NCBI GenBank assembly: GCA_004524565.1
Contig: SDNZ01000009.1
Location: 1-38,601 of the forward strand
Direction of reading: 5' to 3'
DNA: 38,601 nucleotides
From: Candidatus Thorarchaeota archaeon
Lineage (GTDB): Archaea > Asgardarchaeota > Thorarchaeia > Thorarchaeales > Thorarchaeaceae
The notes below the pieces were generated by a model, which saw nothing but the letters and a program-made list of their open reading frames with translations, searched no databases and was not told where the DNA came from. Numbering within the stretch: position 1 is the stretch's first letter; every line of letters begins with the position of its first letter. The translations under genes and the position numbers were made by a program. Below are positions 1 through 38,601 of the stretch, one piece after another.

Positions 1-344
1 GCATCCTCAGTTTCTTTGATCCATTTTGGGAGTTCAATCCATGTACTCTTTCTTGTTGTGTCAAAGACTAGAAGCGCACCTTTGGAACCTCTATAATAAC
101 TACCTCGAATGAAATCGAATCGTTGCTGTCCCGCAAGATCCCAGACCAGAAGTTTCACTACAACGTTACGACCATTTGCAGCATCAACACTGACTGTCTT
201 TACAGCAAATTGGGACCCAATAGTTACAATATACTCCTCTGAGAATTTATGAGTGAGAAAACGGTTTACAAGTGCGGTCTTGCCAGATCCTCCGGCACCG
301 ATCATAACGACCTTACGCATGTAATCGAATCCACCACTACTCAA
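1..344 (-). CDS. Ras/Rab-like small GTPase (C-terminus cut by window edge)
   Basis: Only the first 114 residues are inside the window. They show the G1/P-loop GAGGSGKT (residues 16-23), a switch I threonine (Thr41), and the G3 motif WDLAGQ (68-73) with the Gln that serves catalysis in Ras-type enzymes. The order and spacing are those of Rab/Ras GTPases. The G4 and G5 base-recognition motifs would lie past the left edge. A TTG start at 344 is chosen because GAGGTGA precedes it by about 5 bases; an in-frame ATG at 320 would leave the P-loop very close to the N-terminus. Eukaryote-like small GTPases are a hallmark of Asgard archaea. The function is presumably signalling or membrane association, but the partner is unknown. 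It is divergent from the ribbon-helix-helix gene at 602 and probably shares its promoter region. Confidence 0.93.
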   Translation of the reverse strand, partial: MSSGGFDYMRKVVMIGAGGSGKTALVNRFLTHKFSEEYIVTIGSQFAVKTVSVDAANGRNVVVKLLVWDLAGQQRFDFIRGSYYRGSKGALLVFDTTRKSTWIELPKWIKETED

Positions 345-538
345 ATTTTCACCTCACTAGGAGTCGAGACTTCCGCAATAACACCATAGGGGAGGGTCAC
401 GGAGCTATCACTACATGAATCCACCCATCGGCGTCCATCTTCGAACTTGAATTGTCTATATTTAGCCGTTTCTGGGTTTAATGCCTCTTGATTCTTTTCA
501 AAATCTACGTGATTGAAGGGTAGTTGGCGCGGAGACTT
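341..538 (-). other. 65-codon open frame overlapping the GTPase start, no standard start codon
   Basis: Directly upstream of the GTPase the same strand stays open for 65 codons. It ends in TGA (343-341), which overlaps the GTPase TTG start by two bases, as in translationally coupled genes. The composition looks protein-like (for example KYRQFKFEDGRRWVDS). The only ATG, GTG or TTG in frame is GTG at 424, which would give 27 residues. It lies where the leader of a transcript from the TATA box at 551-562 would be. It could be a small coupled gene with an unusual start, a decayed gene, or chance. Confidence 0.25.
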
Positions 539-550
539 TCAATGGTGGTA

Positions 551-573
551 TCACTTTATATCGAAAAATTTCG
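551..573. promoter_or_regulatory. Divergent TATA box with adjacent inverted repeat
   Basis: The bases tttatat at 554-560 form a near-symmetric TATA element readable on both strands. It is placed to start transcripts leftward near 530-535 (GTPase) and rightward near 582-588 (ribbon-helix-helix gene, ATG 602). Immediately right of it is the inverted repeat CGAAA-aa-TTTCG (562-573), the size of site ribbon-helix-helix dimers bind. Autoregulation and control of the GTPase are inferences. Confidence 0.4.
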
Positions 574-601
574 GGTCATCAATTGTTGTGAGGATAAGGA
601 C

Positions 602-781
602 ATGAAGCTAGTGACCGTAAAAATGAGTGATATTTACGTAAATGGCCTCGACAAGCTTGTAGAGATTGGAATGTATCCATCAAGGAGTGAAGCAATACGA
701 GTCGCAATTAGAGACCTATTACGCAGAGAACTCTGGCCAGAAAATGGTAGTCCGATCCTAAAGAATCCAGAATCTGAGTGA
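602..781 (+). CDS. Ribbon-helix-helix (CopG/NikR-type) transcription regulator
   Basis: This 59-residue protein has the archaeal ribbon-helix-helix pattern. A short beta strand (KLVTVKMSDIYVNGLD) is followed by two helices containing YPSRSEAIRVAIRDLL, the classic sequence of this fold. Such proteins bind DNA as dimers through the paired N-terminal strands. The frame is open upstream to a TTG at 524, but ATG 602 is preferred because GAGG lies 9 bases upstream and because the longer version would run through the TATA box at 551-562. It is divergent from the small GTPase gene, so it may regulate that gene and itself. There is no metal-binding domain like that of NikR. Confidence 0.85.
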   Translation: MKLVTVKMSDIYVNGLDKLVEIGMYPSRSEAIRVAIRDLLRRELWPENGSPILKNPESE

Positions 782-873
782 TTTAAACGCCTTATTTTAT
801 GACCCAAAACCCTTTAGTGCTTATGAGTTGCCTCAGAAACAATTAGCACGAAGTCCTTAGGAGGATTACAGTT

Positions 874-1386
874 TTGAACATTAGAGTGTTCTTCAAAAGT
901 ATAAAATTCGCGTTCCGCGCCAAGAAACGAGTAATTCCATTCATGATGGTTTATGCAATTTTGTTCATCGTAGTATCTGATGGGCTACTAACAGCTGATT
1001 GGCTCTGGTACATCTTGATGGCTTTGATTGCATCGATGTTCTATGCTATCATCATTTCACAGAATAGACGCAGAGATATGTCTGTCTTCAAATGTATTGG
1101 ATGGTCAAACAGCGATGTTATGTTACTAGTAATTGGAGAAGTTCTTCTTGTAACAATCGCATCATTTCTAGTAATGCTTCAGATAAGCTTCGAGATCATG
1201 GGAATCATTGCATACTTTGAAGGTGCGGGTGGCCTATTCGATCCAGTATATGACTTCATTGTCATTCCAGCAGGTTCACTATTTACAACGTTCTTCTTTG
1301 TACTGGGGATGCAGATACCAGGATTGTTCATAGCTCAGAGAAGAGCAATGTCAGTTCCGCCAATGAAGGCACTAAGGGAGGAGTGA
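874..1386 (+). CDS. Compact FtsX-type ABC permease subunit (single 4-TM unit)
   Basis: A 170-residue membrane protein with four hydrophobic segments (about 20-38, 44-62, 83-107, 130-152). Two FtsX/MacB permease hallmarks are visible: the stretch after the second segment, RRRDMSVFKCIGWSNSDV, matches the usual 'RRRExGxLKAxGxxxxxI' coupling helix, and the C-terminal MSVPPMKALREE matches the usual 'xxPxxALR' end. There is no extracellular domain and no second FtsX unit, so it is about half the usual size and presumably works as a dimer or oligomer. TTG 874 has AGGAGGA about 8 bases upstream. It is followed after 4 bases by its ATPase. The substrate is unknown; FtsX/LolCDE-class transporters usually move lipids or peptides or transmit mechanical signals rather than import solutes. 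Confidence 0.82.
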   Translation: MNIRVFFKSIKFAFRAKKRVIPFMMVYAILFIVVSDGLLTADWLWYILMALIASMFYAIIISQNRRRDMSVFKCIGWSNSDVMLLVIGEVLLVTIASFLVMLQISFEIMGIIAYFEGAGGLFDPVYDFIVIPAGSLFTTFFFVLGMQIPGLFIAQRRAMSVPPMKALREE

Positions 1387-1390
1387 TAAT

Positions 1391-2068
1391 ATGGCACAAC
1401 CAATCATTCAACTTCAAGAAGTTAACAAGGAATTTGGTAAAGGTAAGAACACAGTTGCAGCTCTCAAAGATGTTAATCTTGAGATTAATACTGGAGAGTT
1501 TGTAGCGATTGTTGGCCCCAGTGGCTGCGGCAAAAGCACACTGCTACATGTCATGGCGGGACTGGAACAACCTACTGCAGGTAGAATTCTTCTTGATGGG
1601 GTCGATGTGACACTCATCAGCGAGAGAGATCTCCCCAAGGTAAGAATGCAGAAGGTTGGATTCGTATTCCAAGCATTCCTTCTCATTGAAGACCTGACTG
1701 CTTTTGAGAATGTTCAATCAGTTCTGTGGCCAAGCGTCGATTATACGAAAGAGAAGCAGGAGGAGAAAGCCCTCGAAGTTCTCAGAGAAGTCGATATGCT
1801 TGAACGTCGAGACCACTTTCCACGGCAGATGTCTGGTGGAGAGCAACAACGTATCGCTATCGCCAGAGCTCTTGTGAACAGCCCACCAATCCTGTTTTGT
1901 GATGAGCCAACCGGTAACTTGGATTCCAAGACCGGTGATAATATCATGAAGATCATAGCTGAACTCAATAGAGAGAAGAAAATGACTGTGGTCTTGGTTA
2001 CTCACAATGAGGATCTTGTGAAATATGCTAAGAGGACACTCCGAATGAAAGATGGAGTCATCAGGTAG
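1391..2068 (+). CDS. ABC transporter ATP-binding protein, LolD/MacB/FtsE class
   Basis: A 225-residue ATPase with every catalytic motif: Walker [10 protein letters not shown] (42-50), Q-loop Gln94, signature MSGGEQQ (147-153), Walker B ILFCDEP (167-173) followed by TGNLD, and the switch histidine in VTHNED. The TGNLDS form and the short length are typical of LolD/MacB/FtsE ATPases that pair with FtsX-fold permeases, which fits the permease just upstream. Its Shine-Dalgarno GGAGG lies inside the end of the permease gene. The helical-repeat gene follows after 2 bases, giving a tight three-gene operon. Confidence 0.95.
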
Positions 2069-2070
2069 TT

Positions 2071-2913
2071 GTGAGTGACATGCAGCCGATGGATTGCGAG
2101 AAGCATGAAAAGGCGGCAGAAAGACTCGCAAAAGATGGAGGAAACCTAGAAGCTATGAAGCTGTTCCAACAAGCAGCTGAATGTTGGACTAAATGGGAAT
2201 CCTTCTCCAGAGCAGCTCAAGCATATGAACGAGCATATGAGCATGGAATGCTGGCTTGCCAATATGCTGAAGCTGCTCTCATGATGACCGCAGCTGGTGC
2301 GTCTTGGATAAAACATGGAGAACATGAAAAGTTCGAGATAGATTGTCAGATTGCAGCAGAGGCATATGTTTCTGCGGCAGGTGCAGAAAAAGATCCACTC
2401 CTTTTGTTAGATGGAGCCTATTGTGCAATAACGGGCGGTGACATTGACATGGCACGGTCTCTATTACATGCAGTTATCGAAACTACGAAAGGAGAGGCAA
2501 CAGGTTTGATTGATCTTGCTTTGATGCTCACAGAGTATCGTTTTGGTGATGCTGACAAAATGATCGAATCAATTCTTGCTGATGAACTTGATAGTGAACA
2601 CCTGGGTAAAATAAAACGTGCTTTCGAATTAGTACTTGCAGGATTCATACGAACATCACTTGAATCAGAAGCAGCTGTAACACTAGCTAGTCTAGAAGAG
2701 AGCACGGGGCTTGAAAGAAAGAGATTGAAACGAACGATTATTGTGGCAATTGAAAAGGGGTATATACCAGCATATTATGATGAAGAAACAGACGAACTTG
2801 TGATTGATAGCGATAGATTCGATGTAGAAGCATTAGAAGCACGAAAAGGACCTATTCTAAGCCGAGATCTTGATGACCCAGGGGCATGGGACATGGATCT
2901 CGGAGATAATTGA
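2071..2913 (+). CDS. TPR/SNAP-like alpha-solenoid protein with C-terminal winged-helix-like end
   Basis: A 280-residue soluble, almost all-helical protein. The N-terminal half shows Ala-rich helical repeats of the TPR/SNAP type, such as [20 protein letters not shown] followed by [12 protein letters not shown]. The last third (about 195-255) reads like a PCI-type winged helix: [19 protein letters not shown], then [17 protein letters not shown] as the wing. There is no signal peptide or membrane segment. The GTG start follows the ATPase stop by 2 bases, with ATG 2080 as an alternative, so it is co-transcribed with the FtsX-ABC pair. A cytosolic adaptor or regulator of that transporter is an inference. 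The C-terminal tail is acidic. Confidence 0.7.
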
Positions 2914-2940
2914 TGCAAAAAGGAAGTGCATCTCCTAGAA

Positions 2941-2950
2941 AACGTTTTAT
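2941..2950 (+). promoter_or_regulatory. Candidate box A promoter for the CxxC protein gene
   Basis: AACGTTTTAT lies about 60 bases before the ATG at 3011, in the gap after the solenoid gene. The same AACGTTTTA core precedes S26e at 8129. Placement fits a transcription start near 2970, just before the G/C tract. Confidence 0.35.
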
Positions 2951-2972
2951 TGACCATTGCAGACAGTCACAC

Positions 2973-2990
2973 CTGCCCCGCCCCGCCCGC
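2973..2990. other. CCCCG-repeat tract (G-rich on the minus strand)
   Basis: The leader region holds GCCCCGCCCCGCCCGC in an otherwise AT-leaning sequence. The minus strand has three successive runs of three or four G, a possible G-quadruplex or simple-sequence slip site between the predicted transcription start and the start codon. Confidence 0.5.
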
Positions 2991-3010
2991 AATACGTTAT
3001 GGTGAATCTT

Positions 3011-3226
3011 ATGTCAGAAGGGCTGAAATGGTTCCAATGTCCAGTGTGCAAGGAGTCGATACATTGGAAACTACCAGAGGATGATTTGAAGAAAGTCAAG
3101 AGATTTCCAGCCCCAATTGTGATTCAACACAAAGATCACTACCTGATTTGTTATTTAGATAGTCATCATCAACTTGCTGATACTGAAATTGCTGCTTCAT
3201 TTGTTGAAGGAAAATCCAAGGATTGA
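3011..3226 (+). CDS. Small conserved-looking protein with one CxxC pair
   Basis: This 71-residue protein starts at ATG 3011 with GGTGA 5 bases upstream; the frame stays open further upstream through the G/C-rich tract, which I do not regard as coding. It has one CPVC pair near residue 9 and then a beta-rich segment, FPAPIVIQHKDHYLICYLDS. A lone CxxC could form half of a zinc site in a dimer. I do not recognise the family. It stands as its own transcription unit after the ABC operon and converges on the next gene. Its location near the GTPase and solenoid genes is the only functional hint. Confidence 0.65.
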   Translation: MSEGLKWFQCPVCKESIHWKLPEDDLKKVKRFPAPIVIQHKDHYLICYLDSHHQLADTEIAASFVEGKSKD

Positions 3227-3241
3227 TACAACACACGCTGT

Positions 3242-3796
3242 CTATTTTATCCCATTATCCATTGCCCACTCTAGTACTCTAGAAGCCTGAGCACTTGCCA
3301 TTCCCCAAGATTTGAGATTCAGAATAAGATTGCGTATACCAGTAATCCAATCTTCGAGTAAATCTTTGATTCTGAGTTTGATTGAGTTGTCTTCAGAATC
3401 CTGATAAACTGGTAATATCTTGTCAACCAGACTTTGAGAGAGAACCAATATTGTTTCGAGTCTGGCAATCCACTCTTCTCGTGGTAGGCCGGATAGTGTC
3501 TGTGCTACAGCCAGATGGTAATCATATTGAGCTGTGTAGTATCGCAAACGCCAAGAGAGAAATTCGATGAAAACTGTCTTGTGTGCAGTCGAAGGTGCAG
3601 TCTTGATTAATAGATTTAGGAAGCGTTGGGTCATTTCATCAGCGGATTGGCTTGCATCATAATAGAGTGCCATTGCCTTCTGGTACTCCTCTCCAACAAG
3701 AAGCTCATTAGCACTGCTAACAGCACTCTTGAACCTAGAGAGTAATGCGCGAGTAGAATCGCCTTCGACTTCTTCCAAACCAGTCTTCACCTCCAT
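3242..3796 (-). CDS. All-helical protein of unknown function (MIT/TPR-like N-terminus)
   Basis: A 184-residue (or 178-residue) protein predicted almost entirely helical, without membrane segments or cysteines. Residues about 20-55 (AVSSANELLVGEEYQKAMAL, then YYDASQSADEM) resemble a helical hairpin of the MIT or TPR kind; this is a visual resemblance, not an assignment. The first codons ATGGAGGTGAAG themselves contain a strong Shine-Dalgarno (GGAGGTGA) correctly spaced for a TTG at 3778, so translation may really begin there. It lies downstream of UPF0282 on the same strand with a 151-base gap that may hold its own promoter. Confidence 0.6.
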   Translation of the reverse strand: MEVKTGLEEVEGDSTRALLSRFKSAVSSANELLVGEEYQKAMALYYDASQSADEMTQRFLNLLIKTAPSTAHKTVFIEFLSWRLRYYTAQYDYHLAVAQTLSGLPREEWIARLETILVLSQSLVDKILPVYQDSEDNSIKLRIKDLLEDWITGIRNLILNLKSWGMASAQASRVLEWAMDNGIK

Positions 3797-3947
3797 AGCA
3801 GTTTACATAGAGTATATCGTTGACCAGCTAAACGAAGTTGGATTGTTTGATAATCCTACCTGTCACCTAGTCTATACTCTTGTCTCACTATCAAGAATCC
3901 ACTGAATTTTGTTTGAATATGATGTTATGTGGTCTCTATTGAACACC

Positions 3948-4922
3948 TCAGAGAGGTGGTGTATTTTGAATCTTGTATTCTTCAGATGCATGTGTCCAAC
4001 TCAGAAACTCTTCACTTGGAGGACTGTCTTGATAGAGTTGCTTTCTTTGTAATTCAAGACGTTGCTCTTCTTTTCCAGCTAATTCAGCAAAAGATAACAA
4101 TCTACCCCCTACTTCTTCACTTCGTTTATGTAAAGGAAGAGACCACGACTCCCAATCACCGCCTCGCATATTATGATGATCAACCACCAAGGTTGGGATA
4201 GCAACTGCAAGAAGTGATAGAGAATAGAAAGCAAGATGTGCGTTGCCAGTACTAAATTGATTGAGGTACAATGGAGGTCCTCCCAGAATCGCTAAATGTG
4301 GTGCAATGTCAAGAATATATGAAAGGGTATCCTTCGAAGTAGGACCTTGAATATCTGGAGCAAAGAGGAATCGAGAACCAGAATATTCAATCGTTGTGGC
4401 CAGAATAAATCCTAATGGACTATCATGAGAGCCATGAGGAAGAGGATGAGAATAGGTGATAGTTGTGTTTCCAATATGGTAACTTCTTCTATCTGCCCAC
4501 TGAATTTCTCTAATTACGGGTTGTACATCTTTCAGAAAATAATATCCTCGTCGTCTCTGTGAGGCATTGATATTCTCACGATTATCTTTCGCATAAACGG
4601 TTTTATCAGTAAACATCTCTTTCCTTTCATCTCTAGTGGACAAGTTGTAAAGGCAATTCTCAAATCCAGGGCGAATGTGGTCATAGTGATAGTGTGAGAT
4701 TGAAAGAATTGATGCTTCTCTTGCATAGGCGTGGATTTCAACCAAGGCGTTTCTGAGCGCTTGATACTCTAAAGGATGAGGTTCAAGAGCATACCTCTTA
4801 GCCAATGCTGCAGAAGGATCGAGTAGAATTGAAACATCAGGTGTTCGTACCATTGTACATAGAGATCTCACTCCGAGGCTCTCAGCTGCTATTGGAATTA
4901 TCTCAATATCATCAAGATGCAT
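3948..4922 (-). CDS. UPF0282-type metallo-beta-lactamase-fold hydrolase
   Basis: A 324-residue protein with the metallo-beta-lactamase zinc motif HxHxDH (HYHYDH, about residues 98-103), later candidate metal ligands in HPLPHGSH, in the Asp of FAPDIQGP and in VVDHHNMRG, and the overall layout of the archaeal UPF0282 family (about 300 residues). The chemistry of this family is unknown. Its start overlaps the end of the Nudix gene by 11 bases, so the two are translationally coupled. The last 35 residues are hydrophilic and helical and may be an added tail. Confidence 0.85.
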   Translation of the reverse strand: MHLDDIEIIPIAAESLGVRSLCTMVRTPDVSILLDPSAALAKRYALEPHPLEYQALRNALVEIHAYAREASILSISHYHYDHIRPGFENCLYNLSTRDERKEMFTDKTVYAKDNRENINASQRRRGYYFLKDVQPVIREIQWADRRSYHIGNTTITYSHPLPHGSHDSPLGFILATTIEYSGSRFLFAPDIQGPTSKDTLSYILDIAPHLAILGGPPLYLNQFSTGNAHLAFYSLSLLAVAIPTLVVDHHNMRGGDWESWSLPLHKRSEEVGGRLLSFAELAGKEEQRLELQRKQLYQDSPPSEEFLSWTHASEEYKIQNTPPL

Positions 4923-5412
4923 TATTTGGCTCCCTATAGTATACTAGATGATATCCCTTATCATCTTGTAGAAGTTCTACTTCGTGAACTGAAGGTTTCT
5001 CAATGACCTTCAAGAATCGATGAAACATCTCATAGTCAGAAGGGAGGATTTGATCTTTTGTTTTTTCAATATCATCCAATGTGAATAGAGCCAGATTACC
5101 TTCACGATGATTTTGAGTGAAACTGGATATGGATGCATGACCCACAAAAATCAGAAACTGAGATTTAAGATATCCATCTGAATCAACAAGCCGCTCTGAA
5201 ACGAGACCTCTGTAATCATAACCCTCAACATTCTCTGCACCGGTTTCTTCCATCACCTCACGTACAGCTGCTGAGCAAATATGTTCACCAACATTGACTT
5301 TTCCTCCGACTAAGCTCCAGAGACCTTCGTAGGGAGGATTCTTTCGTTGGATGAACAAGTAGCGGTTCTGACATTCTAGAATGGTAATGACTATTGGCAC
5401 GATCTTTGACAT
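4912..5412 (-). CDS. Nudix (MutT-type) hydrolase
   Basis: A 166-residue protein with an intact Nudix box Gx5Ex7REVxEExGA (GKVNVGE, then REVMEETGA), which binds the divalent metals for cleaving nucleoside-diphosphate-linked substrates. IFVQRKNPPYEG-type residues before the box and WSLVGGK are typical of MutT-like enzymes. ATG 5412 is preferred over the GTG at 5421 because AGGTG sits 6 bases upstream of it. It heads a two-gene overlap with the UPF0282 hydrolase. The substrate cannot be read from the sequence; nucleotide-pool or cofactor clean-up is likely. Confidence 0.9.
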   Translation of the reverse strand: MSKIVPIVITILECQNRYLFIQRKNPPYEGLWSLVGGKVNVGEHICSAAVREVMEETGAENVEGYDYRGLVSERLVDSDGYLKSQFLIFVGHASISSFTQNHREGNLALFTLDDIEKTKDQILPSDYEMFHRFLKVIEKPSVHEVELLQDDKGYHLVYYREPNNAS

Positions 5413-5474
5413 TGGAAACACCTGCTAGATCGATGATTCTCTTCATGATTATTGTATGCTTTAAACCCTAAGGC

Positions 5475-5503
5475 AACTCCTAAGGCCAACATTCTTAGGA
5501 GTT
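5475..5503. repeat. Perfect 10-bp inverted repeat between Nudix and CCA genes
   Basis: AACTCCTAAG (5475-5484) and CTTAGGAGTT (5494-5503) are exact reverse complements around a 9-base spacer. They sit in the divergent intergenic region, next to a direct repeat of CCTAAGGC. It could be an operator or a leader hairpin; the right arm also contains an AGGAG that could serve as a Shine-Dalgarno. Confidence 0.55.
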
Positions 5504-5530
5504 ACAGTAGATGAAAACTTGTGAATTGGA

Positions 5531-7003
5531 TTGTCAGACCTATTACCTGATTCGATCAGAGATAAAGTACTAGCAGAAATCACTCCGAGTCAGGATGAAA
5601 TTGACCTCCAATCAAAAATCATCGACCAACTTATTGACGCATTACATAAGAAGGCAGAAGAAACGCATTTTCGATATTCGTTCATAACACCAGAAGGCTC
5701 AACAGGAAAGAAACAAACTCAGCTGAAGGGTGCAGCAGATATCGACCTATTCGTTGCACTAAATCCTGAAGATTACGCAGAAGTATTCGTAGAAACTCAA
5801 TCTGTAAATCGCCAAGCAATAGATGATATCATGAGTGATCTTGTTACCAAATGGTTTGAACCAGCTGTAAATGATCTCAAAGTCACAAATGTACAGAAGG
5901 CATTCTCTCAACATCCCTTTCTATCGTTGAAAATTGAAGGGATAGATGTGGACATTCTCGGGTGTTTCGATATAGATGCTAAAACTCTGGCAGAAAAAGG
6001 ACCAATTACAGCAGTGGACCGAACCGTACATCATACTTCTTACGTCGCAGATCGAATGACACAGAGAAAAAGAGAAGATGCAAGGATTCTGAAATCTTTC
6101 GTTCGCGCGTGTCATGCCTATGGAGACACCTGCGCAGTAGGTAGAATGGGGCTCACCGGTGTAACATTGGAGATTATAGTTTTGAAAAATCCAAATCTGG
6201 AATCATCATTCAATGCGCTTCGTAATTTAGATACCAAACCAGTTGATCCACAATCACGAACGCTCAAAGAATTGAAGACGATTCCAGCATTTCGAGATGA
6301 TCACATATTCTTGATAGACCCGACAGATCAAAGTAGAAACATGGCTTCAAGTTTTAGTCCAAGATCCTATGCGTGGGTGCAGTACAACATTGATAGACTG
6401 AAGGAGAATCTGGTAACTAATGATACTATGACTATCTTGACATCATTGATAGAATCACCAATTCCAAGCAGGGACTTGCCTACATGGATCGCGAAACATT
6501 GTAATGTTAAAGAATTCAAATCCGATGGTACAGTGCATTATACGATTCTTCGTGATAAACTGCATAGACTTGCCAGAAAGGCAATCTCAGAGATGAGTGA
6601 AGAAAGAACAGGAGAATCTCGTTTTGGAGAGATACTGTCGGAAGTATATTTTGAAAATACTAGATTTGCGCTTGGCATGATCGTAGAATCACCATTTGCT
6701 TCCACAACATTTGACAGGAAAGGACCTCCAATAGCACTAACGGAAGCAGCAACAAAATTCAGGGAAGCTCATGGAAATGCTGTCTTCGAATCAGACGGAT
6801 TTCTATACATTAGAGAGAAACGAGAATGGACAGAGTCCTCAAAATTATTCGAGAATATTCTGTGCAATAACCTCATCGAGGGACTAGAGATTCAGAATGA
6901 GAAAACCCTACTAAGTAATCAAGTTTTACATGTTCTTTATGATTGTGTTCTTCCACTGGAACCCGAGTTTAAGGAACGAATGACAAGAGTTAAGGAGTTA
7001 TAG
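5531..7003 (+). CDS. cca: CCA-adding enzyme (tRNA nucleotidyltransferase, archaeal class I)
   Basis: The enzyme adds or repairs the 3' CCA of tRNAs from CTP and ATP without a nucleic-acid template. The nucleotidyltransferase site is clear: GS (56-57), then a linker and KGAADIDLFV with catalytic Asp70 and Asp72; the third carboxylate is probably in IDVDILGCFD (around 155). The central ..RILKSFVRACHAYG.. and GLTGVTLEIIV segments match the archaeal family. Its 490 residues are somewhat longer than the usual 440-460. The TTG start has no strong Shine-Dalgarno and translation may be leaderless. The amidohydrolase gene follows after 14 bases. Confidence 0.93.
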   Translation: MSDLLPDSIRDKVLAEITPSQDEIDLQSKIIDQLIDALHKKAEETHFRYSFITPEGSTGKKQTQLKGAADIDLFVALNPEDYAEVFVETQSVNRQAIDDIMSDLVTKWFEPAVNDLKVTNVQKAFSQHPFLSLKIEGIDVDILGCFDIDAKTLAEKGPITAVDRTVHHTSYVADRMTQRKREDARILKSFVRACHAYGDTCAVGRMGLTGVTLEIIVLKNPNLESSFNALRNLDTKPVDPQSRTLKELKTIPAFRDDHIFLIDPTDQSRNMASSFSPRSYAWVQYNIDRLKENLVTNDTMTILTSLIESPIPSRDLPTWIAKHCNVKEFKSDGTVHYTILRDKLHRLARKAISEMSEERTGESRFGEILSEVYFENTRFALGMIVESPFASTTFDRKGPPIALTEAATKFREAHGNAVFESDGFLYIREKREWTESSKLFENILCNNLIEGLEIQNEKTLLSNQVLHVLYDCVLPLEPEFKERMTRVKEL

Positions 7004-7017
7004 AAGAACCCCTCAAT

Positions 7018-8106
7018 GTGATTGTCTTGGCTAAGGAGAAGATCGCTTTCATTTCACATCCGAAAGCTAGCTTACATCGGATGCCATTCCCTAAACCTCA
7101 TCTTGAGTCTTTTGAGAATCCTCTTCGTTATCAGATGGCAGAGAGGTATCTAGAACAGAGTGGGATTCTTTCGCAATTAATCAGAGTAAAGGCACCAAAG
7201 GCTACATTGAAAGAGCCCCTACTTGTGCACTCCCCATATCTTGTTGATACTGTGGAATTGATGTCGGAGATAGGAAGTGGACAACTTGGAGAGTCTGCAT
7301 ATGCAAGTCCCGATCTAATCAGAGCTGCATTACTCACTGTTGGTGGAGCAATGAAGGGCGTAGATATGGTCCTAACTGGAGATATCAACCACGCCTTTGT
7401 TTTGATGAGACCTCCTGGACATCATGCGTCAACATCTAATCCTATGGGACTATGTTATTTCAACAATGTAGCCATTGCAGCAAAACATGCTCTTCATGAT
7501 GAAACTATTGAACGAGTATCAATAATTGATTTTGACGATCATCATGGGAATGGAACATCAGAAATCTTCTATACACATCCTGATGTTCAGTATATCTCAT
7601 TTCATGAGTACGATTATGAAAATTTCGGGTTAGGGCATTATGACGAATTGGGATATGGTGAAGGGAAAGGTACAAACATCAATATTCCATTATTAGAAAC
7701 CTCACCAGATATCTCCTATGAATCAGCAATCAATAGAATCATGATTCCTGCGCTCAAATCTTTCAAACCAGACTTGATTTTAGTTTCAGCAGGGTATGAT
7801 GCACATTATTCAGATCCTGTTGGAAATATGGATGTTGATTCAAGAACTTACTGGAGATTTGGTCACGAGATTGGAAAATTAGTCAAATCCGTTGATGCTA
7901 GGGGTTCAGTATGGGTACTGGAAGGAGGGTACAATCCCTTTGCGATTGGACCATCAATTCATGCAAGTCTTGTGGGATTATTAGGTAACCCACAGCCTGT
8001 TTTAGAGGACCAGCTTGAGAGAGAAGTCAATAAATTGATTGTAGAATCAAATAATGAGATAATTGGAAAAGTTCTGGAAACTATCAAGCCATACCTGAAG
8101 AGTTAA
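7018..8106 (+). CDS. Histone-deacetylase-family amidohydrolase (AcuC/acetylpolyamine type)
   Basis: A 362-residue arginase/deacetylase-fold protein with a complete active site: the His pair in RPPGHHAS (His135, His136), zinc ligands Asp173 and His175 in IIDFDDHHGNGT, the later zinc Asp in GYDAHYSDP, and the transition-state Tyr in EGGYNP. Such enzymes remove acetyl groups from lysines, polyamines or small molecules, and the sequence does not separate these. It lies 14 bases after the CCA enzyme and 78 bases before ribosomal S26e, probably co-transcribed with the former. A role in chromatin-protein deacetylation would be an inference. Confidence 0.93.
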   Translation: MIVLAKEKIAFISHPKASLHRMPFPKPHLESFENPLRYQMAERYLEQSGILSQLIRVKAPKATLKEPLLVHSPYLVDTVELMSEIGSGQLGESAYASPDLIRAALLTVGGAMKGVDMVLTGDINHAFVLMRPPGHHASTSNPMGLCYFNNVAIAAKHALHDETIERVSIIDFDDHHGNGTSEIFYTHPDVQYISFHEYDYENFGLGHYDELGYGEGKGTNINIPLLETSPDISYESAINRIMIPALKSFKPDLILVSAGYDAHYSDPVGNMDVDSRTYWRFGHEIGKLVKSVDARGSVWVLEGGYNPFAIGPSIHASLVGLLGNPQPVLEDQLEREVNKLIVESNNEIIGKVLETIKPYLKS

Positions 8107-8128
8107 CAAAAACTTGCGCAACATGAAC

Positions 8129-8138
8129 AACGTTTTAA
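8129..8138 (+). promoter_or_regulatory. Candidate box A promoter of S26e
   Basis: AACGTTTTAA lies about 50 bases upstream of the S26e start. It fits a TATA-like element with a transcription start near 8160 and a short leader carrying the GGTGGA Shine-Dalgarno at 8171-8176. Confidence 0.45.
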
Positions 8139-8184
8139 GGCTACTAGACCAGCGGCTCGTAATCAGTCATGGTGGAACTGAAAA

Positions 8185-8478
8185 TTGGCAAAGAAAAGGA
8201 AATCTGGTGGCCGCAGCAAAGGCGGTCAAGGTAAGAGCAAAACCGTACAATGCACTAGATGTGGAAGAATTGTACCCTCTGACAAAGCTAAGAAATATAC
8301 CAAGAGAGTATCATCTGTTGATCCTCAATTGGCAAGAGAACTCAGACAACAAGGCAGCTACATTCAAACTCGTAGAGTTACCGCATACTACTGTGTGAGT
8401 TGTGCTGTTCACGCTGGTAGAGTACACATCAGACAAGCTTCTGAAAGAAAAACTGTACCAGGTCCTCGTGGTCACTAA
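8185..8478 (+). CDS. rps26e: Small ribosomal subunit protein eS26
   Basis: This 97-residue protein matches archaeal and eukaryotic S26e along its length: the basic Gly-rich N-terminus KKRKSGGRSKGGQGK, the first zinc pair CTRC, PSDKAKK, and YYCVSCAVH with the second zinc pair, ending basic. Eukaryotic S26e lies at the mRNA exit channel of the small subunit. It is absent from many euryarchaea and present in Asgard, TACK and eukaryotes. TTG 8185 is the start, with GGTGGA 8 bases upstream. It is an isolated gene with its own promoter. Confidence 0.95.
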   Translation: MAKKRKSGGRSKGGQGKSKTVQCTRCGRIVPSDKAKKYTKRVSSVDPQLARELRQQGSYIQTRRVTAYYCVSCAVHAGRVHIRQASERKTVPGPRGH

Positions 8479-8544
8479 TTAAAACTCAGCATGTCCGCTC
8501 TTCAGGTCCAAACTAAGAGACCAAACGTTTGATCCCATAACTAG

Positions 8545-9147
8545 ATGGTATGCCAAATGCCACATTCCACCAAATTGAGATTCATCCAGATTCTCCCCAA
8601 CGCTTCGACAGCAGGTGATTTTATTTTAAAGGATCTACCTGGATCTGGAAAACGTATTGACGTACTCTGTAGAGTACTCTCATCTTGTTTTGAGTGGGCA
8701 ACTAATACGTGGAAAAAAGACGAGATTGAAGTGATTGCTGTAATTGGGGATGCTGTGATTCTACGATTTCAGTTACCTGAAGAAGCAGTTCCTTCGGGTG
8801 AGAAAGCTTGGGCTCAAGTTATCAAAGATTCTCTCAAAGGAAACCCGCCGGACTATGTGCATGTATTTGAAGGGAACTTGGAGAAGGTTATCATAGAGTT
8901 CGATAATTCAGCATCATCTAACCTATGGTTGCTTCACGAAGGTGGTGAAAAACTTAATCTGCAAATCGCTGTCAATTCAGGAGGCGATAACAGTTTTATG
9001 CTCGGAGACCATAGAGGCTTCAATTCCCAAACAGAAGAATTAATTTCAAAATATGCCATACAAAAGGTTTCTTTGGGGGACACCAGCTACCTAAGTAGCC
9101 ACTGTGTGGCATATATCATCTCGGAGTTTGAAAGGAAGTATAAATGA
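8545..9147 (+). CDS. trmY: tRNA (pseudouridine-54 N1)-methyltransferase TrmY
   Basis: A 200-residue SPOUT-fold methyltransferase. DFILKDLPGSGKRIDVLCR at the N-terminus and FMLGDHRGF with VSLGDTSYLSSHC at the C-terminus correspond to the TrmY family; the latter two form the knotted S-adenosylmethionine site. TrmY makes m1-pseudouridine at tRNA position 54 in archaea. ATG 8545 or ATG 8557 could be the start; a box-A-like CGTTTGAT at 8526 would favour a leaderless transcript near 8557. A 10-bp palindrome CAAACGTTTG (8522-8531) lies just upstream. Its stop overlaps the PadR start (ATGA). Confidence 0.88.
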   Translation: MVCQMPHSTKLRFIQILPNASTAGDFILKDLPGSGKRIDVLCRVLSSCFEWATNTWKKDEIEVIAVIGDAVILRFQLPEEAVPSGEKAWAQVIKDSLKGNPPDYVHVFEGNLEKVIIEFDNSASSNLWLLHEGGEKLNLQIAVNSGGDNSFMLGDHRGFNSQTEELISKYAIQKVSLGDTSYLSSHCVAYIISEFERKYK

Positions 9148-9491
9148 TGTCAGACGTTGAAGACAATCAACCAAAAGCCATGAACAGACTTGTAAACAAG
9201 CTAACAAAAGAGATGCTCTGGATGTACATTCTCAGACTTCTTCAAGAGCGACCTCATTATGGCTACGAAATCAAGGAGTTGATTCAGAACAAATTTGGAT
9301 TTTCCCCCGCTACAGTTAGTGGCTATGCTATCATTTACAGACTCATCAAAGACGGACTCATCGAAGAACAACGCACAGGTGATTCTCCTAGGAAGTATTA
9401 TGCCATAACGGATAAGGGCAACAACGCAATGATCGAGGCAAAGCAATTCCTCACAAAAACAGTGAGCCTAGTATTTGATAAGACTGAATAA
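9144..9491 (+). CDS. PadR-family winged-helix regulator
   Basis: A 115-residue PadR domain: LLQERPHYGYEIKELI, then the recognition helix SGYAIIYRLIKDGLIEEQR, then the wing SPRKYYAITDKGNNAM. These are the family's typical sequences. It lacks the long C-terminal dimerisation helices of larger PadR proteins. It starts at the ATG overlapping the TrmY stop (another ATG follows 3 bases on), so both are made from one mRNA. Its target is unknown; the link to a constitutive tRNA-modification gene is unusual. Confidence 0.9.
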   Translation: MMSDVEDNQPKAMNRLVNKLTKEMLWMYILRLLQERPHYGYEIKELIQNKFGFSPATVSGYAIIYRLIKDGLIEEQRTGDSPRKYYAITDKGNNAMIEAKQFLTKTVSLVFDKTE

Positions 9492-9499
9492 TTTCGACT

Positions 9500-10414
9500 T
9501 CATCGCGTTTCGATATCAAGTGAAATCTCTGCAGCCCTACGTCTAACTTGAGCTGAATCGAGATGAAAATCAATACCGTTTCCGAGTAATTTGAAACCAG
9601 CTGTAGCTGTTCCGAGTGCAGCACAATCAGAAGCTGCTTGATTATCTAATAATCCATAAGCAAACCCCGCAACAAAAGCAGGTTCAGCTCCACGAACATC
9701 ACACACCTCTATTGTCTGAGAAGGAATAATACTGAATATCTTTCCATCGTAGATTAGACTACCCTGCGAATCTAAGGTGATGATACAATGGTCAGCAATA
9801 GAATCAACGATGATTTCTGCGGCAAGAAATGGATCAGCTTCTCCGGTAATTAGAAAAGCATCATGTTCGTTGGGAATGATATAATCGATAAAAGATCGAG
9901 TCTTGCTCTCTACAAATAATTCTGAAATTATTGTCAGTTTGCGATTCTCATCAACAGTCTTTATCTGAGGATCCATCAAAATCAAGCTGTCAGATGAACT
10001 ACAAATCCATTCTACTAATTCTGTATCAACCTCTTGCAATAATGGACTCAATATTATGATTTTAGATGAAAGGAACTCGTCGGGGATATCACGTATACCA
10101 AGAGCTTTTGGAATCCCAAGAACACTGGTAAAGGCAGGTTCCTCACCGTCATTACATTCGATTTCAAAACCTCCTGTTTCAGGAGATTCGATTATGTAGT
10201 ATTCAGGAATACCAAGATTTTCATAATCAGTAATGAGCTGAGATGAAAATTCAGTACTAATTGACCCAATAATGACCATGTTTTCGATAGCTAATTTGGT
10301 CGCAGTAACAGCGGTAGTAACAGCAGGACCAGATAGATTTCGTCCGGGAATCTCAATGGAGTTGCGTGTTATCCTATCATAAGAGGGACAACCAATTACC
10401 GCTATATCATACAT
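9500..10414 (-). CDS. PfkB/ribokinase-fold protein with altered catalytic motif
   Basis: A 304-residue PfkB-family protein, from DIAVIGCPSYDRI through NEHDAFLITGE to an ATP-site region. The family's second signature, normally DTxGAGDAF with the catalytic Asp, reads DVRGAEPAFVAGF: the Gly-Asp pair is Glu-Pro. I checked the codons (GGA GCT GAA CCT GCT TTT). The protein is therefore probably not an ordinary kinase; it may bind ligand only or use a different base. ATG 10414 is preferred because GGGTG lies 9 bases upstream; it overlaps the end of the CDP-alcohol transferase by 8 bases, so the two are coupled. An inositol-phosphate connection is an inference from that neighbour. Confidence 0.85.
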   Translation of the reverse strand: MYDIAVIGCPSYDRITRNSIEIPGRNLSGPAVTTAVTATKLAIENMVIIGSISTEFSSQLITDYENLGIPEYYIIESPETGGFEIECNDGEEPAFTSVLGIPKALGIRDIPDEFLSSKIIILSPLLQEVDTELVEWICSSSDSLILMDPQIKTVDENRKLTIISELFVESKTRSFIDYIIPNEHDAFLITGEADPFLAAEIIVDSIADHCIITLDSQGSLIYDGKIFSIIPSQTIEVCDVRGAEPAFVAGFAYGLLDNQAASDCAALGTATAGFKLLGNGIDFHLDSAQVRRRAAEISLDIETR

Positions 10415-11138
10415 CCGTTTTAACACCCTGTTCTGATGCTAAAATGATTTTTCGCGCATACAGGAGTCTCTGAGCAACTGTGATATGTGAAAGAACTCCA
10501 ACTATAACAATACAAAGAGTCAGTATGTTTGTGATGTCCAGTGTTACAAAGAACTCCCAGAGAAATGGAACATAAGAGAGTGCGTCCCTCCAGATGTTAG
10601 TTGCAGGTAGAGCAAGAAGAAGAATTCCCGCAATCTGCAAAAGCAGTTTCTCCTGACGTTCAGCTATTCCAACGGTGCAACTCTTCATTCCACCAACAGA
10701 CTCTGCTTTTGCCCGAGTGAAACTTGCCATAATCATACCGAATAATGTGAAGAAACCCCAGAACCAGGGAATGAAACTACTACTTCCCACTGATTCAGGC
10801 CACCAAGTTATTGCTACTGCACCAACTGGGCCCATCATTAGACCTAGCATGAATAGATATTCTGCATATCTATCAAGAGTGTGATCGAAAGTAGCACCAA
10901 ACTTTGAAGATAGCCCTGCTGCACGAGCAACAGCACCGTCAAACATATCCAGTACAACAGTGAAGATCAAGAACGCCAATCCCAATAGGAGGTCTCCTGC
11001 GTAGAATATCCAAGCTGTGATCAGAGCAACAAAAACTGTCAACATCGTGATCATATTGGGTGTGATTCCAGTTTTTGCTATTGCCGCTCCAACCGGCATC
11101 ATTACACGTTGGTATCTCTCTCGAAGGCTTCCTAGCAT
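10407..11138 (-). CDS. CDP-alcohol phosphatidyltransferase, probably archaetidylinositol-phosphate synthase
   Basis: A 243-residue membrane enzyme with the exact family motif Dx2DGx2ARx8Gx3Dx3D: Asp64, Asp67-Gly68, Ala71-Arg72, Gly81, Asp85, Asp89. The aspartates hold the metal ions for transfer of a phosphatidyl group from CDP-lipid. About six hydrophobic segments follow the family's topology. In archaea the common form joins CDP-archaeol to myo-inositol-1-phosphate; that substrate is inferred, and other head groups remain possible. The arginine-rich N-terminus precedes the first helix. GGAG lies about 10 bases upstream of ATG 11138. It is the first gene of an overlapping pair with the PfkB-like protein. 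Confidence 0.9.
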   Translation of the reverse strand: MLGSLRERYQRVMMPVGAAIAKTGITPNMITMLTVFVALITAWIFYAGDLLLGLAFLIFTVVLDMFDGAVARAAGLSSKFGATFDHTLDRYAEYLFMLGLMMGPVGAVAITWWPESVGSSSFIPWFWGFFTLFGMIMASFTRAKAESVGGMKSCTVGIAERQEKLLLQIAGILLLALPATNIWRDALSYVPFLWEFFVTLDITNILTLCIVIVGVLSHITVAQRLLYARKIILASEQGVKTDV

Positions 11139-11206
11139 GGGTTCAGAACTCCAGACCTATGGATTGGCGTCGCCGAAAGTTGATGCGCTAATAAACGTGT
11201 TGAGGC

Positions 11207-11225
11207 CATTTTTTATTAAAAAATG
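11207..11225. terminator. A/T hairpin at the end of the LysRS gene
   Basis: CATTTTTT (11207-11214) and AAAAAATG (11218-11225) are perfect 8-bp arms around a 3-base loop, 5 bases past the LysRS stop. On the minus strand it gives the T-rich stretch that archaeal RNA polymerase terminates at. A box-A-like TTTATTA (about 11190-11197) for the next gene lies just beyond. Confidence 0.55.
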
Positions 11226-11229
11226 AATT

Positions 11230-12897
11230 CTAGAGTACACTCTTAATTCGCTCAAGAACCCAATCAATCCCTAACATACTGAGGAACGGACCAAGTCGCG
11301 GACCAGATTTTCTAGAAATCAGAATCATGTATAGTACTTGGAATGCACGTTTAGGTTTGACATGCACATCTCTTGCAGTATTGAAGATAGCAGCTTGGAT
11401 GTCATCCTCTTCTAATGAATCAACTCCCAGAGTTTCCACTAGACTCGCCAAGAAACTCTTATCAGCTTCAGTGAGCGTTGCTATAATTTCTGTGGGTACA
11501 TTATCAGGAACTTCAACCTTTTCTTGGTCGCTTCCAAATTCCTTTACCCAAGCTAGTGCTCTGGATAGCCTTGTAGGTATCAATGCCTTGGTATCTGGAG
11601 ATATTTCAGTCAGGTTGTGTTGTTTCTTCAGGACATTATAACATCGTTCCAGAATCGTTTCCTCACTAAGTATCCCTTTAAGCTGTGACGTCACTGTAGC
11701 AAATTTAAACGAGAGTTTTGGAATGTATTCATCACTCACAGGGTGAACTTCAGTATTAGGGTAAAGTACTCGTGCAAAATCTTGTTTCTCACTATCTGCG
11801 TCATCGAGTCCATAGTAGGTTCTTTCGAAAGTTTCGTAGATATCAACCAAATCTGGAATAAGGTCAGTTTGGATGTTATTTGCCTTTTCGAGATCTGTTC
11901 TAAGAACCATGTATCTGAATAGCTCAGGAGGTGCGATATTCAACCAAGATCGTGGTGTAAAGACATTGCCTTTCGATGTACCCATATCACGACCAGCAAG
12001 ACGCACCCATTCAAAGGGAACCTTAACAGGTCCAGACCAACCAAAGACTCGTCTAGACATCTCTAAACCAGTATCGTATGAACCACCTTTTACTGCATGG
12101 TCTTTACCAGCTGGCTCACATGTAGTTTGCATTACATACCATTTAGCAGGCCAGTCTACTCTCCACGATAGTTTCATTCTCAGTTTATCGAACTTAGCTG
12201 TTTCAGAATGTCCACAGTGTGCACATTCGTAGGAAACCTCATCATCTTCTGGACTATATGCTGTAACTCGATTCGGTACTATCGAACCCTTGCCACCAGA
12301 TTGAATCCGCCCGCAAACTGGACAAATGACTGAGGCAGGGTACCACGTCTTCATCGATTCGATATATTCTGTCTTCTGTTTTTCATCAAAGTCACGGGCA
12401 ACGTATTCAATCAGAATCGCCCTGATAGTTTCAGTATTCGCAAGGCAGGTACGAACAGCATCAAGCATCTTTTTTGTTTTGTAGAGTTGTGATTGCAAAA
12501 CAACCTCAGGATCTACACCAAATTCTGGAAATGATTCAACAAGCTCATTGGTCCAGTGAGTGCCTAAGCTCTCACAACATCCATATGGATCAGGAGCATC
12601 TGAATATGGAACTCCCATATATTCATCGGGAGAGAGAGTTAGACTCGGGGGGAATGATCTGATTGGATCATAATCATCTGAAATAAACACAGTTTTTGCT
12701 TGTTTTCCAAGTGCCTGAAGTTCTCGCTTAATGACGTCTGCGATGATGACTTCTTTCATAAATCCGATATGAACACTACCACTCATACTCTTACCAGTTA
12801 CAATGAGATATTGTTCTGGGTTGCGTTCTAATACTCTGTCAACTAAATCTCGAATCCAATGAATTGAGAATTCTTCTTGAGGTTCTTCAGACGTCAT
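11230..12897 (-). CDS. lysK: Lysyl-tRNA synthetase, class I
   Basis: Charges tRNA-Lys. The class I catalytic signatures are present: HIGF (43-46) in GSVHIGF for HIGH, and GTSKGN for KMSKS. A zinc ribbon (CPVC near 195, CAHC near 230) sits between them, and a helical anticodon-binding half follows. The 555 residues fit archaeal class I LysRS, distinct from the class II enzyme of most bacteria and eukaryotes. ATG 12897 is chosen over an upstream GTG because GAGGA lies 7 bases before it. It is transcribed alone, ending at the A/T hairpin. Confidence 0.96.
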   Translation of the reverse strand: MTSEEPQEEFSIHWIRDLVDRVLERNPEQYLIVTGKSMSGSVHIGFMKEVIIADVIKRELQALGKQAKTVFISDDYDPIRSFPPSLTLSPDEYMGVPYSDAPDPYGCCESLGTHWTNELVESFPEFGVDPEVVLQSQLYKTKKMLDAVRTCLANTETIRAILIEYVARDFDEKQKTEYIESMKTWYPASVICPVCGRIQSGGKGSIVPNRVTAYSPEDDEVSYECAHCGHSETAKFDKLRMKLSWRVDWPAKWYVMQTTCEPAGKDHAVKGGSYDTGLEMSRRVFGWSGPVKVPFEWVRLAGRDMGTSKGNVFTPRSWLNIAPPELFRYMVLRTDLEKANNIQTDLIPDLVDIYETFERTYYGLDDADSEKQDFARVLYPNTEVHPVSDEYIPKLSFKFATVTSQLKGILSEETILERCYNVLKKQHNLTEISPDTKALIPTRLSRALAWVKEFGSDQEKVEVPDNVPTEIIATLTEADKSFLASLVETLGVDSLEEDDIQAAIFNTARDVHVKPKRAFQVLYMILISRKSGPRLGPFLSMLGIDWVLERIKSVL

Positions 12898-13009
12898 TAT
12901 ACATTCCTCAAGCACAGCGAGGGGTGATGTCTAAAGAATATTACTCAAGGCAGGTAAGAAGATAGAAACTAAGTAAGGTCATATCACATTACAGCTTCTT
13001 CTCAGCCAT

Positions 13010-13300
13010 ATGAACGATGAATCTTTGCACAGTCGGATTGATCAGAAGATCCGTCTTAAGGGAAGAGCTGAAAATGCAAAGGGAGGTGCAGTAGTCGTCT
13101 TAGAGCACCAGGAAATAATCTATGTACGAAACCTCTCTTCATGGGATGATGACGTCACTGGGAAGCAAATTTCTATCAGGGGAACAGTCCGATTAGAAAA
13201 ATACATACCGGATCCTTATGTATCTGAAGATGGTGCTATAAGCCAGGGAGCCATTGGTTCTCAGTACGTACTAGACGATGCTCAATGGCATTTAGCATAA
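13010..13300 (+). CDS. Small OB-fold-like conserved protein
   Basis: A 96-residue protein rich in beta strands. The segments IRLKGRAENAKGGAVVVLE, ISIRGTVRLEKYIPDP and the end EDGAISQGAIGSQYVLDDA make up a pattern I know from small uncharacterised bacterial and archaeal proteins that look like OB folds. Function unknown. The ATG has no clear Shine-Dalgarno and may be leaderless. It lies divergent from LysRS and convergent with the ABC permease. Confidence 0.7.
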   Translation: MNDESLHSRIDQKIRLKGRAENAKGGAVVVLEHQEIIYVRNLSSWDDDVTGKQISIRGTVRLEKYIPDPYVSEDGAISQGAIGSQYVLDDAQWHLA

Positions 13301-13327
13301 GCTTCTTCAGATATTCAGTAATAATGC

Positions 13328-15178
13328 CTAAGATGAGAATTCTGAAACCCTAAGGTCATTTCGTGTCATGAAAAATACATAGACTGGAATTGAAGCCAAT
13401 AGTATCACAGCAAGTATTGAGATGAAGATAGTCACTATCGAAGCGGGAAGATATGCTAATGTAGGAACAGCAGCTTCAGGTATAAGGGTATAGATACTCA
13501 GAAGCGCAGCTACAAGTAGTGCAGGGATCCCTGATTTCACACCCATTTCCAATCCCTCTGCAATCATCACTTTTGCAATGAATGAGGGTTTTGCTCCAAT
13601 CGAACGCATGATGACATAGTCTCTAAGTCGTCCAAATACTGAAACCAAGAGATAATTCATGAGACCAAGAAAAGCGCTAACCAGAGCCATTAATGCAAGT
13701 GGATTCAATAGAATCCAAATAGCATGGATAGATTCAATGTTTTCATCTAAGGCAATTTGTTGCCTAAAGATGCTAAATCCATAGCTCTGCGCGAGAGTTT
13801 CAATCTGGGAAATTACAGATTCATCGTAGTAATCAAGCTGAACCAGAGCTAGATTGGTTCCATCCACACCAACTGCACTCTGCAGAACGGATTGATCCAT
13901 AAATGCCAACATTCCACCATTCAGGGTATCGAATGCACGTGCGCTAACAGAAAGTGAGCGTCCTCTAAAACCCAATGATTGCACTAGAGGATCTACAAAC
14001 ATCTCATTAGCTAACGTTCCCCCTATCCATACCTCGGTGATATTTGGTCTTGAACCTTCGAAATACCAATCAGATATCGTAGAAGTCCAATCAACACCTA
14101 CAAGAAGTGCATTATCTTCACGACCTTCTCCGATTCGTGTATAATCCTCTATCAATGGATTCCAGACAATCCCATCTCCTTCTTGTACATCCGAAAATAC
14201 AACAAGACGAGACTCGATATTAACAACCCCAAGTACATCATCAATTTCATTCAAAAGAGATGCGTTGATCAAATCCGAAGATTCGAGAAAATCAAACGCA
14301 TCATTGAGAGGAGACCCATAAGGAGAGTATGCATCATAATATTGATCTAAAAGTGCAGGGTTCCCTACCGCGATGACATTAGTTCCCATTGATCGCATCA
14401 AATAGGAACGTGATGTTGTTTCTACGACACCACCACCCATCCAAAGGAGAGATGCAATAGTAAAGCTAAGAAACAGTGATAATATTGTTCTGCGAGTTCC
14501 GCGAATTCTTCGACCGGTCCCTTTTGCTGCAATACGGAAAGCTAATCCAAAAGTATCTAGAAAACCGGATTTAGTAACCTTAGAACCAACATCGGGGTTT
14601 AGAGCTAAAGAGGGGGATTCTTGAACAGTGTCGTAGATGGGTTTCTGTGATGAGTAGTATCCAGTAAATATGTAAATTACAGCAAGCAATCCGATTTGAA
14701 GAAATGGAAAGTCCATCGTAAATTGAACATTTGTAAGGTAAGAAGATAGCCAAACCATTCCAATCAAATAGAATACAGTTCCAAAGGTCAACCCAAGAAT
14801 GACACTCGCAAGGAGTAGAATAACGGATTGAGCCATGAAAAAGTCAAAGATGGTATCTAAGGTTGTTCCTACTGCTTTCATCAGTCCAATATCACGACGC
14901 CGTGTAACCATCTCCAAGGATACAGTAGAGGAAACTACAACAGCACCGAGTACAAAGACTAGCAATAGGACAAACCATACAAAGGTTGAGAAGAACATCC
15001 CCATGGAAGATGCAAGTGTTCCTGAAATCGAATATACTGAAACATCCAGAAGCACATTTCCAAATAGGAAAATGAAGGTTGTAGAAGCTATTACGCTGGT
15101 CAAAGAGATTAGTACAAGCGTTGATCTGAATGGACGACGCTTGAGATCCTTCGAAGCGTAGTTCTCTAATTCAGACAT
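13328..15178 (-). CDS. MacB/LolC-type ABC permease with two FtsX units
   Basis: A 616-residue membrane protein. An N-terminal anchor (about 20-42) and first FtsX unit (about 55-175, with TRRRDIGLMKAVGTTLDTIF as the coupling segment) are followed by a further anchor (about 228-247). A large extracellular domain (about 250-490) follows, then a second FtsX unit (490-610) with RLRDYVIMRSIGAKPSFIAK. This is the full architecture of exporters of the MacB/LolCE class. It overlaps the ATPase gene by 8 bases and forms a pair with it. The cargo (lipid, peptide or lipoprotein) is not evident. Confidence 0.9.
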   Translation of the reverse strand: MSELENYASKDLKRRPFRSTLVLISLTSVIASTTFIFLFGNVLLDVSVYSISGTLASSMGMFFSTFVWFVLLLVFVLGAVVVSSTVSLEMVTRRRDIGLMKAVGTTLDTIFDFFMAQSVILLLASVILGLTFGTVFYLIGMVWLSSYLTNVQFTMDFPFLQIGLLAVIYIFTGYYSSQKPIYDTVQESPSLALNPDVGSKVTKSGFLDTFGLAFRIAAKGTGRRIRGTRRTILSLFLSFTIASLLWMGGGVVETTSRSYLMRSMGTNVIAVGNPALLDQYYDAYSPYGSPLNDAFDFLESSDLINASLLNEIDDVLGVVNIESRLVVFSDVQEGDGIVWNPLIEDYTRIGEGREDNALLVGVDWTSTISDWYFEGSRPNITEVWIGGTLANEMFVDPLVQSLGFRGRSLSVSARAFDTLNGGMLAFMDQSVLQSAVGVDGTNLALVQLDYYDESVISQIETLAQSYGFSIFRQQIALDENIESIHAIWILLNPLALMALVSAFLGLMNYLLVSVFGRLRDYVIMRSIGAKPSFIAKVMIAEGLEMGVKSGIPALLVAALLSIYTLIPEAAVPTLAYLPASIVTIFISILAVILLASIPVYVFFMTRNDLRVSEFSS

Positions 15179-15923
15179 TTTCAGTTAACACTCCTTCATT
15201 CATCGTGAACCGACGAATACCAGACTGTTTGATGATTCCCTCGTCATGAGTCATCACAATGACCGCCTTTCCCATTTCGTTCAGCTCAATTAGAAGGTCA
15301 CGAACCATCTGACCACTATCTCCATCGAGATTTGCAGTAGGTTCATCTGCAAGTATGATGGGAGGGTCATTGGCCATTGCTCTGGCAATTGCGACTCTTT
15401 GTTGTTCGCCTGAGCTGAGCTGCCATGGAAGGTGATCCGCGCGATGGTCCATTTTTACTCGTTCGAGTAACATAATTGCTTCATCATGAAGCTTGGAATG
15501 ACTCTTATCTGAAAGTTGCATGGGAAACATTACATTCTCCACTGCAGTCAAGGTGGAAACTAAATTGTAACTTTGGAAAATGAAACCTGTGTTGCTCAAT
15601 CTGAAAGAGGATCTGAATGCTTCATCATAATCATTGATTGGAACATCCATTACATAGACTCGACCAGAAGAACTCAAATCAATGGCTCCAATAATGTTGA
15701 GAAGAGTAGTCTTTCCTGAGCCAGAATGGCCTGCAATGACAATAAAATCACCCAATTTGACTTCCAAGCTAACGTTACGCAAAGCCTCGATATCCATTCT
15801 TCCAGCTTTATAGGACCTAGAAACATCGTTTAATTTCACTGCAAATTTAGTTTCAGCAAAATCCTCGACATCAATATCATCGCGAGTATAGTCTACAGCG
15901 TCTAAGTATTCATCATCAGCCAT
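15171..15923 (-). CDS. ABC transporter ATP-binding protein of the MacB/LolD class
   Basis: A 250-residue ATPase: Walker A GHSGSGKTT, Q-loop FIFQSYN, signature LSSGEQQ, Walker B IILADEP with TANLD, switch His in MTHDEG. It carries an acidic extension of about 28 residues (DEYLDAVDYTRDDIDVEDF) before the ATPase domain that ordinary LolD proteins lack. It is coupled to the downstream permease by overlap. A 116-base region with two dyads separates it from the upstream winged-helix regulator. Confidence 0.94.
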   Translation of the reverse strand: MADDEYLDAVDYTRDDIDVEDFAETKFAVKLNDVSRSYKAGRMDIEALRNVSLEVKLGDFIVIAGHSGSGKTTLLNIIGAIDLSSSGRVYVMDVPINDYDEAFRSSFRLSNTGFIFQSYNLVSTLTAVENVMFPMQLSDKSHSKLHDEAIMLLERVKMDHRADHLPWQLSSGEQQRVAIARAMANDPPIILADEPTANLDGDSGQMVRDLLIELNEMGKAVIVMTHDEGIIKQSGIRRFTMNEGVLTENV

Positions 15924-15973
15924 TCGATTTCACCCATGAATAAGATTGGGACTTACGTGAATAAGTCTTTGAG

Positions 15974-16008
15974 GACCTCTACCCATCATGAAGATAAGGA
16001 TAGAGGTC
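15974..16008. promoter_or_regulatory. 8-bp inverted repeat upstream of the ABC operon
   Basis: GACCTCTA (15974-15981) and TAGAGGTC (16001-16008) are exact reverse complements with a 19-base spacer, 50-85 bases before the ATPase start. It could be a paired operator or a hairpin at the end of the regulator transcript. Confidence 0.4.
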
Positions 16009-16021
16009 GGTCAGTTTTTGT

Positions 16022-16036
16022 ACTATAGACTATAGT
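16022..16036. promoter_or_regulatory. 15-bp palindrome between regulator and ABC operon
   Basis: ACTATAG-a-CTATAGT is a perfect odd palindrome 3 bases past the regulator's stop and about 100 bases upstream of the ABC ATPase start. It is a plausible binding site for the winged-helix regulator encoded next to it; this is an inference from position. Confidence 0.4.
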
Positions 16037-16039
16037 TGG

Positions 16040-16840
16040 TTACACCAAAATATCTGAGCAGGTCAGGGCGGTACGAGCCCAATCAGTAAGTACGACTGGT
16101 TTCTCTCTTCCAAAGACCTTAATGGATCTCAGAATATCTGCTTTCAGAAGACTGCTGGTGTAGTAAGAAATGAGACTCTTATCTACATCGAGATCTCTAC
16201 TGATTTCAGCTTGTGTTGTCTGACCATTCTTCAAACACTCGGTCAGAATCGAACCGACAGTAGGATTCCGTGCCAGGGCAGTTAGTAGGAGAACTCGGTC
16301 TTCAGTCGAGTAACCTGGAGGAAAGATGTGTCTCACATTTCCTGCTCTAAGTGATACCACTTGACCATCATTCTCAAGATTCTTCAAGTGATATTGAAGA
16401 GCACCCATTGCACAACCTATCGTTCGATGTAGTTCACGTAGATGTACACCAGGATTTGCAGATACCTCATCTGCGATTCTATCACGCAGTTTGAGAACAC
16501 GTTTATCCTTTGTACGTTCAAGTGATATCGTTCCTATGATCAGTGCAACAAAGCCTAAATCGAGAGATTGGGACATCCAACTATTTAGCATACTCAGTGT
16601 TCCAATACCACTCCATGCGATTGCATCGACTGTGATATTGATAGTACACATGCCCGTTGTTTTCATTGAATGTCCTATATCGAGTGTGGCCAGGTTGTGA
16701 GTTGCTTCAGTTGGAATATCTTGAGCAACAAGATTTAACCCGCCATACCCAGAACTAGACAGAGCTACACCAATAATGCCCCATGTAAGGAGCATGAATG
16801 ATAATCCAATAAGCATTCGTTTAGTCCATTGGCTGCTCAT
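16040..16840 (-). CDS. Membrane-anchored winged-helix transcription regulator
   Basis: A 266-residue protein with an N-terminal hydrophobic helix (about 9-30), a short outside segment with one Cys, a second hydrophobic helix (about 85-103) and a cytosolic part with two winged helices. The first (about 112-172) has HLRELHRTIGCAMGALQYHL as its helix-turn-helix, the second (about 180-262) TQAEISRDLDVDKSLISYYT. This layout is known for archaeal membrane-bound ArsR/MarR-like regulators that sense the cell surface. It lies directly upstream of the FtsX-type exporter, its likely target. Confidence 0.85.
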   Translation of the reverse strand: MSSQWTKRMLIGLSFMLLTWGIIGVALSSSGYGGLNLVAQDIPTEATHNLATLDIGHSMKTTGMCTINITVDAIAWSGIGTLSMLNSWMSQSLDLGFVALIIGTISLERTKDKRVLKLRDRIADEVSANPGVHLRELHRTIGCAMGALQYHLKNLENDGQVVSLRAGNVRHIFPPGYSTEDRVLLLTALARNPTVGSILTECLKNGQTTQAEISRDLDVDKSLISYYTSSLLKADILRSIKVFGREKPVVLTDWARTALTCSDILV

Positions 16841-16908
16841 ATGTTTTCTACCACCATGTACCCTAATATGGTTTAGTAGTTAAGCAAATTGTTTGTTGAA
16901 AGTTTGCA

Positions 16909-17463
16909 CTACTGAGTACCCCGAGGTGGATAGGTCATTGTAATCTTGAATGTGCATGTTTCTGCACCCATAGACATGCATGTATCTTCAGTGACGAGAA
17001 GTTTTTCGTACTCGATTCTATTGAAGTCAGTGAGGTATTCTAGAACTGCTTCAATAAATCCTTTCAAGAAATGACATGAGGCGTCCTCTGCTTCATAGCC
17101 TGAAGCATAGGGATTATCTTCAATTTCGATTATTGCTTCTTCGTCAAGCCATAGCTTGTAGAGTTTAGCGATTTTAATTTCGCCAAATGGCACAATTAAA
17201 GTTTCCAATGCCATTTTAATGAATTCAACTATACCCTTGAAGTCGCCAGGAGGTTTCTGTTTTCCAACTTTGAAATATTCTCTCTGTGCTTCAAGACCAG
17301 CAAGTCTTCCTGCAGAATAGTAAAGATCCCGTACACGATCTGGGAACATAACTGCAATTCTACTACCAATTTTATTCCATGTTTTTGCAAAGAACGCGGA
17401 CATCAGGTCTCGCTCTTTCAGCTTGCCTTGCCACCATGGAATCACCTTATCCTGCTTTGACAT
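16909..17463 (-). CDS. V4R-domain protein
   Basis: A 184-residue protein ending in a V4R (4-vinyl-reductase-type) domain. Cys130 in ASCHFLKGFIEAVLEYL, the partner Cys162 in TEDTCMSMGAE, and Cys170 in ETCTFKI follow the V4R pattern, in which conserved cysteines and an acidic/glycine turn close a ligand-binding pocket. V4R shares its fold with TRAPP subunit Bet3 and with heme-NO-binding domains. The ATG for MSKQDK (17463) is preferred; a longer frame would overlap the preceding gene. It is the third gene of the first Roadblock/V4R cassette and lacks the CxxC pair of the other two. Confidence 0.8.
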   Translation of the reverse strand: MSKQDKVIPWWQGKLKERDLMSAFFAKTWNKIGSRIAVMFPDRVRDLYYSAGRLAGLEAQREYFKVGKQKPPGDFKGIVEFIKMALETLIVPFGEIKIAKLYKLWLDEEAIIEIEDNPYASGYEAEDASCHFLKGFIEAVLEYLTDFNRIEYEKLLVTEDTCMSMGAETCTFKITMTYPPRGTQ

Positions 17464-17525
17464 ATGATTGGCCCCAATGTAGTTCAATTTGTGTAAATAC
17501 GAGTTAAGTGCTTTGTTGTGATATT

Positions 17526-17999
17526 CTATCCGAGGCGTACATTCCAAGTGCACAAATCAGCACCTGTAGCGCGACTGGTTTCTTGGAACACTTTTGCGTC
17601 TACACCCTTAAATTCTAGTATTGTTTCGAGGATACCACTAAAAATTTCGCAGTAACCAAAACCCCGCATCCCCTCAAGATTGACCTCTTGGCACCATACA
17701 CACTCTTTGTCGCTGATTCGAACAGATCCTCGTGCGGTCTTCATATCAACATCATCGGGTTTCTTATCATAGAGAACCTTGTAAACTACATCAATAAGCT
17801 TGGCAACATCCTCACGGGTAGTCACACTATCTTTGGTCTTTTCCACAATCTCTGTGTTGAGATAGATTTGTTGACCGATCTCATGACCTAAATCGCGTAA
17901 TTTCTGATTGGCTTCATCAATATTGGAAGTTTCTGAAAGAATCTTATCGACGTAATAGGCATAGAAACTTAGTAGCAATGGATTCTCAATTTTAGGCAT
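17526..17999 (-). CDS. TRAPP(Bet3)/V4R-like protein, first cassette
   Basis: A 157-residue protein of the V4R/Bet3 superfamily. A helical N-terminal half is followed by CVWC, then GFGYCEIFSGILETILEFKG and ATGADLCTWNVRL, the superfamily's C-terminal core. Counted from the upstream TTG its cysteines are 103, 106, 120 and 153, spaced exactly as in the paralogue at 20386. ATG 17999 is the best start, with GAGGTTGA 5-10 bases upstream. It follows the Roadblock gene by 20 bases. Bet3 proteins form the helical half of TRAPP, a nucleotide-exchange factor for Rab GTPases; a GTPase-related role here is an inference. Confidence 0.82.
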   Translation of the reverse strand: MPKIENPLLLSFYAYYVDKILSETSNIDEANQKLRDLGHEIGQQIYLNTEIVEKTKDSVTTREDVAKLIDVVYKVLYDKKPDDVDMKTARGSVRISDKECVWCQEVNLEGMRGFGYCEIFSGILETILEFKGVDAKVFQETSRATGADLCTWNVRLG

Positions 18000-18019
18000 C
18001 AATTTCAACCTCTTTGTAT

Positions 18020-19027
18020 CTATTCGATAGTCCGCCCAATCATCTTCAGGCCGGATTTTCTGTATTTTGCCAGAGTCTGCAAAACTTTGGGCATTGGTAA
18101 ACTTGTAGATGCAGCAATCTGCTCTGGAGTTTGCTTGCCATCACACATTCGGATGATGCTGATATCATCACCTGCAACTTTATTGATATCTCCCTCAAAC
18201 TTGGGACATTTCACATATCTACCCATGGATCCACTGCCAGTAGACGCTACACTATCATCGAGATCTTCAGTAACTCGTGGTACAATGATGACTTCTCTTG
18301 TTGCACTCCATTTCAATAGATCAATAACTCGATCGGTAGATTGGAACATAGAGTCTGCAATATTTGCTACACTGTTCGATCCATCTACAAGCATTAGTAC
18401 ATCAAAACCGAAGTTACGATACAGTGTTTTCATCTCAGTATTAAGCTCCGAATCCAGTGATAGAGCTGTTGAATATTTAGGACCTCGTTCTGGAATTGTT
18501 GATGTTGAAACACTGAAGTCCTCACGGGTTAGCTCCTCGACGGGAGCACTTTCAACCTCAGAAGGCACTGGGGTAATAATAGAAGTATCAGATGAATCAG
18601 AATCGGCAGTAGTTACTTCAACTGCGGCAGCATTAATTGCAATGCTTTCGAGAACTTGAAGATTAGTTTCTGAAGATTCCTCGAAATCTTCAGGTGGAGG
18701 TGGAAGTTCAATTCCTTCAAGTAAACGAAGAACGTTCTTTGTTTTGGCTATCGCTAATCCCAGCTGGAGCTCAGGTACATAAAGAACTGTGAGAATCCAA
18801 TTGTCATCGACTGGAGATAGAACCACTAGACCTTTTTCTGTATCAATAGTCATGAGGCGAAGGTCAGTCTTGTAGAGTTTGATACTATCCTGCACTCTTG
18901 GAAAGAGATCGTCAGGAAAAGCAAAGCTGACGAATGGACGGCCAATTTTTGTCATCAGAGAATACCCAAGAACCTGATCATCAAATCGTAGCTTTGAGAG
19001 AGCTCGCTCTAAATCTTTAGAAGACAT
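18020..19027 (-). CDS. Roadblock/LC7-like protein with C-terminal winged helices, first cassette
   Basis: A 335-residue three-part protein. Residues 1-105 have the Roadblock/LC7 order of helix, paired strands, helix and strands (DLERALSKLRFDDQVLGYSL up to AIAKTKNVLRLL). Residues 106-185 are a Pro/Ser/Glu-rich linker beginning LPPPPEDFEE. Residues 187-335 hold two helix-turn-helix-like units with NSVANIADSMFQSTDRVID and CDGKQTPEQIAASTSLPMP. Roadblock domains dimerise and bind small GTPases (MglB, Ragulator). ATG 19027 has GAGGTG 7 bases upstream. It is the head of a three-gene leftward cassette with two V4R proteins. Acting as GTPase regulator is inferred. Confidence 0.8.
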   Translation of the reverse strand: MSSKDLERALSKLRFDDQVLGYSLMTKIGRPFVSFAFPDDLFPRVQDSIKLYKTDLRLMTIDTEKGLVVLSPVDDNWILTVLYVPELQLGLAIAKTKNVLRLLEGIELPPPPEDFEESSETNLQVLESIAINAAAVEVTTADSDSSDTSIITPVPSEVESAPVEELTREDFSVSTSTIPERGPKYSTALSLDSELNTEMKTLYRNFGFDVLMLVDGSNSVANIADSMFQSTDRVIDLLKWSATREVIIVPRVTEDLDDSVASTGSGSMGRYVKCPKFEGDINKVAGDDISIIRMCDGKQTPEQIAASTSLPMPKVLQTLAKYRKSGLKMIGRTIE

Positions 19028-19203
19028 CTTAATACACCTCAAGCCGAGTAGTGAAATTACTTCCAGCCCGTTCAAGCTCTTTTTCTCAAACTCTTAAGAA
19101 AAGCCTTGTGGTGATGGTCTCTAATCCCAAAACTGTGATTATTCGAAAACTGTTAAGAGGAGAATGGATTTCATAATCTAATGAGGCACTCTGAGGAGAT
19201 CAA

Positions 19204-19764
19204 ATGAGAAACGTACTGGGCGGACTCGTTGGTATTATAGCGGGATCTATAGTAGTAGTGACACTGGCAGGTCTCTCAAATCCAATGTACTCAGAACCAT
19301 ACAGTATCATATGGTTCATTCTTAGTGGGAGCGACGCACTCAGATTGTCCCTTGATGGATTTTTGAATCCGAATGTATCCATTGCATACATAGTTACTTG
19401 GTTGATCATAGGAGTGATTATTGGTTTATTTTCAAAAAAGGGGTGGAATACCCTACGGTCAGCACTCTGGGTAGGTTTGATTCTTGGAATTCTATCCCTT
19501 GCATCAATCATGCTTCTGGATGCGGGATACTGGATAGCACCTACAAGAAACTTAGAGTTGCTTTACCATTTCACTGGCTCAATAATTATATCACTCAGTG
19601 CTATGCCTGGTGCAATTCCTATTACATTTCTCATTGAAAGAATAATGAGACAAGCTGAAGAACCCATTCCTGAAAAGATTGAGACAATTTGTGATTGTGG
19701 AGCAGTATTCAAATCAAATCCACTGATTTGTTCAGAATGTGGGAAACAACTACGTGAAGTTTGA
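19204..19764 (+). CDS. Four-helix membrane protein with C-terminal zinc ribbon
   Basis: A 186-residue protein with four hydrophobic segments (about 6-26, 62-80, 88-108, 125-147), then a cytosolic tail with CxC and CxxC (CDCGAVFKSNPLICSECGK), a zinc-ribbon pattern. The segment around the second helix, GVIIGLFSKKGW, matches GLVAGLMSKDF in the next gene, so the two are likely related. GAGGAGA lies 5-6 bases before ATG 19204. It is divergent from the first Roadblock cassette and ends 2 bases from the convergent neighbour. Family not recognised. Confidence 0.72.
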   Translation: MRNVLGGLVGIIAGSIVVVTLAGLSNPMYSEPYSIIWFILSGSDALRLSLDGFLNPNVSIAYIVTWLIIGVIIGLFSKKGWNTLRSALWVGLILGILSLASIMLLDAGYWIAPTRNLELLYHFTGSIIISLSAMPGAIPITFLIERIMRQAEEPIPEKIETICDCGAVFKSNPLICSECGKQLREV

Positions 19765-19766
19765 TT

Positions 19767-20300
19767 CTAACGATCTCTTGTTATACCGCCACCCAAGATA
19801 CCACCAATTGCACAAGCAATACATGGATAGATAGCCCCTTCAAGTGCTACCTGCATTAATAGTAGAGACCCATTGCCAAATATCGCAGCAATATCGAATC
19901 CTGCATATATCATGAAGAATAATAGCCAAGTCAGAATAGCTCCGAGAATTGCAGCAAAGACTGCTGAAAGAATACCAGGGAGGAAGTCTTTCGACATTAG
20001 ACCCGCAACAAGACCCCCAGTTCCCCAAGCAAGAAACATCAAAACTGATGCGCCACCAGCACCAATACCAACAACGCTACCCAGACTTGCACCACCTAAA
20101 GCAGAAGGATAGAGAATAGTTCCGACTACTGCAAGTCTAAGTTCTAAATCTGCGTTTGCTAGAAAATCAGTGACTACACTTGAAGATATCAAATCCTCTG
20201 GCATGTAAATACCAAATGTCATCACTAGAAATGTTATTCCAAATGCGGTTATGAGTCCCAATAGCGTGCCTATACCTTGGCCCAAAGAGGATGCCTCCAA
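19767..20300 (-). CDS. Small glycine-rich membrane protein
   Basis: A 177-residue protein of four or five hydrophobic segments with many Gly-Ala packing motifs (GGASLGSVVGIGAGGAS, then WGTGGLVAGLMSKDFLPG). It has no cysteine ribbon at the C-terminus, which ends GGGITRDR. It resembles the neighbouring zinc-ribbon membrane protein around the WxxxGxxxGLxSK segment, so a duplication with loss or gain of the ribbon is plausible. It lies just upstream, on the same strand, of nothing closer than the first cassette 700 bases on, and is downstream of the second cassette. Function unknown. Confidence 0.65.
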   Translation of the reverse strand: MEASSLGQGIGTLLGLITAFGITFLVMTFGIYMPEDLISSSVVTDFLANADLELRLAVVGTILYPSALGGASLGSVVGIGAGGASVLMFLAWGTGGLVAGLMSKDFLPGILSAVFAAILGAILTWLLFFMIYAGFDIAAIFGNGSLLLMQVALEGAIYPCIACAIGGILGGGITRDR

Positions 20301-20385
20301 ATAATAGGTTTGTATAATTTATTCTCTCACCTAATGTTTTATACCTATTCCATATGGCTTCTGTGATTCGTAAGACAATTCTCGT

Positions 20386-20892
20386 TTATGTAAGCAAACG
20401 AAGGGTCCAAGTACAGGCATCATCACCCAAAGCTCTGCAGGATTCCTGATAACTATCAGCAGAGAATCCACGTAGTTTCATTACTGCATCAAAGACGCCG
20501 CTGATAAGTACACAATATTGCAATCCTGGCATATCTGTAATCACCACACCTTGACAGATAGGACACTTTTCGTCAGTGAATTTTATCGTTCTTTTATCGT
20601 TACTGACTTCTACCGATGTGAATTCCTGACCAGAGTTGACTTTGTATGCTAACTGCAATGTTCTCGAGAATTGGTGAAAATCTGCAGCATGCTCTCTAAT
20701 CCGATCTGCATAGTCCATGAGAAGAGTTTCGCCAACGCGAAAGCCGATATCTTTCATCTTTGTGTTAATCTCATCCACACTGACACTTGTACTCATCAGT
20801 AGATTCATGAGTTCACGGTAGCTTGCTTGGAAGAGTACCTTTGATACTTTGTCTGTCTTAAGTTGCCATCCTAATTTTCCTTTCACACCCAC
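20386..20892 (-). CDS. TRAPP(Bet3)/V4R-like protein, second cassette
   Basis: A 168-residue paralogue of the protein at 17526. CPIC (110-113), QYCVLISGVFDAVMKLRG (Cys127) and LGDDACTWTLRL (Cys160) repeat the same CxxC-x13-C-x32-C spacing. The GDD before the last strand resembles the C-terminus of eukaryotic Bet3. The GTG start is set by GAGGTTGA, which is made of the last codons and stop of the upstream Roadblock gene, leaving a 6-base gap. Pairing with a Roadblock protein in both cassettes suggests that the two products work together. Confidence 0.82.
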   Translation of the reverse strand: MGVKGKLGWQLKTDKVSKVLFQASYRELMNLLMSTSVSVDEINTKMKDIGFRVGETLLMDYADRIREHAADFHQFSRTLQLAYKVNSGQEFTSVEVSNDKRTIKFTDEKCPICQGVVITDMPGLQYCVLISGVFDAVMKLRGFSADSYQESCRALGDDACTWTLRLLT

Positions 20893-20898
20893 TTTAAT

Positions 20899-21837
20899 TC
20901 AACCTCTTGTTAATTTAACCGTACGAATGAATTGTAGCGTTTTTCCACGATATGGAATAGTACATTGTAAGGCATCGAAATATGGAATTCCGAGCACGGT
21001 TGCTATCTGTTGAAGCGATCGTGTTCCATCACAGAGTTCTAAAACTGCACGATGTTGTTTCTTAGCCTTATCGAGTTTCCCTTCAAACAGTGGCATTTCA
21101 ATAATTTCCTTCTGTTCAGGATCCTGTTCATCAGGACACTCAACATCAACTACGCCATTCTTCGTGCACCATTTGACTGCGTCTAAAACTCGTTCAACAG
21201 GTTTTGCCAATCTTTCAGCAATCTTGTAGACTGTCATCTTCTCATCAATGATAAGGAGAATATCAACTCCAAGATTCGCATAGGATCGCTTCATCGCTAA
21301 GTTAAGTCTTGAATCAAGAGATACTGCCTCGTTGTAGTTCTTCCCTCTCCGTACGACACAGCCATGAAAAACCTCAATTTCTTGTTCATCCTCCGCATCA
21401 GGGGGAATGGACTCAACTGGTTCGGAAACATGTGGCTTCTCAGCAACTATTTGTTTTGGCGGTAGAGGTGCTTCTGGCACCACTTCAATATCAGGTTCCG
21501 CTGAAGCTATTGGAGGAGGCGGTAGGTCTACTTGAACAAGGAGATTAACAACAGCTTGGGTTCGTGACAGTGCACCACCAAGATGTAATTCAGGTCCAAA
21601 GAGTACAGCAAGTACCCACTTGGGGTCAATTCGTGCAAGAACCACACTCCCTTGACCTGTCATGATGTTCATCAATTTCAATCCACTAGCATGAATTTTG
21701 AGAGTCCCCTTAATTTGAGGCAACACTTCATCAGGTAGTGAAAATGAAAGAAATGGATGTCCATCATTTGTTATTAATGCATAACCGAGTACTGTCTCAT
21801 CAAATTTGAGTTTGGTCAGTACACGTTCTAATTGCAA
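20899..21837 (-). CDS. Roadblock/LC7-like protein with C-terminal winged helices, second cassette
   Basis: A 312-residue paralogue of the protein at 18020. The Roadblock-like domain (1-105, from LERVLTKLKFDETVLGYAL) is followed by a Pro-rich linker beginning LPPPP and then the shared block SLDSRLNLAMKRSYANLGVD. A helix-turn-helix (KIAERLAKPVERVLDAVKW) and a final unit with LCDGTRSLQQIATVLG end the protein. The TTG at 21837 is preferred over GTG 21846 because AGGTG lies 6-7 bases before it and the product then aligns with the paralogue. It begins 46 bases after the sugar-kinase stop, so it may belong to the same transcript. Confidence 0.8.
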   Translation of the reverse strand: MQLERVLTKLKFDETVLGYALITNDGHPFLSFSLPDEVLPQIKGTLKIHASGLKLMNIMTGQGSVVLARIDPKWVLAVLFGPELHLGGALSRTQAVVNLLVQVDLPPPPIASAEPDIEVVPEAPLPPKQIVAEKPHVSEPVESIPPDAEDEQEIEVFHGCVVRRGKNYNEAVSLDSRLNLAMKRSYANLGVDILLIIDEKMTVYKIAERLAKPVERVLDAVKWCTKNGVVDVECPDEQDPEQKEIIEMPLFEGKLDKAKKQHRAVLELCDGTRSLQQIATVLGIPYFDALQCTIPYRGKTLQFIRTVKLTRG

Positions 21838-21883
21838 TATTAACACCTAACCTAGCGATTAATTTCCCTCTAATCGATTGTAA

Positions 21884-22987
21884 TTACTCCATAAGTAACT
21901 TTTTACCACTGCTTGTAACGGTGGGATTCGATTTTAGAAAATGAATCACCTCATCTCTAGAGGGAGAAATAGAGTCGAGAGATGAAATATACAATGCAGC
22001 AACTGCATTTGCTAATACTAACTGGTCCCTGTGTGGCAAATCAAGAAGAAGCCCATAGATGAGCCCAGCATTGAATGCATCACCTGAACCACAGGCAATC
22101 CGGGTTTCGACCTGAAAGGTTGGAACTGATTCAATATCATCACCAACAATGCTAGTAGCAAAATGTGGGGTGTGTAAGACAATCCGAATTTTCGTTTCTT
22201 GTGATATGAGCTTGGCGCCTTTGATCCAATCTTCAGGATGATTCACAACATTTAGCCAATGTTCTTCACCGGTAAGTGCCCACGCTAACCAACCGACCTC
22301 ATTCTCATTAAGACCAAGAACGTCAAGATTTCCACTGCAGATTGCTTTTGTTAGAAGGGGCCCAATTAATTTAGAATTGTTAGATGGGTCTCCAATATCC
22401 ATGAAGGTGATTGCGTTAGTTGATTCCTTTACCATCTTGAACAGATCACGGGCAAGTTCTGCGCCATGTTCATTGTGGTTCAGATTAACAAGAGCGACAA
22501 GTCCACTAGATTGTATCAACTGAATATCAGATGGAGTGAGGTTCGAGAATTTGAAATCTGATGCAGAACCACTATCACTGACCATCATATTGACCTTACG
22601 CCCTTCAAATTCAGTTTCTATTGATACTGTACTAGAAAGTCGCCCATCGGTATGGATATGGCTAAGATCGAGACCAGCTGGTGCCAGAGCTTCTAGAAGT
22701 GATGCACCATATTCATCAGTTGTCACTATCAGTTTAGAATCGAGTCCCAATGCATAAAGAGCAGCTGCTGTATTTACGCAGTTACCTCCACGCCGAATGA
22801 ACTGTTCACTCCCAAGCAAATTACCTCCACCTTGCTGTGCAAGTTTTCGTAGTTCATCAATAAACTTCTCAAAGGTTGGTACTAGGACGAAATGATCTAC
22901 AAAGAAATCAGGCAACACAACGGGATACAACACCCTAGGTGGGTTTAATAAAATGGAGATGAGCCGCGATAGTTCCAGCTCAGCCAC
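21884..22987 (-). CDS. PfkB-family carbohydrate kinase
   Basis: A 367-residue ribokinase-fold kinase with intact motifs: GGNCVNTAAALYALG as the first PfkB signature and ACGSGDAFNAGLIYGLL as the second, including the catalytic Asp in GSGD. The length is above the family's usual 300-330 because of an N-terminal extension; the GTG start at 22987 is uncertain, and GTG or TTG codons about 20 residues in are alternatives. Substrate unknown (sugar, nucleoside or inositol). It follows ribosomal protein L13e by 22 bases on the same strand. Confidence 0.88.
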   Translation of the reverse strand: MAELELSRLISILLNPPRVLYPVVLPDFFVDHFVLVPTFEKFIDELRKLAQQGGGNLLGSEQFIRRGGNCVNTAAALYALGLDSKLIVTTDEYGASLLEALAPAGLDLSHIHTDGRLSSTVSIETEFEGRKVNMMVSDSGSASDFKFSNLTPSDIQLIQSSGLVALVNLNHNEHGAELARDLFKMVKESTNAITFMDIGDPSNNSKLIGPLLTKAICSGNLDVLGLNENEVGWLAWALTGEEHWLNVVNHPEDWIKGAKLISQETKIRIVLHTPHFATSIVGDDIESVPTFQVETRIACGSGDAFNAGLIYGLLLDLPHRDQLVLANAVAALYISSLDSISPSRDEVIHFLKSNPTVTSSGKKLLME

Positions 22988-23009
22988 CTCAGGACAGGTT
23001 CAGGTCACA

Positions 23010-23459
23010 TTACACTTTCTTCAGTGCAGCTTTTACCATTGCTGTGATACGATCTTCATCAATCCCGGTCTTCTTGGCAACCTTGGAAATATCACAGTAT
23101 GCCAAATCAGAAATTGACTTGATTCCTGCATCAATAAGAAGCGGTGCTTCCGAAGCTTTGACAGCTTTGAGTGAGGCAATCTCTGCTGCGGCATCATCCA
23201 GACTAGTAGCAGCAACACCTTCTTCCTCAGCAAGGGCAGCAATGATTTCTTCCAAATCCTTCATGTACTGCTTTAGAGCTTCGACATTCTCGGGATAGGT
23301 GGTTTTTCGTCTAAGATCTACAATTAAGCCCATCTTACGAGCATTATCAATAGTAAGACCAGCTTGAGAGGTCTCTTCTCTACTAAAACCACGTCCGCGT
23401 CTTGGTCGTGAGTCTTTCGGGCACAGGACTTTAGGTTCAGCGATAATATCAAAGCTCAT
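23010..23459 (-). CDS. rpl13e: Large ribosomal subunit protein eL13 with C-terminal helix-hairpin-helix domain
   Basis: Residues 1-75 are L13e: RPRRGRGFSREETSQAGL, then ARKMGLIVDLRRKTTYPENV, matching the eukaryotic and crenarchaeal protein. A charged, Ala-rich helix (about 76-104) links to a C-terminal unit (105-149, APLLIDAGIKSISDLAYCD, then VAKKTGIDEDRITAMVKAA) that reads as a helix-hairpin-helix repeat. Similar nucleic-acid-binding repeats are known on haloarchaeal L32e; on L13e it is unusual to me. L13e is missing from most euryarchaea, which supports an Asgard/TACK origin. Confidence 0.9.
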   Translation of the reverse strand: MSFDIIAEPKVLCPKDSRPRRGRGFSREETSQAGLTIDNARKMGLIVDLRRKTTYPENVEALKQYMKDLEEIIAALAEEEGVAATSLDDAAAEIASLKAVKASEAPLLIDAGIKSISDLAYCDISKVAKKTGIDEDRITAMVKAALKKV

Positions 23460-23548
23460 CGTTTATTCACCAGACTTGGCTTCGTGCCTTGGGTCCGCTT
23501 ATCAAGCTTTCGAGATGGCAACAAAATTCTATGTTCCATAGTACGGTT

Positions 23549-24370
23549 CTAGAAATCGTCTAAGGATGTCTGTTGAAATGTATCAGCTTCTAGCATGGAT
23601 TCTAGCTTACGTTCTTGTCTTCTGGTAAGTGTCCCTAGAAGAGAGAGCATCTGTAAGGCATTGAGAGGTGCATTTCCCGCAAAGTGATTGTTGAAGTATC
23701 CAAATGTGGTTGGGACAGAATTAGTCACTTGTTCCAGGCGAGGAATCCAGTCCTCTAGCTCTTCTATCGAATATCGATAATTGAACCAGGGATTCTCACC
23801 GTGGCCATGCCATCGAATGTATGAGAAGTCAGCAGTTATTCTAAGGTCAATTGGTAGCTTGGGTTCATCCACGATGACATTGGCAATGCCATAGTCTTCT
23901 AGCAAACTCCAGATCTTATTAGTAAGCCAAGAAAAGTCCCGGAATTCAATAGCATACCTAAATGACGGATCTAATGCCAAAAGAAAAGTTTCCAGATCAG
24001 CCATAGTTGATATGTCCCAAGGAGGCAACTGAATCAGTAATACTGGAATACGTTTGCCTAGAGGTTCAATGAGCCTGAAAAATTCAGAGAGTATTGCACC
24101 ACCTTCACCATTCAGGTCAAGTCGCGAATCATGTGTTACTTTCTTTGGAATTTTAGCTGTGAAGAAGAAGTCCTCATCAAGGGATGCAAGATGTGTAATG
24201 AATTTTGGTTTAGGAAGAGCATAAAATGTCGAGTTTATTTCTGCAGTATCGAAATAGGACAGATATTGTTGAAGCATAGACGTCCCGGATTTATAGAACA
24301 CACCTTTCCAATCCTTTTCGTATGACCATCCACTTGTTCCGATATGAAGTCCTTTTCTCATTTTATTCAT
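23549..24370 (-). CDS. DUF72-family protein
   Basis: A TIM-barrel-like DUF72 protein of about 273 residues. The family starts with a strand and GTSGWSYEKDWKGVFY as here, and continues FDTAEINSTFYALP, FTAKIPKKVTH, AIEFRDFSWL and FGYFNNHFAGNAPLNA, all conserved DUF72 blocks. The fold resembles endonuclease IV and sugar isomerases, but the reaction is unknown. ATG 24370 or ATG 24361 is the likely start; the longer open frame upstream would overlap the divergent gene at 24463. Confidence 0.88.
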   Translation of the reverse strand: MNKMRKGLHIGTSGWSYEKDWKGVFYKSGTSMLQQYLSYFDTAEINSTFYALPKPKFITHLASLDEDFFFTAKIPKKVTHDSRLDLNGEGGAILSEFFRLIEPLGKRIPVLLIQLPPWDISTMADLETFLLALDPSFRYAIEFRDFSWLTNKIWSLLEDYGIANVIVDEPKLPIDLRITADFSYIRWHGHGENPWFNYRYSIEELEDWIPRLEQVTNSVPTTFGYFNNHFAGNAPLNALQMLSLLGTLTRRQERKLESMLEADTFQQTSLDDF

Positions 24371-24462
24371 ATTCTTATACAACAAGAACGGGTTTCTATC
24401 TTTCGAACTAAATATTGTCCTAAAAGGATGGTTCATAAGAGTATTAGACAAGAGAGAAACTT

Positions 24463-24783
24463 GTGAGGCCAATGAGAGCTGATGAAGTAAAATCAGAGTT
24501 CAATAACTTAGAAATACACATGGGAGATTTCAAAGACCGCAAATTCAAAGCAAAATGCACTGTCACCTATGAGGACCAGATGTTGATCATGGATGGCGGG
24601 AAAAGAGTTGTCAGAATGCATGCGAGAAACATAGGTAATGTGCACTTGAGTAAGAAGGATATCACTATTGCAGGCTTGAATTTCGAAATCACGGAGAACG
24701 ACGAGGTTAGTGTAGCCAGTGGTTCCATTAGACTTGAGCTTGGTGAAGCGGCAAAAGCATGGTATAAGGAGCTTTGGGGCTAA
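24463..24783 (+). CDS. Small beta-rich protein of unknown function
   Basis: A 106-residue protein, predicted mostly beta strands (KAKCTVTYEDQMLIMDGGKR, then VVRMHARNIGNVHLSK) ending in an amphipathic helix (LGEAAKAWYKELWG). This strand-then-helix order is reminiscent of PH/GRAM-type folds, a guess only. GTG 24463 or ATG 24472 starts it; GAGG lies directly before the ATG. It is followed after 61 bases by glutamine synthetase, which has its own promoter. Confidence 0.65.
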   Translation: MRPMRADEVKSEFNNLEIHMGDFKDRKFKAKCTVTYEDQMLIMDGGKRVVRMHARNIGNVHLSKKDITIAGLNFEITENDEVSVASGSIRLELGEAAKAWYKELWG

Positions 24784-24790
24784 AACAAGA

Positions 24791-24800
24791 GCTTAAAAAC
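24791..24800 (+). promoter_or_regulatory. Box A promoter of glutamine synthetase
   Basis: GCTTAAAAAC matches the archaeal TATA/BRE pattern and is placed about 25-28 bases before the palindrome centre at 24823, the likely transcription start. Confidence 0.55.
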
Positions 24801-24810
24801 CAGTTTTGAA

Positions 24811-24835
24811 CCTCACTGGTCCGCGGACCCTGAGG
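24811..24835. promoter_or_regulatory. Nested palindrome at the glutamine synthetase transcription start
   Basis: The 12-bp palindrome GGTCCGCGGACC (24818-24829) is flanked by the inverted arms CCTCA (24811-24815) and TGAGG (24831-24835). It lies 10-35 bases downstream of box A and just before ATG 24845, so a bound protein would block initiation. The right outer arm, TGAGG, also supplies the Shine-Dalgarno. It is a strong candidate operator for nitrogen control. Confidence 0.6.
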
Positions 24836-24844
24836 CCTGATAAG

Positions 24845-26149
24845 ATGTCAGAGAAAATTGAAAATGTCGAATTGAGATTCACAGACATTCTTGGTAGAAT
24901 GAAGGCAATGATAGTGCCTTGTAATCCTGTTGATGATTTGAAGGCGCTTGCAGCAGATCCTATATTGAAGAAAGGAACGAGCTGCGATGGAAGTTCTGTT
25001 ACTGGATTAGCTAACGTAGAAGCATCAGACTTGAGATTAGACCCAGATTTTTCAACCCTCATCGAGATTCCATTTCTAGGACGAAGAACTGCAGCAGCTA
25101 TGTGCTATGTTAGAAAGAAAGAATCAACTAGTGCAACCGAGTACTATCCCTTAGATACAAGAGGAAGGTTACAGAGTGTCTATGATGAATATCTTTCAGG
25201 AAAGATGCAACTTAAAGTAAAAGTTGAACCAGAGTTTCATTTTATAACACCAGAAGGGCAACCATTTGATGATGCAGGATATGCAGATTCTTACCCACGT
25301 AGTCCTGGTGTGGATATTTTGTTGTCAATATCTGCAGCAATCAGAGAGATCGGAATCAAACCCAGAGTAATTCATCACGAAGTGGGTGAAGCTCAGCAAG
25401 AAATCGAACTTGATTTCGAAGATGCTCGTAAGATGGCAGATTATATTTTGATTTTCAAGAGCTTTACGAGATCAATAGCTCAGGAGAATGGGATTGATGT
25501 AACCTTCATGCCGAAACCATTCGCAGGAGAGGCAGGAAGTGGATTACACTGTCACCTGCAACTGTGGGAGGGAGATAAGAATCTCTTTGGTGATACTGAA
25601 ACAGGTGGATTATCTGAAACAGCAAAACAGTTTATCGCAGGCTTGCTCGAGCATGCACCAGCAATTACAGCTATTGCTAATCCCAGTGTAAATTCATACA
25701 AACGACTAGTTCCGCACCATGAAGCTCCAGTTTACATCACATGGGGCGAGATGAACAGGACAGTTCTTGTCAGAATCCCCATGTTTGGTTCAAGTGAAAA
25801 AGCTGCAGTAGAATTCAGATCGGGTGATGCAATGGCAAACCCATACCTTCTATTTAGTGCAATTATAGCAGCTGGAAAGGATGGTATCAATAGAAAACTT
25901 GTGCCACCAGAACCCAGAAGTGAAGACATCTTCGCTATGAGTGATGAGGACAGAGCTAAGCACGGAATCAAGATGCTACCATCTTCGTTGAAAGAGGCTC
26001 TTGATTATCTTGAGGATGATTCTGTAATACTGGATGCTATTGGACCTGATATTGCAAGGAACTACATCAAACTGAAACGTGATGAGTGGAATAAATACTC
26101 AAATCACATTGTTACGGAGTGGGAATGGGAAGAGTACCAAGATCTCTAG
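24845..26149 (+). CDS. glnA: Glutamine synthetase (type I)
   Basis: Makes glutamine from glutamate, ammonia and ATP. The 434 residues carry the family blocks: CDGSSVTGLANVEASDLRL near the N-terminus, the glutamate-binding region with GLHCHLQL, the ATP-site NPSVNSYKRLVPHHEAPVYI with NRTVLVRIP, and the C-terminal VEFRSGDAMANPYLLFSA. The length fits the shorter GSI-alpha/archaeal forms; I did not see the bacterial adenylylation tyrosine signature. ATG 24845 has GAGG about 10 bases upstream and a box A plus palindrome before it. It converges with the aminotransferase and overlaps it by 4 bases at the stop. Confidence 0.95.
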   Translation: MSEKIENVELRFTDILGRMKAMIVPCNPVDDLKALAADPILKKGTSCDGSSVTGLANVEASDLRLDPDFSTLIEIPFLGRRTAAAMCYVRKKESTSATEYYPLDTRGRLQSVYDEYLSGKMQLKVKVEPEFHFITPEGQPFDDAGYADSYPRSPGVDILLSISAAIREIGIKPRVIHHEVGEAQQEIELDFEDARKMADYILIFKSFTRSIAQENGIDVTFMPKPFAGEAGSGLHCHLQLWEGDKNLFGDTETGGLSETAKQFIAGLLEHAPAITAIANPSVNSYKRLVPHHEAPVYITWGEMNRTVLVRIPMFGSSEKAAVEFRSGDAMANPYLLFSAIIAAGKDGINRKLVPPEPRSEDIFAMSDEDRAKHGIKMLPSSLKEALDYLEDDSVILDAIGPDIARNYIKLKRDEWNKYSNHIVTEWEWEEYQDL

Positions 26150-27303
26150 TTCTTGTCAAAATATCTACCCAAACGATCGAATGCTTCGTCAACAGCTTCA
26201 GGAGTGAGTGGACCAATTGATATGCGGATGTGACCTTCTCCTATTTGTCCAAATATAACACCAGGCAGTACCAATGTTCCTGTGGATTGAAGAATATCCA
26301 TTACGAGCGCACGAGAATCGGTACATCCTTTCACCTTTGGAAACATATAGAATGTTCCTGAAGATCTATCCATCTCTAGTTGGTCAATCTCACGAATTCG
26401 TAGGTAGGCTAGGTCTCTAAGAAGATTAAGACGTTCGATTTCCTGCTCGATGATATCGAGTCCATTCTTCAGAACATCAAGTGCCAATAGCTGACCTGCA
26501 GTTGGAGCACAGATACTTACCGTATCCTGAACTTTCAGAAATTCATCAGTGAACGCCTTTGGTCCAACTACATATCCAACCCGCCAACCACTCATCCCAA
26601 AATCCTTTGAGAAACTTCCAAGGGATACTACATGATTTGCAGCATCACGTCTCAATCGGGGACTATAATGAGAAGCACCATCAAAAACCATTCTGGAATA
26701 GGTTTCATCAGAGATTAGCACAATATCATTTTGAATACAAATATCTACAATCTTATCGACTGTTTCTTTACTATAGACAGCCCCAGTAGGATTGTTCGGG
26801 GATACAAGAAATATTCCTCGAGTTTTTTCGTCTATTGATCTCTCAATATTAACAGGATTGGGCTGGAAACCGGGTCCAGTTGGAACCTCAACAACATTTC
26901 CTCCAGCAAGCTTGACCGCCATCACTGAATTGAAGTAGAATGGAGTGGGCATAATGATATTTTCATTGGGTTCGAGCAGTGTCAAGATTGTTCCTGCAAA
27001 AGCGTTGTTTGCACCAGCTGTTATCACGAGTTCATTTTGGGGGTCTACATCAATTCCTGTATTTTGACGAAGATACAAGGATAGCTCCTCTCTCAACTCC
27101 AAGAGGCCTTGATCCTGTGTATACAAATGAGTTGAGGGATGAGATAAACGGTTCTTTAACGCAGTAATTGCAGATTCAGGCGGGATGTGACCAGGAAGTC
27201 CCTGTCCAAGATCAAGAAAATCGGGAGAAGAGATGAATCGCTTAGCTGCTTCTGCTAACTTCACAATGGGAGGGGGTATGATATCGTCTGTTCTGAACTT
27301 CAT
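26146..27303 (-). CDS. Class I/II (aspartate-type) aminotransferase
   Basis: A 385-residue PLP enzyme. LGQGLPGHIPPESA at the N-terminus, NNPTGAVYS (the conserved Asn), SDETYSRM (Asp for the pyridine nitrogen) and SLGSFSKDFGMSGWRVGY (the PLP Lys) are the class I signatures. The C-terminal Arg is in EGHIRISIG. Substrates are not determined; aspartate, aromatic or branched-chain amino acids are typical for such archaeal enzymes. It converges with glutamine synthetase, and both would use glutamate. Confidence 0.93.
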   Translation of the reverse strand: MKFRTDDIIPPPIVKLAEAAKRFISSPDFLDLGQGLPGHIPPESAITALKNRLSHPSTHLYTQDQGLLELREELSLYLRQNTGIDVDPQNELVITAGANNAFAGTILTLLEPNENIIMPTPFYFNSVMAVKLAGGNVVEVPTGPGFQPNPVNIERSIDEKTRGIFLVSPNNPTGAVYSKETVDKIVDICIQNDIVLISDETYSRMVFDGASHYSPRLRRDAANHVVSLGSFSKDFGMSGWRVGYVVGPKAFTDEFLKVQDTVSICAPTAGQLLALDVLKNGLDIIEQEIERLNLLRDLAYLRIREIDQLEMDRSSGTFYMFPKVKGCTDSRALVMDILQSTGTLVLPGVIFGQIGEGHIRISIGPLTPEAVDEAFDRLGRYFDKN

Positions 27304-27387
27304 CAGAAAATTACTCCGGTTGGAACCATTATACCACGCAAATGCTAGTTCCTTACCAGATGAATATAATCTGGTGATATAACCTTA

Positions 27388-27401
27388 CCCACGAAAGTGG
27401 G
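27388..27401. repeat. Short inverted repeat with GAAA loop
   Basis: CCCAC-gaaa-GTGGG lies in the divergent gap between aminotransferase and CDF transporter, between TATA-like GATATAA (27376-27382) and TTATAT (27416-27421). It could be an operator or a small leader hairpin. Confidence 0.35.
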
Positions 27402-27443
27402 AAATGCAGCAACCATTATATCGTTCTAAAAATCTTTCACGTT

Positions 27444-28847
27444 GTGGGTACAGCCATGGACGAGCACAGTGGAAGGCGAAAGGTCGAGAGAGCAGCTGCA
27501 TTATCAGTTCTTGCTGCATTACTTCTTACAACACTCAAGTTAGTTGTAGGATACTTCACAAACTCACTTGGTGTTATATCAGAAGCACTTCATAGTGGGT
27601 TAGACCTGGTTGCTGCGGGTATAACACTGATTGCTGTTCAGAAAGCATCCAAGCAAGCTGACTCGGATCATCCCTATGGTCATGGAAAAATAGAGAACTT
27701 CGCTGCACTAGCTGAAACAATTCTTCTTTGGGTGACTGCAGGTTGGATTATCTATGAAGCACTCAGAAGAATTGCTGGAGAAGAATTTATCGAACCAAAT
27801 ATCTGGGGTATCGCAGTTATGCTTGTGAGTATCTTTGTAGATTACGAACGAAGCAGGATGCTCTACAGAACTGCAAAAGAATTCGATAGCCAAGCGCTTG
27901 AAGCAGATGCACTTCATTTCCGAACAGATATGCTAAGCTCCGTTGTTGTTCTTATTGGATTAATTTTTGTATCTCTTGGATTTGCAATCGGGGACCCACT
28001 TGGTGCATTAGGTGTATCAATTGTCATTCTCTTTGTATCATATAATCTTGGAAAGAGATCATTTGATCTTTTAGTTGATCGTGCCCCTGAAGGAGTAGAC
28101 GAAAAAGTACAGGAAGCTTGTAGTCAAATTCCAGGTGTAATCTCGTGTAGTAGGATTCGTGCAAGAACCTCAGGACCAGACCTATTCGTAGACATTGTCG
28201 TAACAGTAGATGAAACTGTAACAACAGGTGAAGCACACCACATTGCAGATTCAATTGAAACAGAATTGAAGGATCTGGCGACAAATGTAGATGTAATAGT
28301 ACATATCGAACCAGCTAAGATTGGCTCAGACCAGTACATCAAGATGAATATATACGATCAACTGCAAGTGCTGGGAAGACGGGAGAAAGATATTCTTAGC
28401 ATCCACAACATCAGAGTGTTTTCAATGAAAGAAGGTCTAGAAATAGCGGCAGACTTGGAAATGACTCCAGATCTTACATTGAATGAGGCTCATGAGATAT
28501 CAGATAAAATCGAAAAAGAGATCAAAGAATCGATACCGAAGGTCAAAGCTGTGACGCTTCATATGGAAACAGCAATCGTGCAAGGAGATGCAACTGATAT
28601 AACTTCCAAGTCACAAAATATCGTAAATGGAGTCAACAACATTGTATCTGAAGTAGCACCTAATATCACCTGTACTAGTGTTGTTGTTCGAAAAGAGAAG
28701 ACCGGTATTTCTCTACTTGTTGAATGTGGTGTGGATGGAACCATGCCTCTTGCAGCAAGTCATGATATATCTGAAAGTATCGAGAAGAAGATAAAGGAGT
28801 CATTTCCAGAAATTCTCTACGCCTTTATTCATATTGAACCGATATGA
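27444..28847 (+). CDS. Cation diffusion facilitator (CDF) with three C-terminal domains
   Basis: A 467-residue metal/proton antiporter. The membrane part (about 1-210) has the two CDF metal motifs, HSGLD (His50, Asp54) in the second helix and HFRTD (His158, Asp162) in the fifth, a zinc-type set, plus DHPYGHGKIE. Three copies of the cytosolic CDF dimerisation domain then follow (about 215-297, 306-380, 393-467), each ending in a similar helix: GEAHHIADSIETELK, NEAHEISDKIEKEIKE, ASHDISESIEKKIKE. Ordinary CDFs have one. GTG 27444 or ATG 27456 starts it. The histidine kept in all three helices may add metal sites. Confidence 0.93.
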   Translation: MGTAMDEHSGRRKVERAAALSVLAALLLTTLKLVVGYFTNSLGVISEALHSGLDLVAAGITLIAVQKASKQADSDHPYGHGKIENFAALAETILLWVTAGWIIYEALRRIAGEEFIEPNIWGIAVMLVSIFVDYERSRMLYRTAKEFDSQALEADALHFRTDMLSSVVVLIGLIFVSLGFAIGDPLGALGVSIVILFVSYNLGKRSFDLLVDRAPEGVDEKVQEACSQIPGVISCSRIRARTSGPDLFVDIVVTVDETVTTGEAHHIADSIETELKDLATNVDVIVHIEPAKIGSDQYIKMNIYDQLQVLGRREKDILSIHNIRVFSMKEGLEIAADLEMTPDLTLNEAHEISDKIEKEIKESIPKVKAVTLHMETAIVQGDATDITSKSQNIVNGVNNIVSEVAPNITCTSVVVRKEKTGISLLVECGVDGTMPLAASHDISESIEKKIKESFPEILYAFIHIEPI

Positions 28848-28897
28848 CTCAAGCTTAATATTGAGAGACTGTCACGTTTCTTCAGAGGTTATTGATT

Positions 28898-29677
28898 ATG
28901 GACAAAGATTGTGATGCGAAGGTACTAGGTGCTCCTGAAGCACATGTCGTTCAAACAAAAGAAATGAAACTTGATAATCCCTTAATGGTGTGCTGTTTCC
29001 CATCTGCAGGAGTTGTAGGACCAATAGCGGCACATACGATAATTGATCAATTTAAAATGGAAGAAATAGCTCACTTACGTTCTAGATACATGCCATCAGC
29101 TGCAGTATTTCTAGAGGGGCGCCTTCGCCATCCATTCAGAATTTATGGAAGCAAAGAGCTCAATCTTATTGTTATAACAGCAGAACTTCCTGTTTCAGAA
29201 GAAGGTCTCTATGCTGTAAGCTCTGCGTTACTTGATTGGGGGTCTACCATGGGTGTGAAGGAAACGGTTGTTCTTGATGGCATTCCAGTCCAAGGATTAC
29301 CATCAGAGCGTAAGGTTCTCTTTGCAGCAGAAGAAGAGAAAATTCCTGAACTTGCCAAGAATGCACAAATGGAAATTCTAGATAAAGGAATTATTACAGG
29401 GATAGCAGGTTCCATTCTTTCTGAAACCCTATGTCGTTCAATGATTGGATTTGCGCTTCTTACTCCAGCCATTACCGTAATCCCCGATCCAGGTGGAGCT
29501 CAACAGCTACTTGAAGCTCTCAATCAACTCTATGATCTAAAAATCGATATCAAAGAACTCATGGAAGGTAGTGAGATAATTCGTAAAAAGATGGAAGAGA
29601 TGGCTCAACAGGTAGATGGTATGCAGCGACAACAATCATCTGCAGGTAGTGATAGATACCAGAGAATGTATGCCTAG
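28898..29677 (+). CDS. PAC2-family proteasome assembly chaperone homologue
   Basis: A 259-residue PAC2-domain protein, with NPLMVCCFPSAGVVGPIAAHT, the middle VLDGIPVQG and GIITGIAGSILSE, as in archaeal PbaA/PbaB-like proteins. The last part is a coiled-coil-like helix (SEIIRKKMEEMAQQVDGM), and the protein ends RMYA, a C-terminal HbYX motif (Met-Tyr-Ala). HbYX tails insert into pockets of the 20S proteasome ring. ATG 28898 has GAGGTT upstream. It converges with the oxidoreductase gamma subunit at a hairpin. Proteasome binding is inferred from the motif and family. Confidence 0.88.
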   Translation: MDKDCDAKVLGAPEAHVVQTKEMKLDNPLMVCCFPSAGVVGPIAAHTIIDQFKMEEIAHLRSRYMPSAAVFLEGRLRHPFRIYGSKELNLIVITAELPVSEEGLYAVSSALLDWGSTMGVKETVVLDGIPVQGLPSERKVLFAAEEEKIPELAKNAQMEILDKGIITGIAGSILSETLCRSMIGFALLTPAITVIPDPGGAQQLLEALNQLYDLKIDIKELMEGSEIIRKKMEEMAQQVDGMQRQQSSAGSDRYQRMYA

Positions 29678-29700
29678 TCCTTTCTCAGAATAAGTATAGT

Positions 29701-29737
29701 GTATGAGTGAATGCCTCATGTGAGGCACAACTCATAC
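29701..29737. terminator. Two-step hairpin between convergent genes
   Basis: Outer arms GTATGAGT (29701-29708) and ACTCATAC (29730-29737) enclose inner arms TGCCTCA (29712-29718) and TGAGGCA (29721-29727). It lies between the PAC2 stop and the gamma-subunit stop and is usable as a terminator from either side. Confidence 0.6.
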
Positions 29738-29739
29738 TA

Positions 29740-30297
29740 TTAATCAGTGCACATATCGTAGGCGTCCTTTGCTCCTTCAGCATTTCTTTCGCCTACTTTG
29801 CCTTTCCAATTTTCACAGATTATCTTTTGAACAGTTTCAAGTTTCACAAGACCAGTTGCTTTGGCAAAAGCCCCAAGCATTGTAGTATTCACTACTGGTA
29901 GACCTCCGACAAGAAGTCCACGTTTTAATGCAATTCCAGTACCGTCGTAGGTGTATACATGACCCTTTGGAATACCAAGTTCTTTAGCACTCTTTGGTGA
30001 ATTGACAATTATTTTACCGCCTTCCTTGAGACCCTCTGTCACATCAATCAATTCGAGGATGGTAGAATCAAGGACAGCTACGATGTCAGGAGTATAGACC
30101 TGACTTCGAACATTGATTTCCTCATCTGCAATCCTTGTGAAAGCTTTAACCGGAGCCCCGCGGCGTTCAGCACCAAAATATGGGAAACTTTGCACACCTT
30201 TATGTCCATCATAATAAGCCGCTTTGGCAAGTAGATCTGCAGCGGTTACTCCACCCTGTCCGCCTCTTCCATGAAATCGCACTTCTATCATTTTCAT
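29740..30297 (-). CDS. porG: 2-oxoacid:ferredoxin oxidoreductase gamma subunit (PorG type)
   Basis: A 185-residue protein with the gamma-subunit signatures [35 protein letters not shown] and [13 protein letters not shown]. In the complete enzyme (pyruvate or a related 2-oxoacid to acyl-CoA and reduced ferredoxin) it works with alpha, beta and delta subunits, none of which is adjacent. AGGAG lies about 9 bases before ATG 30297, preceded by a 14-bp palindrome. The substrate of the holoenzyme cannot be told from this subunit. Confidence 0.92.
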
Positions 30298-30315
30298 TTG
30301 AAATGGCTCCTAAGC

Positions 30316-30329
30316 TGACTACGTAGTCA
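30316..30329. promoter_or_regulatory. 14-bp perfect palindrome upstream of porG
   Basis: TGACTACGTAGTCA is self-complementary and lies 19-32 bases before the porG start, near where transcription should begin. It is a probable operator. Confidence 0.45.
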
Positions 30330-30408
30330 AGTTTTGCGCGGCATCGGTCAAACATAACCTTTACGTTCGCGCACCCACTTGTCGTACATGTGTGTGCTAG
30401 ATGGACAA

Positions 30409-31788
30409 CTAAGAAATAATCGATTGGTCCTCATGGATAGCCTTCAATGCACCATCAGCAGACTGCGCAGCCTGCTGTAAGCCAACACCAGAACCAGCAG
30501 TGTCAGTTCCCACGATATAGAGTCCAGAAATGGGAGTTCTTGGACCAGGCCTATCTAAATCTGTCTGACCTGGAATTAATTTTGCACGTGTAGCATAGGA
30601 GGTCTGTACGTGCTCCATTTCAATATGGTCCAATATTCCTGGATGATATTTCTCCAGTCCATTGCCTTTCATGATTGCAACATTCTCCTCAACAGACTTT
30701 CCTGGTTCTATCATCATTGCAATAGCAACTAGCTCCTTACCTTTAGGAGCGCAGCTAGGATCGAAACTTGATATAGAAACAATCCATCGATTAGGATTGG
30801 GATGAACCAAGACTCTGTTCTTACGGTCTCCAATCACTATCCTATCGAGACCTAGCCAGAGGGTGATACCTTGGGTTGGAGCCATCTTACTCCATCGTTC
30901 AAAGAAATCACGAGTCTCTTGAGAATCAGATTGGACAATCTTATCCATCGACCATAATGGTATATTACTGACTATCGTTGTGTGTGCGAATTCTCTTCCT
31001 GCTACAGTGAGTCCAGTGACCTTTCCATCTTGCTCGTGGATTTTCTCAACTGGAGCATTGAGCACATAATCCCCATTGATAGTTTCAACAACCCGCTTCA
31101 CGAGACCCTCCATTCCTCCAATAACATAACCTTCATCATATTCACTTGAACCAAGAAGCAGTCTTTTTGCAGAACCAAGTTTGGAGGACTCCTTGTCAGT
31201 ATCCTTGAGTGTACGGAGTGCTTCGTATGCAGATGCTTCAGTGATTGGAACACCGGCTGCCATATAGATTGCACTTTGCATGACATCAAGTGTGACCTGA
31301 TGTGTAGCCCCTCTTGATTGCATGAATTCAAGAAATGAGATGTCTTTGTACTTCTTCATCTCCTCTAATTTCATCGTCTTGATCTTTGCTCCTATTTTTA
31401 CAAGTCCAAGACGTCCTCTCCATCCCGCTAATGGCCATCGAAGCGTTTCACCGATACTTGAGGGGATGGTCCCTGTTTTATCGTTTACTCGAAAGTCCCA
31501 CCCATCATGAAGTACAAATTCGGGAGGGGGAGAAAGAAAAGTCTTCAGAAATCGTACAAATGCCCCTCTTGTTACTCGTGTTATTACGTGAAGTCCTTGA
31601 TCAACTCGAAAACCATCAACCCAATAACCATGCCAGACACCGCCGACTCGATCAACCTTCTCCATAACAAGCACTCTCTTTCCCTCATCAGAAAGAGCTA
31701 GAGCTGTAAGTAACCCACCAGCACCAGCTCCAGCTACAATTACATCGTACGTTGAAGGATCGACTTGATCTAGAGATATTTCCTGCAT
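30409..31788 (-). CDS. FAD-dependent oxidoreductase of the phytoene desaturase (CrtI) type
   Basis: A 459-residue flavoprotein. The dinucleotide-binding fingerprint is at the N-terminus (VIVAGAGAGGLLTALALSDE, then the acidic end VMEK), GGVWHGYWVDGFRVDQG follows, and the C-terminal FAD block is LYIVGTDTAGSGVGLQQAAQ. The layout is that of CrtI/amine-oxidase-like desaturases and prenyl reductases. A role in isoprenoid or lipid redox chemistry is likely; the substrate is not determined. No carotenoid genes lie nearby. It is upstream of porG on the same strand but with a 111-base gap holding a promoter. Confidence 0.88.
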   Translation of the reverse strand: MQEISLDQVDPSTYDVIVAGAGAGGLLTALALSDEGKRVLVMEKVDRVGGVWHGYWVDGFRVDQGLHVITRVTRGAFVRFLKTFLSPPPEFVLHDGWDFRVNDKTGTIPSSIGETLRWPLAGWRGRLGLVKIGAKIKTMKLEEMKKYKDISFLEFMQSRGATHQVTLDVMQSAIYMAAGVPITEASAYEALRTLKDTDKESSKLGSAKRLLLGSSEYDEGYVIGGMEGLVKRVVETINGDYVLNAPVEKIHEQDGKVTGLTVAGREFAHTTIVSNIPLWSMDKIVQSDSQETRDFFERWSKMAPTQGITLWLGLDRIVIGDRKNRVLVHPNPNRWIVSISSFDPSCAPKGKELVAIAMMIEPGKSVEENVAIMKGNGLEKYHPGILDHIEMEHVQTSYATRAKLIPGQTDLDRPGPRTPISGLYIVGTDTAGSGVGLQQAAQSADGALKAIHEDQSIIS

Positions 31789-31841
31789 GGCTCGACTCGA
31801 GAATTACGAATTCCTAAGTCTACTTAAGCATGTTCAAATGC

Positions 31842-32948
31842 TCAGAGAAGCTCTACAGTAGTTCCTTTTGTTGCGGATTCATATGCGGCATCTACGATTC
31901 TATGAGCAGCTACTGCATCAGCAAAATTAGGCGATGGATTTTCCCCAGATTTTACTGCGTCAAGAAACGCATAACTCAGTGCAGCGTATCGATTATTTAT
32001 TGTATCTACCAACACACCGTATATCTCTAGAGCATCTTTATTCGAGTTTACTCCGATCTGTGTCAATAGATGCATATCAGCAGTTTCAGCGTTTATTCTT
32101 ACAGGATTCTGCCCTTTCAGGTGATATTCAAGAAATCGTTCTCCAGATTCGAGAGTGATACTAATGAACCCGTTTTCATAAAAGAACTCGATGTATCGTT
32201 CATTGAGACGATCAACCGAGTGCCATATTGAATCGAGAGTACTCATTGAGCCATCGACGTGTGTCATTATCAGTGATGCGATATCTTCAACACCTCGGCC
32301 GGCAAAGAATCCAACTTTGGCATGTACTTCCTTTACTGGACCTAAAAACCATGTTAGAATATCAATGTCATGAACACTATGTTCTACTAGTGTTCCGCCA
32401 CCAGCAATCTCGGATTTCCCTCTCCACTTGTGCTGTTTCGCATATTCATCAGTGTACATATGATCTGTTCTAATATGTGCTAACATTGGCTTCCCAAAAT
32501 CATGGGTTTCCAGTAGTTTCTTTGCATACAATATGAATGGATCAAATCGGAGAATAAATCCAGCACCAGATGGAACTTTAGCATCCTGTGTCACCGCCAT
32601 CAAGGTACGGGCTTGGGGACAGCTATGTGCGAGAGGTTCGTCACAATAGATTGCTTTGCCAGCCTTTGCCGCAGCCTTAACGATGTCAGTATGTTTACTC
32701 GCAGGAGTACAGACATAAACCACATCAATCGTTCTATTGGTCAATAGTTCCTTATAGTTCTCATACGTTGTTGGAATTTCGAAATCCTTTGCTGCTTTTC
32801 TTGCAGAGGCTGAATCTGCATCACAAACAGCAGTAATTTGAAAATTAGCGAGATTTGTTTTCTTTAGAGAAGTTAGCGCAGTAAGGTGAGCTCTTCCAAT
32901 ATTACCAGTTCCGATAATCCCTAAACGAAGGTTATCTTCTTCACTCAA
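31842..32948 (-). CDS. Gfo/Idh/MocA-family oxidoreductase
   Basis: A 368-residue NAD(P)-dependent sugar or inositol dehydrogenase-like protein. The N-terminal Rossmann fold starts LGIIGTGNIGRAH and shows VVYVCTPASKHTDIV. The C-terminal half carries GGTLVEHSVHDIDILTWFLG, the conserved substrate-site His/Asp block. The family's usual EKP motif, whose Lys is catalytic in many members, reads DEP (IYCDEPLAHS), so chemistry may differ. TTG 32948 is preferred because the Rossmann strand follows directly; a longer frame upstream codes for an unlikely N-terminus. Confidence 0.87.
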   Translation of the reverse strand: MSEEDNLRLGIIGTGNIGRAHLTALTSLKKTNLANFQITAVCDADSASARKAAKDFEIPTTYENYKELLTNRTIDVVYVCTPASKHTDIVKAAAKAGKAIYCDEPLAHSCPQARTLMAVTQDAKVPSGAGFILRFDPFILYAKKLLETHDFGKPMLAHIRTDHMYTDEYAKQHKWRGKSEIAGGGTLVEHSVHDIDILTWFLGPVKEVHAKVGFFAGRGVEDIASLIMTHVDGSMSTLDSIWHSVDRLNERYIEFFYENGFISITLESGERFLEYHLKGQNPVRINAETADMHLLTQIGVNSNKDALEIYGVLVDTINNRYAALSYAFLDAVKSGENPSPNFADAVAAHRIVDAAYESATKGTTVELL

Positions 32949-33094
32949 TAGGACGCAACAACCAAGTAAGCTTGATACGCGAATTGTATTTGAGTGTTCT
33001 GAGAATAGCAGTAGATAGAGCAACTATTATGAGGACGTAAAAAATCAACTCAGTAGGTCTACTCATCATATTGTAGTTGAAGGTGAAGTAATAC

Positions 33095-34897
33095 TTGACT
33101 TCGGATGAACTCCTTGAGAAAGCTAAGAAGACCCTTGAAGAGGGGAAGAAAGAGGAAGGAGTAAAGCAACTTGTTCAAGCAGCAGATCAGCTAGCTAGCG
33201 ATGCAGAGTATGAAAAAGCAGCAAAGGTCTATGAACAAGCAGCAATCGTCTATCGAGACCTCTATGATGCAGAAGAATGCTTCAAAACCTTCGATAAAGC
33301 CACGTTAATGTTAGTTCGCCTACCTCAAGATGATGATGTATACACTGAATTAGTTCGATTAAATACAACCGCAGCTAAAATAGCAGATGCTGCGACAGAA
33401 TACAAGAAAGCTGCCGATTTCTATTTTCGTGCAAAAGATTTTGCAATGTCTGATGATGTGAAACAGAGTCTAAATATTCGAGCAGCAGATGCTTTGGAAA
33501 ACATAGCAGATGCAAAAGAAGAAGAAGGAAATTATTCAGACGCTATTGGACTTCTCAGGAAAGTCAGCAGACTCTACTTCTCCGCAGATGATGATGAACT
33601 AGGTGAGCGTATCAATATCCGTGCAGTTAGAATTGCGCAACGCTGGGCAGAGATATCGAGGCAAAAAGGAGATTTTCTATCAGCAGGCAATGCACTTGCG
33701 GAGGCAGCCCAGATAATGCAATCAAGAGGAGAATCTCCTGAAGCAACACGTACAATGATGGAAGCAGGGGAACTTTACGAAGCAGCGAATCTGTTTGAAA
33801 AAGCAGGTAATATCTATGATGCTGCTCAGGAAGCGTACAAACTTCAACGACTTACTTCGGCCAGAAATCAAGCAATGTACAAAGCTGCAGAAGCATATAT
33901 GAAAATGGAAGGAAATCCTGAGGCTGTAGCACCATTACTCGTTAAGAGCGGAAATATGTTCCATGAGCTTGGACGTGTGATGAAGACAAAGTGGGCTTTC
34001 AAACGTGCGAGTGAGATGTTTGAGGAGCTAGCAAAGAAAGCAGAATCGGACAATGATGTTGAATCAGAGAAAAAGTATCTAAGATATCAGGCAATGTGCC
34101 TTAGAAATTGGGGACATGAGCAGAGAGCGGAACAAATCTACAATGAAGTCAGAGAATATTATCTCAATCAGGCTAGAATACAAAACGAAAGTGGAGATAA
34201 GGAACTCCAAGCACTTGCATTAGAGGAAGCAGCAGAAGTATTTGCAGAATCCGGACAACAAGATGAGAGTAGAAAACTTATCGAACAATCTATAGAACTC
34301 TATATTGAACTAGCAGATGCTGCAGCGGTTTCAGAAGATCCAGAAACGTCATCCAAACTCTATAGCAAAGCCGCAGATAGTGCATTGAAATTAGGAGATA
34401 CTGAAAGAAACGAATCATTCCATTGGATGGCAAGTGAAAAGGCTGAGAAAGCCGCAGAGTTCTACAAAGAACTGGGAGTTCCTGAATTGGTAACGATCTG
34501 GACCCGAACAGCAGGACTTGAAGCACTCTTAACGAACTCTACGAAAATGGCAGAGAAGGCGATTGACCTCCTCACAATTTCTGCGGAGGGATTTAAGGAA
34601 GTAAATGAACTCAATGAATCGTTCGAAGACTTATTTGCAGTATTTGAAGCCAGATTCTTGTATTATCCAATGAAGCGTCGCCCAATTAAAACTACTATCA
34701 AACAAATGGCGGAAATTTCCATGATGCATCAAGATGATGTCATGTCAGCTTTACTTTCTATTGTACGAGCATTGAATGACGGAAATCACATTGGTGCGCT
34801 ACTTATGCTACAGGAAAATGAAGAAGACCTCCTCCCAAAAGCAGACCGAATTCGAAAATTGATTGCACATTCCAAGGTAGTCAGAGCTACAAAATAG
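33095..34897 (+). CDS. Large TPR/alpha-SNAP-like repeat protein
   Basis: A 600-residue soluble protein made of about a dozen helical hairpins of TPR type. Many carry SNAP-like signatures such as YEKAAKVYEQAAIVYRD, AATEYKKAADFYFRAKD, EAANLFEKAGNIYDAAQ and ETSSKLYSKAADSALKL. The final 80 residues (YYPMKRRPIKTTIKQMAEIS, then a bundle) differ and may be a separate helical cap. TTG 33095 has GGTGA upstream. Such SNAP/coatomer-like alpha-solenoids are frequent in Asgard genomes. It would act as a scaffold or adaptor; no partner is encoded beside it. Confidence 0.85.
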   Translation: MTSDELLEKAKKTLEEGKKEEGVKQLVQAADQLASDAEYEKAAKVYEQAAIVYRDLYDAEECFKTFDKATLMLVRLPQDDDVYTELVRLNTTAAKIADAATEYKKAADFYFRAKDFAMSDDVKQSLNIRAADALENIADAKEEEGNYSDAIGLLRKVSRLYFSADDDELGERINIRAVRIAQRWAEISRQKGDFLSAGNALAEAAQIMQSRGESPEATRTMMEAGELYEAANLFEKAGNIYDAAQEAYKLQRLTSARNQAMYKAAEAYMKMEGNPEAVAPLLVKSGNMFHELGRVMKTKWAFKRASEMFEELAKKAESDNDVESEKKYLRYQAMCLRNWGHEQRAEQIYNEVREYYLNQARIQNESGDKELQALALEEAAEVFAESGQQDESRKLIEQSIELYIELADAAAVSEDPETSSKLYSKAADSALKLGDTERNESFHWMASEKAEKAAEFYKELGVPELVTIWTRTAGLEALLTNSTKMAEKAIDLLTISAEGFKEVNELNESFEDLFAVFEARFLYYPMKRRPIKTTIKQMAEISMMHQDDVMSALLSIVRALNDGNHIGALLMLQENEEDLLPKADRIRKLIAHSKVVRATK

Positions 34898-34961
34898 AAA
34901 CCTAATATTTTGCGGAAGATAGAAGTGATTCACACATCCCTAATCCGATGGGTGTACCTGT

Positions 34962-35381
34962 TTGAGTACTTATCATAACAGAATTTCATTTCAGACGCAA
35001 GGAGACTGTGATATAATTGATATCACTCAGAATATCGATGCTATTGTGAAGAGTAGCAAACTTGAAACCGGTATTTGCACCGTGTTCTGTTCAGGATCTA
35101 CTGGAGCATTAACAACAATAGAATACGAAAGTGGTCTATTGAAGGATTTCCCAGATGCTATGGAGAGAATGGCTCCAAAGAATATTGAGTATGCACACAA
35201 CGAACGATGGGGAGATGGGAACGGTCATTCACATATTAGAGCATCAATTGTTGGCCCTAGTCTCACAATACCGTTTGTAAATAGAAAACTCACTCTGGGA
35301 ACATGGCAACAGATAGTCTTTGTAGACTACGACAACAGACCACGAAGTAGGAACCTTGAGATTGTCATTATAGGTGAATAA
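34962..35381 (+). CDS. YjbQ/UPF0047-family protein
   Basis: A 139-residue protein covering the whole YjbQ family: ICTVFCSGSTGALTTIEYE, AHNERWGDGNGHSHIRASIVG with the conserved His/Asp residues, and LGTWQQIVFVDYDNRPRSR at the end. The family forms trimers. Weak thiamin-phosphate-synthase activity has been reported for a member, but the main role is uncertain. The start is TTG 34962. It follows the TPR gene on the same strand by 64 bases and abuts the convergent 89-codon gene. Confidence 0.93.
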   Translation: MSTYHNRISFQTQGDCDIIDITQNIDAIVKSSKLETGICTVFCSGSTGALTTIEYESGLLKDFPDAMERMAPKNIEYAHNERWGDGNGHSHIRASIVGPSLTIPFVNRKLTLGTWQQIVFVDYDNRPRSRNLEIVIIGE

Positions 35382-35651
35382 TCACAATAATTCGATATCA
35401 GTAGGAACTTCCCAAGCAAGTTCACGAGTGCTGATATTGACGAGATTTGAATCTCGTATTTTCATAGCAAGATAGTGGATTCTGAGCGCTCTTCGTAATC
35501 GATGTATCTGAAATGGTGCACTCCAAGTTGTTGATGGTTTTCTGTATCCAACAGTATCCATCAAGTCTCTAATTGTAGCGAGTTCTTTCTTGACTTGGAG
35601 CTTGATGTCGTCAAGGTCTCGTTGAATGTTTAAGGAAGGTCTTTCGGTCAT
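35382..35651 (-). CDS. Small basic helical protein of unknown function
   Basis: An 89-residue protein with a helical N-terminus (LDDIKLQVKKELATIRDLMD) and an Arg-rich helix (HRLRRALRIHYLAMKIRD). ATG 35651 has GGAGAG upstream and a clear TATA box at 35691-35702, so it is a real transcription unit. It lies downstream of NOB1 on the same strand. RNA binding is possible from its charge but unproven. I do not recognise a family. Confidence 0.7.
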   Translation of the reverse strand: MTERPSLNIQRDLDDIKLQVKKELATIRDLMDTVGYRKPSTTWSAPFQIHRLRRALRIHYLAMKIRDSNLVNISTRELAWEVPTDIELL

Positions 35652-35690
35652 CTACTGACATCTCTCCAGCTCCAAAGATGACGAAGTTTC

Positions 35691-35702
35691 CATTTTATAT
35701 CA
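35691..35702 (-). promoter_or_regulatory. TATA box of the small basic protein gene
   Basis: GATATAAAATG on the minus strand is a near-consensus archaeal TATA element, about 40-50 bases upstream of ATG 35651. Confidence 0.6.
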
Positions 35703-35728
35703 TGTAAGACTTGGGTATTACGAGGTAT

Positions 35729-36244
35729 TCAGTGGGATTTGTGTTTTTTATGAACAAATCGACGCATAATAGTACCACAAACGGGGCATTCCAAGTTCGT
35801 AGTTCTATATCTGGATTTGTGCTTGCAAGCAGGACATTTCAATGCCCAAACGATTTCATGTTTGAATTTGCGATTTGGATCAATGACGTGTATTCCCAAA
35901 TGGCGCGCTGTGTTAAGTATAGCCAAATCTGTTGAAACTAGAGTTGTCTTTGAATCAATGGACTTCTTTGAATATGCAAGGGCAATAATTTCAATATCGA
36001 CATCAGAAAGTACAGACAGGTCTCCGGTTTTGGCTGCAGCTAGTCTTACTGCTTTGAGCGATTCAGGAGTCGGAAAATCTTCTTGAAGCCGGTCCAGTAG
36101 GGTTAGCACCTCTGCCCGAACCTGACTTGGTCTATTCTTGATCTCTTCGAGAACACTGCTAGTTGTAACGAATTTTCCTTCGGGAATCTTAGAGGTCCAA
36201 CTGGAGAAAAGAACTCCTGCATCCAGTACGTAAATCTGCGACAT
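35729..36244 (-). CDS. nob1: NOB1 endoribonuclease (PIN domain and zinc ribbon)
   Basis: A 171-residue protein. The PIN domain (about 1-125) begins YVLDAGVLF with the first catalytic Asp and continues with SVLEEI, LSVLSDVDIEIIALA and STDLAIL, giving the acidic set of PIN nucleases. A zinc ribbon (KCPACKHKSRYRTTNLECPVCG) ends the protein. NOB1 trims the 3' end of small-subunit rRNA. ATG 36244 has AGGTGG upstream and lies 9 bases after NAD kinase, so both are on one transcript. The tail is His/Lys-rich. Confidence 0.93.
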   Translation of the reverse strand: MSQIYVLDAGVLFSSWTSKIPEGKFVTTSSVLEEIKNRPSQVRAEVLTLLDRLQEDFPTPESLKAVRLAAAKTGDLSVLSDVDIEIIALAYSKKSIDSKTTLVSTDLAILNTARHLGIHVIDPNRKFKHEIVWALKCPACKHKSRYRTTNLECPVCGTIMRRFVHKKHKSH

Positions 36245-36253
36245 CAAAGCCAC

Positions 36254-37123
36254 CTAGAGGGTTCGTGGAATGAGTCTCGTGTTCAATCTGTCGTAGTAGT
36301 TATCATAGAGTCGAATGAATTTTGTAACTGCATCAGATTTCTTCAACCAAATCTTATCATGAGGTTCGATATCCCACCGAGTCTGTCCATCTATTACAGC
36401 AAGACCTGAAGCACCTTTTTTAACAAGTTCAATTTCGAGAGTTGATTGGTCTGGAATCACTATTGACTTGAGTTCGAATCGTGGGGGGCATACGGGTACG
36501 AAGATGAGCCCATTCACATCAGGAGCCAGAATCGAGCCTCCTGCAGCCAGAGCGTATGCAGTAGAGCCACTAGGCGTCGCTAGCATCGCACCGTCAGCTC
36601 GCCCATAATCGATTCGTACATCGTCAAGGAATATCTGCATTGTCAAGAGACGACCTGGTATCTTAGAAACAACATACACTTCATTTAATGCATCTGGAAA
36701 GACATTGTCCCCAACCCCTGAGCTAATGTTGGTGTTCTTTTCAATAATGCATTCTCCAGCTATGACCTTTTCCAGAGCATCGAAAGCTGTAGTAGTACCC
36801 GTTTCTGTAAGGAAACCGACAGTTCCTCGATTCACACAAAAGATTGGTGTGGCACGATCTTTAAGTTTTGACAGAGTATAAAGAATCGTTCCATCTCCAC
36901 CAATAGTAACGACAAAATCCACATCCATGTCTTCAATGGGTGTAGGGACAATGTTGTCTTGATCTACATGACATGAACCGGGGTCAATCTGGATATTGAT
37001 GTCGTGTGAAATCAGGAGCTGAGCGATACGTTCAGCAATACGTTCAATCTCCATTCTGCCGGGTTTACACACCAGGCCAACAGCTCTTTTGTCACTCAGG
37101 ATTTGTGGATTTTGGATAATCAC
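36254..37123 (-). CDS. nadK: NAD kinase
   Basis: A 289-residue NAD/ATP kinase: GGDGT (75-79), the NRGTVGFLTE block and RADGAMLATPSGSTAYALAAGG are the family's diagnostic motifs for NADP synthesis. The GTG start is the only one placed well before the first strand (AVGLVCKPG). A TATA element at 37206-37217 reads leftward too and probably drives this gene with NOB1. The pairing of NAD kinase with a ribosome-maturation nuclease has no obvious biochemical reason. Confidence 0.94.
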   Translation of the reverse strand: MIIQNPQILSDKRAVGLVCKPGRMEIERIAERIAQLLISHDINIQIDPGSCHVDQDNIVPTPIEDMDVDFVVTIGGDGTILYTLSKLKDRATPIFCVNRGTVGFLTETGTTTAFDALEKVIAGECIIEKNTNISSGVGDNVFPDALNEVYVVSKIPGRLLTMQIFLDDVRIDYGRADGAMLATPSGSTAYALAAGGSILAPDVNGLIFVPVCPPRFELKSIVIPDQSTLEIELVKKGASGLAVIDGQTRWDIEPHDKIWLKKSDAVTKFIRLYDNYYDRLNTRLIPRTL

Positions 37124-37205
37124 TATTCAACACATCCAGCTTTGGCTCTGAAGGTTCCCATTTTACTGTTGTTACAACGGAAATATCACTCGGAAACACG
37201 CCCCC

Positions 37206-37217
37206 AAATATATAAAG
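37206..37217. promoter_or_regulatory. TATA box between NAD kinase and aIF5A
   Basis: AAATATATAAAG is a consensus-quality archaeal TATA element 53-64 bases before the aIF5A start, predicting transcription from about 37240. Its TATATA core is symmetric and could also serve the leftward NAD kinase/NOB1 transcript. Confidence 0.65.
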
Positions 37218-37269
37218 AGCATCAGAGAGTGTTGCATATAGGTCTGAAATATACAGTTGGTGTAACACT

Positions 37270-37671
37270 GTGAGTATCAAGAAAACTGAAGCTAAAAGCC
37301 TGAAGCCGGGAAGCTATTTCCTAATTGAAGGTGAACCATGTAGAGTCATATCAATGGATAAGTCAAAACCAGGAAAGCATGGTGCGGCAAAAGCAAATAT
37401 CGTAGCCGTTGGATTCTTTGACAATAGAAAACGAAACGTCATTATGCCTGCTGACCGTATGGTTGATGTTCCACTCATTGACAAGAGAGCTGCAACAATC
37501 ATTGCAGACCTAGGAGAAAATTACAGTCTGATGGACAGTGAAACTTTCGAAACCTATGAAGTCGCAAAGCCAACCGATCCAGAGATTGCTGATAGCATCA
37601 CCCTGAATTCATCAGTTGAAATCTGGGATGTTATGGGAACCAAGGTCATCACAAGAATCAGGACTACATGA
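37270..37671 (+). CDS. Translation factor aIF5A
   Basis: A 133-residue protein with the eIF5A/aIF5A layout. The N-terminal SH3-like domain carries the hypusination loop SKPGKHGAAK with the modified Lys36, and a C-terminal OB domain follows (IADSITLNSSVEIWDVMGTK). The hypusinated protein relieves ribosome stalling. GTG 37270 has GGTG about 7 bases upstream. It has its own strong TATA box and is divergent from NAD kinase. Deoxyhypusine synthase is not in this window. Confidence 0.96.
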   Translation: MSIKKTEAKSLKPGSYFLIEGEPCRVISMDKSKPGKHGAAKANIVAVGFFDNRKRNVIMPADRMVDVPLIDKRAATIIADLGENYSLMDSETFETYEVAKPTDPEIADSITLNSSVEIWDVMGTKVITRIRTT

Positions 37672-37728
37672 TCAAAATATGTTGCATTAACGTTACTTAC
37701 TGACAAGTCGAAATAAGGGATGTTCTAG

Positions 37729-38169
37729 ATGGTAACGACGGATAAAATCGATGACAATGATCGTAAAATCATCAAGATTCTTTCCTCCAATGCCAGAACG
37801 TCCCTAAGAGATATCAAGAAGAAAGTGGACCTCAGCCCTAGTTCTATCAGGAATAGGATGGAACGACTCGTTAGCCTCGGTTTCATTAAGAGATACACAG
37901 TAGATGTGGATTATCGGAAACTTGGGTATGACATTCAGGTTATTGCACTCATTACATCCAAACCCTCTGAATCAGACGCACTCTGTAAGGCTCTTTCTAA
38001 ATTCGATGAGATAACTGAGGTTCTTCGAACGTCAGGACCAGCCAATTTCATCTGTATGGTTCGAGTCCAGAATATCAGTGAACTTACGAAATTCATCACA
38101 TGTGACCTTGAGAAATTGAATGGTGTTGAGAGAATCGAAACAATGTTTGTTTTACCCCACGAGGAGTAG
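37729..38169 (+). CDS. Lrp/AsnC-family transcription regulator
   Basis: A 146-residue regulator. The N-terminal winged helix is DNDRKIIKILSSNARTSLRD, then VDLSPSSIRNRMERLVSLG with the recognition helix. The C-terminal RAM domain (about 65-146) is the usual effector and oligomerisation part, including VLRTSGPANFICMVRV. It follows aIF5A by 57 bases with a TATA-like AAATATG in between. The target is unknown; an amino-acid-responsive role is usual for the family. Confidence 0.94.
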   Translation: MVTTDKIDDNDRKIIKILSSNARTSLRDIKKKVDLSPSSIRNRMERLVSLGFIKRYTVDVDYRKLGYDIQVIALITSKPSESDALCKALSKFDEITEVLRTSGPANFICMVRVQNISELTKFITCDLEKLNGVERIETMFVLPHEE

Positions 38170-38184
38170 AAAGAATCAGAATCA

Positions 38185-38601
38185 CTATCGAGTTGATTCC
38201 ATCTTTCTGAAATGGATTAGTACCAAAATGAAAACTACACATGTTGCTAAAGCAACTGAAACTGCGGAGAGCAAGCTTTGGTAAATATAAGATGTTTCTG
38301 AACTTTGAGTAGTTGTGCTTGTGGGTGAAGTGGGATCAAAAAACGGTAGGGTGTATTCGACCAATCCCAACCGAACACTGAAACCTGCATTGATTGGATC
38401 GGGAGTAGCCATATAGAAGAGGTCGGAAGAATATGGCGGCTGTTCTAACCAGGTGTATAGATTATCGTTTCCTTCATATGACTCGGTTACATGTTCATTG
38501 GGGTGCTGAAGAACATAGATGAATTGCGTTGCATTAATGACTGTTATTTGCATTCGAATTCGTGTAGAATCACTCTCTACTTGCTCAGGAGAAAGACCAA
38601 A
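38185..38601 (-). CDS. C-terminal end of a surface membrane protein (N-terminus beyond window)
   Basis: The frame is open to the right edge, so only the last 138 residues are seen. An extracellular beta-rich part (up to LVEYTLPFFDP) is followed by a Thr/Ser linker (TSPTSTTTQSSETS), typically glycosylated. One C-terminal membrane helix (about YQSLLSAVSVALATCVVFIL) and a short basic tail (HFRKMESTR) end it. This is the layout of archaeal cell-surface proteins anchored at the C-terminus. It converges with the Lrp gene. Function unknown. Confidence 0.8.
   Translation of the reverse strand, partial: FGLSPEQVESDSTRIRMQITVINATQFIYVLQHPNEHVTESYEGNDNLYTWLEQPPYSSDLFYMATPDPINAGFSVRLGLVEYTLPFFDPTSPTSTTTQSSETSYIYQSLLSAVSVALATCVVFILVLIHFRKMESTR

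Follow-up and report, generated by a model that had tools for sequence, protein, structure and literature searches.

A recurrent gene pair for TRAPPC3/V4R and Roadblock-winged-helix proteins in Thorarchaeota, a candidate TRAPP-like module of Asgard archaea

Results

Organization of the Locus

The window, by which we mean the entire stretch of 38,601 nucleotides analyzed here, is contig 46 of a draft genome of 3.13 Mb from a Candidatus Thorarchaeota archaeon. It contains 2 gene cassettes, which we refer to as A and B, each consisting of a gene for a protein with a Roadblock domain and winged helices (RB_A and RB_B), followed by a gene for a TRAPPC3/V4R protein (TRAPP_A and TRAPP_B) (Table 1). 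The stop codon of RB_A is separated by 20 bases from the ATG of TRAPP_A, and the stop codon of RB_B by 6 bases from the GTG of TRAPP_B. A check of the open reading frames reproduced the 5 minus-strand genes, the cassette coordinates, and the 2 short gaps given in the first-pass annotation of this DNA. The additional V4R gene that had been claimed for cassette A was also recovered, its product carrying a V4R domain in the C-terminal part (Pfam E 2.2e-9, above cut-off); the gene was placed as in Table 1 because its orthologues start about 30 codons further in.

The RB_A and RB_B proteins are 34% identical and the TRAPP_A and TRAPP_B proteins 25% identical, and the 2 cassettes are therefore considered paralogous, in line with the earlier proposal of a fixed gene pair seen twice. 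By name, close relatives of the cassettes belong to Candidatus Thorarchaeota, including SMTZ1-45 and AB_25. A chance arrangement can be excluded, as the genomes of the family retain this block.

Table 1. Features of the 2 cassettes and the region between them
Feature	Coordinates	Strand	Evidence
RB_A: Roadblock domain, acidic Pro-rich linker, and 2 winged helices, 335 aa	18020..19027	-	Alignment with RB_B, Robl_LC7 E 0.13, HTH_47 E 0.0027, tree
TRAPP_A: TRAPPC3/V4R protein, 7YH2/7YH3 orthologue, 4 cysteines	17526..17999	-	Pfam TRAPP, PDB match, locus in SMTZ1-45 and AB_25
Third V4R protein, in cassette A; 184 aa from a start set by comparison with orthologues	16909..17463	-	Pfam V4R; kept in family
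RB_B: Roadblock domain, linker, and 2 winged helices, 312 aa, TTG start	20899..21837	-	AlphaFold, Foldseek, HTH_47 E 5e-5
RB_B Roadblock domain, residues 1-103	21529..21837	-	AlphaFold and Foldseek
RB_B first winged helix, about residues 165-235; absent from partners in other Asgard families	21133..21345	-	AlphaFold, family comparison
RB_B C-terminal winged helix, about residues 244-310; common to all partner types	20908..21108	-	Pfam, AlphaFold, family comparison
TRAPP_B: diverged TRAPPC3/V4R paralogue, GTG start	20386..20892	-	Pfam TRAPP, PDB match to 7YH3, alignments
Membrane protein between cassettes, opposite strand, syntenic	19204..19764	+	ORF list, family synteny
Second membrane protein between cassettes, syntenic	19767..20300	-	ORF list, family synteny

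The TRAPPC3/V4R Proteins

The V4R/Bet3-like identity previously suggested for the second gene of each cassette was borne out by matches to the Pfam TRAPP family, above the cut-off for TRAPP_A (E 2.8e-11) and just above it for TRAPP_B (E 2.1e-6). In a search against the PDB, TRAPP_A aligned over the full length with 7YH3 and 7YH2, the crystal structures determined for TRAPPC3 of Thorarchaeota (E 7.8e-87 to 7YH3), and TRAPP_B matched 7YH3 with an E value of 4e-22. TRAPP_A is the orthologue of the crystallized TRAPPC3, a close relative of the TRAPPC3 that tethers vesicles in eukaryotes. The strains from which the crystallized proteins were taken, SMTZ1-45 and AB_25, encode them at this locus (L140 and L144), with the TRAPPC3 gene directly behind the gene for RB_A and the RB_B-TRAPP_B pair upstream. 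The MGVKGxLxW motif at the N-terminus of TRAPP_B was also found in alignments of other Asgard families. A phylogeny of the TRAPP proteins neither favored nor refuted a sister relation of TRAPP_A and TRAPP_B (AU p 0.48).

Thorarchaeal TRAPPC3 forms a homodimer with internal cavities and binds zinc through 4 cysteines (Tran et al. 2024, PMC10933270), and Bet3/V4R domains more generally contain lipid-sized cavities (PMC10933270) and bind hydrophobic ligands (PMC10933270; PMC2253512). TRAPP_A contains exactly 4 cysteines and the equivalent 4 are kept in TRAPP_B; they are not conserved throughout the other families, and the residues that were invariant or nearly so in the alignment of Asgard relatives are the CxxC pair, the last cysteine, and 2 glycines. 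It was also noted that the NCBIfam MsvR profile matched all 3 V4R/TRAPP proteins weakly (best E 2.6e-4), with scores of 19.5, 16.7, and 20.8 bits that did not reach the equivalog cut-off of 220.

The Roadblock-Winged-Helix Partner Proteins

The Roadblock domain is barely visible in the sequences of the partner proteins. The Pfam Robl_LC7 family was matched below cut-off by RB_A (12.5 versus 23 bits) and not at all by RB_B, the family was matched by 11 of the 38 family members with a best E value of 0.028, and no Roadblock structure was retrieved when the PDB was searched with a profile of the Thorarchaeal alignment. We therefore examined the fold with AlphaFold and Foldseek. The model of RB_B, which had a mean pLDDT of 87, contained an N-terminal domain with the order H-E-E-H-E-E-E-H, which is the order that Tran et al. 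describe for Roadblock proteins, with helices at the N- and C-termini and a single helix between strands 2 and 3 (PMC10933270). Asgard Roadblocks, LAMTOR subunits, and MglB were ranked first by Foldseek with probability 1.00. The N-terminal domain of RB_B is accordingly a Roadblock in the predicted model, a divergent member recognized by fold only, and that of RB_A is assigned to the Roadblocks through the family alignment with RB_B. The Roadblock identity proposed at first pass is thus upheld by structure prediction rather than by sequence profiles.

The linker of RB_B is acidic, rich in proline, and modeled with low confidence, and it is followed by 2 winged helices, both of which were present in the model, in agreement with the winged helices postulated at first pass. 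HTH_47 was the most common Pfam match of the winged helices, with hits in 35 of the 38 members and a best E value of 1.2e-6. Within the family, the C-terminal winged helix is net basic (mean +3.7), the first is acidic on average, and the recognition helices are near neutral, a charge that is consistent with binding to DNA or to protein without favoring either. A similarity to CvnC/DUF742, with E values of about 8e-4 in some members, was dropped as evidence of homology after a scan of the whole genome, in which the protein of the window obtained an E value of 0.37 and was outscored at 2 other places.

Conservation, Duplication, and Loss within Thorarchaeota

In the genomes of the family, synteny extends from the ABC transporter genes to the glutamine synthetase gene, as far as the contigs reach, and the link between the ABC genes and cassette A is retained in all of them. 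Because the whole block is retained, synteny within Thorarchaeota says little about the pair by itself.

Losses of cassette B were more informative on the coupling of its 2 genes. No trace of RB_B or TRAPP_B was found in genome G043, where only about 175 bases separate the flanking genes, and both genes contained stops in genome G012, in which RB_B was also frameshifted; cassette A was intact in both genomes. In genus g5, TRAPP_B contained a stop codon (G028) or was present only as a remnant (G099) and the reading frame of RB_B was still open. The co-loss is thus partial, and pair B is not strictly obligate.

A phylogeny placed RB_A and RB_B together and apart from all other Asgard partner proteins (support 100/99), and the extra, middle winged helix that the 2 proteins have in common is missing from the other partners. 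Taken together, this indicates that the Roadblock gene was duplicated in Thorarchaeota before the family diversified.

Pairing and Fusions in Other Asgard Families

To assess the linkage on a broader scale, we searched 228 genomes of the phylum with a profile built from the TRAPP proteins and read the neighborhoods of the strong hits. Outside Thorarchaeota, with unrelated flanking genes, 24 of 31 TRAPP contigs contained either a partner gene directly adjacent to TRAPP in the same orientation or a gene in which the two are fused, so that the linkage anticipated for other Asgard genomes was indeed found. Of the remaining contigs, 5 had no adjacent partner (families f4 and f6), and 2 could not be judged or had no intact partner (G010:C172 and G057:C40). 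The 24 of 31 contigs represent the fair count of the linkage; a survey from the partner side, in which 25 of 30 strong hits adjoined a TRAPP gene, is partly circular, as its profile was built from TRAPP-adjacent genes.

Several types of partners were observed. A Roadblock-like protein with a winged helix is encoded ahead of TRAPP in families f11, f12, f5, and f16, the named members of which include Jordarchaeia, Freyarchaeota, and Baldrarchaeota; outside Thorarchaeota, the Roadblock assignment is based on the layout and on weak PDB profile matches (E 0.27 and 0.49). A longin domain with a winged helix accompanies TRAPP in f13, and probably also in the Njordarchaeote of f16. In one cluster of f13, 2 different TRAPP genes are followed by the longin-winged-helix gene. 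According to the alignment, the partner in f9 contains a short zinc-ribbon-like domain with a CxxC and an HGxPxH motif, followed by a winged helix, and its gene precedes TRAPP. The TRAPP genes of f4 and f6 are arranged in tandem, and the gene for the Roadblock-like-winged-helix protein is located elsewhere in the genome. The winged helix is the single element common to all partner types.

Fusions were identified in f7, f10, and f18. The longin-TRAPP fusion of f7 (L117) was modeled with a mean pLDDT of 73 and a pTM of 0.70, and the model matched the longin domain of VAMP7 as well as TRAPPC3 (7YH3, TM 0.86 by target length). The fusion in f10 (L126, 471 aa) combines an N-terminus that appears longin-like by eye with a winged helix and a V4R domain, and the fusion in f18 (L134, 285 aa) consists of longin and V4R domains. 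One longin-TRAPPC3 fusion from a Heimdall archaeon was noted by Tran et al. (PMC10933270). The best Pfam match of several Asgard longin partners was Sybindin, below cut-off (best E 0.008), and profile comparison with the PDB gave no significant match to Trs23 (E 0.86) or TRAPPC1 (E 1.7); a possible affinity to Sybindin (Bet5/Trs23) is a lead only. The pairing is found beside unrelated neighbors, involves partners of different folds, and also occurs within single fused proteins, and is therefore not only a matter of local synteny.

Association with Small GTPases

No Ras-like GTPase gene was found beside either cassette of the window. A Ras-family protein identified with Pfam is encoded at positions 1-344, about 16 kb from the cassettes, and no link to them was seen. 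However, 8 genomes from 6 Thorarchaeal genera (g2, g3, g6, g7, g9, and g10) contained an operon of 3 genes, which code for a GTPase of the Ras family, for a protein with the CxxC and HGxPxH motifs and a winged helix, and for a V4R protein; the set was present twice in genome G213. The 3 genes overlap or nearly so, and the V4R protein was also found by the TRAPP profile. The operon thus follows the plan of the other pairs, a partner combined with V4R, but includes the GTPase gene. The GTPase in this variant operon is the best evidence that modules of this type serve small GTPases. It is also known from the literature that dimers of Roadblock and longin domains dock small GTPases.

Operons that combine a small GTPase gene with a gene for a Roadblock, longin, or TRAPPC3 protein were reported not to be general in MK-D1, and the Asgard proteins expressed in HeLa cells were reported to be diffuse, with no membrane targeting (Tran et al. 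2024, PMC10933270). Both statements count against the explanation that we favor below.

Discussion

The explanation that we favor, and to which we would give a slight overall preference, is that the cassette products assemble into a TRAPP-like complex, with V4R as the sensor of a hydrophobic ligand and the Roadblock or longin partner as the component that acts on a small GTPase. Its parts differ in strength: the products of a cassette are likely to bind each other, the sensing of a ligand by the V4R part is more probable than not, and for control of a GTPase by the complex we see the chances as even. Each cassette would give rise to a 2-component complex, in which the TRAPPC3/V4R protein would be a dimer of the Bet3 fold, stabilized by zinc and provided with a pocket for a hydrophobic ligand, and the Roadblock domain of the operon partner would dimerize into a platform of the kind on which small GTPases dock. 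The flexible acidic linker would tie the Roadblock domain to the winged helices, which probably bind protein. A lipid or another hydrophobic ligand in the V4R part would then alter the action of the Roadblock platform on a Ras/Rab-like GTPase, as an exchange factor or a GAP, and the GTPase would thereby be placed or switched at the membrane. In other Asgard archaea, the Roadblock domain would be replaced by a longin or zinc-ribbon-like domain, or the parts would be fused in one chain. Counting against this explanation are the absence of a GTPase gene next to the cassettes of the window, the separate location of the partner gene in f4 and f6, and the decay of TRAPP_B beside an open RB_B frame in g5.

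Foremost among the rivals is a regulator of transcription that responds to a ligand. In such a regulator, V4R would sense a hydrophobic or redox signal and pass it to the partner, the winged helices of which would bind DNA, and the Roadblock domain would only dimerize, the targets being nearby genes such as those for the ABC exporter downstream. We consider this unlikely. V4R serves as the sensory domain of PoxR/DmpR, which were recovered as structural neighbors, and of MsvR, to which the similarity is weak; furthermore, the winged helices score against HTH families, the C-terminal one is net basic, a winged helix is present in every partner type, and the partner profile of the other families matched DNA-binding HTH structures in the PDB profile search. 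The near-neutral recognition helices and the acidic first winged helix do not fit such a role, however, and a transcription regulator leaves both the recurrence of Roadblock and longin domains and the GTPase-containing operon unexplained. Protein-binding members are, moreover, found among HTH_47 and its PqqD-like relatives.

Less probable still is a scaffold or membrane tether that works without a GTPase, in which lipid-bound V4R would anchor the Roadblock-winged-helix protein, perhaps together with the downstream ABC exporter. The lipid-sized cavities of Bet3/V4R domains (PMC10933270), the location of an Ignicoccus V4R protein at the inner membrane and at putative fusion sites (PMC5468417), and the synteny of the ABC genes with cassette A would all be accounted for, but the pairs outside Thorarchaeota have unrelated neighbors and no such exporter, and the diffuse distribution in HeLa cells (PMC10933270) argues against an anchor. 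That the genes are neighbors through inherited synteny only and do no joint work agrees with the synteny of the whole block within Thorarchaeota and with the lone decay of TRAPP_B in g5; it is made very improbable by the recurrence of the pairing in several Asgard families with unrelated neighbors, different partner folds, and fusions.

The favored TRAPP-like complex resembles the core of eukaryotic TRAPP (Bet3/Trs31/Trs33 with the longins Bet5/Trs23) in that a Bet3-fold protein is combined with a profilin-like partner, either Roadblock or longin, and the cluster in f13, with 2 different Bet3-fold genes and one longin gene, is also similar to that core. Unlike in eukaryotic TRAPP, the partner in the window is a Roadblock protein with winged helices, the Asgard pair is known from genes and predicted folds, and the matches of the Asgard longin partners to Sybindin are weak. 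The term minimal TRAPP used in the first-pass annotation should therefore be applied with care: no longin of the Sybindin type was found in the pairs of the window, where Foldseek identified the partner as a Roadblock, and longin partners occur instead in f13 and f7.

Similarities were also noted to bacterial conservons, which are operons for a Roadblock protein, a DUF742 protein of the HTH superfamily, and a Ras-like GTPase; in the mfp operon, MfpD, which is homologous to Roadblock, acts as a GAP, and MfpC, which is homologous to DUF742, is a likely GEF. Like the conservons (CvnA-D and the mfp operon), the cassettes co-encode a Roadblock and an HTH-fold domain, and one Asgard variant co-encodes a winged-helix protein and a Ras-like GTPase, but the sensor is V4R/TRAPP rather than histidine-kinase-like, and the operons of the window lack a GTPase. 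The fold of the N-terminal domain is shared with MglB of the MglA/MglB system and with Ragulator (LAMTOR), which differ in being single-domain Roadblocks with neither winged helices nor a V4R partner. In MsvR and PoxR/DmpR, the V4R sensory domain is combined with DNA-binding or AAA+ modules, whereas here V4R and winged helix are usually on separate polypeptides and a Roadblock or longin domain is added.

The protein families and one structure were already known. In the parts of the structural study consulted, TRAPPC3 is treated alone as a homodimer, with no mention of a Roadblock-winged-helix partner, TRAPP_B, or the third V4R protein; the word operon appears there for a Rag-like GTPase pair and in the statement on MK-D1, and the Thorarchaeal Roadblock that was crystallized is another protein, picked by homology to eukaryotic Roadblocks (Tran et al. 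2024, PMC10933270). In the open-access literature searched, we found neither the Roadblock- or longin-winged-helix partner of TRAPPC3 described, nor its pairing across Asgard archaea, nor the operon that combines a GTPase with V4R. The structural study left the partners of Asgard TRAPPC3 open, and there is now a candidate partner for the crystallized protein itself. Beyond this protein, the pairing of a Bet3 fold with a Roadblock or longin is recurrent across Asgard families, is also realized in natural fusions, and has an operon variant with a GTPase. The core partnership of eukaryotic TRAPP may be older than the eukaryotes. We suggest, tentatively and as a reading that we do not hold to be the likelier one, that Bet3-fold and Roadblock or longin proteins already formed a GTPase-regulating complex in Asgard archaea, with Thorarchaeota as a Roadblock-based branch and the f13 cluster, with its 2 different TRAPP genes and one longin gene, as a nearly direct equivalent of half a TRAPP core. 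With these small soluble proteins, the origin of TRAPP becomes directly testable.

Genes around the two cassettes

Downstream of cassette A, the third V4R gene was adjoined in every covered Thorarchaeal genome by genes for a membrane-anchored winged-helix regulator and an ABC ATPase/permease pair. In cassette B, TRAPP_B contained an in-frame stop in genome G028, and only a remnant of it was left at locus L045 in G099, of the same genus; RB_B was still open in both genomes.

Variant arrangements in other Asgard genomes

Coordinates of features in the window and at other Asgard loci (L-numbers)
Feature	Location	Strand	Remark
HVO_0163-type regulator and ABC ATPase/permease pair	window 13328-16840		downstream of cassette A
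TRAPP_B with in-frame stop	L037:11989-12495		G028
Roadblock-like-winged-helix gene away from TRAPP	L177:3619-4590; L178:3501-4361		family f4
Roadblock-like/nucleotidyltransferase-like fusions	L184:4564-5838; L185:4337-5521; L186:4425-5741
KaiC/RecA-like ATPase-V4R fusions	L064:15339-16586 and 16827-18101; L133:3998-5260
408-aa V4R/TRAPP protein	L062:3-1226	-
Two adjacent Rab-like small GTPase genes	L062:1440-2054 and 2287-2841	+
GTPase/CxxC-HGxPxH-winged-helix/V4R operon	L127:3864-5537 and 6912-8483; L132:3804-5364; L191-L198
Zinc-ribbon-like-winged-helix/TRAPP pairs with shared flanks	L101, L103-L105, L109-L111, L113		family f9

By eye, the gene preceding the f4 Roadblock-like gene appeared gelsolin-like, and three proteins joined the same Roadblock-like N-terminal domain to a putative nucleotidyltransferase domain with a "DIDLVGH"-type motif. 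V4R domains were located C-terminal to an apparent KaiC/RecA-like ATPase, with two such fusions adjacent on one Freyarchaeote contig, and at the C-terminal end of the L062 protein, whose gene was divergently oriented from the Rab-like pair.

A Thorarchaeal operon encoded, in order, a Ras-like GTPase, a CxxC/HGxPxH domain with a winged helix, and V4R, with neighboring genes overlapping or nearly so. It was identified in 8 genomes of 6 genera, including 2 tandem sets in G213; the window's own genus had no strong match. In f9, the same 2 genes of about 430 codons each, resembling LarA-type and HMG-CoA-reductase-type proteins by eye, were located on either side of the zinc-ribbon-like-winged-helix/TRAPP pair, which may possibly be connected to isoprenoid lipids.
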